NCBI GenBank assembly: GCA_015520735.1
Contig: WAPN01000026.1
Span: 1 to 64,000 of the forward strand
Length of the DNA: 64,000 bases
Source of the DNA: Desulfurococcales archaeon
GTDB taxonomy: Archaea; Thermoproteota; Thermoprotei_A; Sulfolobales; Desulfurococcaceae
Reading direction: 5' to 3'
Part shown: positions 1 through 64,000 of the stretch, one piece after another
How positions within the stretch are numbered: position 1 is the first letter of the stretch
Layout of the letters: each line of letters starts with the position of its first letter
Notes under the pieces: generated by a model
Seen by the model: only the letters and a program-made list of their open reading frames with translations
Databases searched by the model: none
Told to the model about the DNA's origin: nothing
Position numbers and translations under genes: made by a program

Positions 1-7
1 AGAAGAG

Positions 8-81
8 TGGGCCCGGGGGGATTCGAACCCCCGACCACCGGGTTATGAGCCCGGCGCTCTACCTGGCTGAGCTACGGGCCC
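8..81 (-). tRNA. tRNA-Met (CAU), elongator type, or tRNA-Ile2
   Basis: The minus strand folds into a full cloverleaf: 7-bp acceptor stem GGGCCCG/CGGGCCC, D stem GCTC/GAGC, anticodon loop CTCATAA with CAT anticodon, T loop TTCGAAT, discriminator A. It has no intron. It starts with a G1-C72 pair, whereas archaeal initiators usually have A1-U72, so it is read as elongator Met. A CAU-anticodon isoleucine tRNA with modified wobble C cannot be excluded. CCA is not encoded. Confidence 0.93.
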
Positions 82-150
82 CCAGGCCCATTTTATCTTG
101 ATTCTAGCTAGGGGGATATATAGCTTTAACGATAAACATGATAAAAACAA

Positions 151-1419
151 TTATGTTCCAAGCTGCCAGGACTTTAGGTACCGCTCTTGCTCCGCTGTCA
201 ATCTATCGATCTCTATACCCATTGATTCAAGCTTGAGCCTTGCTATCCTCTCGTCGAGCTCTCTCGGTGGATTCAAGACTCTTGGCGGCAGCCTGCCCCT
301 ATTATCGTTCAGATATTTGACTGCTAGGAACTGGTTCGCGAAACTCATATCCATGACCTCGCTTGGATGACCCTCAGCAGCAACGAGATTTACAAGTCTT
401 CCTTCAGCCAATAGGTATAATGATCTGCCATCACGTAGTATATACTCTGTAACGTTGGGGCGGATAACCCTCTTGGATAAGGCTAAGGCTTCGAGATCAG
501 GTATCCATATCTCTACGTTGAAGTGCCCAGCATTAGCAAGTATTGCACCATCCTTCATAACCTCGAGGTGTTCCCGCCTGATCACGGCTTTATCTCCTGT
601 TGCTGTGATAAATATGTCTCCAACCTTAGCAGCCTCGATCATAGGCATTACCTCAAATCCATCGAAGACTGCTTCAAGAGCCCTAATAGGATCTACCTCT
701 GTAACGATAACCCTTCTAGCTCCTAGTCCACGTGCCCTCATGGCTATTCCTCTGCCTACCCATCCATAACCAGCTACCACAACTACTTTACCAGCGACCA
801 GTATGTTAGTAGCCCTAAGTATACCGTCGAATGTGCTCTGCCCAGTGCCGTACCTGTTGTCGAACAAGTGCTTTGTATAGGCATTGTTTACAGCTATGAC
901 CGGGTACTTGAGCAGCCCATCGCGCTCAAGTGCTCTCAGCCTTATCACACCCGTTGTAGTCTCCTCAGTACCGCCAATCATTTTTGATGCTAGCTTAGGA
1001 TGTCCCTTATGTATAAGTGCATGAAAATCTCCGCCATCATCCAATATTATATCGGGCTCATTCTCAGCTGCTTTCCTAATACACCAGTAATACTCCTCGC
1101 TTGACTGCCCTCTCCACGCATATACTCTTATGCCATACTCTACTAGTGCCGCTGCCACGTCGTCTTGTGTAGATAACGGGTTGCTCGCTGCTAGCACTAC
1201 ATCCTCTGCTCCAGCATCCTTGATCGCTTTCATTAAGACGGCTGTTTCTTTCGTTACGTGTAGGACGGCAGATATTCTTAATCCTTTGAATGGTTTCTCG
1301 TCCATATACTTCTTCCTAAGAAGCATTAGGACAGGCATATGTTTCTCTGCCCAGTAAATTTTCAGTTTACCAGCATCCGCCAGTCCCATATCCTTAACCT
1401 TATAATCACCCACGCTCAT
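151..1419 (-). CDS. ahcY: Adenosylhomocysteinase (SAH hydrolase)
   Basis: A 422-residue cytosolic enzyme that reversibly splits S-adenosylhomocysteine into adenosine and homocysteine, clearing the by-product of SAM-dependent methylation. The Rossmann NAD site GYGWVGRG lies near residue 220. The conserved [20 protein letters not shown] stretch upstream of it carries the substrate and NAD-contacting Lys/Asp/Asn residues. Length matches archaeal members. The ATG at the right end is used; a GTG two codons in is an alternative. It runs toward the tRNA-Met gene and is divergent from the HTH gene at 1500. Confidence 0.97.
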
Positions 1420-1499
1420 CTTTCTAGCACCTAAGATACTCTTTGTTTAAAAGCATAGTTATTATGCCTTAAATATTAAGGTATACCGGGTAGATAATA

Positions 1500-2012
1500 A
1501 TGCTTAAAAGAGAACCCACCAAGCGGGAAATAATACTGGTCCTAATAACTAGGAGGCCATGGCTAACTCCATTTATAATAGAGATACATAGTCTGGGAGG
1601 AACAACTATCGGTGAACTACGAGAACTACTCGGCGTCAGAACGCCGATCATAAAGAGGGCATTATGGTGGCTCCAAAAATACGGCGTGGTCGAGAAATCA
1701 GGCGAGAAATACGTCATAAACCTGGAATACAGGCCTGTCATGGACGAGCTGAAGCTCCAGCTATGCAAACAGGGACGAGTATATGTGTTGAAGCTTGGCG
1801 CCACATATTTCGTTATAACCCTGAGGAGAACCAAGATAACATCTTATACTGCGCCAGAAAAACTGATCGAGAAACTAGACGAGCTAACCACGAATGCTGG
1901 AGGAGCAGAATTCACGCCTAAGGATCTAGTTGATACTCTCGGTATACCATATAAGCTGGCAAACCGAGTGGTTAAAACATACAAGTTACTAAGAGCATGC
2001 ACTTCAACCTAG
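1500..2012 (+). CDS. Winged-helix DNA-binding protein, function unknown
   Basis: A 170-residue protein. Residues of about 30-70 (TTIGELRELLGVRTPIIKRALWWLQKYGVVEKSG) look like an ArsR/MarR-type winged helix with the usual wing. The C-terminal third (FTPKDLVDTLGIPYKLANRVVKTYKLL) could be a second helix-turn-helix. No ligand or metal site is visible. It is divergent from ahcY and is followed 16 bases later by a C/D box sRNA on the other strand. The target is unknown; it may be a local regulator. Confidence 0.75.
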   Translation: MLKREPTKREIILVLITRRPWLTPFIIEIHSLGGTTIGELRELLGVRTPIIKRALWWLQKYGVVEKSGEKYVINLEYRPVMDELKLQLCKQGRVYVLKLGATYFVITLRRTKITSYTAPEKLIEKLDELTTNAGGAEFTPKDLVDTLGIPYKLANRVVKTYKLLRACTST

Positions 2013-2027
2013 CCCGAGCTCCCACTA

Positions 2028-2087
2028 CGAGTCAGTATCGCAGGGCCTCAACACGTTTTTCAGAGTCGGAGGTTGTCATCATCCCCG
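2028..2087 (-). ncRNA. C/D box sRNA (2'-O-methylation guide)
   Basis: On the minus strand: box C ATGATGA (2076-2082), guide CAACCTCCGACT (2064-2075), box D' CTGA (2060-2063), near-consensus C' GTGTTGA (2048-2054), guide GGCCCTGCGATA (2036-2047) and box D CTGA (2032-2035). Both guides are 12 nt, the typical archaeal spacing for L7Ae-Nop5-fibrillarin RNPs. It sits in the gap between an HTH gene and a second sRNA of opposite strand. The rRNA or tRNA targets were not identified. Confidence 0.82.
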
Positions 2088-2131
2088 TGGTGCATCGATA
2101 ATATCTGGTTAACAGGATAATATTATTGTGT

Positions 2132-2188
2132 GGCTGTGATGAGTATCTTTGGGGCTGAAGATGATGAGAATGGCGGAGCACTGAGTGT
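2132..2188 (+). ncRNA. C/D box sRNA (2'-O-methylation guide)
   Basis: Textbook archaeal layout on the plus strand: box C GTGATGA (2136-2142), guide GTATCTTTGGGG (2143-2154), D' CTGA (2155-2158), two-base spacer, C' ATGATGA (2161-2167), guide GAATGGCGGAGCA (2168-2180), D CTGA (2181-2184). All four boxes are perfect. Its 3' end almost touches the 3' end of the convergent tRNA-Arg gene. The guides predict targets complementary to each guide, five bases from the D/D' box; I could not place them with confidence. Confidence 0.92.
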
Positions 2189-2190
2189 AG

Positions 2191-2285
2191 CGGGCCCGCC
2201 GGGATTTGAACCCGGGATCTCTGGCTATCCACCCCTTACTCCTGGGCCGCAGGCCAGCGCCCTATCCAGGCTAGGCTACGGGCCC
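2191..2285 (-). tRNA. tRNA-Arg (GCG) with 20-nt intron
   Basis: Minus-strand cloverleaf with acceptor GGGCCCG/CGGGCCC, D stem GCCT/GGGC, anticodon stem CTGGC/GCCAG, loop CTGCGGA, variable loop AGATC, T arm CCGGG-TTCAAAT-CCCGG, discriminator G. The anticodon stem only closes if the 20 bases at 2227-2246 are removed. That is an intron between positions 37 and 38, the usual archaeal bulge-helix-bulge site. The mature anticodon GCG reads CGC (and CGU). Confidence 0.92.
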
Positions 2286-2325
2286 ACCTAGTTTTGTGGA
2301 TTTTTACACGCCTATATAATGATTA

Positions 2326-2988
2326 TCAGTGTCCTCTACGGCGGTGTGCAATTTCCTTAGAGATTCTGTCGGCCAGTGCTGTTGGTACGGGTAACTTGTA
2401 TCTAGGTGTAAGCATTCTTTGTATGATCCTCCATGCATCATCTAGGCTTATCTTGTACCCCATGCTTATGTACAGTGTTTGTCCACGATGGCTAACGATC
2501 TTGGCAGCCCTCAGGCCATGTGCATAGAGGTATACCCCGCCATTCTCCTCCCTTACTTCGCCATATAGCTTCTTCTTAGCAACACCTATACTGGGCACGT
2601 CTAGGATCAATCCGATATGACTGGCTATACCGAGCCCCCTAGGATGAGAGACGCCGTGACCATCCACAACAATAATGTCTGGTAGAATACCTAGTTTCCT
2701 TACGGCGGATATGTATGCGGGTGCTTCTCTGAAAGCTAGTAGGCCCGGAACATAGGGAATAGGGGGTTTCTTCTTAACAACACTGTATTGTATTAGCTCC
2801 CCAGAGCAGTAGTCTATAAGAACCGCGACGCCATACATTAACCCTTTAGAATAAGCAGCGTCAACACCTACAATATACCTGACATTATCCAGATCCAATA
2901 AGGGGGGATTCTCCAGGCTTTTAAATACTTTCTCGGCAAGGATCCTCTGTATCTTTATGGCCCTCTTATAGTCAAAATATTTGGGCAA
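2326..2988 (-). CDS. nfi: Endonuclease V (deoxyinosine 3' endonuclease)
   Basis: A 220-residue repair nuclease that cuts one phosphodiester 3' of deoxyinosine, the product of adenine deamination, which is frequent at high temperature. The catalytic core is visible: VGVDAAYS near residue 41 (first metal-binding Asp) and IIVVDGHGVSHPRGLG near residue 105 (second Asp and substrate loop). Length is normal for archaeal EndoV. The start is TTG. It lies 22 bases downstream of the proteasome-like gene at 3011-3601 and is probably cotranscribed with it. Confidence 0.96.
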   Translation of the reverse strand: MPKYFDYKRAIKIQRILAEKVFKSLENPPLLDLDNVRYIVGVDAAYSKGLMYGVAVLIDYCSGELIQYSVVKKKPPIPYVPGLLAFREAPAYISAVRKLGILPDIIVVDGHGVSHPRGLGIASHIGLILDVPSIGVAKKKLYGEVREENGGVYLYAHGLRAAKIVSHRGQTLYISMGYKISLDDAWRIIQRMLTPRYKLPVPTALADRISKEIAHRRRGH

Positions 2989-3010
2989 ACCACAAGCCCT
3001 AACTTCTGGG

Positions 3011-3601
3011 TTATTTGAACAAATATTCTTTTAGCTTATAGCCGTCCCTCGTTATGATCAATAGATCTATTCCATCGCCCGAGACAGCGTCTCTTTTCAA
3101 CGCAGCCTCAATGGCGCTTACTGCTAGATGAGATGCCTCATCAACGCTGATTTCATCCTTATATTCTTTCTCCAGAATGCCTAGTGCTAAGGGCCCGCCC
3201 GAGCCAAGTGCTACATACTTGTCTTCTATATAGCTACCCACAGGATCTAGGACGAAAAGCTGTGGGCCTTTATCGTCAACTCCTGCAATTATTGTTTCGG
3301 TCATCATGGGCATTAGCTTGTATGAATAGAGTATTATCGATGCTACCTTAGCCATCGATCTAACATGTATTTTCCTATTATGTTGAAGCTCATAACTCTT
3401 AGCCTCGAACCGCAGCATCTTCAATAATACCTGCGCATCACCCATGAGCCCTACGACTCCTATACCTATATGATCCGTTATTGGATGTACTTTTCTCACA
3501 TTCTTACTGAGTACAAAGCCGTCATAGGTTAATCTTTTTTCACCAGCTAATACTATACCGTCCCTAGCTTTGATACCGAGAACAGTTCCTACACCATTCA
3601 T
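3011..3601 (-). CDS. psmB: Proteasome beta-type subunit lacking catalytic Thr1
   Basis: A 196-residue Ntn-fold beta subunit of the 20S proteasome. Aligned with the active paralogue at 9262 (TTTVGL...DKR...MK), this one reads GTVLGI...EKR...RK. Position 1 is therefore Gly rather than the nucleophilic Thr, and Asp17 is Glu, while Lys33 is kept. There is almost no propeptide. It is most simply a non-catalytic structural or regulatory beta subunit mixed with the active one, as known in some crenarchaea. Start ATG behind a GGGGAAAG-like site. Upstream gene of an operon with endonuclease V. Confidence 0.93.
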   Translation of the reverse strand: MNGVGTVLGIKARDGIVLAGEKRLTYDGFVLSKNVRKVHPITDHIGIGVVGLMGDAQVLLKMLRFEAKSYELQHNRKIHVRSMAKVASIILYSYKLMPMMTETIIAGVDDKGPQLFVLDPVGSYIEDKYVALGSGGPLALGILEKEYKDEISVDEASHLAVSAIEAALKRDAVSGDGIDLLIITRDGYKLKEYLFK

Positions 3602-3657
3602 TGTTCTTTCCCCATCGAATTATCCGTGAAACTAGTAAGAAGTTATTGGCTTAAATA

Positions 3658-3735
3658 GGTTGGCCCGGGGAACAGAGCCCCACCCTCATCCCCTTAACCC
3701 TCGATGGAGGGGTGTCAGGGGGCGTCATACTTAGG
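3658..3735. ncRNA. GC-rich structured island, candidate ncRNA
   Basis: Between the proteasome gene and the TFB-like gene is about 75 bases of very GC-rich DNA in an otherwise AT-rich gap (3602-3865). It can form a hairpin CCCTC-GATG-GAGGG inside a larger CCCCT/AGGGG stem. In AT-moderate hyperthermophile genomes such islands are often structural RNAs. I do not see complete C/D boxes or an obvious ACA box, and the strand is unknown. Confidence 0.3.
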
Positions 3736-3865
3736 TATTCTAGAACGACCTAATTATTCTTCGCGCAAAGATAAACGAATAGTTTCGTTACACCCTCAGA
3801 GCGCGCTACCATACACTGTTCTCGAGAAATAACAGAGAAGCCTACCAATGTAACGGTGTCAGTAG

Positions 3866-4474
3866 ATGGGAGAAAATAAGTGCCCCATATGCGGAGGCAT
3901 TCTGGTCTGGGACTACGAGAGGGGGGAAATAACCTGTAGTTCCTGTGGAACAGTTGTTGATACAATATATGATTATAGCCCGCCGTACAGGAAAGAGGAT
4001 AATACGTATCAATGCCAGGCAAAGAAGCTCGAAAATCTCAAACACAGGAGGGAAAATAGACTATACTATATACATATAAGAAGATACAACACAGTGCAAA
4101 AATACGTCACAGGCAGACCATGGCTACATATAGACTACGATAAATATCTCCACAGCGGGAAGCTCGTGAAAACAATAAAGTCAGATGCAACTATCAATGC
4201 CGAGAAAAACATCGAGGAACTGGGGATTCGCTATGAGCTACAACATTATATAGAGCTGATAGAGAGGATCTACCCTGCAGCCCTTGCTAGAACCGAGAGA
4301 AGCAAGTATGCACTAGCATATATACTCTCGTTCCTAGATAAGAAGAGAAGACCTCCCCTCGAACACAGAGTTACTGAGATATTCAATATAAGCTCCACAA
4401 GCTATAAACGCCTCCTAAGACTCGCCAAGAAAATATATGAGAGGATAAAACCAGCAAATATTAACCCGCCATAA
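3866..4474 (+). CDS. TFB/TFIIB-like zinc-ribbon protein, divergent
   Basis: A 202-residue protein that starts with a TFIIB-type zinc ribbon (CPIC at residues 6-9, CSSC at about 24-27). This is followed by a charged linker and a C-terminal half (from about residue 110) resembling a single degenerate cyclin fold with a final HTH-like segment. Normal TFB is about 300 residues with two clear cyclin repeats, so this is short and divergent. It could be an alternative or regulatory TFB of the TFB3 kind, or an Rrn7/Brf-like relative. It probably forms a rightward pair with the GTPase gene 39 bases downstream. Confidence 0.75.
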   Translation: MGENKCPICGGILVWDYERGEITCSSCGTVVDTIYDYSPPYRKEDNTYQCQAKKLENLKHRRENRLYYIHIRRYNTVQKYVTGRPWLHIDYDKYLHSGKLVKTIKSDATINAEKNIEELGIRYELQHYIELIERIYPAALARTERSKYALAYILSFLDKKRRPPLEHRVTEIFNISSTSYKRLLRLAKKIYERIKPANINPP

Positions 4475-4513
4475 CATCATGTTTAGAGAAAACAGCATAA
4501 ACAGAGATGCACC

Positions 4514-5575
4514 ATGAAAAAAAGTGAACAAACAATAACCCCCGACAAGCTCAAGAAATACTGGATACCATTATACGAGGACATATACAGACGCGTAGAC
4601 AGCCGTATGCGTTCAACACCTATCCCGACACCCCCGCTAAGGACGCGTAAGAACACATTGCCCCAATTCAAGAACACGATACTCGCAAAACTAGGGACAG
4701 CATATACTGTCCTAAACTCAGACATGGAGAAAATCGTGAAGGCCCTCGAAGCTGTAAATAAGATGCATAATTTCTACAAAGAGTTATTCATCATAAAAAC
4801 AGGTAGAAGACCAGCAGATCTGCTGAGCAGATACAGGGCTAAGAAGAGGATCCTCAACAGAATATACCGTGATACAAGGACGGGGATAAAATCCAGCCTA
4901 ACAGGAGGTGAAGCGAAGAGAGCCTTTAGGGGAGGATTAGGGAGAATGCTATCGCTGTTCAAGAGAGACCGAGCACTATTAGAGGTTATCAAGGAAGCTA
5001 TAAAAGAGATCTCGGGGATGCCGGATGTTACCGGCGATCTAGTAGTTATTATCGCTGGAATGCCCCAAGTAGGAAAATCAACACTACTCAAGAAGCTCAC
5101 GAGGGCCGAGCCCGAGATAAGCCCCTATCCCTTCACAACGAAGACAATAATCGCAGGACATATAGAGGTAAAGCCTTACGGCAAAATAACACTTATAGAC
5201 ACGCCAGGCCTACTCGATAGACCCATTGATAAAAGAAACGAGATAGAAATGAAGGCAGTTCTAGCGCTCAAACACCTATCAGATATCCTACTCTACTTGT
5301 TCGACACGAATCCCAATACCTACTATAGTCTCGGTGAACAACTAGCCGTATACAGAGATGTCATAAACATTATTGGTTCAGACAACATCATAGTAGCAAT
5401 AAACAAGATCGATATAACGCCGGAGGATATCTTGGAGGAAGCAAGGAAGAAAATAGCAAACGTAACAGGACGTGAACCACTGCTTATCTCGGCTGATAAG
5501 GGGTATGGTCTCGGCAAATTGCTTGAGGTGCTCGAGAATAAACTCATCGAGAAAATCCGATCCCATCTATCCTGA
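4514..5575 (+). CDS. Nog1/Obg-family GTPase
   Basis: A 353-residue TRAFAC GTPase. The N-terminal 170 residues are helical and basic, like the Nog1 N-terminal domain. Then follow G1 GMPQVGKST (182-190), G2 PFTTK (206-210), G3 DTPG (229-232) and G4 NKID (near 298). The archaeal Nog1 group is thought to act in large ribosomal subunit assembly; that role is inferred from the family. Its 3' end overlaps the end of convergent rtcA by 32 bases. Confidence 0.92.
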   Translation: MKKSEQTITPDKLKKYWIPLYEDIYRRVDSRMRSTPIPTPPLRTRKNTLPQFKNTILAKLGTAYTVLNSDMEKIVKALEAVNKMHNFYKELFIIKTGRRPADLLSRYRAKKRILNRIYRDTRTGIKSSLTGGEAKRAFRGGLGRMLSLFKRDRALLEVIKEAIKEISGMPDVTGDLVVIIAGMPQVGKSTLLKKLTRAEPEISPYPFTTKTIIAGHIEVKPYGKITLIDTPGLLDRPIDKRNEIEMKAVLALKHLSDILLYLFDTNPNTYYSLGEQLAVYRDVINIIGSDNIIVAINKIDITPEDILEEARKKIANVTGREPLLISADKGYGLGKLLEVLENKLIEKIRSHLS

Positions 5576-6614
5576 TAATACCAGGTCCACCCTCTTCACC
5601 ATCTACCTCTACAGTCGTATCCCTTAGAAACATCTTCGTGATCCTGATCGCTGTCAGTGCATGACTAGTGAGCCTAGCAACACCTGCAACACTGGTTCCC
5701 CTTGCGAGAAACATGTAGGGAATAATCATGTCCGCCATATGCCTGTCAAAACCCATACCCGTACCTATGTCTTCCACAAGCTTCAACGCGGCCTCACGGC
5801 CTACCTTCTCGGCAGGCTTGCCTTTCTCTCCAAGACTATCAGCTCCGAGCCTAGTACCTGATCTTGACTCAGCATAAACCACTATCCCGCTACCAGGACC
5901 CAGATGAGGATCCCTTCCTCTCTCATAGTACTCTATATCAATAAGTGGTTCTAAGCCGAGCTTTTCAGCTATAACAGCAGAGGCTGCATGTGCCTGCCTC
6001 TCAGCCACATGTTTAGGCAGTCTCACTGCATGGCTTTTGCCACGTACCGCCACTATGCCTTTATGCTTCACTATATTGATCGGCTTCAAGTAATCCTTCA
6101 CAGGCTCCACTTCAACAACTACTCTCCCACCGCCCCTCGGATAATGGCCTCGCCTTAGTAGCTTCACCTCTATTTTTCCACCAAATAACCACAGATTATG
6201 CTTGAAGACAAAGATCATATAGTCTATCGGGGGGCTCCAAGGAACATCTGTGCCACCAATTATAGTTACTCTCGAAGGGTGGTCAGCGAAGAGAAGAACT
6301 GGCAGGAGTGCTTGAAGGACGAGCGTTACGCTACCCGCGGTCCCTATATTAAACTCGAAAATACCTGATTTCCTCGTTCTAGGCTCAAAGACTATTTCCA
6401 TACTACCAACTCTATCACCATGTACGACAGCATCAGTTATTTTTGCAAGAGCCCTGACGGCTGTTAAGTGCTGGGGCCTTAAACCAGGGTTCCTTCTCTT
6501 GGCCCTTATATTGTATATTCTCACAGGGATCTGGAGAACAGCTGAGAGGGCTATGCTGTATCTCAGTATCTGCCCCCCGCCCTCACCTATACCCCCATCG
6601 ATCTCAACAAGCAT
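5544..6614 (-). CDS. rtcA: RNA 3'-terminal phosphate cyclase
   Basis: A 356-residue enzyme that converts RNA 3'-phosphate to 2',3'-cyclic phosphate through an adenylylated histidine. Family marks seen: EIDGGIGEGGGQILR at the start, QHLTAVRAL, GTAGSVTLVLQALLP, and near the C-terminus FDRHMADMIIPYMFLA with the nucleophilic His. I chose the ATG at 6614 over an upstream GTG at 6635 because it has a GAGGGT site and overlaps nadM by only 11 bases. It is the last gene of the FttA-nadM-rtcA string. Confidence 0.96.
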   Translation of the reverse strand: MLVEIDGGIGEGGGQILRYSIALSAVLQIPVRIYNIRAKRRNPGLRPQHLTAVRALAKITDAVVHGDRVGSMEIVFEPRTRKSGIFEFNIGTAGSVTLVLQALLPVLLFADHPSRVTIIGGTDVPWSPPIDYMIFVFKHNLWLFGGKIEVKLLRRGHYPRGGGRVVVEVEPVKDYLKPINIVKHKGIVAVRGKSHAVRLPKHVAERQAHAASAVIAEKLGLEPLIDIEYYERGRDPHLGPGSGIVVYAESRSGTRLGADSLGEKGKPAEKVGREAALKLVEDIGTGMGFDRHMADMIIPYMFLARGTSVAGVARLTSHALTAIRITKMFLRDTTVEVDGEEGGPGIIRIDGIGFSR

Positions 6615-7125
6615 TTCTACATACCCTCTTAACACGCTCTACGCCATCTATATTATCAATATATCTTGCAACAGGCTCAGGAACTCTTTCCCGCCACGTA
6701 TTACTAACCATCATGAGCCTACGTATAACAGTGCCGCTGTAGAGATGCGGATTGTATAGCTCAATCTTTACAACATCGATGCCGAGCCACCTATAAAGGA
6801 ACTCTACATGGGGATTCCCAGTAGCTACAGCTTCTACTCTTGGAATCATACCTAGTACATATGTCGTCCATGCCATAGGTTTATGTATATCAGGTACCGG
6901 GATCAAGAGATACTTATCTCTAGACACACCCGAGGCTCTTAACGTTTCATCAATCATCTCTATTCTCTCACCAGCCGTAAACGGATTCCTACAAGTAAAT
7001 CCTTCCTGCGCGCTTCCGATAACTACGATGACTTCATCAAATTTACTGGCGAGACGCTTAACGATCTTTAAATGCCCGTTATGGAATGGCTGGAATCTAC
7101 CGGGAAATAACACTCTTCGCGTCAT
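6604..7125 (-). CDS. nadM: Nicotinamide-nucleotide adenylyltransferase (archaeal NMNAT)
   Basis: A 173-residue nucleotidyltransferase that makes NAD from NMN and ATP. It has the N-terminal GRFQPFHNGHL with the HxGH signature at about residues 15-18, and the C-terminal SGTVIRRLM (the SxTxxR motif). Size matches the archaeal hexameric NMNAT. It lies 10 bases downstream of the FttA gene and overlaps rtcA, so it is an operon member. Confidence 0.96.
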   Translation of the reverse strand: MTRRVLFPGRFQPFHNGHLKIVKRLASKFDEVIVVIGSAQEGFTCRNPFTAGERIEMIDETLRASGVSRDKYLLIPVPDIHKPMAWTTYVLGMIPRVEAVATGNPHVEFLYRWLGIDVVKIELYNPHLYSGTVIRRLMMVSNTWRERVPEPVARYIDNIDGVERVKRVCRNAC

Positions 7126-7135
7126 TGCGCATTTT

Positions 7136-9091
7136 TCACCTCCGCGCCGTCAGGTGTATAGAGTCGAGGATATTTGGTGTGAACACTTGCGTCGAACCAA
7201 TATAGCCACTTCTAGGATTAGATACGAGGCGCGATACAAGCCTTGCAAGGGTCATAATGGCTGTGGGCTCACCGTGGTTGAGCACTATGTTGCGCGGTCT
7301 CGGCGCGATGTTGCGGATATACCTCAGTAGTTCGCTTTGGTCGCTATGGCCTGAGAAGCCCTCGACACTGTATACTTCGAGGTTTATCCTAACGATCTCT
7401 ACCTTATTATCAATAATCATTTGGAGCTCTCGGAGACCGTCCTTGATCCTCCTCCCCAATGTTCCCTCTGCCTGGTAGCCCACGAAGACGAGGGAGTTCC
7501 TTGGATCGCCTGCTATTAGTCTTAGGTACTCTACGGCTGGCCCGCCCGTCAGCATACCACTGGTAGCAATTATTATGGATGGCCTTGTCTCCACGATATC
7601 AGGCCTAGCCTTATGCCCCTCTATGATGTGGAAGTAATCAGCCACAAAGGGGTTCTCACCACGGTATATCATGTCTTTCAGATTGCGGTTCAGGTATTCG
7701 GGGTACTGTGTATGTATCGCTGTAACCTCGTTGACGAGGCCCTCGATAAACACGTCTACTCTGGGTAGTAGCCCGCGCTGTATGGCGTCGCTTAATACAA
7801 GCATTATCTCTTGGCCCCTACCGACAGCGAAAACAGGTATAAGGACTATTCCTTGCCTCTCAATAGTTCTCTTGATAATACTGATTAGTTCTTGCTCTGC
7901 CTCACGCCTATTCTGTTGCCTTGTAGCACCGTATGTTGACTCCATTATCAGGGTCTCCACACGGGGGAACTTATCGTTGGCTCTCTCGAGGAGTCTAGTA
8001 TTCGCATACTTGAAGTCGCCTGTATAGACTATGTTGTGGAGCCCGCTCCCTATGTGTAGGTGGACAATGGCTGAACCAAGGATATGGCCAGCATTATACA
8101 TTGTAACCTTTATATCAGGAGCTACATCAGTCACCTCATTATATCCCAGCGGTATCGTGTGAAGTATCATCGTCATGAGCTCTTTCTCGCCATAAGGCAA
8201 GTATTTTCCCTCGCGCTGCGTCACCTCCACATAATCCTTGATCATAATTGCCATGAGCTCTCTCGTGGGCTTAGTAACATATACGGGGCCTCGATAACCG
8301 TATTTGAATAAAAGCGGTACTAAGCCACAGTGATCTAAATGTGCATGAGTAACTACTACGGCGTCAAGCTCCGATATTCTTATCTGGCTGGTATCTATGT
8401 ATGGATAAGCTCTGTTAGGATCTGATCCTGCGCCGACATTTACACCAAGATCTAGGAGGACTCTGCTCTCCCTGGTCTCGACGAGGATAGCTGATCTCCC
8501 GACCTCCATGAATCCTCCCAACGCTGTTATCCTGACATAATTGTTCTTAAAGATCACGTCTCGATGTATTCTCTCGCCTATGTACCTGAGAAACCTCAGC
8601 CTATAATCACTCTGCTTCAACAAGTTCGTCATGATGACGTTAAGTGTTTTCGATTCCAAAGGGGACGCTCTAAATACTTCGGGGCGCCAACCCGTCTCCG
8701 CTAGAATTAGATGATGAAGCACCGCCCCCTTACCTATAACCATTCCGGGTTTCTCTGCCTTGATCCATACTTCCCCCAGAGTTTTATCAAACACTATACT
8801 GTTAGGATCAATCCCGGCATCCTTAGGAACAAGCTCTAGTATTTTCTCCCTAGCCTCTTGCGGTGGAAGCCTGGCGTCTGGATGTACTCGTATGACTACC
8901 CTCTTTCTGACCTTTTTAGCGATATTCTTGACCAGATCTAGTTTGTTGGCTATAGCCTTCCTATTCTTAACATACAGGACTATCTCTGGTCCTTCGAACT
9001 CGATGTTTGTCAGCCCTATATCGGGCGGTAATTCTGCGAGGATCTGACGGAGTAGTGTTGTTCTCCCTCGATCTATTATTAGTCTTTTCAC
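7136..9091 (-). CDS. fttA: FttA (aCPSF1), KH/beta-CASP ribonuclease and transcription terminator
   Basis: A 651-residue homologue of eukaryotic CPSF73. Two KH-like RNA-binding modules fill about the first 180 residues. The metallo-beta-lactamase core has THAHLDHCG (HxHxDH zinc site), and the beta-CASP domain follows with MESTYG and a late GHSDQSE histidine motif. In archaea FttA cleaves nascent RNA and terminates transcription; this is known for the family, not shown here. GTG start. First gene of a string with nadM and rtcA. The proteasome beta gene upstream is separated by 170 bases. Confidence 0.97.
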   Translation of the reverse strand: MKRLIIDRGRTTLLRQILAELPPDIGLTNIEFEGPEIVLYVKNRKAIANKLDLVKNIAKKVRKRVVIRVHPDARLPPQEAREKILELVPKDAGIDPNSIVFDKTLGEVWIKAEKPGMVIGKGAVLHHLILAETGWRPEVFRASPLESKTLNVIMTNLLKQSDYRLRFLRYIGERIHRDVIFKNNYVRITALGGFMEVGRSAILVETRESRVLLDLGVNVGAGSDPNRAYPYIDTSQIRISELDAVVVTHAHLDHCGLVPLLFKYGYRGPVYVTKPTRELMAIMIKDYVEVTQREGKYLPYGEKELMTMILHTIPLGYNEVTDVAPDIKVTMYNAGHILGSAIVHLHIGSGLHNIVYTGDFKYANTRLLERANDKFPRVETLIMESTYGATRQQNRREAEQELISIIKRTIERQGIVLIPVFAVGRGQEIMLVLSDAIQRGLLPRVDVFIEGLVNEVTAIHTQYPEYLNRNLKDMIYRGENPFVADYFHIIEGHKARPDIVETRPSIIIATSGMLTGGPAVEYLRLIAGDPRNSLVFVGYQAEGTLGRRIKDGLRELQMIIDNKVEIVRINLEVYSVEGFSGHSDQSELLRYIRNIAPRPRNIVLNHGEPTAIMTLARLVSRLVSNPRSGYIGSTQVFTPNILDSIHLTARR

Positions 9092-9261
9092 ACTCCAACA
9101 CCGTTATATCGTTGATTGAGTTAATTAACTAGAACATCAGTGTGTTTAACTAACTAGAAAACACGAGCACGTAGTGCCCGATTATTATCAATATGTGAGT
9201 TATGATTGTTTACTTAATATACCTTATTATATTCTAAGCTCCCGGAGAACGTATTACCCGG

Positions 9262-9882
9262 TCAGAGACTTACTACCTTTTTCTGGAAAAGCCTTGTTTC
9301 CTCCTTATACAAGTTCTTACCGATCACAACTATATCCACGCCTTCACCACTATAGCTGTCCCTCTCAGTGGCAGCCTTGACAGCTCTGTATGCCAGATCT
9401 TTCGCTTCCTCGAGACTTAGATCTTCTCGATAGCCCGACTCTAGCACACCATATGCAACCGGCGAACCCGAGCCCGTAGCTATGTATTTTTCTTCACTGA
9501 GGCTACCAAATAAGTCTACATAATATATGTGAGGCGCCACATCATATCCACCTATGATAAGCTGGACTATGAACGGATTCATCCTAAGGTACGCTTGTAA
9601 TATGATGGAGATCTGTGAGGCGAGACCTCTGATACTTATGGGTTTCCCCATGTCGAGGCTATATTTGCGCGATATATATCTGGCCTGTTCAACAATGTAC
9701 TGAGCATCAGCTACTAGGCCTGAGATAGTCATCGCCGCATGATCATCTATTTTTTGTATCTTCATAACCCTATTATGTGCGACCATAGTGCCCGCTGTGG
9801 CACGCTTATCAGCTGCTAGGACAACAAAATCTTTTACCACAAGTCCGACGGTCGTTGTCTTAGATGTGATCTTACCAGTCAT
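9262..9882 (-). CDS. psmB: Proteasome beta subunit, catalytic
   Basis: A 206-residue active 20S proteasome beta subunit. An 8-residue propeptide (MTGKITSK) precedes TTTVGL. Thr9 is the expected nucleophile after self-cleavage; the Asp17, Arg19 and Lys33 equivalents (DKR, MK) are all present. The residue before the cut is Lys rather than the common Gly, which may affect processing. A TATA-like element CTTATAAATAC at 9938-9948 is shared with the divergent egsA gene. The inactive paralogue is at 3011. Confidence 0.97.
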   Translation of the reverse strand: MTGKITSKTTTVGLVVKDFVVLAADKRATAGTMVAHNRVMKIQKIDDHAAMTISGLVADAQYIVEQARYISRKYSLDMGKPISIRGLASQISIILQAYLRMNPFIVQLIIGGYDVAPHIYYVDLFGSLSEEKYIATGSGSPVAYGVLESGYREDLSLEEAKDLAYRAVKAATERDSYSGEGVDIVVIGKNLYKEETRLFQKKVVSL

Positions 9883-9937
9883 TAATACCCACCGCTACCA
9901 GGGATAACGCCATGCACAAACTATCTAATTATCCTTA

Positions 9938-9948
9938 CTTATAAATAC
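9938..9948. promoter_or_regulatory. TATA-like element between psmB and egsA
   Basis: CTTATAAATAC reads as an archaeal box A in both directions. It is 42 bases before the egsA GTG and about 56 before the psmB ATG, so it could serve one or both divergent genes. Position and sequence are the only evidence. Confidence 0.5.
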
Positions 9949-9989
9949 ACTTGTAGCCACCGATAACTTGTATGTAATGGTGTTTAGAA

Positions 9990-11060
9990 GTGAACAATGC
10001 CAAACAACACAAGATCATCTTACCGAAACTCGTTGTTGTGGGAAACAATATTGTATCGAACATAACGCGTTATCTCGAGGAAACAGATGTTTCAACCGAT
10101 GACCGCATCGCCCTAATAACGGGGCCGCATGTATATGAAAAAATATCCCGCAAAATAGAAGAGCGCCTTAAGGCTTCCGGCTTAAAGGTGAGCACATGGA
10201 TCGTCGAATCCCCCCATATATCCATTGCCGAGAAAGTAGCTGCTGAGACAGAGGAACAAGGTATAACTATATACATAGGTGTTGGCGGAGGTAAATCCAT
10301 AGATATAGCCAAGTATTCTGCATCCAGAAATAATGGATTACTGGTAAGTGTTCCAACAGCCGCCAGCCACGACGGGATAACATCTCCTTTCGCAAGTCTT
10401 AAGGGCAGGGATAAGCCAACCAGTATGCCGGCTGTCACACCCACACTAATCCTCGCCGACATATCGATCATATCAAGAGCTCCCAGAAGGCTAAATCTCA
10501 GTGGTGTAGGAGACCTCATAGGGAAACTCACAGCTGTCAAGGACTGGCAATTAGCACATAGGCTTAAAGGAGAATACTATGGTGAGTACGCCGCACAGCT
10601 AGCACTCCTATCGGCGAAACACGTGCTGAGATACCACGAGCTCATCGGGAGCGGTAACCCTGACGGTATCAGAATCCTTGTCGAAGCACTGATAAGCAGT
10701 GGTGTGGCGATGTGCATAGCTGGTTCAAGCAGGCCTGCAAGCGGTTCTGAGCACCTGTTCAGTCATGCCCTGGACATACTTGCTCCTGGGAAGGCACTGC
10801 ATGGAGAACAGGTGGGAGTTGGGACAATTATGATGCTATACCTCTATGGCGATAAGCGATGGAAGAAGGTCAGGGCCATAATGAGAAAGATCGGCTTGCC
10901 CGTAACGGCGAGAGAACTGGGTATACCGGCTGAGATCATTGTTAAGGCTCTAACCATAGCCCACCGTATTAGGCCGGAGAGATACACGATACTGGGTGAG
11001 AACGGCCTTACTCCGGAAGCGGCTTGGAGACTTGCTAAAGAAACAGATGTTATAGAGTAA
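9990..11060 (+). CDS. egsA: sn-glycerol-1-phosphate dehydrogenase
   Basis: A 356-residue NAD(P)H-dependent enzyme that reduces dihydroxyacetone phosphate to sn-glycerol-1-phosphate, the backbone of archaeal membrane lipids. It shows the GVGGGKSIDIAK nucleotide loop near residue 93, GVGDLIGK near residue 173, and the zinc ligands in SGSEHLFSHALD and ALHGEQVG. GTG start. It feeds the GGGP synthase encoded at 20185. Convergent with the FKBP gene. Confidence 0.97.
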   Translation: MNNAKQHKIILPKLVVVGNNIVSNITRYLEETDVSTDDRIALITGPHVYEKISRKIEERLKASGLKVSTWIVESPHISIAEKVAAETEEQGITIYIGVGGGKSIDIAKYSASRNNGLLVSVPTAASHDGITSPFASLKGRDKPTSMPAVTPTLILADISIISRAPRRLNLSGVGDLIGKLTAVKDWQLAHRLKGEYYGEYAAQLALLSAKHVLRYHELIGSGNPDGIRILVEALISSGVAMCIAGSSRPASGSEHLFSHALDILAPGKALHGEQVGVGTIMMLYLYGDKRWKKVRAIMRKIGLPVTARELGIPAEIIVKALTIAHRIRPERYTILGENGLTPEAAWRLAKETDVIE

Positions 11061-11086
11061 TATAAGTGGTACTATAACCGCTCGGG

Positions 11087-11878
11087 CTAAGCCTTTCCCT
11101 CTACAGCTTCTTCCTTAGGCTCTTCCTCCGTCTTCTCCTTGGATTCCCTCTCCTCGATCTCTTCTTTTTTCCCTGCCTTCTCTTCCTTCCGCCTCGTGAA
11201 TACCTCCTGGAACACTACCTTATCTACCTCGTCTTTCAGCATATCATAAATGTCTGTGACCAGGAGTATCTTGGCGTACTGTATATCTCTTTTAGCCATG
11301 TATTTCGTCGGGATCTCTATGACGACCTTCTTCTCCTCAGGATCATACTCTATCTTGAGCTCCTCCTCCGGTATCTGTAGATACCTCCTCGCAAGACCTT
11401 TGATCTTCTCCTCTGTTTCCTCAAGCTTCCTAATTATCTTGATCTTATAGATGAGAGTCTTACCTGCTAGTGGGTGGTTGAAGTCGATGATCACTCTGCC
11501 TCCAGTTATGCTTTTTACAATGCCTTTCTCGCCACCAACCTCTACAACGTCTCCAACCCGGACCCTGTATCCCCGCCTCCTAAACTCTCTTATACTAAAC
11601 ACCCTTACTTTGCCAGGATCCCTTTCACCAAACGCTTTTTCAGGTGGAACCTCTATCTCGGCCTCGCCGCCCACGTCGAGCTCCTTGATCTTCTCCTCAA
11701 CATACTTGTTGAGCCAGCCCTTACCGAGAACTATTAGGGTCGGCCCGTACAGCCTGCCCGACTCGTAAATACCCTCCTTCTTAGCGAGCTCCTCGTTCGT
11801 CGTATCAACTATGTTGCCCGTCTCCTTGACCCTGATCGTATACTCGAGTACTATGAAGTCGCCCTCATTGAAAGACAT
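11087..11878 (-). CDS. FKBP-type peptidyl-prolyl isomerase (SlyD-like, long archaeal type)
   Basis: A 263-residue cytosolic prolyl isomerase and chaperone. The FKBP core occupies residues 1-85 with an insert-in-flap segment (RVRVGDVVEVGGEKGIV..FNHPLAGKTL at about 100-145). It is followed by a C-terminal domain and a very acidic/lysine-rich tail (EEREES/KEE repeats). The long two-domain form is typical of archaeal FKBP26-28. Starts at ATG. The 130 bases upstream contain an isolated ORB-like element. Confidence 0.94.
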   Translation of the reverse strand: MSFNEGDFIVLEYTIRVKETGNIVDTTNEELAKKEGIYESGRLYGPTLIVLGKGWLNKYVEEKIKELDVGGEAEIEVPPEKAFGERDPGKVRVFSIREFRRRGYRVRVGDVVEVGGEKGIVKSITGGRVIIDFNHPLAGKTLIYKIKIIRKLEETEEKIKGLARRYLQIPEEELKIEYDPEEKKVVIEIPTKYMAKRDIQYAKILLVTDIYDMLKDEVDKVVFQEVFTRRKEEKAGKKEEIEERESKEKTEEEPKEEAVEGKA

Positions 11879-11963
11879 TCTAGGCGTTCACCTCTACTTA
11901 TCTTGTTTTGTCTATGCTAGGCATATCTACGGTGTTGTAGTCTTTATAAAAATATCATGTCTG

Positions 11964-12001
11964 TTCCAGAGGATGCGATCCCGTGTAACCCCCCGGTTAA
12001 C
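11964..12001 (-). promoter_or_regulatory. ORB-like element, isolated
   Basis: TTCCAG, a middle segment, then GTGTAACCCCCCGGTTAAC. The C6-GGTTA half is almost identical to the sites at 15623 and 16072 in the putative origin 3.6-4 kb away. It lies between the FKBP gene and the 3' end of the PUA gene. It could be an outlying Orc1/Cdc6 site. Confidence 0.5.
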
Positions 12002-12007
12002 ATAGTG

Positions 12008-12487
12008 CTAGAGCAAACGCCAAATTCTATCACCAACACGATGGATATTCCTAACAACCCTCCCCCTCTTCATACCGGGAATTCTGACTGAGTCTACGAG
12101 AGCTATTCCTACAACGAATGGTTTTCCATACTTTTCGTCCACGACCGCTACGGGATCGCCTGCCCGGAACTCCTCAATAACTCTCCTTATGCCTGGAGCC
12201 ATAACATCTGCTCCTCGGCCCAGAGGCTTGATGGCCCCCATATCCACAACGATCCGTGGGATCCACTCGTATCCTTTACTGAGCAGGTATTTCAGATGGG
12301 GTATCCATTTATCCTCGTACTTGAAGAATGCTGGGACGTCATCAACTATTATGATTAGGGGTAGTTCTCTGGACTGGTAGTACTCAATCTTCGAGGACTG
12401 GTTGAGCTCCAGGCCTGGATAAAGGCTGGACAATTCCATGATAAGCCTTTTCCTCTCCTTTTTGGATAATACCCACCGCCTAGGCAA
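12008..12487 (-). CDS. PUA-domain RNA-binding protein (MCT-1/Nip7-like)
   Basis: A 159-residue protein. The C-terminal half (VDMGAIKPLGRGADVMAPGIRRV...GDPVAVVDE...GKPFVVGIALVDS) is a clear PUA domain. The N-terminal half resembles the partner domain of MCT-1-like archaeal proteins. It probably binds tRNA or rRNA; the substrate is unknown. TTG start with a GGTGA site. Divergent from the LSm-L37e pair. Confidence 0.85.
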   Translation of the reverse strand: MPRRWVLSKKERKRLIMELSSLYPGLELNQSSKIEYYQSRELPLIIIVDDVPAFFKYEDKWIPHLKYLLSKGYEWIPRIVVDMGAIKPLGRGADVMAPGIRRVIEEFRAGDPVAVVDEKYGKPFVVGIALVDSVRIPGMKRGRVVRNIHRVGDRIWRLL

Positions 12488-12615
12488 TAAGAATCACCTT
12501 CGGGACGACCGAAAGCTCATCATAAGATCAGCCAGGGATCCCCTCCACATCTCTTTCGAGATAATATTGTGGGTGGAGACTTATTACTTGTCACATACAC
12601 ACGTGATCCATAGTA

Positions 12616-12626
12616 CTTATATACTT
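12616..12626 (+). promoter_or_regulatory. Box A for the LSm-L37e pair
   Basis: CTTATATACTT lies about 90 bases before the LSm start codon in an otherwise gene-free gap (12488-12705). It has the shape of an archaeal TATA box and gives a leader of about 60 bases carrying a GGAG site. Confidence 0.5.
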
Positions 12627-12699
12627 GGAAACATTACCCAATACTCCTAGGCATAGACATTATGATTGAATGGAGGGAACAAGCACTAGACGGAGATGA

Positions 12700-12933
<234 letters not shown>

Positions 12934-12967
12934 TCGTGGCCGAAAGGCCCAGCCGGGGTGAGCGTGT

Positions 12968-13156
12968 ATGGGTAAAGGAACACCTTCAATGGGTAAGCAC
13001 GGGAGGAGCAAGACCCACATAAGATGTAGGCGGTGCGGTAGACACGCGTTCAACGTCGCTAAGGGCTACTGTGCTGCATGTGGTTTTGGGAGAAGCAAGA
13101 GGATCAGGAGGTATAGTTGGCAGAATAAAAAGGTTAACCGCGCAAGGATCGTCTAG
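12968..13156 (+). CDS. rpl37e: 50S ribosomal protein L37e
   Basis: A 62-residue, very basic protein with a zinc ribbon: CRRCG at about residues 20-24 and CAACG at about 35-39, then the [15 protein letters not shown] tail typical of L37e. It belongs to the large ribosomal subunit. Cotranscribed with the LSm gene. Confidence 0.97.
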
Positions 13157-13254
13157 CCTTTATCGGCTCCAAAATAATCCTCTCTGATAATCCATCCTAG
13201 GGCGATAACGATATCTTTGGTTCACGGCAATCTTCATAGTATAGTCTATGGGGT

Positions 13255-14472
13255 GTGAACGTATTGGATGTTGAGACACGACTATCCTACATCAGAGAGT
13301 TCGCCAGGGAAATCGTGACCGAGAAGGATCTGAGGATTCTTCTTGAGACAAAGGATCATCCATGGGCTTACGATGGCTTCGAGCCATCCGGTCTGGCACA
13401 TATCCCCATCGCCATCTACCGCACAATACTTACGGGCTATCTTCTCAAGGCAGGTTTTAGGATGAAGTACTTGCTGGCCGACGATTATGCCTGGATAAAC
13501 AATAAGCTGGGAGGCGACCTAGAGAGGATCAGGAGGGCTGGGGAGTATTTCCGCGAAGTCTGGAGGAGGTCGTGTGAGGTCCTCGGAGTACCTTTCGACA
13601 GAATAGAAATTGTATGGCATATGGACTTCTTCTCGGACCCCGAGTACTGGAGGAAAGTAATACTGATAGCTAAGGCTCACAGCCTCCGTAGAACCAAGCG
13701 TGCATTAACCATAGCGGGAAGGATAGCGGCGGAGGAGAAGGAGACAGCTATTTTCTTCTATCCCTCAATGCAGGCCGCCGACATCTTCCATCTACCAGTG
13801 GATGTCCCCCAGCTCGGGATTGATCAGCGGAAAGTGAACATGTTGGCCAGGGATGTGGCGGGTAAATCTATAGAGCTCGCCGGCCGGAGATACAAGATGT
13901 ATAAGCTCCTCGGCTACGAGGATTACGGGGTCAACGGAAAGCCTGTCGCCATCCACCATAGGCTCCTCCCATCCCTGACGCCTCCACCAACGACTCTGCC
14001 CGGGTTCGACGATGATCCATGGAAGGACTTCATCATAGCGAGTAAGATGAGCAAGTCCAAGCCCGAGACAACGATTCTCATCCATGATAACCGCAAAAAG
14101 ATCTTTAAGAAGATCAGGAAAGCATATTGCCCGCCGAAAAGCATCGTAGAGCATAGGGTTACCAGGACAGTTAATGGTAGGATGGAAGAATACAGTCTAA
14201 CCATTGAGAACCCCGTCCTAGTATACGTTAAGGAGATAGTGTTCAGGACACAGGACTCGTTCACGGTCAAGACAAGGGAGGGTGAGGAGACCTATACCAG
14301 CTACGACGACCTAGTCAAAGACTATGATACAGGTAAAATACATCCACTAGACCTCAAGAACGCCCTAGCAGATGCTCTAGACCAGCTGATAGCGCCGATA
14401 AGACAGTATTTCGAGGAGGGGCCTGGGAAGAAGCTATACGAGGAGGTCAGGAAATACCAGATAACCAGGTGA
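13255..14472 (+). CDS. tyrS: Tyrosyl-tRNA synthetase
   Basis: A 405-residue class Ic synthetase that charges tRNA-Tyr. Seen: YDGFEPSGLAHI (tyrosine pocket and HIGH-like motif, residues about 41-52), PSMQAADIFHLPVDVPQLGIDQRK in the middle, and the KMSKS loop ASKMSKSKP near residue 265. Length is slightly above the short archaeal type. GTG start. It lies between the L37e and tRNA-Ala genes on the same strand. Confidence 0.95.
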   Translation: MNVLDVETRLSYIREFAREIVTEKDLRILLETKDHPWAYDGFEPSGLAHIPIAIYRTILTGYLLKAGFRMKYLLADDYAWINNKLGGDLERIRRAGEYFREVWRRSCEVLGVPFDRIEIVWHMDFFSDPEYWRKVILIAKAHSLRRTKRALTIAGRIAAEEKETAIFFYPSMQAADIFHLPVDVPQLGIDQRKVNMLARDVAGKSIELAGRRYKMYKLLGYEDYGVNGKPVAIHHRLLPSLTPPPTTLPGFDDDPWKDFIIASKMSKSKPETTILIHDNRKKIFKKIRKAYCPPKSIVEHRVTRTVNGRMEEYSLTIENPVLVYVKEIVFRTQDSFTVKTREGEETYTSYDDLVKDYDTGKIHPLDLKNALADALDQLIAPIRQYFEEGPGKKLYEEVRKYQITR

Positions 14473-14529
14473 AACGTCGAGATAAAGGATATAAGGCTGC
14501 TGAGGGACTCTATTTAAGAACATGGAGAT

Positions 14530-14642
<113 letters not shown>

Positions 14643-14781
14643 TCCCATCCTACCTGGTTTCAAACAGGATCACCTAGTTCTCCGAGATATATAATCTATT
14701 ATTTTTCTAGACAGGATTGACTGTATAAGAATTCATTTGCTAGGGGAGAAAAACGGTTTAGTAAAGCCTAGGAGGTTAACC

Positions 14782-15039
14782 TTACTCCTGCTTCTTAAGC
14801 TTACCCTCAACAACGACCATTGTGCTGGTCGTCCTTATCTCTGGGAACTTCCTTATCTTGCTCGTGATAACCTCTCTTATTCTCTCTAGGCTCTCGGCCT
14901 CTACCTTGGCTACTACATCGTATATTCCATAGACAATATATACCTCTGTTACCTCAGGTATCTCGTAGAGCTTCTCCATAACCCTTGACTCGGCCCCGAT
15001 CTCGGTCTGGATCAGGACTATTGCTGCGGCCTTAGCCAT
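14782..15039 (-). CDS. Stand-alone Lrp/AsnC ligand-binding (RAM) domain protein
   Basis: An 85-residue protein consisting only of the alpha-beta RAM/ACT-like effector domain: AAAIVLIQTEIGAE, EIPEVTEVYIVYGIYDVVAKVEA, IREVITSKIRKFPEIRTTSTMVVV. No HTH is present. Such single-domain proteins form decameric rings and bind amino acids; they may modulate full-length Lrp regulators. The ATG at 15039 is preferred to an upstream TTG at 15051. Confidence 0.92.
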   Translation of the reverse strand: MAKAAAIVLIQTEIGAESRVMEKLYEIPEVTEVYIVYGIYDVVAKVEAESLERIREVITSKIRKFPEIRTTSTMVVVEGKLKKQE

Positions 15040-15106
15040 TATTATCCCCAAGAATATACTGGGTTCTGCGGAATATATAGTTTGGCGACACGGCTTGCCG
15101 AGAATA

Positions 15107-15613
15107 ATGGTAGTTTACATGGCCGAAGATAATCCAAGGAAGAATACGAGTTTGAAAATGGTCAGGCACGGCCTAGCATTCCGTGTCCACCCGAGAAGGA
15201 TCAAGGGATGGCCCTTGGTCCTCGACCCTTACAGCGACGAGTATCTGGGCCCGTGGAACCGGGGGGTTATCGAGAAACACGGCCTACTAGTATACGACTG
15301 CAGCTGGAAGAAACTAGCAAAACACAGAACAATACATGTCAGGGGCCTCCACAGGAAACTACCACCCCTCCTACCCGGAAACCCGATCAACTATGCAAGG
15401 CCCTGCATGTTATCATCAATCGAGGCCGTCGCCGCAGCACTATACATCACAGGTTACCTTGATCTCTACGAGAAGCTCCTCGGCCTCTACAAGTGGATGA
15501 ACACGTTCCATACTCTTAACGGGGAACTATTAAGGGAATATAACAGGGCGGAAAACCCCGAGATGCTCTGCCGTATCATACGTGATTTCTGGGGCGACCG
15601 TGTGCCTTGTTGA
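15107..15613 (+). CDS. tsr3: Tsr3-type rRNA aminocarboxypropyltransferase
   Basis: A 168-residue SPOUT-like enzyme (DUF367) that transfers the 3-amino-3-carboxypropyl group of SAM to a hypermodified pseudouridine of small-subunit rRNA. Family marks: a start with an acidic DNPRKNTSLKMVRHG segment, LDPYS, YDCSWKK, and the SAM-site region LLPGNPINYARPCMLSSIEAVAAAL. ATG at 15107 gives the usual N-terminus; a TTG at 15095 is possible. It abuts the predicted replication origin. Confidence 0.93.
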   Translation: MVVYMAEDNPRKNTSLKMVRHGLAFRVHPRRIKGWPLVLDPYSDEYLGPWNRGVIEKHGLLVYDCSWKKLAKHRTIHVRGLHRKLPPLLPGNPINYARPCMLSSIEAVAAALYITGYLDLYEKLLGLYKWMNTFHTLNGELLREYNRAENPEMLCRIIRDFWGDRVPC

Positions 15614-15622
15614 CTGGTGCAT

Positions 15623-15661
15623 GTGTAACCCCCCGGTTATACCCCATTGTTTCCACTCCAT
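15623..15661 (-). repeat. ORB-like element 1
   Basis: Minus strand reads GGAGTGGAAACAATGGGGT, then ATAACCGGGGGGTTACAC. It has a mini-ORB core (TGGAAAC...GGGG) and a second G-string in an inverted TAACC/GGTTA context. It faces away from the AT-rich core. Confidence 0.68.
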
Positions 15662-15721
15662 GAGACCCGGACACTACATCGGACATCTTAACAGGTGATT
15701 TACTAAGGATAGGCATAACCC

Positions 15722-15760
15722 GATAACTCCCCAGTTACTCCCTATGATTTCAACTGGAAA
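15722..15760 (-). repeat. ORB-like element 2
   Basis: Minus strand reads TTTCCAGTTGAAATCATAGG, then GAGTAACTGGGGAGTTATC. It has the same two-part layout as element 1 with some drift in the G-strings. Confidence 0.62.
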
Positions 15761-15784
15761 AATTCACCAAACATAGTACCGTCA

Positions 15785-15811
15785 GTCACCCCTTTATTTC
15801 TTTTGGAGAGG
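15785..15811 (-). repeat. ORB-like element 3, degenerate
   Basis: Minus strand reads CCTCTCCAAAAGAAATAAAG followed by GGGTGAC. The spacing between the CTCC...GAAA half and the GGGG string matches a mini-ORB, but the core is weaker. Confidence 0.5.
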
Positions 15812-16009
15812 AGATAGTGAGGTTTGGAGAAACGGAGCTGACTAGGTAGTAATTATGTATTATATTTATATGAATTATCTTATCATAATATAATGATATT
15901 TATTTGTTTGTATAATGATATTATACTTATCTTAAATCTAAAATGTCCATTATATCATTGTCTACAAATATAGTTCTTATTCTATATTTTCGAATTATGG
16001 TTCAATCCG

Positions 16010-16040
16010 CTTATCCAGTGGAAGGAGAGGGGTCTGGGCG
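16010..16040 (+). repeat. ORB-like element 4
   Basis: Plus strand reads TTATCCAGTGGAAGGAGAGG then GGTCTGGGCG. TCCAGTGGAA...GGGG is the closest match to the archaeal ORB core in this region. It lies immediately right of the AT-rich core and in inverted orientation to elements 1-3. Confidence 0.68.
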
Positions 16041-16071
16041 TTTTGGATAATATTTATATATTACATGTTTT

Positions 16072-16108
16072 GTTAACCGGGGGGTTTTACTCTACGATTT
16101 CCACTCCA
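16072..16108 (-). repeat. ORB-like element 5
   Basis: Plus strand reads GTTAACCGGGGGGTTTTACT, then CTACGATTTCCACTCC. It contains the GGAGTGGAAATCG half (minus strand) and the TAACC-G6 box, with the G-run strand reversed relative to element 1. Confidence 0.6.
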
Positions 16109-16163
16109 ACCGGGCAATACACGGGTCTATATGAAATTAAAGGAGGATTACTATAACTAGTAT

Positions 16164-16518
16164 TCGGAGGCGCCGGGGAAGGGCCGGGCTACCTACGCCC
16201 CCGCAGAGGGGGTGAGGAAACTCCGCACTCCCCGTGGGGCCACGGCCCCGAAACGGGGCACGGGTAGGACCCGTGGCAACGGCACAGAAACGGCACGTCC
16301 ACCGCTTAGATGGCGATGAGGCGGCGTGGTCGCCCCGGCGACGGGGCGACGGCAACCCGTCGAGGACGGCGGTGGTTGCGTTGAAACGGCCGTCCCGTGG
16401 GGAGCAAGGCCTCCGGCGGCTCCGGGGGGATGAGGCCCACGCGATCCCCGATGGGGGCCGCTTAGTCGAATGTAGCCGTTAACAGAATGCGGGTTACGAG
16501 CCTTTCCCTGGCGCCCCT
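16164..16518 (+). ncRNA. rnpB: RNase P RNA, archaeal type A
   Basis: A GC-rich block of about 350 bases with the universal RNase P landmarks. CR-I/P4 GAGGAAACTCCGCACTCC starts at 16213, ACAGAAACGGCAC follows near 16287, and the CR-V/P4 partner ACAGAATGCGGGTTACGAGC is near 16482. The ends pair to form P1 (GGCGCCGGGGAAGG at 16169 with CCTTTCCCTGGCGCC at 16501). With its proteins it trims tRNA 5' leaders. T-runs follow. Confidence 0.93.
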
Positions 16519-16526
16519 GGGTTATG

Positions 16527-16552
16527 CAATTCTTTTTATTCTTTTTCCCAGA
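16527..16552 (+). terminator. T-rich terminator after RNase P RNA
   Basis: Two T5 runs (TTCTTTTTATTCTTTTTCCC) just after the P1 helix. This is the usual form of intrinsic archaeal termination. It precedes the oxidoreductase operon. Confidence 0.55.
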
Positions 16553-16616
16553 TATATTGTCTTGAGCAAGAAAAACAACACGTGATATGTCTCCCTGTTT
16601 CTGGTGGTTGAGAGCC

Positions 16617-17198
16617 TTGCTTAAGGAGATTATATTCTATGGTAGGGGTGGACAGGGAGGAGTTACTGCCGCCAATATATTGGTCAGTGCTGTGCTCAGG
16701 GAGGGTCTATACGGTCAGGGATTCCCGTTCTTCGGCGCTGAGCGTAGAGGGGCCCCTGTCATGGCTTTCAGCAGGATAAGCGATAAACCCATACTGAGGC
16801 ACGGCATGTTCTATGATTGTGACGTATTAGTAGTCCTAGATCCCAAGCTCGTCTCGCTGGGGCTGACCAAGAGGATAGAGGTAAGGGATCGTGGAGTAGT
16901 GGTTGTTAATGCGCCGGACAACATGGTGTTGGAGAAGAAAGCCTTCACGCTGAAGGGCTCCGCGAAGTTCTATAGAGTCAATGCGACCAAGATAGCGCTC
17001 AAGAAGAAGCTCGTCATAGCGGGATGGCCCGTGGTGAACACCTCAATGCTCGGCGCATTCGCCCGGGCCACAGGCCTGGTCTCCATAAACAGCGTCGCCG
17101 AGGCGATCAAGGAATACTTCCACGGCCCAATAGGGGAAACCAACGCGGAGGCAGCCGTAGAGGCATATAAACAAACGTGTGAGACGGAGGTGTGCTAG
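16617..17198 (+). CDS. porG: 2-oxoacid:ferredoxin oxidoreductase, gamma subunit (POR/VOR)
   Basis: About 193 residues; the smallest catalytic-fold subunit of the four-subunit enzyme that oxidatively decarboxylates pyruvate (or branched 2-oxoacids) to acyl-CoA with reduction of ferredoxin. Start region LKEIIFYGRGGQGGVTAANIL is diagnostic, as is FGAERRGAPVMAFSRIS. I prefer the TTG at 16617 because homologues begin just before IIFYGRGG; an ATG at 16587 is possible. First gene of porGDAB. Confidence 0.93.
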   Translation: MLKEIIFYGRGGQGGVTAANILVSAVLREGLYGQGFPFFGAERRGAPVMAFSRISDKPILRHGMFYDCDVLVVLDPKLVSLGLTKRIEVRDRGVVVVNAPDNMVLEKKAFTLKGSAKFYRVNATKIALKKKLVIAGWPVVNTSMLGAFARATGLVSINSVAEAIKEYFHGPIGETNAEAAVEAYKQTCETEVC

Positions 17199-17199
17199 A

Positions 17200-17484
17200 A
17201 TGGTCGGGCAGGACCTGATCATAGAGCCCATAAATTACCGTGTACCCCTCTCAAGGCCCAAGAAGGGAGTGGCCGGTAAGACAGGGTTCTGGAGAACAGA
17301 GAAGCCGGTAGTGGATAAGGAGAAGTGTGTCAAGTGCTGGCTATGCGAGATCTACTGCCCCGTCGATGTGATAAGAGTAGAGCCAGAGACAGGGCCAACC
17401 ATAGACTACGACTACTGCAAGGGATGTGGCGTATGTTCAAACGTATGTCCATCAGGCGCAATAACAATGGTTCCCGAGGAATAA
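17200..17484 (+). CDS. porD: 2-oxoacid:ferredoxin oxidoreductase, delta (ferredoxin) subunit
   Basis: 94 residues with two 4Fe-4S clusters: CVKCWLCEIYCP and CKGCGVCSNVCP. It carries electrons from the thiamine site to external ferredoxin. The ATG at 17200 is chosen because a GGAGGTG site lies about 10 bases upstream; the longer GTG form would begin inside porG. Confidence 0.95.
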   Translation: MVGQDLIIEPINYRVPLSRPKKGVAGKTGFWRTEKPVVDKEKCVKCWLCEIYCPVDVIRVEPETGPTIDYDYCKGCGVCSNVCPSGAITMVPEE

Positions 17485-17499
17485 GGGGGTGAGATCCGG

Positions 17500-18678
17500 A
17501 TGGGTAAGGTTGTACCCATAACGGGCAACTACGCAGTCGCATACGCGGCCAAAATGGCTCGTGTACAAGTAGTGGCTGCATACCCGATAACGCCCCAGAC
17601 AAGTATTGTCGAGAAACTGGCAGAGTTCATAGAGTCAGGCGAGCTCGACGCCGTCATGATACGTGTTGAGAGCGAGCACTCAGCCCTTGCAGCCACTTTC
17701 GGTGCAGCCCTGGCGGGTGCTAGGGCCTTCACAGCTACGAGTAGCCATGGACTACTATACATGCATGAATGGGTGCACTGGACGAGCAGGGCCCGGGTAC
17801 CAGTTGTCATGGCAATAGTCACGAGGACAATCGGTACTCCGTGGAACATCTGGCCGGATCACGGCGACTTCATGGATCAGAGAGATACGGGCTGGATACT
17901 GGGCTTTGGCATGGACAACCAGGAAGTATTCGACCTAACAGTGCAGGCGTTCAAGATAAGCGAGGATCCGAGAGTATATCTACCAGTAATGATCGGGCTT
18001 GAGGGCTTCATCTTAGGCCACACAACAATGCCCGTTGAGCTGCCCGACCAGAAAGAGCTGGATGATTGGCTTGGCCCGAGAAGGCAGGGATACGTTATAG
18101 ACGGCCGTGAACCCCTAGCGATCGGGAACCTTGCATGGCCCGAGGATACAGAGGAGATGTTCATGGATATACAGAAAGCTATGGAGGAGGCGAAACAGGT
18201 TATTAAAGAAGTTGATGAGAGCTACGGCAAGCTCACCGGCAGGAGGTATGGAGGCCTGATACAGTGCGTTGGATGCAGTAATGCTAAATACATAGCCATA
18301 GCGATGGGTGCATGGGCAGGAGACCTGATAGAAGCAGTTCAGAAACTACGCGATGAGGGATACCCTGTAGGCGTCGCTAGAATAAGGTTTGTGAGACCGT
18401 TCCCAACAGAGGATCTCTGGAAGATCATAAATGGCGTCAAAGGAGTAATAGTGTTCGACCGCGCAATAAGCTTTGGTGCATGGGGACAAATATACACAGA
18501 CCTAGTGGCAGGTCTGGCGCAATACACGAGGAACCTACCAGTAATATCCGATATTGTCGCGGGGATAGGAGGAGTAAATGTAACACATACAGACTTCTAC
18601 AAGCTCGTCAAGAACTTCGTAGATATAGTCGAAAAGGGCGAGCAGCCACCTGTTTTCACATGGTATCATAAGAGGTGA
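17500..18678 (+). CDS. porA: 2-oxoacid:ferredoxin oxidoreductase, alpha subunit
   Basis: 392 residues; pyrimidine-binding and central domains of the alpha chain. Marks: TGNYAVAYAAKMARVQVVAAYPITPQTSI (split here by length, residues 6-35) and SSHGLLYMHEWVHW near residue 87. ATG start with GGGGGTGAG upstream. Operon with porG, porD and porB. The gene order gamma-delta-alpha-beta is shared by POR and VOR, so pyruvate versus 2-ketoisovalerate cannot be settled from the sequence alone. Confidence 0.95.
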   Translation: MGKVVPITGNYAVAYAAKMARVQVVAAYPITPQTSIVEKLAEFIESGELDAVMIRVESEHSALAATFGAALAGARAFTATSSHGLLYMHEWVHWTSRARVPVVMAIVTRTIGTPWNIWPDHGDFMDQRDTGWILGFGMDNQEVFDLTVQAFKISEDPRVYLPVMIGLEGFILGHTTMPVELPDQKELDDWLGPRRQGYVIDGREPLAIGNLAWPEDTEEMFMDIQKAMEEAKQVIKEVDESYGKLTGRRYGGLIQCVGCSNAKYIAIAMGAWAGDLIEAVQKLRDEGYPVGVARIRFVRPFPTEDLWKIINGVKGVIVFDRAISFGAWGQIYTDLVAGLAQYTRNLPVISDIVAGIGGVNVTHTDFYKLVKNFVDIVEKGEQPPVFTWYHKR

Positions 18679-18684
18679 TCCCCT

Positions 18685-19590
18685 ATGGCCCAGACCCGTC
18701 CAAAACCCCCACTACCCTATCGTATGAGAGACATAGTGCTCCCAGGAGATGCGGCCTGCCCTGGATGCCCGATACCTATGGCCTGGAAGGTGCTAGCAGC
18801 AGTTTTCAGGGAGAAAATGATCCTGGTTATACCGGCATGCTGCTCCTCGGTCGTGGTAGGAGCTTATCCGGGCAACTCGATAAAAGCCAGTGTTGTACAC
18901 GTGGCTTTCGCCTCAGCGGCTGCCGTAGCCTCAGGCATAGCGGAAGCGCTCAAGAAGCGTGGAGTAAACGATGTACAGGTGATAGCTTGGGCGGGCGACG
19001 GTGGAACTGCAGACATAGGCATGGCGAGCCTCTCCGGAGCGGCTGAGAGAAACCATGACATGATATACATAATGTACGATAACGAGGCATACATGAACAC
19101 CGGTATACAGCGTAGTAGCTCAACACCTTTCGGTGCGTGGACGACGACTACACCTATCATAGGTAAGACTGAGCACAAGAAAGATGTGGCCAGGATAATG
19201 ATAGCCCATGGAGTACCATATGTTGCGACAGCAAGTATAGCATACCCGCACGACTTCTACGCGAAACTACAGAAGGCAAGAAGGATCAGAGGCTTTAAGT
19301 TCATACACTTACACGCACCATGTCCCACGGGCTGGAGGTTCGACCCGAAGTATACAGTAGAGGTCGCGAAGCTAGCTGTCGAGACAGGGTTATGGATACT
19401 CTACGAGTACTATGATGGCAAGATTCGCTTATCGGGGCCGAGCAGACCCTACATGGACCCGGCAAAGAGGAAGCCGATAGAAGAATACCTGAAGCTTCAG
19501 GGAAGATTCAAGAAAATAACACCTGAGAAGATCGAGGAGATAAAGAAGTATACTGAGATGTATTGGGACTGGATCAAGAGATATATGTAG
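18685..19590 (+). CDS. porB: 2-oxoacid:ferredoxin oxidoreductase, beta subunit
   Basis: 301 residues; the thiamine diphosphate and Fe-S binding beta chain. CPGCPIPMAW near residue 26 and CCSSVV near residue 52 are cluster or active-site cysteines. The TPP loop is AGDGGTADIGMASL (near residue 108) with YDNEAYMNTGIQRS after it. ATG 6 bases after porA with GAGGTGA. Last gene of the operon. Confidence 0.95.
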   Translation: MAQTRPKPPLPYRMRDIVLPGDAACPGCPIPMAWKVLAAVFREKMILVIPACCSSVVVGAYPGNSIKASVVHVAFASAAAVASGIAEALKKRGVNDVQVIAWAGDGGTADIGMASLSGAAERNHDMIYIMYDNEAYMNTGIQRSSSTPFGAWTTTTPIIGKTEHKKDVARIMIAHGVPYVATASIAYPHDFYAKLQKARRIRGFKFIHLHAPCPTGWRFDPKYTVEVAKLAVETGLWILYEYYDGKIRLSGPSRPYMDPAKRKPIEEYLKLQGRFKKITPEKIEEIKKYTEMYWDWIKRYM

Positions 19591-19640
19591 ATTACTTCCT
19601 TAATTACATCATGTTTTTCCCGTCTAGTATAGCATATTGT

Positions 19641-19832
19641 TCAGAGTCCTACGAGCTTTTGTAACACTATGACTGCGACAGTAAAGGCAATAGCCATTAT
19701 TATCAGTACCTGAGGCTTCATCTTAATCCCTATATCGGCCTCTTCATAGAATCTGATGAGACCTGCTGCTGTGAAAGGGCCCGGTGCTTCTCTCTTACCT
19801 CTACTCTTCCTCCTGGCCTTGCTCTTAGGCAT
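19641..19832 (-). CDS. secG: Preprotein translocase subunit Sec61 beta (SecG-like)
   Basis: A 63-residue tail-anchored protein. The N-terminus is basic (KSKARRKSRGKR), then PGPFTAAGLIRFYEE, the archaeal Sec61-beta signature, then one transmembrane helix VLIIMAIAFTVAVIVLQKLV. It is a non-essential part of the SecYE channel. ATG 19832 has AGGTG upstream; GTG 19841 is the alternative. Confidence 0.95.
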   Translation of the reverse strand: MPKSKARRKSRGKREAPGPFTAAGLIRFYEEADIGIKMKPQVLIIMAIAFTVAVIVLQKLVGL

Positions 19833-19937
19833 GGCTAGCACCTATATGGGTATGCTTCTTGCCTGCTACCAATATATTCTAATCCACAATATATTTCATT
19901 CGGGCGGCACTAATATTGTCTAACAGGGTGCCGATAG

Positions 19938-20198
19938 ATGAAGATCAGAGAGGCACAAGACCTTATACGGAGAAAATATTATGACCGAGACAATAGCAGA
20001 GGGGTTTTTGCAACATTTACTTGGCTCGTTGAAGAGGTTGGAGAAGTAGCAGATGCTCTCCTAAAAATGAATCGAAGTAGCCTAGAGGAAGAACTGGCGG
20101 ATCTATTTGCCTGGCTCCTAAGCGTCGCTAATCTTGTAGACATAGATATTGAGGATGCGTTTAGGAAGAAATACTGTGGAAATACTAGCGATGAATAG
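19938..20198 (+). CDS. MazG-like nucleotide pyrophosphohydrolase
   Basis: An 86-residue all-alpha NTP-PPase. The metal-binding EEVGE (about residues 32-36) and EELADLFAW (about 49-57) motifs match the EExxE...ExxD signature. It probably removes non-canonical NTPs. The 3' end overlaps the end of convergent GGGP synthase by 14 bases. Confidence 0.9.
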   Translation: MKIREAQDLIRRKYYDRDNSRGVFATFTWLVEEVGEVADALLKMNRSSLEEELADLFAWLLSVANLVDIDIEDAFRKKYCGNTSDE

Positions 20199-20913
20199 CG
20201 GTTTTAACAGCCTCTACGATGCCTGCCGCGGCCTCTGGGTTTTCTTCAACAATAGTGCCCGTTACAATAATGTCTGCACCAGCCTTGGCAATCTCGTGGG
20301 CTATAAGAGGTGATTTAATACCACCACCCACGATCGCTATGAGGTCGGTGTATTTCTTTACTGCGCGGGGGAAACTGGGCGGTACTGGTCTGCCCGACCC
20401 GCTCCCAGCCTCCAGATAGATATACTTCATGCCCATGAACTCGGCGGCGAGAGCATATGCGCCTATGATCTCCGGTTTTCCCGCAGGTATAGGATGTATC
20501 CTCCCAATGTGCGCTACCGCCGTGTCTCCATATACAACAATATAGGCTGTAGGGAGGACCTCTAGCCTGTACTTCTTAATTATTGGTGCGGCTGATACTT
20601 GTGCTTCTACGAGGTAGTAGGGGTCGAGGCTGTTCATGAGTATCATGTAGAGGACCGCATCAGCCTCAGGTGTCAAGCAGTTGAGATTGCCGGGAAATAT
20701 TATTACAGGCTTACCCATCTCACGTAGGGTCTTAGCCACCCTACTAGCCTCTTCGGGCGTTACAGCTAGGCTTCCGCCTATAAGGAACGCGTCTGTCCCA
20801 GCTTCTATCATTTTCTCTGCGATTCTCCTAAGATCGCTGGGCTTGTCCGGGTCTATGAGGGTGAAATGCAGTTTCTCTCCGGAAGAAAGCCTGTCCATGA
20901 TGTACTTATGCAC
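20185..20913 (-). CDS. Geranylgeranylglyceryl phosphate synthase
   Basis: 242 residues, TIM barrel. It joins geranylgeranyl diphosphate to sn-glycerol-1-phosphate, the first ether bond of archaeal lipids. Marks: HFTLIDPDKP at the start, EAGSGSGRPVP and VGGGIKSP at the phosphate site. The open frame runs upstream to 21030, but that part overlaps the Elf1 gene. The GTG at 20913 (8-base overlap with Elf1) gives a normal N-terminus. Confidence 0.94.
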   Translation of the reverse strand: MHKYIMDRLSSGEKLHFTLIDPDKPSDLRRIAEKMIEAGTDAFLIGGSLAVTPEEASRVAKTLREMGKPVIIFPGNLNCLTPEADAVLYMILMNSLDPYYLVEAQVSAAPIIKKYRLEVLPTAYIVVYGDTAVAHIGRIHPIPAGKPEIIGAYALAAEFMGMKYIYLEAGSGSGRPVPPSFPRAVKKYTDLIAIVGGGIKSPLIAHEIAKAGADIIVTGTIVEENPEAAAGIVEAVKTAIHR

Positions 20914-21211
20914 TTTCAGAGCCGATCTCCTCTTCCTCCGGCTTTCTGAACTCGAGTTCGATACTTCCCTCTTCAAATAGGTCAATGAACTTACCATACA
21001 CGTCGACAGCCTCAAGTATCTCCGGCACATTCATCTCGTAGTACAGGCCGCAGGCTCCACAAGTGATCACTGCTTTTTTCATCCCTTCTACTTCGGATTT
21101 CCTGAACCTTATTGTGAGCGTCCTGGAGCCACAGTTAGGACACTGGAAGATCTTTGGTATTCTTCTAACCCTCTTTACCACTTTCTTGTACTTTTTCCTG
21201 CGTCGACCCAT
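20906..21211 (-). CDS. Elf1-type transcription elongation factor
   Basis: 101 residues. A basic start (GRRRKKYKKVVKRVRR) is followed by a four-Cys zinc ribbon CPNCGSRTLTIRF...CGACGLYYE, as in Elf1/Spt4-associated factors, then an acidic tail. The start overlaps the SWIM gene by 37 bases and the end overlaps the GGGP synthase gene, so this is a tightly packed operon. Confidence 0.93.
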   Translation of the reverse strand: MGRRRKKYKKVVKRVRRIPKIFQCPNCGSRTLTIRFRKSEVEGMKKAVITCGACGLYYEMNVPEILEAVDVYGKFIDLFEEGSIELEFRKPEEEEIGSESA

Positions 21212-21645
21212 TTCTTCTTCCCTCCTTTTCTACCTGATCCCTTATGTCTAGTTTTTTGTTTATATAGTAATCTTCTCAGCGTCGGGCTTATACCCATTCT
21301 CAGTATCTCGGTAAGTATCTTAATGTATTCATTAATATCTAATACAACTATCCTATAGACCCCGGTGATCTCTGATAATCGTTGTGCCAATACATGCTTG
21401 CAGGAGAGATTATGTCTTCTTGCCATAACCCTTATGGTGTAGTCTTTGCAGGTGCAGAAATAATATGGGACGACTACATGGTCTCTTCTAGGAGACACAT
21501 AGAACCATGCAGGCCCTTCCCCGAATCCGGCCAGTACTGGTTTAACTATTCTTTTTAGCGCCGAGATCGAGGATACCTCAGGAATACTGGATAGTTCCTC
21601 AGCGTTCAGGCCAACAATATACTTCATGGTTGTCCTAATATCCAT
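21175..21645 (-). CDS. SWIM zinc-finger protein
   Basis: 156 residues. The centre carries CTCKDYTIRVMARRHNLSCKHVLAQR, written here only as its key pattern CxC...CxH of the SWIM finger (residues about 73-98). The tail is Lys/Arg/Gly-rich and probably binds nucleic acid. SWIM proteins of the Sws1 type assist RadA paralogues in other organisms; that role here is only a possibility. ATG 21645 has AGGTG upstream; GTG 21654 is the alternative. Confidence 0.85.
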   Translation of the reverse strand: MDIRTTMKYIVGLNAEELSSIPEVSSISALKRIVKPVLAGFGEGPAWFYVSPRRDHVVVPYYFCTCKDYTIRVMARRHNLSCKHVLAQRLSEITGVYRIVVLDINEYIKILTEILRMGISPTLRRLLYKQKTRHKGSGRKGGKKKWVDAGKSTRKW

Positions 21646-21672
21646 TTCCAGCACCTAGAAATGAATAAGAGA

Positions 21673-21782
21673 TGGGCCCGCGGGGATTTGAACCCCGGGT
21701 CACGGGGAGTTTCGCCCGTTCCAGCGGCGGGATCTCTCGGGTCCCGAACCCCGCATCCTAGTCCAAGCTAGACGACGGGCCC
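21673..21782 (-). tRNA. tRNA-Pro (CGG) with 34-nt intron
   Basis: Minus-strand cloverleaf: acceptor GGGCCCG/CGGGCCC, D stem GTCT/GGAT, anticodon stem CGGGG/CCCCG, loop TTCGGGT, variable loop TGACC, T arm CGGGG-TTCAAAT-CCCCG, discriminator A. Bases 21709-21742 interrupt the loop at 37/38 and are the intron. Anticodon CGG reads CCG. Confidence 0.9.
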
Positions 21783-21819
21783 CCATATTTCAGATTGTTG
21801 AAGTAGAGAAATTATATAT

Positions 21820-22881
21820 TTAACCTCCCCTAGCAATGCGTTTAAGGTTTTCTGGGAAGGGTGGTTTTACTATTCCTCTCTCGGTTATTATAGCTGTTAC
21901 TAGATCGGGATCTGTTATGTCGAAAGCATAGTTCAGCGCTTTTGCCTCCTCTAACGTAATGGGTTTTCCTAGGACCTTCTTGACTTCATTGGGGTCGCGT
22001 TCTTCTATTACGACATCGTCGATTGAAGAGTTCAAGTCGATCGTACTCGTGGGAGCCACGACGTAGAAAGGCACATTATTCCTCTTGGCAGCGAGTGCTA
22101 TCATGTATGTACCTATCTTGTTTATGACGTAGCCTTCCCTCGTTATACGGTCCGCTCCAACGATCACTAGATCGACGAGCCCCTTACGTATAACGTACCC
22201 GGCCATATTATCGGTTATGAGAGTCACGGGTATTCCTTCCTTCATCAATTCCCACACAGTCAGCCTCGCGCCCTGGAGAACGGGCCTGGTCTCGGTTGCT
22301 ATAACCTTAATCTTCTTGCCCTTGTACCAGGCGACACGCATTATTCCTTCGGCTGTGCCGAAGGCAGCTGTCGCTAGTGCACCGGCGTTACAGTGTGTTA
22401 GAATTGTCGCATTGTCAGGAACTAGCTCGGCCCCATATTCACCCATGCGTATGTTGGCGCGTATGTCTTCATCCATTATTCTTGTTGCTTCCGCGCGGAG
22501 CCTATCAGCTATCTCGTTGGTGCTCAGCCCCTCCGCCGCTGATCTTAATGTGTTACGCATACGTGTTAGCGCCCAGAACAGATTATGTGCTGTAGGCCTG
22601 GTATTCCATAGTGTTTTAATAGCGTCCTCTATCCTATTGATAAACTCCTCTCTATTGCTCGACGCTATTTTTATGGCGTAGGCGGCTACGCCAAGGGCGG
22701 CCGCAACACCTATGGCTGGCGCACCCCTTATCTCCATGGTGATAATGGCTCTGGCCAGTCTCTCAGGCTCATCTGTACAGTAGGTTTTCTCCTCGAATGG
22801 TAGTTTAGATGTGTCTATCCAACAGACCTGGTTGTTCTCCCACCATACAGCCCTGATCTTAATTGGGTACGGGTAATCCAT
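21820..22881 (-). CDS. mtnA: S-methyl-5-thioribose-1-phosphate isomerase (MtnA; aIF2B-related)
   Basis: 353 residues. It isomerises methylthioribose-1-phosphate in methionine/SAM salvage. Marks: MEIRGAPAIGVAAALG (near residue 50), THCNAGALAT with the catalytic Cys (near 162), and GADRITREGYVINKIGTY with the catalytic Asp (near 242). The family is related to eIF2B and to ribose-1,5-bisphosphate isomerase, but length and motifs favour MtnA. Confidence 0.93.
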   Translation of the reverse strand: MDYPYPIKIRAVWWENNQVCWIDTSKLPFEEKTYCTDEPERLARAIITMEIRGAPAIGVAAALGVAAYAIKIASSNREEFINRIEDAIKTLWNTRPTAHNLFWALTRMRNTLRSAAEGLSTNEIADRLRAEATRIMDEDIRANIRMGEYGAELVPDNATILTHCNAGALATAAFGTAEGIMRVAWYKGKKIKVIATETRPVLQGARLTVWELMKEGIPVTLITDNMAGYVIRKGLVDLVIVGADRITREGYVINKIGTYMIALAAKRNNVPFYVVAPTSTIDLNSSIDDVVIEERDPNEVKKVLGKPITLEEAKALNYAFDITDPDLVTAIITERGIVKPPFPENLKRIARGG

Positions 22882-22975
22882 AGATGGTACACCTGCAATA
22901 ATATATTATTGTTGTAATATCTGGTACTCTAGGGAAAAAGATGTAACGTTGATCAGTGCTTGTGTGGTGCAGTAT

Positions 22976-23485
22976 ATGCCGAAAATACATAGGATAATGT
23001 TCGATACAGATACCTGCAAGGGGCTTATCAAGGACAACTATTATGACCTATCCAATAAGTGGTTCGGCAGAGAAACTAAGGAGGGCTTAGAGCTGAGTAT
23101 AATCGAGACAGCATATCTACTGATCAGTGAACGCGCAAAAATAGTCATATGTGATGAAGAGATATCGGGTCTCGAGGAATTCATGGAGAAAGCCTATAAT
23201 TGTCTGCAAGAGTTCTTTTGGCCAAGCCTCCTTGTCTACAAGGATCTAAGGGATCGGGGGCGCAGAACAAGGGTCATACAGGACGGTGAGTTTGTGATCA
23301 AGGATAAGCATGGTGCCCTCAGGATGATCAAGGTACTTGAGGAAGGACATAGGATCACGCTCGAAGAAATAGTTTCCAGTATCGAGAAGGCAGTAGATAA
23401 CGCGTTATCTCTTGTCATAGCGGTTGTTAGCCTGCAGGGCGATATAACATACTATGAGGTTGGACGCGTGGATCCCAAGAAATAG
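22976..23485 (+). CDS. tRNA splicing endonuclease, structural (non-catalytic) subunit
   Basis: 169 residues of EndA-like fold. The N-domain has GLIKDNYYDL...WFGRE..LELSIIETAYLL and the C-domain has SLLVYKDLRDRGRRTRV...ALSLVIAVVSLQGDITYYEVGR. The catalytic Tyr-His-Lys pattern of EndA is not present: the region after the GRRTRV strand reads IQDGEFVIKDKHG. It therefore fits the structural subunit of the crenarchaeal heterotetrameric enzyme, which has broad intron specificity. ATG 22976 has GGTG upstream; a TTG at 22949 is possible. Next to hisS and rtcB. Confidence 0.83.
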   Translation: MPKIHRIMFDTDTCKGLIKDNYYDLSNKWFGRETKEGLELSIIETAYLLISERAKIVICDEEISGLEEFMEKAYNCLQEFFWPSLLVYKDLRDRGRRTRVIQDGEFVIKDKHGALRMIKVLEEGHRITLEEIVSSIEKAVDNALSLVIAVVSLQGDITYYEVGRVDPKK

Positions 23486-23574
23486 TGTTAAGATAACAGT
23501 TATATGGTTGGCTGATAAGACATTGTCTAAATACGTACCCTATGATGTTGAGACTAGCGGGATTGGTGACTATT

Positions 23575-24864
23575 ATGGTGGGGGATTTCTCTCTTCTACC
23601 GCCCCGTGGCATGAGGGACTTAGTTGGCGAGGACGCAGAGATCCTGGAGTACCTTTTCAGCGAGTTCAAAAACTATGCTAGAATAAACGGGTTCAAACCA
23701 GTTATACCGCCTACGCTTGAGTATTTCAGACTATTTGAGAAGAAGAGCGGTGAGGAAATAAAGCGTTCTATGTACGTCTTCGAAGACAAGGCTGGCAGGC
23801 TATTATCACTAAGGCCGGAGATAACAGCAAGTATTGTACGGATATACCTCCGCCTCCTTAGAGGTCTTCCTAAACCCGTAAAGCTATACTATGTTGCCCA
23901 GTGCTTCAGGTATGAGGAACCACAGCACGGCCGATACAGGGAGTTCTGGCAGGCAGGCCTTGAAGTTATAGGTGTTAAGGGTGTTGAGGGTGATCTAGAA
24001 GCAGCGCTAACGGCTTCATCGTTTCTAGACAAGATTGGGCTCGAGCACTTCTACGAGGTAAGCAACGTATCGTTACACAGATCCATCATGTCAGGCTTCG
24101 GGATCCCTGCGGAGATGCAGGATCATGTACTACATCTAATCGATAAAAGAATGAATGATAAGGCCATAGAGGAGCTTAGAAACGTGAATAGCGAAGTAGC
24201 AGATGCTATGAAGAAACTGATAGAGCTTAGCCTCGATGATGTAAGGCAGTTTATCGACGAGTACAGAGATGTACTAAAAAGTTATCTTGAAAAACTAGAA
24301 GAAGAACTGGATAGAACAACTAGGTTCATCGAGATACTCGGCGATATGGGATATAAGGCAGTATATAATCCCAACCTCGTCAGGGGCCTCGCATACTATT
24401 CTGGCCTCATATTCGAGTACAAGGCTGTAGGAGGTTTAGAGCTCAGTATAGGCGGTGGAGGAAGATATGATGGATTAACAACTGTGTATGGTGGACCATT
24501 CGAATATTCTACGGGCCTGGCACTGGGTCTTGACAGGATAGCATTGTCGATTAAAGGAGTTAAACCACCATATCGCCCCAGAGTGTTGATAATAGTCTTG
24601 AATCACAGTCTGATAGGCTACGCGTTCAAGATTAAGAGGATCGTTGAAGACATAGGGGCTGAAACGACATTGTACTATCATAGCAAGATCAAGAAAGCGT
24701 TGAGCACAGCGTCTAAAGTCGGCTATGATCTAGCGTTGATCATCGGTAAGAAAGAGTTTGAAGAAAAGGTAGTAACAGTAAAGGATCTTAGGACCGGGCA
24801 TCAGACACGTGTAGCTAGTGATGAAGTAGTCAGGGAAATCGCGGAGAAACTAGCAGAGATATAA
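23575..24864 (+). CDS. hisS: Histidyl-tRNA synthetase
   Basis: 429 residues, class II synthetase for histidine. Seen: LLPPRGMRDLVGEDAE at the start, motif 2 CFRYEEPQHGRYREFWQAG, the His-specific LVRGLAYYSGLIFEY (HisA), and motif 3 STGLALGLDRI; a C-terminal anticodon domain follows. Start ATG 23575 is preferred (GGTGA site); ATG 23542 would add 11 atypical residues. Confidence 0.96.
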   Translation: MVGDFSLLPPRGMRDLVGEDAEILEYLFSEFKNYARINGFKPVIPPTLEYFRLFEKKSGEEIKRSMYVFEDKAGRLLSLRPEITASIVRIYLRLLRGLPKPVKLYYVAQCFRYEEPQHGRYREFWQAGLEVIGVKGVEGDLEAALTASSFLDKIGLEHFYEVSNVSLHRSIMSGFGIPAEMQDHVLHLIDKRMNDKAIEELRNVNSEVADAMKKLIELSLDDVRQFIDEYRDVLKSYLEKLEEELDRTTRFIEILGDMGYKAVYNPNLVRGLAYYSGLIFEYKAVGGLELSIGGGGRYDGLTTVYGGPFEYSTGLALGLDRIALSIKGVKPPYRPRVLIIVLNHSLIGYAFKIKRIVEDIGAETTLYYHSKIKKALSTASKVGYDLALIIGKKEFEEKVVTVKDLRTGHQTRVASDEVVREIAEKLAEI

Positions 24865-24980
24865 TCAAATATCAACAGAGTACTTTATACCTATATTAGC
24901 CTGTCCAATAATAGATATTCTAGAAAAATTATTGGCTGTTTTGGATCAAGAGATGATTATAACTGGTTGGGTGAGATCTG

Positions 24981-26432
24981 ATGAGTCATCATATGAGGTT
25001 GGAAAGGATCGATGAATATGAGTACATGATACCAAGGGGTACTAAGCACTGTATGAGAGTTCCAGCAATTATATTTGCGGACGAGTATCTCCTTGAGAAA
25101 ATGCGTAGTGATCTAACGCTTGTACAGGCTGCGAATGTGGCATGCCTGCCAGGGATACAAATATCCATGTACGTAATGCCGGACGGCCACCAAGGCTATG
25201 GATTCCCAATAGGTGGAGTCGCAGGCTTCGACGTAGACACAGGTGTTATCAGCCCTGGAGGTGTAGGTTACGACATAAACTGTGGCGTGAGGGTTCTCAG
25301 AACAGATCTTGATGAAAAGGATGTGAGGCCAAGACTGAAGGAGCTGGTCGACACACTGTTCCGAAACGTACCAAGCGGTGTTGGCAGCACTGGTAAGATA
25401 AGGCTGAGCTTCTCCGAGCTGGACGAGGTTCTCAACCGGGGAGTTGAATGGGCTGTGGAGCATGGTTTTGGATGGAAGGAGGACATGGAATTCATAGAGG
25501 AGCATGGTTCATGGAAAGTAGCGGATGCATCAAAGGTTAGCCGTAGGGCTAAACAGAGAGGGCACAACCAACTCGGAACGCTTGGTGCAGGTAATCATTT
25601 CCTCGAGGTACAAGTTGTAGACAAAATATATGATCCGGAGATAGCGAAGGTCATGGGGATCACGCATGAAGGACAGGTAACAGTAATGATACATACTGGT
25701 AGCCGTGGCCTTGGGCACCAGGTTGCGAGCGATTATCTACTCATAATGGAGCGTGCTATGCGGAAGTACGGAATTAGGCCTCCCGATAGAGAGCTTGCAA
25801 GTCTACCGTTTAAGTCCCCAGAGGCGCAGGATTACTTCAAAGCCATGGCAGCAGCAGCAAACTTTGCCTGGACCAACAGGCAGTTGATCATGCACTGGGT
25901 ACGCGAGAGCTTCAAGGCAGTATTCCATAAGGATCCCGAGGACTTGGGTCTAAAGCTAATTTATGATGTAGCTCACAATATCGCTAAGATCGAGAAACAC
26001 ATTGTAGAAGGTAAAGAATACCATGTCGTAGTCCATAGGAAAGGCGCTACAAGAGCATTCCCGCCCGGGCATCCCGAAATACCCGACAAATATAGGAGTA
26101 TTGGACAACCAGTTCTAATACCCGGTTCAATGGGTACCGCTAGCTATATTCTCGTTGGCACAGCAAAGGGTGCCAGGACATGGCATAGCGCGCCACATGG
26201 TGCTGGCAGGTGGATGAGCAGAGGTGCAGCAATAAGAACATACAGGCCAGAAAGAGTAGTGGATGAGCTCGCGAGAAAAGGTGTAATACTGAGAGCTGCC
26301 ACTAGGAGAGTTATAAGTGAGGAAGCTCCTGGAGCCTATAAGGATGTTGACCGGGTAGCCATGGTTGCTCATCGTGTCGGTATTGCTAGGCTGGTAGTGA
26401 GGATGAGGCCTATAGGTGTTGTTAAAGGCTGA
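24981..26432 (+). CDS. rtcB: tRNA-splicing ligase RtcB
   Basis: 483 residues. It joins 2',3'-cyclic phosphate and 5'-OH ends using GTP and Mn; in archaea it seals tRNA exons after endonuclease cleavage. Marks: DVDTGVISPGGVGYDINCGVR (metal Asp and Cys), GHNQLGTLGAGNHFLE, IHTGSRGLGHQ, VHRKGATRAF with the GMP-accepting His, and GSMGTASYILVG. It lies 116 bases after hisS. The 3' end overlaps the convergent pilus gene by 64 bases. Confidence 0.97.
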   Translation: MSHHMRLERIDEYEYMIPRGTKHCMRVPAIIFADEYLLEKMRSDLTLVQAANVACLPGIQISMYVMPDGHQGYGFPIGGVAGFDVDTGVISPGGVGYDINCGVRVLRTDLDEKDVRPRLKELVDTLFRNVPSGVGSTGKIRLSFSELDEVLNRGVEWAVEHGFGWKEDMEFIEEHGSWKVADASKVSRRAKQRGHNQLGTLGAGNHFLEVQVVDKIYDPEIAKVMGITHEGQVTVMIHTGSRGLGHQVASDYLLIMERAMRKYGIRPPDRELASLPFKSPEAQDYFKAMAAAANFAWTNRQLIMHWVRESFKAVFHKDPEDLGLKLIYDVAHNIAKIEKHIVEGKEYHVVVHRKGATRAFPPGHPEIPDKYRSIGQPVLIPGSMGTASYILVGTAKGARTWHSAPHGAGRWMSRGAAIRTYRPERVVDELARKGVILRAATRRVISEEAPGAYKDVDRVAMVAHRVGIARLVVRMRPIGVVKG

Positions 26433-27883
26433 GATAAAGGATGTGATGCTGTGGTGCTATTGTTTGAGATGATCATATTTGCTAGATAAAATGAGGCTAG
26501 TGTCACTATTAATAATATGGGGGTTAGAACGCTATACAGACTTTTACCACTAGATATTTTTGAAGCGATTATCCCTGCTATTAATGATATCGAGTATGTA
26601 AGCCCTACTGCTAGCTCGGGATCAAACATACTGTTTAGATTAGACTGTATAGTAGTCATACCTTTGATCATCACAATAGTTATGATGGGTAGCGTTAATG
26701 CGTAGAAGAAATACATCTTTCCCCTTTCAGAAAGTATTCGTCGGAGCCTCACAATGTAATCCATGATCTTTAAAGTATATCCCAGATGCCTTTCATGATA
26801 TCTACTATACTCTAGGGGGGAGAAAGCTAGACTCAATAATTTCTTTGAGAGGGGTGGTATTCTTAGCTTCTCAAGCATAGATGGTACAGCGATGCCCAGT
26901 CTTAGGAGATCCCGAATTTTCTTGAGCGGATGTATCAGATTCTCTTTCCTCATCAACACATGGTCAATGGGTATGCCTTGTTTAGCCTCGCTGTAAAGGT
27001 CTTCAAGGAGACTAATAACATTGTTTTCTACATGTTCGGCTGTTTCTTCGATCTTCCTGAATATAAGTGTTAAGAAAATTATAAGAAATGTATATATGAT
27101 CATCCCCCTAAGCCCTATATTGAGTATTATGAATGGTGTTATTGTTAATAGTATTAGTGACATTAATTGAGATACTTGAGTCTCATATCTGTAAGTCCAA
27201 GATGTAAGTGAAGAAGAGAGCATATATGCTGAGATACCTGTAATTGAAACGATGAGTGCTATAAGCTCTTTCGGGACATAGGCTACAGGTATAAGCATGA
27301 ACGTTATTATTGACATTAAGATAATTAATAACCCCTCATAGAGCGTGTCGAGACTTGATAGACTACGGCTTATTCGTTGCTCCAGACTAGCCAGTTCTTC
27401 ATCAAGTTTTGATTCAACATATGTTAGAGTATCATTCGTAGTCACAAGTATCTCCGTGTAGCCTCTGAAGAACCTGGATATTCTCTCGCTAGGCACTAGT
27501 TTAGCTAGATATCTAAGCCCTGTATATGGGTCAGGATTTAATGCCTTAATAAGACTATATATTTTTGCTATGATCTCGTAAGCTGGTGGTAGTTTCAATT
27601 TATGCTTCAGTGCTTCATCGAATACATTGTCCAGTCTTAACCCATTTGCTTCCATTGTAAGGTTTAGGGCAAGGAAATCGGGGAATTCTTCTTCAAGCTT
27701 CTTCTTGAATGATAATCTTTTGACTATAGCAATGAGGGGTGGAATTATAGGTATTGATATGCTGAGCAATAATAAGTAATAATGAGTTATAATGGCTAGG
27801 ATGTTTAATAGGAGTGAACATATGAGAATTGATATGAATACTTTTGGATTAATTATTTTTCTCAAAAATGTTTGGGCTTTCAT
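26369..27883 (-). CDS. Type IV pilus assembly membrane protein (TadC/GspF/ArlJ-like)
   Basis: 504 residues, hydrophobic. Two GspF-type repeats: helix pairs at about residues 12-50, 190-235 and 250-290, then 385-410, 425-445 and 455-475, with cytoplasmic helical domains (EEEFPDFLALNLTMEANGL and a second copy) between. It is the inner-membrane platform on which the ATPase drives pilin assembly. The start overlaps the ATPase gene by 35 bases. Confidence 0.9.
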   Translation of the reverse strand: MKAQTFLRKIINPKVFISILICSLLLNILAIITHYYLLLLSISIPIIPPLIAIVKRLSFKKKLEEEFPDFLALNLTMEANGLRLDNVFDEALKHKLKLPPAYEIIAKIYSLIKALNPDPYTGLRYLAKLVPSERISRFFRGYTEILVTTNDTLTYVESKLDEELASLEQRISRSLSSLDTLYEGLLIILMSIITFMLIPVAYVPKELIALIVSITGISAYMLSSSLTSWTYRYETQVSQLMSLILLTITPFIILNIGLRGMIIYTFLIIFLTLIFRKIEETAEHVENNVISLLEDLYSEAKQGIPIDHVLMRKENLIHPLKKIRDLLRLGIAVPSMLEKLRIPPLSKKLLSLAFSPLEYSRYHERHLGYTLKIMDYIVRLRRILSERGKMYFFYALTLPIITIVMIKGMTTIQSNLNSMFDPELAVGLTYSISLIAGIIASKISSGKSLYSVLTPILLIVTLASFYLANMIISNNSTTASHPLSQPLTTPIGLILTTSLAIPTR

Positions 27884-29408
27884 ATCCTTCCTCCTCCAAA
27901 CTATAGTATTCGATGAGTTTTTCGCCTAGGGAGTAGATGTCGAAAACCCCTTTGTTAACAAGTGTTTGTAGGAAAGCTGTCCTTGATGCGAGCTCTGATA
28001 CTATAGTGTCTTCGTCCAGAATTTCTTTTAACCGGATAGTATTTTCCGCTATTGTCTTCACACGTGGCTCAGTATCTCCATTTAACCCCGTGATCTTATA
28101 TACTCTGGTCTTATGATCTATTTCAAAGATCTCTCTGAGATGTCTATGACCATTGGTTGCATCCATAACGAATATGGACCAAATGCTTCTTAGCAGATTC
28201 CTTGGTATAGATATGGGTGGTGCGGTCAGTCTTTCTATAACCGACTGTGCTGTGTCTGCGTGCATTGTCGCGAGAACGCCGTGCCCTAAACGTGATGCTT
28301 GCACTAAGAGTCTTGCCTCTCTTCCTCGTACTTCTCCTACAACTATGTAGTCTGCTCTTCGTCTAAGGCTGAATTTTAGTAGATCATACATGTTGATGCT
28401 GAGTTTGTCTCCAATGGTGCTTACTCTTTCAACGAGTGGATCCCATAGACCTGTTGTCCCAGTTATTTCTGGCGTATCCTCTATTGTCACAACTCTTCTA
28501 GTTGGTGGAATCAGTGTTAGTAATGCTTGGAGTAACGTGGTTTTACCAGTGCTCATACCGCCTACTATTAGTATTGATCCCTTAAGCTCTAGTACAAGCC
28601 AAGCATATGCTGCTAGCTCAGCTAATATGACTTCTTGATCGATTAGTTTGGTTATAGTTATTGGTTGTGATGGTTTTTTCCTAATGACGAAGCTACTGCC
28701 TTTACGTGAGACTTCGTGGCCAAATGTTAGTGCTAGTCTAAGGCCTTCAGGCGTTAATCCCTCGGCTATTGGTTGTGCTATGCTTAGGTGGCGTCTGATG
28801 ATCCTTGCTAGACTTAGAACGAGTCTATCCATGAGTTTTGGCGTTATCGTTATGTTTGTGGACATCCAGCCATACCAGCTGTACTTCCTATGAATTATAC
28901 TTATGTATCTGTCTTCACTACTCGCTGCTATCTCCTCTATGTGGGGGTCGCGGGTTAGCGGATATAGTGGACCATAACCGCTTGATAGTTTGAAATAATT
29001 GTAGATAACTTCGAGGGGTTTTTCCGTATAGATCCGCTCGATGTGTTGGTCTGAAAGACTTCTTATGGTGTCCTCAATACAAGCTATATCTTTACAACGT
29101 GGGTTTTCTAAGTAGAGTCTAGCTATTGCTTCTATAACATCTTCTTCTAGGGCGGGCTCAGTTATCACGTATTCCAGCTTGTTCCTGTTCTTTGTTATGC
29201 GAACTGTAATTATATCGTCGATAGTGTATTCGTCTATTATGTTAAGGCTGTGTTTTTCTGCTAGTCTAGTGTCTTCCACTACTAGTTTGATGAGCTCTAT
29301 AGCGTTATCTATGTCGAATGAGGAGAACGAGGATCTAAAGATCCTATCGAGTTTTATTGAATTTATTGATTTAAAAAATCTCACTGGATCAAGACACCCC
29401 GTATTCAT
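27849..29408 (-). CDS. Type II/IV secretion-type ATPase (TadA/PilB-like)
   Basis: 519 residues, hexameric assembly ATPase. Walker A GGMSTGKTTLLQA near residue 285, Asp box TIEDTPEI, Walker B-like YIVVGEVRGREARLLVQ, His box GHGVLATMHAD. The N-domain resembles TadA/GspE. Middle gene of the pilin-ATPase-TadC operon; 8 bases after the pilin gene. Confidence 0.95.
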   Translation of the reverse strand: MNTGCLDPVRFFKSINSIKLDRIFRSSFSSFDIDNAIELIKLVVEDTRLAEKHSLNIIDEYTIDDIITVRITKNRNKLEYVITEPALEEDVIEAIARLYLENPRCKDIACIEDTIRSLSDQHIERIYTEKPLEVIYNYFKLSSGYGPLYPLTRDPHIEEIAASSEDRYISIIHRKYSWYGWMSTNITITPKLMDRLVLSLARIIRRHLSIAQPIAEGLTPEGLRLALTFGHEVSRKGSSFVIRKKPSQPITITKLIDQEVILAELAAYAWLVLELKGSILIVGGMSTGKTTLLQALLTLIPPTRRVVTIEDTPEITGTTGLWDPLVERVSTIGDKLSINMYDLLKFSLRRRADYIVVGEVRGREARLLVQASRLGHGVLATMHADTAQSVIERLTAPPISIPRNLLRSIWSIFVMDATNGHRHLREIFEIDHKTRVYKITGLNGDTEPRVKTIAENTIRLKEILDEDTIVSELASRTAFLQTLVNKGVFDIYSLGEKLIEYYSLEEEGYESPNIFEKNN

Positions 29409-29416
29409 CTTGCTTA

Positions 29417-29839
29417 TTATGTTGTACTTGTCTCTTCGATCTGGACTGGCTGAGTCTGTACTCCATTATTATAATTCACTATGACGAGGTGGTTGCCTGT
29501 TAGAAGTGATGATACAATTGTTGCGTTGTCTATGACTATGTTTATGTTCTTCGATGTACCGGGTTTTACTAATGCATTGCTGAGGCTGAATGTGTAGTTT
29601 CCTGGGATTATTGTTATACTATTTATTGTTGCTGTACGTGTCCCCATGTTGACTACTTGTATGTTTAGTACTGCGGTCGTCGTGTTGACTTGGTATATCT
29701 TGGCCGAGGTTACGGCGATATTGGCGTATTCTTGGGGTGCTGATAGGGTGTTCATCATGTAGTTGTAGAGGAGTACCCCGCCGGCTATTGTTATTATGAG
29801 TAGTATGGCTGTTGCGACAAGCGGGGATATAGCCTTCAT
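29417..29839 (-). CDS. Archaeal type IV pilin
   Basis: 140 residues. It starts MKAISPLVATAILLIITIAG: a short basic leader followed directly by the hydrophobic helix of archaeal pilins, to be cut by a PibD-type peptidase (candidate at 38878). The rest is beta-rich and Thr/Asn-rich, as in surface filaments. ATG preceded by GGTGGGAAA. First gene of the operon; a TATTTAAC-like box A lies about 60 bases upstream. Confidence 0.92.
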   Translation of the reverse strand: MKAISPLVATAILLIITIAGGVLLYNYMMNTLSAPQEYANIAVTSAKIYQVNTTTAVLNIQVVNMGTRTATINSITIIPGNYTFSLSNALVKPGTSKNINIVIDNATIVSSLLTGNHLVIVNYNNGVQTQPVQIEETSTT

Positions 29840-30002
29840 TTTCCCACCGTTATAGAAGAGAAGAGTTTATGGTAAGAATATGGGCTATATGGTTAAATAC
29901 TGATGGAAGAGCCTGGGGTAATCGAAACTATTTGTTGATTGAACCAGCATCTTAAAAGTAATTATAAGGGGATATTTTTTAGGGTAAAAGGGGTTGGGGG
30001 TA

Positions 30003-31598
30003 ATGAGTGCTGTCGCGCCGGCAGAACGCTACAGGGCCATCAGCCCTGCAGAGTTCTTCTACAAGTATAGGGAGATAGCAGGCTTCTCTAATCCTGCTAG
30101 AGCACTATATCAGGCTGTAAGAGAGTTTGTGGAAAACGCTCTTGATGCAACGGATTCTCATGGAATACTACCTAATATTAAGATCATCATTGAAAAAGCT
30201 GATGAAAATAGGGAATTCTATAGAGTAACAGTTGAGGATAATGGTATAGGGCTCCCCCCACATGTGGTGCCCGAGGCATTTGGTAGAGTACTTTTCAGCT
30301 CAAAATATATTCTGAGACAAACACGTGGAATGTTTGGTTTAGGAGCAAAGGTAGCCATCCTTTATGGGCAGATGACGACGGGTAGGCCCGTCGAGGTAAT
30401 AACCAGTCAGCCTAATCTCAGGAGAATCTATTATTTCAAGCTAAGAATAGATATCAACAAGAATGAGCCCATAATTATTGAGCGCGGTAGTTGGCGCAAG
30501 AACAGGGATTGGCATGGCACGATAGTTTCGATGACACTTGAAGGTGATTGGAGCAGAGCCAAACAGAGGATAAAAGACTACATACTGAGGACAGCCGTTG
30601 TAACGCCCTATGCAAATATTGTTTTCATAACCCCTGATGGTGAGATATATTATTACGAGCGCGTAATTGATAAGCTTCCTCGACCACCGAAAGAGGTTAA
30701 ACCGCATCCGTACGGCGTTGATCTTGAACTCATGAAGAGAATAAGGGATGGTGGCTCATTTTCCACAGTCAAGGAAATGCTCATGAAGAGTTTTCAAGGA
30801 ATAGGCAAGGTCACGGCGTCATCACTTCTCGAAATAGCTGGTATAAGCCCTGATCTAAGCCCCAAATCCCTTAGTGACAGACAATTACTTGAATTAGTAA
30901 ATGCTATGAAAAACTATAAGAGATTTAGAGCTCCTACATCAGAGGCATTATCCCCGCTAGGCGAAGAAGTCATAAAAGCGGGGCTTAAGAGAATCTATGA
31001 ACCTGAATTTGTCGAAGCGGTTACGAGGAAGCCATCTGCCTATCAGGGTCACCCCTTCATAGTTGAGGTAGGAATAGCTTTTGGCGGTAAGGTCCCTCTG
31101 AGTAGCGATAAGTACCCAACCCTCCTTAGATACGCCAATAAAATACCGTTGCTCTACGATGAGGGAAGTGACGTAAGCACAGCAGTTATTAAGGAAGACA
31201 TATCATGGGATCAATACCTCGTTAAATTGCCTGCCCCCATAATCGTTCTAGTTCATATATGTAGCACAAAAATTCCGTTCAAGGGCGTCGGCAAAGAAAG
31301 TATTGCAGATGTCAAGGAGATCAGGAATGAGATAAAGCTTGCAATACAAGAGGTTGCACGAAGACTGAGGTTATATCTGTCTAAGAAGCTTAAGGAGGAG
31401 GAGAAGAAAAAGAGAGTTGTAAGCCTAGCGAAATATGTCCCGGAAATAGTGAGAGCTCTTACCATAATCCTGGGTGACGGACAGGGTGTAAAAGCAGAGC
31501 TTCTTGAAGAAAAATTAGTCGAAATAGTATCACTTCGAACAGGTATACCTAAAGATGAAGTGCACAAGGTTGTTAAGAGCGTTGAAATAGGCGTATAA
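30003..31598 (+). CDS. top6B: DNA topoisomerase VI subunit B
   Basis: 531 residues, ATPase half of the type IIB topoisomerase. GHKL motifs: REFVENALDATD, VEDNGIGLP, RGMFGLGAKVAI; an H2TH-like region (FQGIGKVTASSLLEIAGI) and the transducer domain follow. ATG 30003 has GGGGG upstream; TTG 29994 is possible. The start of Top6A follows 13 bases later. Confidence 0.96.
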   Translation: MSAVAPAERYRAISPAEFFYKYREIAGFSNPARALYQAVREFVENALDATDSHGILPNIKIIIEKADENREFYRVTVEDNGIGLPPHVVPEAFGRVLFSSKYILRQTRGMFGLGAKVAILYGQMTTGRPVEVITSQPNLRRIYYFKLRIDINKNEPIIIERGSWRKNRDWHGTIVSMTLEGDWSRAKQRIKDYILRTAVVTPYANIVFITPDGEIYYYERVIDKLPRPPKEVKPHPYGVDLELMKRIRDGGSFSTVKEMLMKSFQGIGKVTASSLLEIAGISPDLSPKSLSDRQLLELVNAMKNYKRFRAPTSEALSPLGEEVIKAGLKRIYEPEFVEAVTRKPSAYQGHPFIVEVGIAFGGKVPLSSDKYPTLLRYANKIPLLYDEGSDVSTAVIKEDISWDQYLVKLPAPIIVLVHICSTKIPFKGVGKESIADVKEIRNEIKLAIQEVARRLRLYLSKKLKEEEKKKRVVSLAKYVPEIVRALTIILGDGQGVKAELLEEKLVEIVSLRTGIPKDEVHKVVKSVEIGV

Positions 31599-31611
31599 CG
31601 GGTGAGTCCGG

Positions 31612-32916
31612 ATGGCAATATCATCGGTTGACAAGCACGCGAGACAGAGGAGCCTTGAGATACTGAGGGAAAAATTTGCAACAATAGCTAAAAGAATACT
31701 TGAGGGTAAAAAACCTGTCTTGATAATGCCCAAAAGAGTTCTAAGTAATACGATATATGATATGAAGAAAAAGCTCCTTCTTTTAGGCCCAGAGATGAAA
31801 AGACGTAGTCTCCTCGATGTCAATGAAGCAAGGAAATTCATGCAGACACTGTTGATGGCATCAATAATTTATGAGGCTCTCGTTAATGACGAATACCCGA
31901 CCATACGTGATCTCTACTACAGAGGAAAACACACGATAAGCTATCGTGACATATCGGGTAAAATACATCATGAGAACACTTGGGATGAACAGAGAGAATC
32001 AGATGCTGTGATAAGGGATATCGAGGTATTTCTTGGCGTGCTAAGAGAAGAAATGCTGATCTTGAGCAAGGAAAAAGGAAAAGTTGTAGGTAATTTGATC
32101 ATCAGGAGCGGTGATGATGTTATTGATCTAAGCAAGATGGGGCATGGCGCCTATGCCATAGAGCCTACACCAGACCTGATAGAATTCAAGGATATTGATG
32201 CTGAATTTGTTCTTGTCGTCGAGAAAGACGCTGTGTTCCAGCAGTTGCACAGATATGGCTTCTGGAAAAAGTATAAGGCAATACTCATAACTAGTGCGGG
32301 CCAGCCCGACAGAGCGACACGTAGATTTGTCAGAAGGCTAAGCGAGGAATTAAAACTACCAATATACATACTTACAGATGCGGATCCTTATGGATGGTAC
32401 ATATATAGTGTATTCAAAATAGGTTCAATAACATTATCATATGAGAGCGAAAGACTAGCTACTCCCAATGCAAAATTCATAGGAGTATCAATGACTGACA
32501 TCTTCGGCGAAGAAGAAGCAGCCAAGAACATAAATAAACTCGCATCAATTTTTGGAAAAGAAATCAAGGAGGTTATATCGAAGCCTAGGAAGAAAGCATA
32601 TCTCTCGGAAAAGGAGAGAAGAAACTATATCATCAAAGCCAAGAAAAAAGACGTCGAGAGAGCTGTGGAGTTGATAGGCTACGATGTAGCAGATAAACTG
32701 ATAAGAAATCCAGAGATCAAGAAGTATATTCGCCAGAAGAAACTCGGAGTATCAGGCTATCCGTGGTTTAGAACACCCGAGTGGATCAAAGAAATTAGTA
32801 TATTCTTTTCAAAACTGGCCAAGCTGGAGATCGAGGCCATGGCTAGTAAGGGACTAAAGTTCTTGGCTGACACATATATACCAACAAAGATCGAGACGGG
32901 CGACTGGATTGATTAG
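31612..32916 (+). CDS. top6A: DNA topoisomerase VI subunit A (Spo11-like)
   Basis: 434 residues, DNA-cutting subunit. The winged-helix motif TIRDLYYRGKH carries the catalytic Tyr (near residue 104). The TOPRIM domain has LVVEKDAVFQQL and ILTDADPYGWYIYS (DxD metal site). ATG with a GGTGAG site. With Top6B it relaxes and decatenates DNA. Confidence 0.96.
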   Translation: MAISSVDKHARQRSLEILREKFATIAKRILEGKKPVLIMPKRVLSNTIYDMKKKLLLLGPEMKRRSLLDVNEARKFMQTLLMASIIYEALVNDEYPTIRDLYYRGKHTISYRDISGKIHHENTWDEQRESDAVIRDIEVFLGVLREEMLILSKEKGKVVGNLIIRSGDDVIDLSKMGHGAYAIEPTPDLIEFKDIDAEFVLVVEKDAVFQQLHRYGFWKKYKAILITSAGQPDRATRRFVRRLSEELKLPIYILTDADPYGWYIYSVFKIGSITLSYESERLATPNAKFIGVSMTDIFGEEEAAKNINKLASIFGKEIKEVISKPRKKAYLSEKERRNYIIKAKKKDVERAVELIGYDVADKLIRNPEIKKYIRQKKLGVSGYPWFRTPEWIKEISIFFSKLAKLEIEAMASKGLKFLADTYIPTKIETGDWID

Positions 32917-32922
32917 GGAAAA

Positions 32923-34209
32923 TTAAACATTCTTCTTCCAGCTGGCCTCATATGTTGGTTGATCCAGGACTTCTAGATAGCCTCTAATAAGATACTTTAT
33001 ATTATCTATAGCATTACCGTCACGACCTCTCCAAACAACTATCTTATGACGCAATAAGAGAGAATATGCTATTTCACCAATATTCTTCACAATTACATCG
33101 GTTACACCCATATTATGAAGTTTCTCAGCGATCTCAGCTCCCCTCAAGAGACTCTGTGGAACATTGATTTTATTTCCTTTCCCTGATGGGTGGCCAAGTA
33201 TTGTGTTCTTGCTAATAATTTGTTTGCCAATTATCTGCTCATTATTTATTTCAACTACGAAGAAATAAGGCGCCTTGCCAAAATGGTCAGATAATGATGG
33301 ATTCGAGCCTACCTCTTCTACCGGTACTGCAATTTTTAGATGATTCCTAATGGTTGGCTTAACTGTTACAACAATATATTTCACATCCTCAAATCTCTTA
33401 CGAATATTTTCTTCGATACATCTAGTCAAGCGGCCGATAGATTCCAGCGTATCTAGAGGGTGCGAACGTAATAGCATCTCGACAAAAACAATAGGGCCTG
33501 CCCATCTCACCTTCAGATCAACCAGCTCAGCTTTACCCATGATCAGTTCTTGTAGATAATTTTTCAGTTCTTTCAGGAACTTCTTATCTTTCGGCAGATC
33601 TAGGATTGCTAGGATAGAGTCATGGGCAGCCTCGTAGGCAGCCAGTAATAGACCTATAAGAGCAATAATCAATGATAATGTGTAGATGAGCCCGTAATGC
33701 GTGATCATGAACAGCAGTAGCCCAAATGTAACGGAAGAAGTTTCGATAACATCGACAAACATGTGTACAGCATCTGCCTTCAGCGATGGAGAATGCAGGA
33801 TATAGGCAGATTTGTATTTGGATAAGACGGACAACACTAGTAAAGGTATTGTTGATGCTTGGATAAGGAGCACCGTGGGACTAGGTGTTGATGGCTTACG
33901 AAATATTTCATCTATGCTTGTGAAAAGCGTGAATAAGATGATCATACTCAATAGGATAGCTACTAGGTCTTCCAGTTTATATAGCCCGTAGGGAAACCTC
34001 TGAGAAATGGATGATCTTACAATAAATATTGTGAAAACAATAAAGAACGAGATCACAGTATCTATAAGTGCATGGAATCCTTCAATATTCAATATAGGGC
34101 TATTAAGTAACGTTCCCGTGGTAATCCTCATCGTTGAGATCATAAGTAGTAAGATAAATGATAAAACTAGAAAAAATAATGCTCTCCGCGGTATCTGTAA
34201 AGGATTCAA
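32923..34209 (-). CDS. Cation diffusion facilitator fused to a NifX/NifB-type domain
   Basis: 428 residues. The first 200 residues form about six membrane helices of a CDF metal exporter. Both metal-site pairs are visible: GFHALID in helix 2 and HMFVDVIE in helix 5 (HxxxD). The C-terminal CDF cytoplasmic domain follows (DLKVRWAGPIVFVEMLL). From about residue 290 a dinitrogenase FeMo-cofactor-type domain is added (KIAVPVEE..SLSDHFGKAPYFFVVEI..GVTDVIVKNIGEIAYSLLL). TTG start. The fused domain may sense a metal or cluster; that is inference. Confidence 0.9.
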   Translation of the reverse strand: MNPLQIPRRALFFLVLSFILLLMISTMRITTGTLLNSPILNIEGFHALIDTVISFFIVFTIFIVRSSISQRFPYGLYKLEDLVAILLSMIILFTLFTSIDEIFRKPSTPSPTVLLIQASTIPLLVLSVLSKYKSAYILHSPSLKADAVHMFVDVIETSSVTFGLLLFMITHYGLIYTLSLIIALIGLLLAAYEAAHDSILAILDLPKDKKFLKELKNYLQELIMGKAELVDLKVRWAGPIVFVEMLLRSHPLDTLESIGRLTRCIEENIRKRFEDVKYIVVTVKPTIRNHLKIAVPVEEVGSNPSLSDHFGKAPYFFVVEINNEQIIGKQIISKNTILGHPSGKGNKINVPQSLLRGAEIAEKLHNMGVTDVIVKNIGEIAYSLLLRHKIVVWRGRDGNAIDNIKYLIRGYLEVLDQPTYEASWKKNV

Positions 34210-34510
34210 ACTAGTTCGCCTCTCATCGAATTATATTGTCATAACTATATTGTTCCACTGCACAAAAATATCTGTCCAAAGAAGTTTAAAGCATCTCATA
34301 AAGAAATAGGGTAGATCAGCGCAATTATAACCATGATATTATTTAAATACTTCCAAGATCTCTCTTTCTCCATTGTTTTATTGTTTTGTACTTTTTACTA
34401 GTGATTTTGACTCTAATATCTATAATATCTTAAGTATTTTACACCACTATTGTTCATATCTGCAGTACTAATTACAGATATTTATTGAAAACATTGGAAT
34501 GATTATTTTA

Positions 34511-34575
34511 AGGATCAGATGAGACAGGTGTATTCATCCCCTGCTTGGGTCATTCCCGTGGATTCATCATTTCGG
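34511..34575 (-). ncRNA. Candidate C/D box sRNA
   Basis: Minus strand: box C ATGATGA (34564-34570), guide ATCCACGGGA (34554-34563), D'-like ATGA, C'-like GGATGAA (34533-34539), guide TACACCTGTCTCAT (34519-34532), box D CTGA (34515-34518). C and D are perfect; D' has one mismatch and the D'-C' spacer is long (10 nt). It lies just downstream of the small zinc-ribbon gene. The rest of the 34210-34510 gap is AT-rich and shows nothing I can name. Confidence 0.5.
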
Positions 34576-34582
34576 GTTCTTC

Positions 34583-34735
34583 CTACTCTACGTATTCTAT
34601 TATATCGTGGAATGTGTTCCTTTTACAGAATGGACAATAATGATAAAGCTTTGTGAATTCCTTTTTGAGCGGGTAGCTGACGTTGAGCTTCCATTCCTTT
34701 CCGCATGAGCGGCATTTTAGTATCCAGTAGGTCAT
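34583..34735 (-). CDS. Small zinc-ribbon protein
   Basis: A 50-residue frame: ATG ACC TAC TGG ATA..., with KCRSCGKEW near residues 7-15 and YCPFCKR near residues 33-39, i.e. two CxxC knuckles 22 residues apart. It lies 30 bases after the ASCH gene on the same strand, so probably the second gene of that operon. Many crenarchaeal operons carry such mini zinc ribbons; the function is unknown. Confidence 0.7.
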   Translation of the reverse strand: MTYWILKCRSCGKEWKLNVSYPLKKEFTKLYHYCPFCKRNTFHDIIEYVE

Positions 34736-34765
34736 GTTGTTCGCCTATTGTTTTTCTTTTATGTG

Positions 34766-35344
34766 TTATTTGATTATACCTCTTTCTAGAAGTTTTTGTA
34801 GCACCTTCTTTAACGTTTTTCTTACAATATACCTTTTTTCTAGTGAATTGAAGAGCCTCAGTGCTGTGGCTCTTATACTATTTGTTCTTGTTAGATCTAG
34901 CAGTATTTTCTTATCTTTTTCCGTGAGTTCGTCTTGCAGGTATCGGAGGGCTATTCTAGCTAGATCCCCTGGGGTTAGTCCCATGTAGGGTTCTTTGGGC
35001 TTTATATTGTCTAGTCGTTGTATGATGTCAAACTCTATTATTGTTACCCAGTCATCGGGTTTGATTCCCGGATATACTGTTTCTAGAGCTTTTATAAGCT
35101 CAGCCTTGTTCTGGAACCCATCTTTTATGGCATCGTTGTCGTTGAGTTCTTTGAGCTTTTTGTGATATACTTTGTTGATTCTTATCTTTGCTACAGGCCT
35201 TCCCCCGCCATGTATGATCGCTTCTTTGTATTTAGGAATAACGATACCTTTTCGGATAGTTGCTTTTTTCTTGCCGGATAGGAGATCATCGATATATTTG
35301 CCCTTGATCATAATGTGTCGTCCGAGGAATTTCTTCTCCACCAT
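34766..35344 (-). CDS. ASCH-domain RNA-binding protein
   Basis: 192 residues. The N-terminal part (KYIDDLLSGKKKATIRKG, AKIRINKVYHKKLKELNDNDAIKDGF, DDWVTIIEFD) is an ASCH domain, a PUA-like beta barrel thought to bind RNA. The C-terminal 70 residues are helical, with an HTH look (RATALRLFNSLEKRYIV). ATG 35344 is preferred over GTG 35356. It precedes a zinc-ribbon gene. Confidence 0.85.
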   Translation of the reverse strand: MVEKKFLGRHIMIKGKYIDDLLSGKKKATIRKGIVIPKYKEAIIHGGGRPVAKIRINKVYHKKLKELNDNDAIKDGFQNKAELIKALETVYPGIKPDDWVTIIEFDIIQRLDNIKPKEPYMGLTPGDLARIALRYLQDELTEKDKKILLDLTRTNSIRATALRLFNSLEKRYIVRKTLKKVLQKLLERGIIK

Positions 35345-35398
35345 AGGACGATGCACCGTTCGCGAATAATGGGAATGAAAAATTGTTCGGGGGAAAAA

Positions 35399-37243
35399 TT
35401 ATGCTTGATAGCTAGGAATTGGTCTTTGACTAATCATTACTGGTAGTGTTTGTGATATTCTAGGATAATCTTTTATCTCCTTATCGATCATCTTTATGAG
35501 TTCATCAACGCTCATTATTTTCTGGTCATTTGTTCTTCTAAACCTCACGTTGATAGTATTGCTCTTTATTTCTCTCTCACCGATGACGATGATATATGGT
35601 ATCCATTCCCTTCCGGCATCACGTATCCTTTTGCCTAGGCTCTCCTCCCTGTCATCGATGTCGACACGTATTCCTTTAGCGAGTAGTTTTTCAGCTATAG
35701 ATTTCGCGTAGTCAAGGTATTCTTTCTTGATTGGTATTATCCTAACTTGGATCGGTGATAGCCAAGTGGGAATGTATGGTGTTTTTCCGTTGAGTTGCAT
35801 CTGGGCCGCGGTATCTAATACCATATATATGTATCTCTCTATTCCCCCAAGGATCGCGGTATGTATTATGACTGGGTGTTTCTTTTCACCGTTTTCATCA
35901 GTGTATGTTATGTTGAATCTCTTCCCGTTACCAATATCTATCTGGAAGGTCGCTATTTCTCTAGGTCTTTTCAAATTATCTATAATGTGGTACTCCACGT
36001 TTAGGATCCAATAGTATATTCCAGATGGTATGACTGCGACGAGTGCTGGATAGTTGTCTCTCTTTATGAAGTCTATTAGTACTTCCCTGTATTTCTCGAA
36101 GAAATCACGTGTTACATTATATAGTGCAACGTATCTGCGCCCAACTTTAGATACTTCTTCAAGAATTTTTTTCTGAACAGTTTTTGAGGCCTCTATTGCC
36201 TGTTCTAGATCTCTAGTGAGAATATGTAGGTCTGGCATATAGAATTTTCTTAGCCTAAAGCATAGGTTTAATTCTCCTCTTTGTTCTAATCTGTAACTGT
36301 CTGCGACCTCGAACATTCCGAATGGCAGATTCTTATAACTTATGATCCAGTCTCTCAGCATCGCGAATTGCTGGTGGCACGCAGCATATCTCATAACGTA
36401 TTTTTTGCCCTCTACTTCGAGCTCGTATAGTCTATCACCGAATAATAGCGCATGTTCTAGGACGGGTTTCTCGGAGAGATCGAACATGTTTGTACCTATG
36501 ACTTTAAACACCGGTATTCCGAGGCTCCTAGCGACTTGCCAGGAGTACTGGAATAGTGCTTCCATTATGGTTGTCGCGTGAGGGCCGTATCGCATATGAC
36601 CATGGTCACTCATGGGCTCCCATTCGAATCCGAACTTCCTACAGTACTTATTGACTATGTTCTCGCCGCCCTCAAGCACTTTTCCGAATACTTCCTTATC
36701 GACCAGTATCTTTAGGTCGGGGTATTTCGAGTAATCGAATTCTTCGGGTTTGAATACTTCTCCGTCTGGAGTAACAATATAGAATTCTTTTTTGATCTCT
36801 CTACGTACTATTTCACCGCCCTTGGTCTTCTTTATTGTTTTGGAGAGCTCGCTTAATGGGTGGCCATAACATTCTATTGTGAAGGCTTTATACCATCCGA
36901 ATGGCGCCTTATACACCTGTATTTCTGCCTTCTCTGATAACTTCTCATATAGTTGTGCTAGTATTTTCTGTGCTGTTAATGGATCGGCTAGTTCTGCTGA
37001 GAGATGAGCGTATGGGTATATGACTATTGAAGATGGTTTTATCTTCTTGGCGACCTCAAAGATTTCCTCAGCGGTTCTATTAACTACATTCTCATCATCG
37101 TCTTTCTCGACCGAAGTGAACACGACCAGCGTGTTCTCGAAGTCTCTAGCCCTGTTCTTTTCATCAAGCTCCTCGGGGTTATTGATGGCTTTTTCTGTGA
37201 CACTATAGCTGAATTTTTTGGCATGTATTAGCAGTAGCCTCAA
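35399..37243 (-). CDS. thrS: Threonyl-tRNA synthetase, archaeal type
   Basis: 614 residues. The first 140 residues (MRLLLIHAKKFSY...VVFTSVEKDD...SIVIYPYAHLS) are the archaeal D-Tyr-deacylase-like editing domain that removes misacylated Ser. The class II core follows, with motif 2 around FEVADSYRLEQRGEL, and zinc ligands among RYAACHQQFAM; the C-terminal anticodon domain starts near IRIIPIKKEYLDYA. Some crenarchaea split editing and charging into two genes; here both are in one protein. TTG start. Confidence 0.95.
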   Translation of the reverse strand: MRLLLIHAKKFSYSVTEKAINNPEELDEKNRARDFENTLVVFTSVEKDDDENVVNRTAEEIFEVAKKIKPSSIVIYPYAHLSAELADPLTAQKILAQLYEKLSEKAEIQVYKAPFGWYKAFTIECYGHPLSELSKTIKKTKGGEIVRREIKKEFYIVTPDGEVFKPEEFDYSKYPDLKILVDKEVFGKVLEGGENIVNKYCRKFGFEWEPMSDHGHMRYGPHATTIMEALFQYSWQVARSLGIPVFKVIGTNMFDLSEKPVLEHALLFGDRLYELEVEGKKYVMRYAACHQQFAMLRDWIISYKNLPFGMFEVADSYRLEQRGELNLCFRLRKFYMPDLHILTRDLEQAIEASKTVQKKILEEVSKVGRRYVALYNVTRDFFEKYREVLIDFIKRDNYPALVAVIPSGIYYWILNVEYHIIDNLKRPREIATFQIDIGNGKRFNITYTDENGEKKHPVIIHTAILGGIERYIYMVLDTAAQMQLNGKTPYIPTWLSPIQVRIIPIKKEYLDYAKSIAEKLLAKGIRVDIDDREESLGKRIRDAGREWIPYIIVIGEREIKSNTINVRFRRTNDQKIMSVDELIKMIDKEIKDYPRISQTLPVMISQRPIPSYQA

Positions 37244-37272
37244 TGCTTTCTACCCCCATCTACGTGGGCTTA

Positions 37273-37707
37273 TTATATCACGGTTCCTGGGCTAAAATCT
37301 TGACTTTTCTTATTATCTCTGCCTTGTTGCCCGGGCATAGGAGGTAATCCTGGGATAGGTGGAGGTGTTCCTAGCGAGCGACTGATTATTATGGATTCCG
37401 ATATCATCGCAGTGAATACGGCCTGAACTATCATTGGCGGAACATTCTTCTTTTTCAGATCTTTCTCAAGGTTTTCTAGTTCTTCCTTATTATCACTAAT
37501 GACGATAGCGTTTCCTTTGAGAATGATCTGTACTACTGGCGGCATTGATGAGAGTGTGAACGTGAATGGTATGATGAGTTTTGAGTCTTGAGTATATGGA
37601 GGGTTTGAGGGTAGGGCTAGGTTGATGTTAAATTGTATTTTTTGCGGTAGTGCCTCGGCTAGGCGTTCAGCATTAATGCTTGTTAGCTGGACGGAAACAG
37701 TTATCAA
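37273..37707 (-). CDS. Conserved hypothetical protein
   Basis: 144 residues. Beta-rich N-terminal two thirds (SVQLTSINAERLAEALP, FNINLALP, LIIPFTFTLSSMPPVVQIILKGNAIV) and a Pro/Gly-rich, charged tail. It resembles small archaeal SecB-like proteins in overall pattern, but I cannot confirm this. TTG start. It is divergent from radA and 29 bases upstream of thrS. Confidence 0.7.
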   Translation of the reverse strand: MITVSVQLTSINAERLAEALPQKIQFNINLALPSNPPYTQDSKLIIPFTFTLSSMPPVVQIILKGNAIVISDNKEELENLEKDLKKKNVPPMIVQAVFTAMISESIIISRSLGTPPPIPGLPPMPGQQGRDNKKSQDFSPGTVI

Positions 37708-37871
37708 TATTTTACACCTGGTTTTGATAAGGGTATGGTCAGATATTTTATTGTATTGACTGTATTTAGGTGTTTGATTTTATTAGCGTTGTGTCGTAAA
37801 TAGTAGGGCGAAAGTATTATGATGACTTATAAAGGTCTTTTTAAAAATGTTAGTATTGGGATGGTGTTAAG

Positions 37872-38825
37872 ATGAGTGAACAAATTAAGACAGTAAAAGA
37901 CCTGCCTGGAGTAGGCGCAACAATAGCTAAGAAACTTGAAGAAGCAGGGTATGTCACTCTATGGGCTATAGCTGTGTCGCGAGCCGAAGAGATTAGTGCT
38001 AGAGCAGGAATACCTGTAACAACAGCCGAAAAAATAATTGTTGCTGCCAGAAAAGCCTTAGGCATCAGGTTCAAGACAGCCAAGGAAGTAAAAATGGAAA
38101 GGCTGAGCGTTCGGAAGATAACCACGGGAAGCAAGAACTTAGACGATCTACTAGGCGGAGGCATCGAGACCAAAACGATCACAGAATTTTTCGGAGAATA
38201 CGGGACAGGCAAGACCCAAATATGTCATCAGCTAAGTGTAAACGTACAACTTCCACCAGAGCGTGGCGGTCTCAAGGGTAAAGCAGTATACATTGACACA
38301 GAAGGTACATTCCGTTGGGAACGTATTGAGGCGATGGCTAGGGGTCTGGGTCTAGATCCAGATGAGGTAATGGAGAACATACTATATCAGAGAGCATATA
38401 ATAGTGATCACCAGATGGCGGTAGTTGATGAGTTATTCACTCTAGTGCCTAAAGAAAATGTAAAGCTGGTTATAATCGATTCCGTGACAAGTCACTTCAG
38501 AGCTGAATATCCAGGCAGAGAGAACCTTGCAGTTAGGCAGCAGAAGCTCAACAAGCATCTACACCAATTGGTAAGACTGGCGGAAGCCTATAATATTGCA
38601 GTGGTAGTTACAAATCAGGTCATGGCTAGGCCCGATGTATTCTATGGTGATCCAACACAAGCTGTAGGAGGTCACGTCCTAGCACACACGCCTGGTGTAA
38701 GAGTACAGCTAAGGAAGGCTAAGGGTAACAGAAGGATCGCAAAAATAGTTGATGCTCCGCATTTGCCTGAGGGTGAAGCAGTATTTGTTATTGTTGATGA
38801 AGGAATACGTGATCCCGAAGAGTAA
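37872..38825 (+). CDS. radA: DNA repair and recombination protein RadA
   Basis: 317 residues, archaeal Rad51. N-terminal helix-hairpin-helix region ([18 protein letters not shown]), polymerisation motif near residue 75, Walker [10 protein letters not shown] near residue 107, Walker [15 protein letters not shown]2 loop around [21 protein letters not shown]. It carries out homologous strand exchange. ATG with GGTGTTAAG upstream. A T5A5 box A lies about 35 bases before the start. Confidence 0.97.
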
Positions 38826-38877
38826 AGACAATATCGTTGATTAATCCTAACTCAATACTAAAATGTTTTAGTAATCA

Positions 38878-39675
38878 TCAAATGATCATTAATAAGTAAA
38901 GAAGCGGGGCGTCGCCAACTAGTACCGTAAATATGAAGCCTAATAGTAGCGGTATGATAAATGGAATACCGTATGTAACCCATATCTTATCCTCAGGTTC
39001 GATTAGGCCATTGTCTAGAAGTTTCTTCAGCTCTCTTTGATAATCCTCGTACTCTTCATAAATATCGAAACTTCGCCGAATCTTGAAGACTACTTTTCCG
39101 TCCTCGACCTTGGGTATAGTTAATGGATAATAGTGCTTCATACTAAGATATTTCTTTACCGATACCACTCTCCCAGTAAAGAGTAGAGCTACCTTATCCC
39201 GGGTCGACGCGTTTGGAGGCATCATTTTCCTATATCTTACAAGTGAGTACAATCCTCTAAATAGTACGATCAATGCGATTGATAGGCTAGAATATAATAT
39301 AATAGGTATTATCGGAGGGAAATGGAAAAACAATGGCACATGCACGAGATTTACTAAGTATATGTCTGGTATGGGAAACATTAGTGTAATCCAAAGTACA
39401 GCGAAGAAATCAGCCCAGCCCATAAGCTCAAAATACGAAAGAAGACCGAATAACCCCGGCCCTATCATTAAAGATAACAATGTATAGATGATAAACCAAC
39501 TAAGGATATTCCTATATAGGATCAGGGACACTATAAAGAAAAATATGCTTATGCCGCCCCATATCCAGATATACTTGTCGGGTATATCTCTAGTTCTATA
39601 ATCAAGTATACCGAACCAGATCAGAAACAATAAGGCGATAAATATCTTAGCCATAACCAAGTATTCATTGATCAT
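38878..39675 (-). CDS. Prepilin peptidase, A24 family (PibD/ArlK-like)
   Basis: 265 residues with about six membrane helices. The catalytic aspartates are seen as GILDYRTRDIPD (near residue 25) and FELMGWADFFAVLW (near residue 85); the second site is GxAD instead of the usual GxGD/GxHyD. A soluble insert of about 90 residues follows before the last helix. It probably processes the pilin at 29417. ATG 39675 is chosen because GGGTGG precedes it; ATG 39690 is possible. Confidence 0.88.
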   Translation of the reverse strand: MINEYLVMAKIFIALLFLIWFGILDYRTRDIPDKYIWIWGGISIFFFIVSLILYRNILSWFIIYTLLSLMIGPGLFGLLSYFELMGWADFFAVLWITLMFPIPDIYLVNLVHVPLFFHFPPIIPIILYSSLSIALIVLFRGLYSLVRYRKMMPPNASTRDKVALLFTGRVVSVKKYLSMKHYYPLTIPKVEDGKVVFKIRRSFDIYEEYEDYQRELKKLLDNGLIEPEDKIWVTYGIPFIIPLLLGFIFTVLVGDAPLLYLLMII

Positions 39676-39809
39676 CCTGGGTCCACCCATATAAATGTGA
39701 CATCATTAATTAAGCTACGTTTTTAAGACTAAAGTCCAGGATGATAAAGCAGCTAGATTCTCATTAATATCTTTTACATTATACATAATTATAAGATAAA
39801 GAGGCTAGG

Positions 39810-39920
39810 ATGTTCTCAGATGGTATAGAAATAGGACGGCTTTTATTTCTCATAATAGTTTCGACGCTTTACCTAGCATATTTCATTACATGCACAGACG
39901 ACGCCAAGCACATCTTATAA
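39810..39920 (+). CDS. Possible 36-residue membrane peptide
   Basis: In the 39676-40011 gap an ATG with a good GAGGCTAGG ribosome site opens a frame of 36 codons. It has one hydrophobic helix (RLLFLIIVSTLYLAYFITC) and a charged tail. A TATA-like ACATAATTATAAG lies 20-30 bases upstream. It could be real or chance; conservation would decide. Confidence 0.35.
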   Translation: MFSDGIEIGRLLFLIIVSTLYLAYFITCTDDAKHIL

Positions 39921-40011
39921 CAGATATTTTTGAGGAACGCAGTACGTTCTTTTTAATTCTGTCGCTCCCAGATAGATTTTAAAGGATTAGTTCTTTACTG
40001 CTCAAACCTGT

Positions 40012-41717
40012 TTATGATTTAACACTCATTACATGGAACATTGAATACTCTTTCATCAGCTCTGAGTAGAGCTGACATTTTTTCAGTAATTCTTCATGTT
40101 TTCCGCGAGCAATGAATCTCCCGTTACGGAGTACGTATATTGTATCTACATTCTTTAGAGACGAGAACCTATGAGAGATAATTATAATTATTGAGTCTTC
40201 TAGGTATTTCCTAATATTCTGTAAAATGAAGGATTCATTTTGTGGATCGAGGCTATTTGTAGCTTCATCTAATATTAGTACGTCGGGATCACGAATCAAC
40301 GCTCTGGCTAGTGCTATTTTCTGTTTTTGTCCTTCAGATAATTTTTCGGATCTATAATGTCTTCTAAATCCGCAAAATTTATTCCAACAATATTGATTAT
40401 GCGTCTTAACTTATCGCTACCATATTCTTTGTCTAACGATATATTCTCCCTCAGGGAGCCATGTATAATGGGCTCTTTTGAGGAAATGTATACTATCTTT
40501 TCTCTAAGGGAGAACAATGAATACTCTTTATAATCTAAACCATTTATTCTGATAACTCCACTAGTCGGCTCATATAATCTTATTAGTGTTAATGCTAAGC
40601 TTGTTTTTCCCGAACCTATCGGGCCAACTATACCTATCCATTCTCCCTTGCTCAGAGTGAACGATACATTGTCAAGTATTTTCTTATCCCTAATACTAAG
40701 GCTAACACTGGAAAATTCTATTCTATTTACCTTCTGTAGTTTGATCCCCCTATACAGGTCTTCCTTGTCTAGGTTAAGTATCTCATAATATCTATCCAAA
40801 TACGGTATCAAACCAGACAAACCAGTAAGCATATTTGCTAGATTTATAATTGGCTCGTAGAACTCGGGTAATACCGATGTAAAGGCGATAAGTGTGCCAA
40901 CTGTGAAGTATCCATTCAATACTAGCCATCCGCCAATTATTAAGACAATTATTCTAATGATTGAATTCAAGTAAAAATAGGACTTATTGAAGAAGATTGT
41001 ATATAGCATGTATCTCATAAGATATCTAGACCATTCACTTAATGAGCGTGAAAATTTCTCTCTAAAATATTCATAAATATTGAATCTCTTAATGAACAAA
41101 AGATTATCAATAACATTCTTCAGCGTATTAACAAGTTTCGATAAATATGATCTCTCTAGGCTCGAATACTTAACTATTCTTTTCACGGAAATCTTATAGA
41201 TTATATAGCTTGGAAAAGTAAGACCTATCGCTAATAACAGAAGCCTTGGAGAGAGAACATATAGCGTATATATCATAACTCCCAGTCTTGATAATTGAAT
41301 AAGTAATGCAGGAATAACACCAGCAAGATTACTTGAAAGTTCATAAAGATCCGATATAAATCTCGTCAAAATATCCCCGCTTTTTAGATGAATGTATTTA
41401 GCACTATATAATGTGCTTAGCATTTTATTTGAAAACACTATAAAAGCTTTGACACCAATCCGTCTTAATATGTATTCGCCTATAAAACTTAAAACATAAC
41501 TTATCAAAACCACTGCTAGTAATCCAAATCCTTTATAAAGAATCGTGTTAAAATTATTTGGGCCAATTAACGAGTCGATAAATGATTTCATTAAATTTGC
41601 ATTAACATATGTTAGAATAGATGCGAAGAGAAATATTACCACAGAAAGCAAGGAATCAATTAACAGTATCTTCATAATATTAAATGATTCTTTCAGAAGA
41701 TCAGTAGTTTCGGCCAA
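40012..41717 (-). pseudogene. ABC exporter (fused permease-ATPase) with frameshift
   Basis: A membrane domain of six helices (residues about 15-330) plus ATPase of the MsbA/LmrA kind: Walker A GPIGSGKTSLA, Q-loop region YISSKEP, then the frame closes at 40314. The other frame continues at once with the signature LSEGQKQKIALARA, Walker B VLILDEATNSLD and ISHRF. One extra A in the A5 run at 40342-40346 (minus strand) would join the two parts exactly. It is therefore a one-base deletion, a sequencing error or a slippage site. TTG start. Substrate unknown. Codon use and AT content are higher than in the neighbours. Confidence 0.85.
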
Positions 41718-41964
41718 TAATTAGTGCACATCGATTAGTCATTATTTACATAATTTACATGTTTCATAACTCTTCCACAAATGTTTTTCACCCTTGTTTT
41801 TACTTCTGTAAGTAAATAGTTTACTAAGTCTGCCATGTACAACAAAATTGTATTCGTAAATAGAATAGATATGAATTACGTTATATATTTCCATAACTTC
41901 TATAAGTAGTCAGCGTATATTTCTCATAAGGGAAAACAATATCGAGAGCATAATTAAATGAGTA

Positions 41965-42489
41965 ATGGGTGATAAATTGTTTAAACTACTTTGGAACCCT
42001 TGGAGATACGAGTACATACGAAAAATAGATTCCGAGAAGAAATGTGTCTTCTGTGAACTACCTAAACACAGTGATGACCAGTCATTGATCATATATCGGG
42101 GGAGGAAATCATACATTGTTATGAATGCTTACCCATATAATACGGGGCACCTACTCATAGTACCATATAGGCATGTCGGAGAATTATCTGATCTAACAGA
42201 GGAAGAATATCTTGAAATGTGCATGCTCGTTAGACGCTCTGTCGAAGTTCTTAAGAAATCATTTAACCCTGACGGGTTCAATATAGGAGTCAATATGGGA
42301 AGAGCAGCTGGTGCTGGTGTTCCAGGACATATTCATTTCCATGTAGTACCTAGATGGGTTGGTGACGCTAATTTCATTGCTATTATAGGTTCTACAAAAA
42401 CTCTACCTATGGCTCTAAATGAGGGATATCATATATTAAAATCTAAGTGGAAAGATATTGAAACAGATGTGGAAGCCCTCGATCACTGA
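41965..42489 (+). CDS. HIT-family nucleotide hydrolase/transferase
   Basis: 174 residues. CVFCELP near residue 27 is half of a zinc site; the HIT motif GHIHFHVVPRW is near residue 118, containing the nucleophilic His. This resembles the Ap4A phosphorylase/hydrolase-like archaeal members. The exact nucleotide is unknown. ATG start. About 250 AT-rich bases before it hold only a possible GTTATATATTTCC promoter. Confidence 0.92.
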   Translation: MGDKLFKLLWNPWRYEYIRKIDSEKKCVFCELPKHSDDQSLIIYRGRKSYIVMNAYPYNTGHLLIVPYRHVGELSDLTEEEYLEMCMLVRRSVEVLKKSFNPDGFNIGVNMGRAAGAGVPGHIHFHVVPRWVGDANFIAIIGSTKTLPMALNEGYHILKSKWKDIETDVEALDH

Positions 42490-42555
42490 TGTTTGATGAT
42501 GAGGGCAGGGTTTAACCGAAGATTTTTATCGATGATAATTTTTGGGGTGTCAGGT

Positions 42556-42780
42556 TTGGTTGACAAGAAGGATCTAGAAATACTGGAAAGGTATGTTTTC
42601 CTAGGGCAGTCTAGGTATAGAGTTCGTTTGAAGGAGACAAATATATTATTCAATGTCAATGCGATCAGTGATGATGAAGCTCTTGAAAAGGCTTTAGAAA
42701 TGGCAAGAAAAATTGGTCTAAATAAAGAAGTGCTGGATGAAATAAGGAGAAGGTTTTCAAAGGGAGAATTAAAACAATAG
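42556..42780 (+). CDS. Small conserved hypothetical protein
   Basis: 74 residues (VDKKDLEILERYVFLGQSRY... then a helical, charged C-terminal half). The pattern of a strand pair followed by two helices suggests a small alpha-beta domain; I do not recognise it. The TTG at 42556 has GGTGTCAGG upstream and is preferred to the ATG at 42493. It follows the HIT gene closely and is probably in its operon. Confidence 0.6.
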   Translation: MVDKKDLEILERYVFLGQSRYRVRLKETNILFNVNAISDDEALEKALEMARKIGLNKEVLDEIRRRFSKGELKQ

Positions 42781-42850
42781 TTGATAATGCCTTAGCAAAA
42801 TAATCTTGGCCTTAGGGATGAAGATACTTGCCCCCCATGGACCGTAAGGG

Positions 42851-42876
42851 ATGATGACATTACCGCGAGCAGACCT
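42851..42876 (+). ncRNA. Weak candidate C/D-like guide RNA fragment
   Basis: In the gap 42781-42877 the plus strand has a perfect C/C' box ATGATGA (42851-42857) followed by ATTACCGCG (42859-42867), complementary to the conserved small-subunit rRNA CGCGGTAAT at the 530 loop. A clear D box is missing (CAGA at 42870). Recorded as a possibility only. Confidence 0.2.
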
Positions 42877-42877
42877 A

Positions 42878-43123
42878 TTATATTTTCTTCTTTTTAATCT
42901 CTTCAAGCGATCTAAGCCTATCCTCCTGTTCCTCGATAAGTCTCCTAATGTATTTTTCAAGTTCTTCGGGAGGTACACGTTCCAGGAGTAGTCTAAAGAA
43001 TTTCGAGGCGCATCTATTGCTATGAAACGACAATATTGTTTTTCCATATGTAATTACTATGCCTTGGCCCTTGGGAAATATTCGGCCACACATTATACAT
43101 TTATATCTTTGCTTCCTCGGCAC
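42878..43123 (-). CDS. L24e-like (TRASH) zinc-finger protein
   Basis: 81 residues. CIMCGRIFPKGQGIVITYG...SFHSNRCASKF gives a CxxC...HxxxC zinc site in the pattern of ribosomal protein L24e. A long charged helix (residues 45-81) ends in KKKK. It could be L24e itself or a paralogue. Its start overlaps the end of the upstream membrane protein gene by 23 bases. Confidence 0.8.
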   Translation of the reverse strand: MPRKQRYKCIMCGRIFPKGQGIVITYGKTILSFHSNRCASKFFRLLLERVPPEELEKYIRRLIEEQEDRLRSLEEIKKKKI

Positions 43124-43832
43124 ATTGAGACACCTTTAGGCTCTTCAGTTTTTCTACTAACTCGCTAATAGCGTCTGTGTAAAGTCTTATTCTAAAGCCC
43201 TTGTTTTTAATGCTGTGAAGCTCTACGAAGTGTCTCTTACGATCAAAGACTAAGCATAAATCGCTTGTTAGCGGTATGAACATTCTATCGTTAGCGACGA
43301 TGCCGATACGGTATAAATGGAATTTCTGTGGGATCATTAAGTTCATCTGTCCTAGTTTATTCTGCATTAAAAACCGTGATAATGTTAGAATACCGAATAT
43401 AACCTGGTACATTATGTAGTAATCAAGAAAGTTTACAACAATAATGTTTCCGATAGCCGAGGATAACACCTCATGTATTGGTATAAATGCGTATTGCCTA
43501 TAGAGCGGAAACAGTATGAAGACCATGAATGTAAGCATTAATAAACCCATAGAACCCATTGCTTGTTTCTTGAGCTCCTGTGTTAATAGCTCATCATTCA
43601 TAGCGATCTTGATAGCGCCGTTCTCTTTAAAAAGAGGGGCACCAAGCTCGTTTTTTGGAGGTATTTTGCTCATTTTTCTTGAGCTCCTAAACATGACGAT
43701 CATTATTATAATGAAATAACCCAGGAAAATGTACATCGAATACTGTGGCATGAAGGCTGTAACCAGTGAGATTATAAGTATGCTGGCCTGTCCTATTAAT
43801 AAACTGGTTTTTTGGGATGGTTGTGACATCAT
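43101..43832 (-). CDS. Membrane protein, DUF2208-like
   Basis: 243 residues. Two N-terminal helices (residues about 12-47), two more at about 95-115 and 128-150, and a cytosolic C-terminal domain rich in strands (NDRMFIPLTSDLCLVFDRKRHFVELHSI). It resembles an uncharacterised crenarchaeal membrane family that I believe is DUF2208. Upstream gene of an operon with the zinc-finger gene. No function can be given. Confidence 0.75.
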   Translation of the reverse strand: MMSQPSQKTSLLIGQASILIISLVTAFMPQYSMYIFLGYFIIIMIVMFRSSRKMSKIPPKNELGAPLFKENGAIKIAMNDELLTQELKKQAMGSMGLLMLTFMVFILFPLYRQYAFIPIHEVLSSAIGNIIVVNFLDYYIMYQVIFGILTLSRFLMQNKLGQMNLMIPQKFHLYRIGIVANDRMFIPLTSDLCLVFDRKRHFVELHSIKNKGFRIRLYTDAISELVEKLKSLKVSQCAEEAKI

Positions 43833-43947
43833 AGCTGATCACGTGTCTTGTATTTTCGGCTACGTTATCCAATAATTGTATCCTACTTATAAATATCAAT
43901 GCTTGCCAAACGATAGAATAAAGTAGCTCTATAGTTATCAGCTTGTA

Positions 43948-44011
43948 TTAGATGATGATAAGCCACTGCCGGATACTAGTTGGATGAAGAAGGTCCGTGT
44001 TACTGATATTT
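43948..44011 (+). ncRNA. Candidate C/D box sRNA, predicted LSU rRNA target
   Basis: Box C ATGATGA (43952-43958), a D'-like CTAG (43976-43979), C'-like GGATGAA (43982-43988), guide GAAGGTCCGTGTTA (43989-44002), box D CTGA (44003-44006). Ten guide bases (43992-44001) are complementary to AACACGGACC, part of the strongly conserved GAAACACGGACC segment of large-subunit rRNA. Only D' is poor. It covers the GTG at 43997, so the neighbouring gene probably starts downstream. Confidence 0.65.
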
Positions 44012-44071
44012 TCCATGTATATTTTATTTCATATAGAACAAGGCGATGAAGAGGATATGAGGTCTGATAGA

Positions 44072-44683
44072 ATGAAGAAGTTATCCCCGTCTGAGCCACA
44101 AGTAGCGATAAGGAAGTCGAGCGCTCAGTTATGCTTTAGTATTAGGATCGAGGTCAAGAGACAATACTCAATATCCTATGTTAGGTATCTATTAGAAAAG
44201 CAGGGGTTTAGAACAGATATTGTTGAACCATACATATTGAGGGCAAGTAAATGTGTTTTATTGACGGGTCTGGGGCATCTTGTTTCCATGACTAAAAGCA
44301 TCCTGGTTGAGCTATCCAATAGGCTTGAAACAATATGTGCTGAAGTATATATGAGGGTTAAACACAATGTGTGTGAATCCATAGTGTTTCAACGGAGAAT
44401 TCGTAGCGGAAACAATATCATCTCGGCTTCGCGGCTGGATAACGATCTAGTTGTGTGCCTATACAATAATAAGAGAAAAAGATCCATTATTCGGATTATA
44501 CCAGATTACGGAAATAATATCGATAAGCTAGACCTATTGCTAGTCCCTCGCTCCTTGTATGTAACATGTGGTGATGCATCGGTTATAGCATCTTATCTAG
44601 CGGGTATATCCGGACGTTTAATTAAAGCATTTGGAAAAATACATGAGTATAGGGATGATGAACGCCCTATCCAAAGACCTTAA
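44072..44683 (+). CDS. Hypothetical protein
   Basis: About 203 residues. An alpha-beta protein with no motif I know. It has conserved-looking Cys residues (LCFSIR, KCVLLTG, ETICAEV, NVCESI, YVTCGDASVIASYLAG). The ending CGDASVIASYLAGISGRLI suggests a small ligand-binding turn. ATG 44072 follows GAGGT at 8 bases; ATG 44057 and GTG 43997 are alternatives, but the last overlaps the candidate sRNA. Confidence 0.6.
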   Translation: MKKLSPSEPQVAIRKSSAQLCFSIRIEVKRQYSISYVRYLLEKQGFRTDIVEPYILRASKCVLLTGLGHLVSMTKSILVELSNRLETICAEVYMRVKHNVCESIVFQRRIRSGNNIISASRLDNDLVVCLYNNKRKRSIIRIIPDYGNNIDKLDLLLVPRSLYVTCGDASVIASYLAGISGRLIKAFGKIHEYRDDERPIQRP

Positions 44684-44735
44684 CGGGATGAAATAATAGC
44701 GAATCCCGGCTGATTCTCTCGGTGATATAGTAGAC

Positions 44736-44746
44736 CTTATATAATC
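44736..44746 (+). promoter_or_regulatory. Box A upstream of the alba paralogue
   Basis: CTTATATAATC about 65 bases before the alba-like start; typical archaeal TATA form. A hairpin CGGGAT...ATCCCG just upstream (44693-44707) may end the previous transcript. Confidence 0.5.
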
Positions 44747-44808
44747 CCTCTCATGTATTTTCGATTAGGACAGTAGTATGTACGAAGAATATGCGGTGGT
44801 GCAATGAA

Positions 44809-45078
44809 GTGTTATCGCCTCAAGCAAAGATAATTGATATAGGTAAAAAACATATTGATGACTATATTTTCGACGCTATTGTCAGCTTCAATGAAGGTAT
44901 AGACGAGATAATAATCAAGGGTAGAGGAGACTTCATTAGCAAAGCTGTGGATGTTTACAGAATACTCAAAGATAAACTAGGTGATAGTATCGAGTTAGTA
45001 AACGTTGAAATAGGTAGTGAAAGATTTAGAGGCAGAAGAAGATCGTACATAGCCATTAGAGTCCGAAGAAAATATTAG
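44809..45078 (+). CDS. Alba-family chromatin protein, paralogue
   Basis: 89 residues. Alba fold: KHIDDYIFDAIVSFNEGIDEIIIKGRGDFISKAVDVYRILKD in the order of the longer Alba at 48920, with KGRGDFISKAVD replacing [12 protein letters not shown]. The dimer and DNA loop (SERFRGRRRSYIAI) is arginine-rich. GTG 44809 is behind GGTGG; ATG 44791 is possible. Convergent with reverse gyrase. Confidence 0.9.
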   Translation: MLSPQAKIIDIGKKHIDDYIFDAIVSFNEGIDEIIIKGRGDFISKAVDVYRILKDKLGDSIELVNVEIGSERFRGRRRSYIAIRVRRKY

Positions 45079-45099
45079 GATATGCCTTAGTTCTCAACG

Positions 45100-48000
45100 T
45101 TATGTCTCTACACTACTGGGTTGCGAACTAACAGTTATTGGTAGCTTATATGATGTTATCTTATCCAGCACTAGTAATACAGCGGTTTCCGCACTTGCCT
45201 TACCTGAAGCTATCAAATCAATGGTTTCCTCCATCTTCTTAGTAGTTGATTCCGAAACTAGTTCTGCATAGTTCTTGGCGAGATAGTTATATACTTCTAC
45301 ACCTGTTCTCGTCGGTATAAGATATCCCCTCTTCTTTGACCTAATTACGTATCCATGCCTGATTATGCTTGAGATTATTGATGCATAAGTACTGGGTCTT
45401 CCAAGTCCCTTTGACTTCATCAGCTTAATGATCGTGCCTTCGCTATGAAGCTTCTCTAGAGACGAGTCCACAACTTTCATACTTACAGGCATGAGCTTCT
45501 TGCCTACTATGTCTTGTAACAATGGATACGTTGTGGTTTTTCTGATAACATCGAATCCATGTTCTACTATTTCTAGGATCAGTTCTAGTTCGGCCAATTT
45601 TAGATCTGCTACATATACTGAAATCTTGGCTACCTTTGCCTTGTAGGGTTTCATCTGACTAGCAATGAATCTGTTAAAGATCATACCGTAGAGCTTGTAG
45701 TGTAGACCAGTTAGGGGTATTGACGGATTTATTAATCCCTCTGAAATAGCTTTTATGAGCTCGTCAACATCGAGAGGATGAGTTGGCCGTATTGCCTCAT
45801 GTGCTCCTTTATCGCCCCAGTGGCTAGGTCTGAATAGATCTTTAAATCCATGTTTTTCAATATACTGCCTAGCTATTGATATTCCTGTCGAGGATACATA
45901 CGTATAATCGGTTCTATGATAGGTTATCAAGCCCGATTCGAACAACTCTTGTGCAATCTTCATAGCGAGCCTCGATGGTATCCCTAATCTGGATGCATCC
46001 TCTAGAAGCATGTCAGTAGTGTATGGTGGTTGTGGATTGAATGTTTTTTCATTAATTTCTAAGAGTCTGAGCTCAACACCTTCCTTCTTAATCCTATCTA
46101 CTATTCTCTTATAATCATCTTTCCCAAGATGAAACCTTACTTTAAGATCGTTGGGTAGTTCGAGTATAATTAGCTTACATTTGTTCAGCTTCCATTTATT
46201 GTACTGTTCAATAATCCATCCAAGAACAGGTGTTTGAACTCTTCCAGCTCCCAACCAATTCATACCGTACTTAATCCATAGCTTCTGGCTTAAGCTAAAG
46301 CCTATGAGTCTATCAAGTATGCGTCTATATATCTCGGCCTCCACGAGCTTTTTATTAATTCTTCTCTTTTTACTGAATGCTTTCTTTAGCTCTGATAACG
46401 TTATTTCATGGAGCTCTATTCTCCATATGTTTTCCTCACTTACAAAGGGTCTAACAGTTAAATACACATCATAAGCGATCTTTTCTCCCTCTATGTCAGG
46501 GTCTGTGGCTATGTATATTTCGTCTGCTTCTGATGATAGCTTTCTCAGAACATTGACTATTTCGATTGAATCATAAAAAGCGGAGCTGCCGCATCTCGGG
46601 CATTTATCTCCGTATGTGAATTGATGGCCGCAAATCCTGCAGCGTTTTATTGTTTCATATTTGGGCATTATCTTACTTTTATCGAAAATTATCCCGTATG
46701 CACCTATTGGTTCTGTTGTTAGATCATATATATGGCCGCGTGTTGCTATAACATTCATATGTATGACAGTATTATCTGATATGAATGGTATCTCAAATAC
46801 ACTAACACTGCCTATTTTTCTTCTAGTTGGTTTACCGAAGAATCTCGCAATAGTTCTTGCTTTCGTCGGTGACTCTACTATGAGTAATATGTTCTTATAA
46901 TTAAGAATATTGACTTCTTTCTTTTGAGTCCTACTATCGATTATTTCTTTTATCTCAAGGTCAAGATCAACTTGATCGAGTTCCTTAAAGACTAATTCCT
47001 CGTTATATACATTGAGTCTTTTCTCCAGCGATTTAACTACGTTAGAAAATGTTATGTTTTCAAATATTATTGAGAGTCCGTGAGTCATTTTTCCCCTTAA
47101 TAGTCTGCTTGTTCTTCCACTTGCCTGAATGTAGGTCATAACATCAGGAATAATTGCTTTATATGATCCTGTTTTTTCGTTGTAAAAGAGAGTTATTGAC
47201 CCCATGTTCAATATTCTCTTATTTTTAAGTAGTTCTTTTAGATCGCTTAAAATTTGTTTGTAGTAGGAATTAATCTCGCTATATAGCTTGATTAGTTTTT
47301 CATTACTAATATCTTCAACTGTGATTTTGCCTTTCATCAGATATGATAATAATCTCCTTTCACCTAGACTAAGCTTAAACATAGTATTTCTTAGGTTTAC
47401 GCTTATAGTTCTATAGGAACTATTACCTTTTTCTTCAGATAGTAGCAGTGCTGCTCTAGAGAGTAATGTTATATTTGCAAGAAATCCCTCGAGATCTATT
47501 GTAAATGCAGGTGTTCCTAGAAATATGATGTATCTAATGTGTTCAGGTGCATCTATACCTCTGACGCTCATACCGTAGTAGCTAGAGCTCCCTATTATGA
47601 TGTCGATCTTACCTTCAATGAATTTTTTAATGTTATATGGGGTCGCCTCGGCTATCTTTAGACCAAGGTTCTCCTTCTTTAAGTGTTCGACAACATTTTT
47701 GAAAACTTCCTTAAGTGGATGCCTTGGGCTTATTAGAATTAGGCATCCACGGCCTAATTTTTTGATTGCACTGATAAGGGCATCGTTTAGCTCTTTCTCG
47801 TCTTTGAAGAGATAATAAGAATCGGTTACATTTCTGCCATATATTGTTATACCTGAAATATCTGTACGTAAAAGATCTCTAAGTATCGATGCATAGCCGC
47901 CACGCATTCTACCAGTTGCTGATGATATAATGACTTGTTTTCTCTTAATTTTTGATAACTTATCATCTATCCTTATCTCGATCTCTAAGAGCTTCTTTAT

Positions 48001-48759
48001 TAGTTCCTTAGATTCTTCTTCTTTATTCAAAGATCTTAGCACAATAAGTCTCCAGAGTATTGAATGTTTCTTCTTAATGAGTTCGATAATTTCATCATCA
48101 TAACCTAGTAGATGGAGTAGTTTTACTATGCTTTTTGCACTACGCATTAGCGAGTCAACATCATCGATCATAATTATGTCGGGATTGCTTTCTCGAACAA
48201 GATCGTCGTATCTTGATAAGAAATGATTAGTTGCAACAAGTATGTCATACTGCCCGTTTTTCACAGCTTCAAGGATTTTTTCTCTTTTCCTTTTTGATAA
48301 TGAAGAATCATAGAATATGATCTTAATGCTATCAATTCCGCTATTTACCAATTTTTCGTATATTTGTTTCGCCAATGCTTTTGTCGGTGCAAGATATAGG
48401 ATCTTATGCCTGTACTCCTTACTAGCGTATAAAGCGTATGTTATAAGTAAAGTTGTCTTTCCCATGCCAGTAGGGGCTATTATTACTGTATTCTCTTTGT
48501 TGAGTAATCTTTTAGCCCATGCTTGCTGGGCACCCCATGGTTTAAAACCATTATTGACCTCTTGGAAAAACCTGGCAAAATACCCTATTTCTTCTAAAAG
48601 ATCATGAAATGATGAAAGAGCCGAAAGCGTGTATTTATTACTTCCGGCGAAACACCTTGTACAAATCCCTACTCTCTCTAGCGAACTAGCCTCTGCATCT
48701 CTTCCACAAGATGGGCATGCATGAGAGTAAATAGGATCTAAAATTGTTTTTCTCTGCAT
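45100..48759 (-). CDS. rgy: Reverse gyrase
   Basis: 1219 residues, marker of hyperthermophiles; it introduces positive supercoils. N-terminal zinc finger CPSCGR/CTRC. SF2 helicase with APTGMGKTT near residue 97 and IIMIDDVDSL (DDVD box). A topoisomerase IA domain starts near residue 630: VESPTKARTIARFFG, second zinc finger CRICGHQF/CPRCGS, TOPRIM TDPDIEGEKI, and catalytic Tyr in LITYHRTDYTYVSS. ATG 48759 is preferred because AGGG lies 6 bases before it; ATG 48765 is next. Between two alba genes. Confidence 0.97.
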   Translation of the reverse strand: MQRKTILDPIYSHACPSCGRDAEASSLERVGICTRCFAGSNKYTLSALSSFHDLLEEIGYFARFFQEVNNGFKPWGAQQAWAKRLLNKENTVIIAPTGMGKTTLLITYALYASKEYRHKILYLAPTKALAKQIYEKLVNSGIDSIKIIFYDSSLSKRKREKILEAVKNGQYDILVATNHFLSRYDDLVRESNPDIIMIDDVDSLMRSAKSIVKLLHLLGYDDEIIELIKKKHSILWRLIVLRSLNKEEESKELIKKLLEIEIRIDDKLSKIKRKQVIISSATGRMRGGYASILRDLLRTDISGITIYGRNVTDSYYLFKDEKELNDALISAIKKLGRGCLILISPRHPLKEVFKNVVEHLKKENLGLKIAEATPYNIKKFIEGKIDIIIGSSSYYGMSVRGIDAPEHIRYIIFLGTPAFTIDLEGFLANITLLSRAALLLSEEKGNSSYRTISVNLRNTMFKLSLGERRLLSYLMKGKITVEDISNEKLIKLYSEINSYYKQILSDLKELLKNKRILNMGSITLFYNEKTGSYKAIIPDVMTYIQASGRTSRLLRGKMTHGLSIIFENITFSNVVKSLEKRLNVYNEELVFKELDQVDLDLEIKEIIDSRTQKKEVNILNYKNILLIVESPTKARTIARFFGKPTRRKIGSVSVFEIPFISDNTVIHMNVIATRGHIYDLTTEPIGAYGIIFDKSKIMPKYETIKRCRICGHQFTYGDKCPRCGSSAFYDSIEIVNVLRKLSSEADEIYIATDPDIEGEKIAYDVYLTVRPFVSEENIWRIELHEITLSELKKAFSKKRRINKKLVEAEIYRRILDRLIGFSLSQKLWIKYGMNWLGAGRVQTPVLGWIIEQYNKWKLNKCKLIILELPNDLKVRFHLGKDDYKRIVDRIKKEGVELRLLEINEKTFNPQPPYTTDMLLEDASRLGIPSRLAMKIAQELFESGLITYHRTDYTYVSSTGISIARQYIEKHGFKDLFRPSHWGDKGAHEAIRPTHPLDVDELIKAISEGLINPSIPLTGLHYKLYGMIFNRFIASQMKPYKAKVAKISVYVADLKLAELELILEIVEHGFDVIRKTTTYPLLQDIVGKKLMPVSMKVVDSSLEKLHSEGTIIKLMKSKGLGRPSTYASIISSIIRHGYVIRSKKRGYLIPTRTGVEVYNYLAKNYAELVSESTTKKMEETIDLIASGKASAETAVLLVLDKITSYKLPITVSSQPSSVET

Positions 48760-48849
48760 AATCATCCCTAGAAACGATATCGTTACAGTGCTTTAGATTA
48801 AAAGGAAGGGGGACAATAACACTCAAATGTTATCCCTAAGCATAGGAGT

Positions 48850-48862
48850 AAAGTTTATATAG
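48850..48862 (+). promoter_or_regulatory. Strong box A of alba
   Basis: AAAGTTTATATAG, a BRE plus TATA match, about 58 bases before the alba ATG. This predicts a leader of about 35 bases carrying AGGTGG. Consistent with high expression of Alba. Confidence 0.65.
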
Positions 48863-48919
48863 AAACCCTAGGATTCATAGGGTCTAGACTAAAACAAGCG
48901 TTGTCAATAGGTGGGCATC

Positions 48920-49216
48920 ATGGCAGAGGCAACACCTCATGCAAGCAACACCGTACTAGTTGGTAAGAAGCCCGTAATGAACTACGTAATCGCAGTCCTA
49001 ACCCTAATACACCAGGGCGTAAAAGAGATAGTCGTTAAGGCTAGGGGAAGAGCGATCAGTAAGGCTGTCGACACCGTAGAGATCGTTAGGAACAGGTTCC
49101 TGCCCGGCAAGGTAGACATCGAAGAGATAAAGATCGGTAGCCAGACAGTCACCAACCCCAGCGGCCGCGAGACCAGAGTAAGCACTATCGAGATAAAGCT
49201 CAAGGTAAAAGAATAA
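48920..49216 (+). CDS. alba: DNA/RNA-binding protein Alba
   Basis: 98 residues. Canonical Alba: [19 protein letters not shown] with the Lys pair (acetylation site region), [21 protein letters not shown], and [21 protein letters not shown] as the DNA-binding hairpin. It coats double-stranded DNA and also binds RNA. ATG 48920 follows AGGTGG; GTG 48911 is an alternative. Divergent from reverse gyrase. Confidence 0.97.
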
Positions 49217-49267
49217 CGAGGCCGAGATAACAAAGAATAAAATAATAGTGTTTTTCTAGCGCTTTCG

Positions 49268-49573
49268 CTACACAGTTCTTATACGACGAGCACGTTCTTC
49301 CCTATAACTACGTAGTAAAGCATCAAAATAGCGGCTGAAATCTATACATTTCACATAAACATTGTCTATCCTCCTTAAAAGCCCAAGCCTTATAAGTTCC
49401 CTCAGCACGTTCCAAGCCACTTTTCTAGAGAGAATAAGTTCATTCATGATAATGTCTAATGCTTCACCAATGTTGTATTCTCTTTCACCATCCTTACATA
49501 GAATGTAGAACGCCAGCAACTCACGTTTCTTCAGTAGTCTACTAATCTTATCAGTAGCCTGGTTACTCCTCAT
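49268..49573 (-). CDS. Small winged-helix protein
   Basis: 101 residues. A winged-helix pattern: LLAFYILCKDGEREYNIGEALDIIM, LSRKVAWNVLRELIRLGLLRRIDNVYVKC. Ends with an Arg-rich tail. It may be a transcription regulator. It lies 57 bases after the unknown gene at 49631 on the same strand. Confidence 0.7.
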   Translation of the reverse strand: MRSNQATDKISRLLKKRELLAFYILCKDGEREYNIGEALDIIMNELILSRKVAWNVLRELIRLGLLRRIDNVYVKCIDFSRYFDALLRSYREERARRIRTV

Positions 49574-49630
49574 CCTTAATGTCAGCCCTTACAATGTTCA
49601 TCATATATAGCTATTTGAATTCCGAAAGTA

Positions 49631-49969
49631 TTAATCTTGATCTTCAAACAACTCTATCAAGATGCGAGCCTTAACCTCGCGTTTTGAAAATGGCGGTAAA
49701 GTCTCGCCTAGGTCAACAGCTATTACAACAGGGTTTCCAAGACTATCAGCGAATCTTATTTCAGCTACGTATCTCTTTTTAGGTCCTTCCTCCACGCTTT
49801 TCATGAGGGCATCCATTATCCTTGATATAGCCATCTGGAACGAGACAGGGCTTGATAGATCTTCAGGTCGCAATATAATGTTTTGTAGTCCTTGCATAAT
49901 CTCTCCGATCTTTGCCTGGGCCTCAAATATCTTTATCACTTTGGTCTTCTCGTGTTCCTCTTCACCCAT
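49631..49969 (-). CDS. Hypothetical protein
   Basis: 112 residues. An acidic helical N-terminal half and a beta-rich C-terminal half (YVAEIRFADSLGNPVVIAVDLGETLPPF..KARILIELFE). Unknown family. Same-strand neighbour of the HTH gene, divergent from 50042. Confidence 0.65.
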   Translation of the reverse strand: MGEEEHEKTKVIKIFEAQAKIGEIMQGLQNIILRPEDLSSPVSFQMAISRIMDALMKSVEEGPKKRYVAEIRFADSLGNPVVIAVDLGETLPPFSKREVKARILIELFEDQD

Positions 49970-50041
49970 ACTAGTAACACCCTTAACACAGATAACGATT
50001 ATAATGTATTATAAAATTGCTCTGAATACTGGGATGGTCTT

Positions 50042-50776
50042 ATGCGAATACCGGCGGGCTCAACACTGATATTTCCCAAGTGTAATAACGCTTTGGAATT
50101 TTATAAATCGGTAACAGATGTTCTGGGGGAGATCGTCATAGAAAAGCTTGGCGTAATGCTTGAACCAACATATGTTGTTGCACATAAACTTGGTATACCT
50201 ACTCCTATATGGATGATAGCCCCTCCTCTCGCAATAATCCTACGCGAAACGCCTGAAATTACAGAGAACCACGGATTACAAAAAATATGTGATAATATTG
50301 GTTATTGTTTTAACATACTTAGAGATGCGTGGGGAGAAGTTGGATTTATACATGTGGACGAGTTATCTAAGCTGTTCATGTTATTTGAAAATGTGTATAG
50401 AGGAGTAGATACCAAAATCCCAGCTTACGAGATATTTAATAAGATTAGAATAATGTTCTACAGAATAAGTATGAGGCAAAACGATTACGAACTTCTTGTA
50501 ATAGCGGGCTTAGAAAAGTTAAATGCATCCGGGTTTATGACGCGAATAGGCTTTCTCGATGAGAAATATATAGTAGCTATTACTAAGGCTATGAAAGACT
50601 ATGGCGAAATAATTCCTATAGCAGTCTATATTAGCGGTAAAGAATGTTTACCTGCGGTGATTGTTAGAAGAGATGATGCTACCATTGTTGATGTGTATGT
50701 TCATGAGAAGTATTTAGCTGAGTTATTTGTTATAGTACTGCTTACCACGCTTCAATTGGTTCATCGGAAATCATAG
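50042..50776 (+). CDS. Hypothetical protein
   Basis: 244 residues; mostly helical with hydrophobic stretches (PIWMIAPPLAIIL; YLAELFVIVLLTTLQLV near the end). No known motif. It may be membrane-associated. The end overlaps the convergent XPB gene by 6 bases. Confidence 0.65.
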   Translation: MRIPAGSTLIFPKCNNALEFYKSVTDVLGEIVIEKLGVMLEPTYVVAHKLGIPTPIWMIAPPLAIILRETPEITENHGLQKICDNIGYCFNILRDAWGEVGFIHVDELSKLFMLFENVYRGVDTKIPAYEIFNKIRIMFYRISMRQNDYELLVIAGLEKLNASGFMTRIGFLDEKYIVAITKAMKDYGEIIPIAVYISGKECLPAVIVRRDDATIVDVYVHEKYLAELFVIVLLTTLQLVHRKS

Positions 50777-52444
50777 GCCGAAGTCATCAAGCACTGTTTT
50801 CTTGCGCCTTTTAGCCTGGTATTCCTCATGGGTACCCGAAGCTATAATCTCATATAGAATAGCCTCTTTGTTATTTCCCGGTCTTAGTATTCTCCCTAGT
50901 CTCTGTATAAATTGTCTCTTCGATCCTGTACCTGATACAATAATACCAATATTGGCGTCTGGTATATCGAGGCCTTCATCTCCTACAGTCGTCACTATTA
51001 GTATTCCGGTCGGAGAACTGCGAAAGCGCTCGAGTATTTTCTTTCTTTTATCAGTAGGTGTTTCTCCCGTCAGTACTAATGCTCCGTATTTTTCCAGCAT
51101 TTTCCCCAGTTCTTCAGCTTGTTTGACGTATTGTGTGAAGATGATGATCTTGTTCTCTTTCCTTATCTCCCTATCAATTATTTCGACCACCTTCTCAAGC
51201 TTTGAACGTGAGAACGCTATTATATCATGCATTTTCTTATGAAATGATAATGCTTTTCTGGCGTCTGGAACACCTTTCAATGCTAGGTTTAATACTTCTT
51301 GGAATTTCCTACCCTTTGCGAACCTACGATAGGTTTCACGATATGCATTATATTCTTTCTTTTCTTTTGGGGATAGATTAACCTTTATGGTCACTATTTT
51401 ATATCGTGCCAGATATCCTTGAGAGGCTAGTTCTGCGGCTGATCTGTGATAGATTATACCTCCGAGTAATGGGAATAATTCCTCGTGTTTACCGTCTTCC
51501 CTAATGGCTGTGGCTGATAACCCCATCCTGTACGGGGCTAGAGAGTGTATTGCTATATATTTGAACTTCTCAGCGGGAAGATGATGTACTTCATCGATTA
51601 TTAGGAGGTCAAAATATGGAGATAAAACGTTGATGTTACGATAGCCGCTCTGATAAGTCGTTATTGTTATAGGCGATATTCTTTTCTCCTCAGAGTAATA
51701 GAGGCCTACTAGCCCGGGCTTTGCATCAGTATATCTGAATATTTGTTCCCTCCATTGGAACATCTGTTCCTTTGTATAAGTTATTATGAGCGTCCTTCTC
51801 TGCGACTTGGCTATTGCTGCAATGCCTATGAGGGTTTTTCCGGATCCTGTGGGCAGGACTATTATTCCTTGGCATTTGTTTTCTATCCATTTACTGAGGG
51901 CTTCCGACTGGTATGGGCGTAATTCAACACCTTTAAGATTGATTATTTGCGGCAATTTTTTTGGTTTCAATATCCCGGAACGATCGTTTAGGGGTATTGA
52001 ATATGCTCCGACCAATGCAACTAATTCGTTTAGCCTCCAAGGCAGGATCTCGTATTTAATAAAGTTTTTGTCTTTTGCTCTAAAGCGTGGATTTAGATCT
52101 CTAAGTCTATCTTTGATCAAACGATATGTTTCCCAGGGGATGTCAAGCACTATTTTTCCTCTAAGGCTATTCCATGTTATGGAAATCGAAAATTTACCGT
52201 ACTCCTCTCTTATGGAGTCCAGCTCCTCCGGAGATATATTAATTCCGATTTCATCAAATAAATTAACTAGATCATCGAATGAATAACCATTAAGAAGAGC
52301 TTTTCTAACATTTAGCTTAAACACTGGCCCGGACCGTTTCTCGTATCCGATGTAGTCAGAGATTCTAGTGAGCTCCCTGAACTCCTGATCATCTAGCCAT
52401 CTATTAGGCCTTAACATTATGGGCAAGATGTGATCACTCATCAT
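50771..52444 (-). CDS. XPB-like DNA helicase (SF2)
   Basis: 557 residues. Motif I LPTGSGKTLIG near residue 202, motif II IIDEVHH, motif III GLSATA, motif VI QRLGRILRPG. The N-terminal 170 residues resemble the damage-recognition region of archaeal XPB. Archaeal XPB often pairs with the nuclease Bax1; here the upstream overlapping gene is a 150-residue unknown, not Bax1. Likely role in DNA repair or transcription bubble opening. Confidence 0.93.
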   Translation of the reverse strand: MMSDHILPIMLRPNRWLDDQEFRELTRISDYIGYEKRSGPVFKLNVRKALLNGYSFDDLVNLFDEIGINISPEELDSIREEYGKFSISITWNSLRGKIVLDIPWETYRLIKDRLRDLNPRFRAKDKNFIKYEILPWRLNELVALVGAYSIPLNDRSGILKPKKLPQIINLKGVELRPYQSEALSKWIENKCQGIIVLPTGSGKTLIGIAAIAKSQRRTLIITYTKEQMFQWREQIFRYTDAKPGLVGLYYSEEKRISPITITTYQSGYRNINVLSPYFDLLIIDEVHHLPAEKFKYIAIHSLAPYRMGLSATAIREDGKHEELFPLLGGIIYHRSAAELASQGYLARYKIVTIKVNLSPKEKKEYNAYRETYRRFAKGRKFQEVLNLALKGVPDARKALSFHKKMHDIIAFSRSKLEKVVEIIDREIRKENKIIIFTQYVKQAEELGKMLEKYGALVLTGETPTDKRKKILERFRSSPTGILIVTTVGDEGLDIPDANIGIIVSGTGSKRQFIQRLGRILRPGNNKEAILYEIIASGTHEEYQAKRRKKTVLDDFGL

Positions 52445-52886
52445 AAATTATTCCTTCTTCGTACGGCAAAGCTTTGACAGTTATCTTTTCATCAAGACTA
52501 TGATCCCTGCATAATATTTTTACAGCTTTCCCAGATAACTCCGGTGGAATATAAAATGCTATTCTCTCATTGTATGTTCTAATTATTTTTGAGAATCTTA
52601 TTATCATCTCAATATCGGGAGTGATTTTTTCGTTTCTCGATAGATATACTATACATCCTAACACATTAATTAGATATTCTTCGGGTATAGGAATTATTTT
52701 TAATAACAGACAAAACTCCCTGTTATTGCATTTTCTGCATATGAGTGTATAGGGTTCACCTAGCTCTTCAGATTTTGTAACGGCTTTTTGGACGGTTTCA
52801 TTGATCTTATTACCAGATAAGTTAAGAGCTTCAATGATCGTATCTATTGAATGCATCAAGGGGTCACCGCGTGGGTTTTTCATCAT
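52434..52886 (-). CDS. Hypothetical protein, operon partner of XPB
   Basis: 150 residues. Helical N-terminus, then CRKCNNREFC (a CxxC plus a third Cys) near residues 50-59, and a C-terminal strand-rich region. No family recognised. The 11-base overlap with the XPB start indicates translational coupling. ATG 52886 or 52883. Confidence 0.65.
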   Translation of the reverse strand: MMKNPRGDPLMHSIDTIIEALNLSGNKINETVQKAVTKSEELGEPYTLICRKCNNREFCLLLKIIPIPEEYLINVLGCIVYLSRNEKITPDIEMIIRFSKIIRTYNERIAFYIPPELSGKAVKILCRDHSLDEKITVKALPYEEGIIYDE

Positions 52887-53017
52887 CCATAAGTGTCGGT
52901 ACTTAAGACCGTGTTCATCCCCCGAGTTTATACTTTATATATGAGTAATCTTATAATATCTGTTTAAAACTCTATATTGTTGATATGCTTATGTCAAAAA
53001 TGAAATGGTGGTTTTAT

Positions 53018-53821
53018 ATGACGCTGAAGAAGAAATTAGTTATTAGAAAACCATCGGAGGATGAAATCGAGACTATCAGTAGAAAATTAGCAATGATATA
53101 CAGTAAGCCTAAATACAATAGAGTGAAGGCAAGGCTTATGGCCAATGAAATGCTGAGATTATTGAAGCCGAACTTCTCATATAGGGTTTTGTCAGAACTA
53201 ACAGGCATACCCGAATCAGTCCTATGTAGATATGTTAGAGGAAGTATTATACCAAGTTTTGAACAAGCACTAAAAATACTTGCTTCGCTATCACTTTCAG
53301 TCGATATAAACTCATTACTACATGAACTTGTTGAGCGCGAAAAAAGCAGCATTATAGATTTGTCAAGAGTGCTCAAAGACCCCTACATTATACGTCTACT
53401 GACAATACTTTTAATGATAGAGCTTGCAGGTGATAAGATCGATAAAATAGTTGCAACATCATTCTCTGTGTTACCACTAGCAACAATGCTGGGATTAGAG
53501 CTGAATTGCCCTATAGTATTAGTTAAGCGGAGGCCTTATCCGGGTTTCCAATACTATAGTGCAATAGTTGTTCGTACTCCGAGAGAAACCGAGTCATTAT
53601 ATATTGATCGCGACTTGCTAAGTAGAAGAGATAATGTCCTGGTACTCGCTGATGTAGTGTATACTGGTAAAACTCTAAGCGCGGTCCTTGACATGGTTAT
53701 ACGTTCCAGGGCAAAAATAAGCGAGATTGTAGTTCTGTTAGCGCTTGGTGATGCTTGGAAGAACAGGCTTCTGAGACGTTTTGATATACAGGTTATGTCA
53801 TACATAGAATACCCATTATAG
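53018..53821 (+). CDS. HTH-phosphoribosyltransferase regulator (GfcR-like)
   Basis: 267 residues. An XRE-type HTH near residues 50-90 (LSELTGIPESVLCRYVRGSIIPSFEQALKIL, residues stated as position) is joined to a type I PRTase: VATSFSVLPLATMLG and the PRPP loop VLVLADVVYTGKTLS near residue 210. The architecture matches archaeal purine or sugar regulators that use PRPP or nucleotide as effector. ATG 53018 after GGTGG; ATG 52985 is possible. Confidence 0.88.
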   Translation: MTLKKKLVIRKPSEDEIETISRKLAMIYSKPKYNRVKARLMANEMLRLLKPNFSYRVLSELTGIPESVLCRYVRGSIIPSFEQALKILASLSLSVDINSLLHELVEREKSSIIDLSRVLKDPYIIRLLTILLMIELAGDKIDKIVATSFSVLPLATMLGLELNCPIVLVKRRPYPGFQYYSAIVVRTPRETESLYIDRDLLSRRDNVLVLADVVYTGKTLSAVLDMVIRSRAKISEIVVLLALGDAWKNRLLRRFDIQVMSYIEYPL

Positions 53822-53907
53822 CGTATCTAAGTAGATGGGATTTTCGTGGGATAATCAATATTATTCTCAAAAATAATTATTCTACGTGACTGGTCGAGGT
53901 GAAGAGA

Positions 53908-54324
53908 TTGGTTAAAATAAAAGAACTGGTAAGGGTTGATTCCAAAGGTAGAATAACAATTCCATTGACTATTAGGGAGGCACTGGATATTCATGAGGGC
54001 ATGAATATTCTTCTTATAGCGGATCGAGAAAAGAAAGAAATAGTATTATCTCCTGTTCCAGAGCGGGCTAGGCTAGTGGAGATGACAATAGAGATCGAGG
54101 ATAGACCCGGTGTTCTAGCTGAAATTGCCAAGGAGCTTGCCGACCACGGGATCGATATTATTGCTACAAGATGCTTGGTTATACGTCGTGGTGAGATCGG
54201 TGAATGCTATATGGTTGTGGACTTATCAAAAGCATTGATAAGCACGCCTGAGGAAATAGAACGAATATTAATGAAGTTGGAGCCTATCAAAAGTGTAAAA
54301 GCCCTCGAGTTAAAGAGGGAGTAA
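53908..54324 (+). CDS. AbrB-ACT transcription regulator
   Basis: 138 residues. Residues 5-50 (VDSKGRITIPLTIREALDIHEGMNILL) form an AbrB/SpoVT swapped-hairpin DNA-binding domain. Residues about 60-130 (EIEDRPGVLAEIAKELADHGIDIIATR) form an ACT domain that binds amino acids. A metabolic regulator is likely. TTG 53908 follows GAGGTG; GTG 53899 is possible. The stop is 6 bases before the DUF72 gene. Confidence 0.88.
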   Translation: MVKIKELVRVDSKGRITIPLTIREALDIHEGMNILLIADREKKEIVLSPVPERARLVEMTIEIEDRPGVLAEIAKELADHGIDIIATRCLVIRRGEIGECYMVVDLSKALISTPEEIERILMKLEPIKSVKALELKRE

Positions 54325-54330
54325 CAAGTA

Positions 54331-55104
54331 TTGAAGAATAATTTAATAGTTAAAGTTGGATGTTGTGGCTTCCCCAAGGCTAGAAAGAAATACTACAATG
54401 ACTTTAAATTAGTAGAACTCCAAAACACATTCTACAATCTACCATCTATTGACTGGGCCGGGAAAATAAGAGAAGAAGCACCTCCTGATTTCGAGTTTAC
54501 AATGAAAGCGTGGCAAGTGATAACTCATCCTAAGTACTCACCTACATGGAAGAAATTGAAACAAAAACCTCCTGGCGATGTTGATAAATATGGTTTCTTA
54601 AAACCTACAAAAGAGAATCTTGACGCGCTGGAAAAATGTGTTGAGATCGCGAAAGTGCTCAAATCCAGAATAATAGTCTTACAAACACCTCCGTCTATGC
54701 CCTTTAATCAGGAAACGCTTACACAAGTGGATCACTTTTTCGATGCTGCGAAAAGTGTAGCTGATCAGGTATTGCTGGGTTGGGAGCCTCGTGGAGAATG
54801 GGCAAAACACGATGATGAATTAAGAAGGATTCTGCTAAAATATGAGGTAATCCATATAGTTGACATATTCAGGCATGAACCGGTTTGGTATGATGATGTA
54901 ATCTATATCAGACTCCACGGTATAGGACCGAGAGAAACCAACTATCGGTATAAGTATACGGATGAGGATCTCTATAAACTATTGGAGAAAATAAAAGCGT
55001 TCCAAACAAATGAAATATATGTATTGTTCAATAATATCTACATGTATAACGATGCATTAAGATTCAAGCAATTACTCACCACGAACAATATAGGCGTAGT
55101 GTAG
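54331..55104 (+). CDS. DUF72 family protein (TIM barrel)
   Basis: 257 residues. KVGCCGFP at the start, LVELQNTFYNLPS, FEFTMKAWQ, LLGWEPRGEW and VIYIRLHG are the DUF72 blocks. The fold is a TIM barrel; its function is unknown in all organisms. TTG start. Probably in an operon with the AbrB-ACT gene. Confidence 0.9.
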   Translation: MKNNLIVKVGCCGFPKARKKYYNDFKLVELQNTFYNLPSIDWAGKIREEAPPDFEFTMKAWQVITHPKYSPTWKKLKQKPPGDVDKYGFLKPTKENLDALEKCVEIAKVLKSRIIVLQTPPSMPFNQETLTQVDHFFDAAKSVADQVLLGWEPRGEWAKHDDELRRILLKYEVIHIVDIFRHEPVWYDDVIYIRLHGIGPRETNYRYKYTDEDLYKLLEKIKAFQTNEIYVLFNNIYMYNDALRFKQLLTTNNIGVV

Positions 55105-55107
55105 ATA

Positions 55108-55200
55108 AGGGCCTGCATCCCTCAGCACAGTCTACCCATGCGGGGCGGCTATGACTTTGTGCCCCGCCGCGGATCCTGCGCCTCATCGGTACGGCATTAG
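55108..55200. ncRNA. GC-rich structured island, candidate ncRNA
   Basis: In the gap 55105-55246 about 90 bases are strongly GC-rich while the surroundings are AT-rich. A perfect hairpin GCGGGGC...GCCCCGC is present at 55139-55166. A competing stem, CCTGCAT with ATGCGGG, uses the same strand. Minus-strand GATGA and CTGA elements frame it, but there are no full C/D boxes. It might be an H/ACA-like RNA or a leader element of the gene at 55247. Confidence 0.4.
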
Positions 55201-55246
55201 GTAATTATTCTTGTTCAGCATATTATAATTACACGGGGATTATGAA

Positions 55247-55483
55247 ATGACGATTTATTGGGAACAATGCGGTATTTGCGGTCTTCATAGGTCGACAAGA
55301 ACATGCACAATGGACGAGGAATTAATGGTGTGTCCCCATTGCTGCTTTGCGTGCCCACGTAGAAATACCTGCCCTAATCCTATATGGAAGTTTGACTTAT
55401 CGTTCAGGAAGCCAAAGAAGATAAGAAGAAGCGAGGCGCAAAAGGTCTTGATGGACCTGTTATCCAAACTCGAAACCAGGTGA
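55247..55483 (+). CDS. Cysteine-rich small protein
   Basis: 78 residues with nine or so cysteines, many in pairs: CGICG, CTMD, CPHCCFACPRRNTCP. Probably binds two zinc ions or a cluster. The C-terminus is helical and basic. The TGA ends directly next to the PCNA stop codon. Function unknown. Confidence 0.7.
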   Translation: MTIYWEQCGICGLHRSTRTCTMDEELMVCPHCCFACPRRNTCPNPIWKFDLSFRKPKKIRRSEAQKVLMDLLSKLETR

Positions 55484-56242
55484 TTAGGCCTCTATTCTCG
55501 GGACAATCCAATAAACTATGCTTCCGCCTTCTGGTAGCTCGAACATGATCTTCATAGGTTTGTCTGAATCGTATGATATCGTCACGGTTTTTGATGCTTG
55601 TGTCGGTTTTAGTGTAGACTCGAGTAGACCGACACTATACTTTGCACGAGCAGAATCAACTGTCGCTGATATATAGAGTAATGGGTTATCTTGTTCGAAT
55701 TCTCCACGATATTCTTTCTGTTGTGTCATGGAGTGTATCAATAGTTTCCCGTCTTTATAGGTGAATGTAGCGTCCTCCCCCACGATCTTTAGATCCCTAA
55801 TTATATTTTTGTAATCATCGGTTAGCATTCTAAGAGTTACTCCTAGCTCTAGCTCTGGTTCGGGGACTTTTTCTTGTGCTCTAGGCTTGGTCTCAATCTC
55901 GAATATTCTTTCAACACCGGTCTTTTTGTTTCGGAATACTATCCTGAATATGTTCTTATCCTCTAACAGCTCGAAGACAGCAGCATCATTTCTCGTTCCT
56001 CTACGCATGATCTTATTGAACTCATCAGCGCCGATTACAAAGAATTTTTCTTCGTCACATTCATACTCTTCAAACGCTATTGATGGTATCTTGAGTATAG
56101 CTAGTGTAGTCTTATCTGGGCTAAGTATTCTTGCTTCTAGCGAGTCCGGGGTAGCGTAAAATGGGATCTCATCCGTAATTTTTGCCAGTGTCTGAGCAAT
56201 ATACTTGAACTTACTCGCCGTTGGATAAACAGCTCTGAACAG
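55484..56242 (-). CDS. pcn: DNA polymerase sliding clamp PCNA, CTG start
   Basis: The frame is open from a CTG at 56242 and gives 252 residues: FRAVYPTASKFKYIAQTLAK at the start, a typical clamp start, then DEIPFYATPDSLEARILSPDK, a middle linker, and a final VPRIEA. No ATG, GTG or TTG lies upstream in frame, where TGA TGA closes it just before; the first ATG would delete 78 residues of domain I. AGGAGGTGA is ideally spaced before CTG. PCNA tethers polymerases, FEN1 and ligase. Confidence 0.9.
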   Translation of the reverse strand: MFRAVYPTASKFKYIAQTLAKITDEIPFYATPDSLEARILSPDKTTLAILKIPSIAFEEYECDEEKFFVIGADEFNKIMRRGTRNDAAVFELLEDKNIFRIVFRNKKTGVERIFEIETKPRAQEKVPEPELELGVTLRMLTDDYKNIIRDLKIVGEDATFTYKDGKLLIHSMTQQKEYRGEFEQDNPLLYISATVDSARAKYSVGLLESTLKPTQASKTVTISYDSDKPMKIMFELPEGGSIVYWIVPRIEA

Positions 56243-56307
56243 TACTCATCACCTCCTTCTAAAATATATGTGTGTAGGAGTATGTAATTATATTTGGTGA
56301 TAGTCTC

Positions 56308-56688
56308 GTGAGTCAAATAAAGATTATAATTGATCTAGCCCGAAGTCCTCATGTTAAACTATCCGATAGGAAGACTATGGAGTTACTGGAGTGCATTCTA
56401 TCTCATCACGGAGAAACAAGAGATCTATCTGAAGCTATGAGGATCATTGCCAACTTCGATGAATTCTATAATATGGCCAGGAAAAAGTTTGAGGAATACT
56501 TGTTCATACCCAAGGATTCCCGTGATGCTATTCTTGGTAGGGTTGTTGTCCATAAAATCAAGCTTGAGAAAAACAATGATAGAAACGCAGAGATAATATT
56601 TGATCGCAGATTCGATATTGACTTATTGAAAAAATGTTTAGAGGAGATAGGGTTTACTGAAATAGAAGTAGAGAGGCAGGTATTCTAA
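56308..56688 (+). CDS. Hypothetical protein
   Basis: 126 residues. Helical N-terminus with a strand-helix-strand end (VVVHKIKLEKNNDRNAEIIFDRRF, LLKKCLEEIGFTEIEVE). No family recognised. GTG behind GGTGA. Divergent from PCNA, so it could be a replication accessory protein; that is only context. Confidence 0.65.
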   Translation: MSQIKIIIDLARSPHVKLSDRKTMELLECILSHHGETRDLSEAMRIIANFDEFYNMARKKFEEYLFIPKDSRDAILGRVVVHKIKLEKNNDRNAEIIFDRRFDIDLLKKCLEEIGFTEIEVERQVF

Positions 56689-56706
56689 TAAATAATGTTA
56701 GTAATG

Positions 56707-56964
56707 TTAGCTTTTTGATTTCGCGGATTTAGATTTTTTGCTCTTTTTAATCTCTTTGCGTTGTTCACGTATTTTCTTTCTCTTCTCCTCGAGCCTACGA
56801 TAAATTTCAAGGAATTCTTTCTCTGAGATATTTCCAGAAAGAGCGGTTATCCACAATCTTGTTTTATTGATAAATTCCGATAGCAAAGCTATTGGAACTG
56901 ATTTTGTCTCAGTACTGAAGAATTCCTCGGTAGTAATGACTTGATCAAATTCTTTAGTGAGCAT
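56707..56964 (-). CDS. Small basic hypothetical protein
   Basis: 85 residues. A helical N-terminus and a long Lys/Glu/Arg-rich coiled tail ending in SKKSKSAKSKS. It may bind nucleic acid. Convergent with the previous gene; ATG start. Confidence 0.6.
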   Translation of the reverse strand: MLTKEFDQVITTEEFFSTETKSVPIALLSEFINKTRLWITALSGNISEKEFLEIYRRLEEKRKKIREQRKEIKKSKKSKSAKSKS

Positions 56965-57050
56965 AGGATATCACCCTGATAGTATTTTCGACGATTTCGT
57001 GGTATTACTTTAGTATTTCGATAGATAATTAAAAATGTTAACTTAGTTTC

Positions 57051-58826
57051 TTATTTGATCCTAACAATATATAATTTATTCATTGTTTCTATTTTTATAA
57101 CATATTCCTCTTTATTCACATTACGTAATGCGTACTTTATTGCCTTGATTTTTGCTTGGTCTTCGGTCTCGCATATAATCTTAGCCATGTATTCTAAATT
57201 TTTTGGTTCATTTATACGGAATGAAGCCTTTACCACAGTGTTTTGAAAAATATGAGAGATTAAATCCATCGGTTGCTGTGTAATTATAATGATGGAGACA
57301 CCATATTTTCTCGATTCCATAAGATATCTTGATATTATTGTTCGGGCGAATTTTCTTGAAAATATCCTATGAGCTTCATCGATAACTATAACAGTTCTTT
57401 TATTGACTCTGTTAATATAGAAGTAGTCAAGAATATTTTGTAATAATGTATAAACATAAATTGTTCGCATAAACTCGCTTGGTAGTTCCGATAAGTCGAT
57501 GATTGCTGAGTGCTGGACAATTTTTTCTATGTTTAACTCTGTTGTTTGTGTTAATATACTGTCCAAAGTTTTAAGATATGGTAGAACACGTTTAGTATCG
57601 AATTCGTCTGATAATGCTAGTGCGGTATTAATAATATCTTTAGAGGTAGGTGGACGGTTGTGCCAAGTCTCCGGTTTATCCTCATATATTCCCTTATGTT
57701 CATATGCTTTAATTATTATATTTTCCAATGTTATTTGCTGTATATTACCAAGGTTAAATATTGATGAAATCAATTGTGAAATATAATGTGCTTGTTCCCT
57801 TGGACTTAGCCGAGTTAATGTAAACGGGTTTATAGAAACGTTTTTAGCATCAATGTACAATATATCTTCAAGACCGATTAGATCATTGTATTCGTTATGA
57901 AAGTCGATAATAATAGCCTTATAATTATATTTTTCGATCATTTGCCTGACAATATGCTTAGCTAGGAACGATTTTCCCATCCCAGATGCGCCAACTATTA
58001 CGAAGTGCTGATTGGGAAGATTGTCAATGTCTATAATTAGCCTCTCGTTAGATTTTCTCCAATACCATGTTTTTCGCATTTTACTGTCGTGGGGGATAGT
58101 ATCAAAATACTGTTTTGATAGATAACCGTATTCCAGTGTTGCAACTACATCTCCAAAGTATATGCCTTTCACGATCTTTTCCTTTTCTGCAAAAGCAGTA
58201 TTATAACCAATGATCACGCCAGGAGATACGCCGAGAGAATATATTGAAAATGCACCTATAATGCTCGCAATTAAAGGCTCGATCCCCCATAAAGTTATTA
58301 GTATAAAGCCTGTTGCAATTGAAATTGGGAGGAATACGATGTAAATAGAACGAATTGTGGAGGGTATTATCACTAATTCTAAGAAGAAGTACATAACGGT
58401 TAACATAAGGGTTAGACATGCAAAATATTTTGCTAACGAATGTAGTATCAGACTTATAGACCTTTTAGAATAGGTTTTTCTAGATAAGTTGTATATAGCG
58501 ACAAGTAGACTATCCTTCTTAAATAATTCCTTGTTTAGAAACAGTGCTATGAGCAAAGGTAGTAATAAGCCAGCAATGAAATAAAGTGATGATGGTATAG
58601 CAATATATAATGAAAAAACAACATATGATATCGAAATCATCAATGAGTGGCCGCTTAAATAAAGCATGACAAGCTGTAATACTATAACTATTATGAGAAT
58701 AACGATATTAGAAATCTTAACATTATATACGTCTACAGCTGCTTCAGAATAAAACAGAATAGCCAAAATATTCGACAAAATAAACAAAATAATCTTTGCG
58801 GGTACTTTGTATTTGTAGCCAGTCAC
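57051..58826 (-). CDS. Membrane HerA/VirB4-like ATPase, CedB-like
   Basis: About 591 residues. Six to eight hydrophobic helices fill the first 220 residues. The ATPase follows: Walker A GASGMGKSFLAKHI, Walker B TVIVIDEAHRIFS, and the sensor SIIIITQQPMDL of HerA/FtsK-type motors. This layout fits CedB, the motor of the crenarchaeal DNA import (Ced) system. The GTG at 58826 has GGGGAA before it; a TTG at 58913 would overlap the helicase. A shared TATA box lies at 58857. Confidence 0.85.
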   Translation of the reverse strand: MTGYKYKVPAKIILFILSNILAILFYSEAAVDVYNVKISNIVILIIVIVLQLVMLYLSGHSLMISISYVVFSLYIAIPSSLYFIAGLLLPLLIALFLNKELFKKDSLLVAIYNLSRKTYSKRSISLILHSLAKYFACLTLMLTVMYFFLELVIIPSTIRSIYIVFLPISIATGFILITLWGIEPLIASIIGAFSIYSLGVSPGVIIGYNTAFAEKEKIVKGIYFGDVVATLEYGYLSKQYFDTIPHDSKMRKTWYWRKSNERLIIDIDNLPNQHFVIVGASGMGKSFLAKHIVRQMIEKYNYKAIIIDFHNEYNDLIGLEDILYIDAKNVSINPFTLTRLSPREQAHYISQLISSIFNLGNIQQITLENIIIKAYEHKGIYEDKPETWHNRPPTSKDIINTALALSDEFDTKRVLPYLKTLDSILTQTTELNIEKIVQHSAIIDLSELPSEFMRTIYVYTLLQNILDYFYINRVNKRTVIVIDEAHRIFSRKFARTIISRYLMESRKYGVSIIIITQQPMDLISHIFQNTVVKASFRINEPKNLEYMAKIICETEDQAKIKAIKYALRNVNKEEYVIKIETMNKLYIVRIK

Positions 58827-58856
58827 AAGATATTCCCCAATATTATATTTCCAAAG

Positions 58857-58868
58857 TCTGTATATAAG
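58857..58868. promoter_or_regulatory. Shared TATA element, CedB-like gene and Lhr helicase
   Basis: TCTGTATATAAG reads as a box A on both strands. It is about 20-25 bases before the Lhr start codons (predicting a leaderless or nearly leaderless mRNA) and about 35 bases before the GTG of the ATPase gene. Confidence 0.5.
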
Positions 58869-58883
58869 GGGATAAAATAATCG

Positions 58884-61706
58884 ATGATGAAAATGGGAAC
58901 TAACGAAATGCAAGACATCAACAAGTGTTTAGAAGCTATCGGATACAATGAATTAACGTCCTTGCAGAAGAAAGCTTTCAACATGATATATAACAATAAA
59001 ATTTCAACCATAATAGTTGCCCCAACAGGTTCTGGAAAAACCGAGGCGGCAATGATACCTGTCCTATATGATATTATGGTTAGCAAAAGGGATCCAATAT
59101 CAGCCATATACATCACACCACTACGAGCTCTAAATAGAGACATCACCTTAAGACTAAAGAGACTAGGTAAGTGCTTCGGTGTAAATGTTGAGCTTAGACA
59201 TGGAGACACACCATACAGTATGAGAAAAAAGATAACAAGAACACCACCCCATGTACTCATCACGACACCCGAGACATTCACATATATAGTTCTAAATGAA
59301 ACTCTTAGAAAGCATTTGAGAAATCTACGCTACATAATTATTGATGAATTAAGGGATCTAATAGAGAGTAAAAGAGGAGTTTTGCTTTTATCATTAATTT
59401 ACTTTCTCCAAAAACTAGGGGTAATAAACAAGGATATTGTAAAAATCGGATTAACAGCCACACTCGTGAGAGAAAATGATGCTCGACAATTGCTCGAGGG
59501 TAATATGATACCGATAAAAACATGTACTATAAGAGAAAAGAGTTTAAGACGACTTGATACGGATTTGTATGTACCAAAGTGTGATGAATTATGTGAAAAA
59601 ATAAGCAAAATTACATATGATAAACAATTATCAGCTAGAATAGCCGTTATATTAAGACTGGTAAAGAAATATCGTCATGTCTTAATATTTGTCAATACCC
59701 GTTCGTTATCTGAAAAACTATCATATATACTTGATAAAATATCAAATATTCTCGGATTAGATATAAGGATCGGTGTGCATCACGGCAGTTTATCACGAAA
59801 ACACAGGCTCAAAATGGAAGATGAATTTCGTTGTGGAAATCTAGATGCTTTAGTAGCAACATCAAGTATGGAATTAGGGATCGATATAGGTTCGGTCAAC
59901 TATGTTATACAGTACATGTCGCCAAGACAGACAATTAGACTTGTACAGAGGATTGGTAGAAGCGGGCATAAGCTCTACGGTGTTGGCAAGGGATGCATTA
60001 TTCCGCCTGACAATCCATTAGAGATCCTTGAATCATATATCCTCATTAAAAGAGCTGAGAAAAACATTCTTGAACAGGAAAACATTATTTATAAACCATT
60101 AGATGTTCTAGCATATGTCATATCGGTTCTATCACTGATTAAGTCTAATGGTATTGGATTATCAGAATTATATGAGCTAGTAATTAGTTATCCACTTTTT
60201 GATGATTTAAATTATACTGAATTTGAGAAGGTAATTGAATACTTAGAGTATTCTAGGATAATACGCGTACGTGATTCGCGTATATATCCTACGAGAAAAA
60301 CAAGACTATACATATATAAAACAAGTATGATCCCTGAAACACGTGATATACCTGTAGTAGAAGTTTCAACCAGTAGTAAAGTAGGTGTTCTGAACGAAGA
60401 ATATGTTCTAATAAACATTAACCCCGGCGATCCCATTGTTCTTGGGGGAAAACTCTGGAAAGTTGTAGGGTATGATAAGGATTCGCATAAATTGTATGTA
60501 GAGAGAGTTGAAGCTGAAGCACCACCGATTATTCCTCATTGGGAAGGTGAAAATATTCCTGTAGAATATGGTGTTGCAAGATATGTTGGCGCGATCATTA
60601 GAATGATTGCAACTGGTAAAACTCATGGTTACCCTGAACATGTACAAAATGCTGTGAAAGAACTTACTACTGATCTGGACAGAATGTTTAGTGATAAAAG
60701 AGTAATAGTCGAGTATATCCGGAATAAAGGCCTAATTGTTGTATATTTAACAGGAGGCACACGAATAAACAATCTTCTTAAAGAAATACTTAGATTCCAT
60801 ATAAAGCTTCGCTATCCTATATACAAAATAAACGCTTATTCAACTCCATACTATATCGTTTTTCAATCATATAATATTCCTCTTGATACTAGAATTCACG
60901 ATCTAATATATGAACTAATAACTAATATATATCATTTGGTTTCCAACGACATAAGAACAATAATTAGAAAAACATCCTATTATTATTGGAGGATCTATCA
61001 GGTAGGACAAAGATTTGGTGCAATCGATCCTGTAGCAGACAAGATAACACGGAATTTGCTTGATAGGCTCGGAGAGACTATAATTGGGGATGAAGCATTA
61101 AATGAGATTTTGACCAAAGACTTCGACCTACGAGGATTGATAAATATCGCTAGGAAGATCGAGCGAGGACAGATAAGTGTCACAAAGATAATTAGCTGGT
61201 CAATTGATGATAGCTTGTTGAGGAAAGTCGTAAAGCACGTTCCCATATTGGCCGAAAACATTGGAGTAGTGGATTATAATGCCTATAAAGATAGGATTCT
61301 CTCACGCAAAATAAAACTGATATGTATTAACTGTGGATACACAATAGACGGCAGAGTTAAAGACCTAATCAGCAAGGAGACCTTCAGCTGCCCCCGATGT
61401 GGTCTTAAAACCTTAGCTCCCCTAAAGATTTTGGACGATAATATTTTTAGGAGCCTAGAGAAATGGAAGAAAGGACGCCGTCTCACACAGGATGAGAGAA
61501 AAATTATTGATGATCTAAAGAAGCGAGCTCTTCTTCTAACATATTATGGAAGGATCGCTCTTATATTACTAGCTTCTCCAGGTGTTGGGGTCACCGAAGC
61601 CATTAAGATCTTAAGGAGAGCGTCAAGTGAAGATGAGATGTATAAATTAATATATGAAAGTGAAAAGAATTATTTAAAGATCAAGAAGTTCCTTGAAAAG
61701 AAATAA
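58884..61706 (+). CDS. Lhr-type SF2 helicase with C-terminal zinc finger
   Basis: 940 residues. Motif I VAPTGSGKTEAAM near residue 46, motif Ib TPETF, motif II IIDELRDL (DELR where Lhr usually has DEVH), motif VI QRIGRSGH. A long Lhr-core region follows, and near residue 815 a zinc ribbon CINCGYTIDGR...CPRCGLKTL. Probably DNA repair or recombination. Three ATG codons lie close together (58884, 58887, 58893). Confidence 0.92.
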   Translation: MMKMGTNEMQDINKCLEAIGYNELTSLQKKAFNMIYNNKISTIIVAPTGSGKTEAAMIPVLYDIMVSKRDPISAIYITPLRALNRDITLRLKRLGKCFGVNVELRHGDTPYSMRKKITRTPPHVLITTPETFTYIVLNETLRKHLRNLRYIIIDELRDLIESKRGVLLLSLIYFLQKLGVINKDIVKIGLTATLVRENDARQLLEGNMIPIKTCTIREKSLRRLDTDLYVPKCDELCEKISKITYDKQLSARIAVILRLVKKYRHVLIFVNTRSLSEKLSYILDKISNILGLDIRIGVHHGSLSRKHRLKMEDEFRCGNLDALVATSSMELGIDIGSVNYVIQYMSPRQTIRLVQRIGRSGHKLYGVGKGCIIPPDNPLEILESYILIKRAEKNILEQENIIYKPLDVLAYVISVLSLIKSNGIGLSELYELVISYPLFDDLNYTEFEKVIEYLEYSRIIRVRDSRIYPTRKTRLYIYKTSMIPETRDIPVVEVSTSSKVGVLNEEYVLININPGDPIVLGGKLWKVVGYDKDSHKLYVERVEAEAPPIIPHWEGENIPVEYGVARYVGAIIRMIATGKTHGYPEHVQNAVKELTTDLDRMFSDKRVIVEYIRNKGLIVVYLTGGTRINNLLKEILRFHIKLRYPIYKINAYSTPYYIVFQSYNIPLDTRIHDLIYELITNIYHLVSNDIRTIIRKTSYYYWRIYQVGQRFGAIDPVADKITRNLLDRLGETIIGDEALNEILTKDFDLRGLINIARKIERGQISVTKIISWSIDDSLLRKVVKHVPILAENIGVVDYNAYKDRILSRKIKLICINCGYTIDGRVKDLISKETFSCPRCGLKTLAPLKILDDNIFRSLEKWKKGRRLTQDERKIIDDLKKRALLLTYYGRIALILLASPGVGVTEAIKILRRASSEDEMYKLIYESEKNYLKIKKFLEKK

Positions 61707-61727
61707 TGCTTGGATGGTTGCATATGC

Positions 61728-63728
61728 TTAAACTTCATCGACTATACCATACTCCTTGAAGGCTTTTATTAACTTATCCTCATGTCTTCTAGATGATCTC
61801 TTCCATATTGCCGGATCACCTGTTATTAATGGAAGTACAACTCTTTCTACGAGTACCTCCGCTACGGGACAAACATCTATACAGATTTTACACCTATCAC
61901 ATCGATTGCCGAATACGGCTCCATGATTTCTAAGCATAATATTATTTCTAGGGCACCATATAATACAGCTTCCACATTTAGTGCATCCATAGATTCTATA
62001 GATAGCTTTCAAGATATCCGCTATCTCTTCAAGACTATCCTCAAGCTTTTTATTCACAATTATCGTATTTCTCGAAATTAATGCATGTACATCGTTTATG
62101 CCGATGCTTATACTTGATTTATCTTTATCCCCCTTCATTGACACATTAGGAGTAATTGTCTTCAGCGAATAAGTAATTCGTTCAACCATGTTTTTCCGTA
62201 GAATATTGTTGTCGAAGTCTATCTCGGTCTCTTTATCATTCTTCTTTACTCTGCAAGGGGCTAGTCCTATTTCTGAGAACTTTAATCTAAGAGTATATTC
62301 TTTTTTCCAATCTATTTCATAGCCAAATATACGTTTGGTAAGTCTTTGCTTAGCGACGGCTGGTGATAACCATCTCCATAGTCCTAAGGTTACCCATTCC
62401 TTTGGTTGGTGTAGTTTTTCTCTCCAATACTCCAGCTCTTCGATCCATTTATTCCATAACTCAGGATAGGTTTTCTCTACCTCTTTGAACTCCGCTAACG
62501 TGCTTGAGGGACATAAGAAGCACCCCAGTCTTTCGAACCCCTTATCATATAAGGGATTGTATGGAAGATTGTTTTTCTTTATATAAAGCCATTCTAGTAA
62601 CTGGTTCCATTCCTGAATAGGTGTGGCACTAATCAGATGCGGTATCCAGCGGTTTCTCCATATGATAGGACTTTTTGCACGATCAATTGATTCGAATGCG
62701 CGCTGACCTACTATGTTTAGTGCTTTCCGAAACCATTTATTCCTCGCAGTTCTTGCTAATGGAACTAGCTTGGTTATCTTACAACACCAGCGATAGTCTT
62801 TGCCCGGAGGACCAAATATCCTTACAGCTTTCCAGAAGATATTCCCAGCTGATGCTACAGTTAGCTTCAAGCCGTATTTTTGGGAGACATATTCCACATT
62901 CTTTATTGTATCAGGAAGTTCTAGTCCTGTATCATTAAACAGTAGTTCTGCGCCGCCGAGAGCTTTTAATGTTAGATACAGCGCTATTAGACTGTCTTTT
63001 CCACCCGAATAAGAAACCACTACAGGGCCTCCATACAGCATATACAGTTTTCTAAGTAGCTTAACGGATCTGTCTTCATAATACTGTAAACCATATTCAT
63101 TATGTTTTATAACAGTATTGAGATCCGCTGGTTTCCCGCTTGTTTCCACAGGATGTTTTCTCCTCTTAAAGACCTTAATTACTTGTACTCCTTCGCCAGT
63201 AATTTCTCCTATACCTATAACCTCGTCCCTCTCATTGATGATCACTACCTGTTTTGAAGTAGTAGAGGGGGTCGAACAAATGATTTTTCCACGGGGTATA
63301 CGAGTATTAATTCTGATGGAATCGACCATACCTTGATTATACAATATGTAGGCGCCAGCGAATGTTAAACGAAACCTCCACTTATCCCTAAAGGGATCAT
63401 AATATAATTGACCCATAACATTCCCGGAAGAAACGACCTCCCACATCTGATCCCAATGTGGAACCTTATTGAAAAGAATGAACATGTCTTTGAACAAGGC
63501 ATCATAGATTCGTAAATCATTAAACTCATAAAATATAGCTGCTTGAAGCTTCTTTAAATCCCGGTCAAAAGCTGGTCTCGCATCACCAGGCTCAGTTAAT
63601 CTCAGAATAAAGAATAAGTCTTCTTGGCCGGGCAGAGGCTTTATTATCGGGATATTATAGTCTGGATCCCAATATATCTTAGTTGTCTTGGGCCATAATT
63701 TCTTCATTGTTATCAGTCCTAGTTCCAT
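61728..63728 (-). CDS. PAPS reductase-like adenylyl enzyme with 4Fe-4S domain
   Basis: 666 residues. Residues about 1-220 form an N-terminal PUA-like region. The adenine alpha-hydrolase core has the PP-loop VVSYSGGKDSLIALYL near residue 236 and the later CCKITK and GCFLCPSS cysteines. The C-terminus has two cluster motifs: CTKCGSCIIWCP and CDRCKICIDVCP. It is a known archaeal family annotated as phosphoadenosine phosphosulfate reductase, but true sulfate reduction is not proven. It may thiolate or reduce another substrate. ATG 63728, or 63707. Confidence 0.85.
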   Translation of the reverse strand: MELGLITMKKLWPKTTKIYWDPDYNIPIIKPLPGQEDLFFILRLTEPGDARPAFDRDLKKLQAAIFYEFNDLRIYDALFKDMFILFNKVPHWDQMWEVVSSGNVMGQLYYDPFRDKWRFRLTFAGAYILYNQGMVDSIRINTRIPRGKIICSTPSTTSKQVVIINERDEVIGIGEITGEGVQVIKVFKRRKHPVETSGKPADLNTVIKHNEYGLQYYEDRSVKLLRKLYMLYGGPVVVSYSGGKDSLIALYLTLKALGGAELLFNDTGLELPDTIKNVEYVSQKYGLKLTVASAGNIFWKAVRIFGPPGKDYRWCCKITKLVPLARTARNKWFRKALNIVGQRAFESIDRAKSPIIWRNRWIPHLISATPIQEWNQLLEWLYIKKNNLPYNPLYDKGFERLGCFLCPSSTLAEFKEVEKTYPELWNKWIEELEYWREKLHQPKEWVTLGLWRWLSPAVAKQRLTKRIFGYEIDWKKEYTLRLKFSEIGLAPCRVKKNDKETEIDFDNNILRKNMVERITYSLKTITPNVSMKGDKDKSSISIGINDVHALISRNTIIVNKKLEDSLEEIADILKAIYRIYGCTKCGSCIIWCPRNNIMLRNHGAVFGNRCDRCKICIDVCPVAEVLVERVVLPLITGDPAIWKRSSRRHEDKLIKAFKEYGIVDEV

Positions 63729-63786
63729 TAATAGTTTCGGTTATCCCACCTATCAATATATTCTTAGACTCTTATGGGTGATTGTA

Positions 63787-64000
63787 TTGAACAATATTAT
63801 TAGTTTTATTCAGGGAATAATAGTGAACGTGACCATTGTTGCTTGGGTTATATTTTTCCTGACTTGGGTTATCGGATGGGCTATAAGGGGATTACCCATT
63901 CCATTTATGAGAATTAAGAGAACTGGGGAACGATTTATAGAAGATGCGGTGTGGGCGGCATTCTGGCTAGCAATGGGGACAACAGTGTTCGCGCTGATCG
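63787..64000 (+). CDS. Two-helix membrane protein, CedA1-like, partial
   Basis: The first 71 codons run off the window. TTG at 63787 with GGGTGAT upstream. Helix 1 (VTIVAWVIFFLTWVIGWAI), a basic loop (RGLPIPFMRIKRTGERF), then the start of helix 2 (AVWAAFWLAMGTTVFALI). This hairpin layout resembles VirB2-like CedA1 of the Ced DNA import pilus. Supported by the CedB-like ATPase 5 kb away; unproven without the rest of the gene. Confidence 0.5.
   Translation, partial: MNNIISFIQGIIVNVTIVAWVIFFLTWVIGWAIRGLPIPFMRIKRTGERFIEDAVWAAFWLAMGTTVFALI

Follow-up and report, generated by a model that had tools for sequence, protein, structure and literature searches.

The locus examined here raises the question of whether a gene-free gap, with no cdc6 gene in its vicinity, may be a chromosomal replication origin. 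Our analysis of the 64,000-nucleotide stretch that contains it (the window), and of related genomes, leads us to read the site, with a probability of roughly 0.9, as an origin of chromosome replication of the oriC1 type in a Desulfurococcaceae-like archaeon; this reading rests on sequence evidence.

The region between tsr3 and rnpB

The gap is flanked by two well-recognizable markers on the forward strand, tsr3 (15119-15613; PF04034 Ribo_biogen_C, E 5.6e-37) and the archaeal RNase P RNA gene rnpB (16176-16508; RF00373, 169.1 bits). The original prediction had described the space between them as devoid of genes, and this was confirmed: there is no gene between 15613 and 16176, and the intergenic sequence (15614-16175) contains no open reading frame of at least 60 amino acids. 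Upstream of tsr3 and of the origin region lies a tRNA gene (14530-14639) which, being 110 bp long, probably carries an intron. The GC content of the window changes from ca. 0.47 over its first 27 kb to ca. 0.38 over positions 27000-64000.

Origin recognition boxes flank the AT-rich core

The region was searched with the 'common' ORB motif of DoriC (TCCA[CG]T[TG]GAAA[TC][GA]AAGGGGT; PMC4164010), which is independent of this genome. Three sites were found in the 550-bp region at up to 3 mismatches and four at up to 4, compared to means of 0.001 and 0.006 sites, respectively, and a maximum of 1, in 2,000 dinucleotide shuffles of the same region; the rest of the window has no site at up to 3 mismatches and two at 4. 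The bare core TCCANTGGAAA was also tried as a marker and rejected as unspecific (66 genome matches at up to 1 mismatch vs 50 in the reversed control), and a full ORB profile was therefore used instead. This profile (R1, 35 columns) was built from full-length ORBs; its training set included some of the loci later recovered with it, the Sulfolobaceae and genomes G009, G023 and G080 being outside the set. When the genome was scanned with R1, the best four matches all fell at this locus (E 1.9e-5 to 4.6e-3, these copies being part of the training set), and the fifth, on another contig, had an E of 0.064. The motif is thus not scattered widely through the genome; wide scattering had been named beforehand as an outcome that would speak against an origin.

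Five copies of a two-part motif had been predicted, and five are present. To the left of the core, on the reverse strand, are ORB A (15626-15660), a full-length copy TGGAGTGGAAACAATGGGGTATAACCGGGGGGTTA with a distal G box and the top profile match in the genome (E 1.9e-5); ORB B (15724-15758), also full-length with a distal G box (genome-wide profile E 4.9e-5); and the inner ORB E (15788-15807; TCCAAAAGAAATAAAGGGGT), next to the AT-rich core. They display 3 (at 15641-15660), 4 (at 15739, reverse strand) and 3 mismatches to the DoriC motif, and identities of 89% (across three congeners), 83% and 95% in the congeners, respectively. The inner right copy, ORB D (16014-16033, forward strand; TCCAGTGGAAGGAGAGGGGT), has 3 mismatches, a profile E of 0.0028 and 80% identity in the congeners. 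ORBs E and D form an inverted pair on either side of the AT-rich core. The outermost right copy, ORB C (16074-16108, reverse strand; genome-wide profile E 0.0046), is weak: its core is divergent, it is missing among the sites with up to 5 mismatches to the DoriC motif, and its identity to ORB A is 71%, with the distal box kept and its G box in the opposite sense. The outward polarity claimed for the left copies and for the right copy near 16010 was borne out, as the G run points away from the core in ORBs A, B and E and in the copy at 16014; ORB C points inward.

The long C6/G6-GGTTA boxes attached to some copies had been suggested to be species-specific. This was not the case, as the same ACCGGGGGGTTA stands after an ORB in both Aeropyrum pernix Ori1 and Sulfolobus acidocaldarius oriC1; by this comparison, the long G boxes of ORBs are order-wide. 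Across the order, the outer ORBs have a distal box of approximately AAC[CT]GGGG[AG]GTT, which is seen in both senses (as a G run or a C run) and at a similar distance from the ORB core; copies are found at 15626-15639, 15724-15737 and 16074-16086 of the window, and at L144 7411, L145 8300, L146 7911, L147 11371 and L149 3164 and 3506. With its symmetric AAC..GTT ends, it resembles a separate site.

The AT-rich core contains a ucm element

The very AT-rich core of the original prediction was readily located: positions 15847-15996, with 84% AT, are the top 150 bp for AT in the window, and 15847-15946 are its highest-AT 100 bp. We presume this segment to be the duplex unwinding element. The repeat TATAATGATATT, also predicted, is indeed present in two copies, starting at 15889 and 15911; in the congener alignment the first copy is unconserved, and only the second, which overlaps the ucm, is conserved. 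The ucm itself (15906-15916, reverse strand; ATTATACAAAC on this strand, GTTTGTATAAT on the forward one) was absent from the earlier account, although it is a key element of the core. It is a predicted UBP site and matches the published ucm at 11 of 11 positions, the reference being taken from the affinity oligonucleotides, wild-type vs mutated, in Dhanaraju et al. 2025 (PMC12141716). In that study ucm was bound by UBP, which contacts MCM, and mutation of ucm rendered oriC1 firing undetectable in S. islandicus (PMC12141716). The exact ucm string occurs four times in the 1.53-Mb genome and is not commoner than its reversed control; its significance therefore lies in its position within the core and in its conservation.

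A UBP orthologue is encoded on another contig (C21:46612-46938; 47% identity, E 6.9e-22). The UBP gene was picked out by listing basic open reading frames of fitting size, and the query sequence was compared with the crystal chains of UBP (9efd/9eff) as a check. Both features of a ucm/UBP-type origin are thus present: the unwinding region carries a ucm, and the genome encodes a UBP orthologue.

Initiator genes lie elsewhere

The genome has two Cdc6 genes, one on contig C9 and the other on contig C37. As the original prediction stated, no cdc6 gene is found near the origin. The C9 protein is the orthologue of Orc1-1, its best matches being Cdc6-1 of S. solfataricus (2qby_A, E 1.7e-100) and ORC1 of A. 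pernix (2v1u, E 8.6e-94); those of the C37 protein were 1fnn and A. pernix ORC2. An initiator gene adjoining an archaeal origin is usual, not universal, and at this origin such adjacency is missing, with orc1-1 on a different contig. In the congener G001, a Cdc6 gene with the length and score of that on C9 is located at C26:527,776, ca. 128 kb from the origin. The surroundings of the cdc6 genes that we checked, here and in relatives, contain no ORB at up to 4 mismatches and no exact ucm, the one exception being a single 4-mismatch site in the relative L080.

Conservation and linkage to rnpB

In a three-way alignment with the congeners G001 and G004, identity is 84% over the ORBs and ucm and 43% over the remainder; ucm alone is 100% identical and occupies the same place in all three. 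An exact ucm, or one with a single change, stands upstream of rnpB in most of the readable Desulfurococcaceae. When ucm followed by TCCANNNGAA within 260 bp was used as a pattern, it was found in 12 of 40 Desulfurococcaceae genomes, once in each, and comparison with the rnpB coordinates placed all 12 matches at the rnpB locus; the reversed control gave one match in the 40 genomes. In 23 of 24 Desulfurococcaceae genomes and in 24 of 29 Sulfolobaceae, no more than 10 kb separate rnpB from the top ORB-profile match; in two more of the latter the two are perhaps close across record ends. In most genomes of families f2 and f6, this linkage of the top ORB-profile match to rnpB is missing.

Strand-composition skew

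A switch in strand composition, proposed earlier as a check of the origin, was found at the site, and it is a local, not a global, signal. On the contig of the window, the cumulative GC curve reaches its minimum at 12,647, and the keto curve at 15,792. The 627-kb contig of congener G001 (C26; JALVYU010000026.1) carries the orthologous origin at ca. 399.3 kb. Its strongest keto switch is at 396-399.5 kb (20-, 30- and 40-kb arms) and its strongest GC switch at 403 kb (10-, 20- and 30-kb arms), so that the peaks fall at 396-403 kb at most arm lengths. The keto switch at the origin is weaker with 10- and 60-kb arms, the GC switch with 40-kb arms peaks at 506 kb, away from the origin, and the global cumulative minimum, at 562 kb, is not at the origin either.

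The same congener contig displays a second GC-skew switch at ca. 506000-522000, close to orc1-1 at 527.8 kb and without an ORB cluster. It may mark a second origin, of a different type; a chromosome with several origins would be expected to show such a switch.

Comparison with mapped origins

For comparison with A. pernix we used genome G048 (1,669,696 bp), which we take to be strain K1 and in which rnpB occupies 445,322-445,647 on the reverse strand. The published coordinates of A. pernix Ori1 are 444,909-445,231 (PMC8287685), and the mapped origin therefore lies 91 bp from rnpB. Reading of the sequence and a motif scan located ORBs within the published interval. Like the present site, A. pernix oriC1/Ori1 adjoins rnpB, has ORBs flanking an AT-rich region, shares the distal box, and is without cdc6 in the 20 kb examined. 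It differs in lying on the 3' side of rnpB, as opposed to the 5' side here, in being shorter, in its inner ORB sequences, and in having no ucm at 0 or 1 mismatch in the 20-kb stretch.

Similarities are also seen in oriC1 of Sulfolobus/Saccharolobus, where an inverted inner ORB pair surrounds an AT core with ucm, an outer full-length ORB is accompanied by a G box, and the neighborhood contains rnpB, tsr3, an AsnC-like gene, Sec61-beta and Elf1. In genome G151 (2,225,959 bp), presumably S. acidocaldarius DSM 639, the order of the cluster is cdc6-1, ORB, ORB, ucm, ORB, with Elf1, Sec61-beta, tsr3 and the AsnC-like gene within 8 kb. There are three ORBs there and five here, and in the Sulfolobaceae orc1-1 adjoins the origin, whereas here it is on another contig. 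Sulfolobus oriC2 (orc1-3) and oriC3 (whiP) are likewise chromosomal origins of the same order with a ucm (PMC12141716); however, oriC2 has mini-ORBs and Orc1-3, and oriC3 neither ORB type (PMC4010727), unlike the full-length ORBs of the present site. By its position, the site is thus orthologous to A. pernix oriC1 and Sulfolobus oriC1-cdc6-1, and is not a new kind of origin. In the literature searched, coverage of which was incomplete, we found no report of an rnpB-linked origin in Desulfurococcaceae, and no publication stating that an origin kept its rnpB/tsr3 neighborhood with the initiator gene far off.

Proposed mechanism and alternative explanations

By homology to oriC1 of A. pernix and of Sulfolobus, Orc1-1, encoded on C9, would bind all five ORBs, the inverted inner pair E and D as well as the outer A, B and C, and would distort the AT core and recruit MCM. 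UBP, encoded on C21, would bind the ucm in the core and aid the departure of MCM, giving rise to two outgoing forks. The DNA itself shows the cis elements and the genes encoding Orc1-1 and UBP; it is by homology that we infer binding of the two proteins, melting and firing at the site.

One alternative scenario is that the boxes are sites at which Orc1-1 or another regulator controls transcription of rnpB or tsr3, the AT stretch being a promoter region. The outermost box does end 68 bp upstream of rnpB, and Orc1/Cdc6 paralogues can regulate, as described for Orc1-2 (PMC9738581). However, the mapped A. pernix Ori1 is on the 3' side of rnpB, and the Sulfolobaceae cluster is 2-6 kb from rnpB, beside cdc6-1; across the order, the boxes are not confined to the 5' side of rnpB. 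A promoter would also have no need of several full-length ORBs, of an inverted inner pair, of a ucm or of a skew switch. Since the position of the boxes is not tied to the rnpB promoter, we have rejected this explanation, which we regard as highly improbable. A somewhat less remote, still unlikely, scenario is that of an ancestral oriC1 which has kept its ORBs and is now dormant or minor, with another origin, for example near orc1-1, doing most of the work. Dormant archaeal origins are documented in Haloferax mediterranei (PMC4595724), and the congener contig has its second GC-skew switch (506-522 kb) close to its cdc6 gene (527.8 kb), which would be in line with such a scenario. Against this, the ORBs and ucm are strongly conserved and a skew switch is present at the site, whereas the surroundings of the cdc6 genes are without ORBs (up to 4 mismatches) or an exact ucm, save for the 4-mismatch site in the relative L080. 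We therefore favor the Orc1-type origin of the original prediction, as it is the sole reading that covers the ORBs, the exact ucm, the AT core, the skew switch, the conservation and the positional orthology to mapped origins.

Implications

This site would escape an origin finder anchored on cdc6; a search built on rnpB, ucm and ORBs recovers the origin in much of the Desulfurococcaceae at once. The recently described ucm/UBP origin element is hereby extended to another family, with exact conservation of its sequence.

The noteworthy part is evolutionary: the origin has stayed by rnpB/tsr3, with its initiator gene far away. Tight linkage between replicator and initiator is a frequent assumption for archaeal origins. 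Our proposal, which we consider evenly balanced between right and wrong, is that the oriC1 replicator of the Desulfurococcaceae is apart from orc1-1 (ca. 130 kb, with no ORBs found there) and has been locked to rnpB/tsr3 for as long as the order has existed. If true, the distal G4/C4 box of the outer ORBs, present in both senses and at similar spacing, would be a conserved element in its own right; tight replicator-initiator linkage would be dispensable, and some feature of the rnpB locus would keep the origin in place. An ancient origin that stays put with its initiator gene elsewhere would then offer a clean comparative case in which the idea of cis-linkage is testable.
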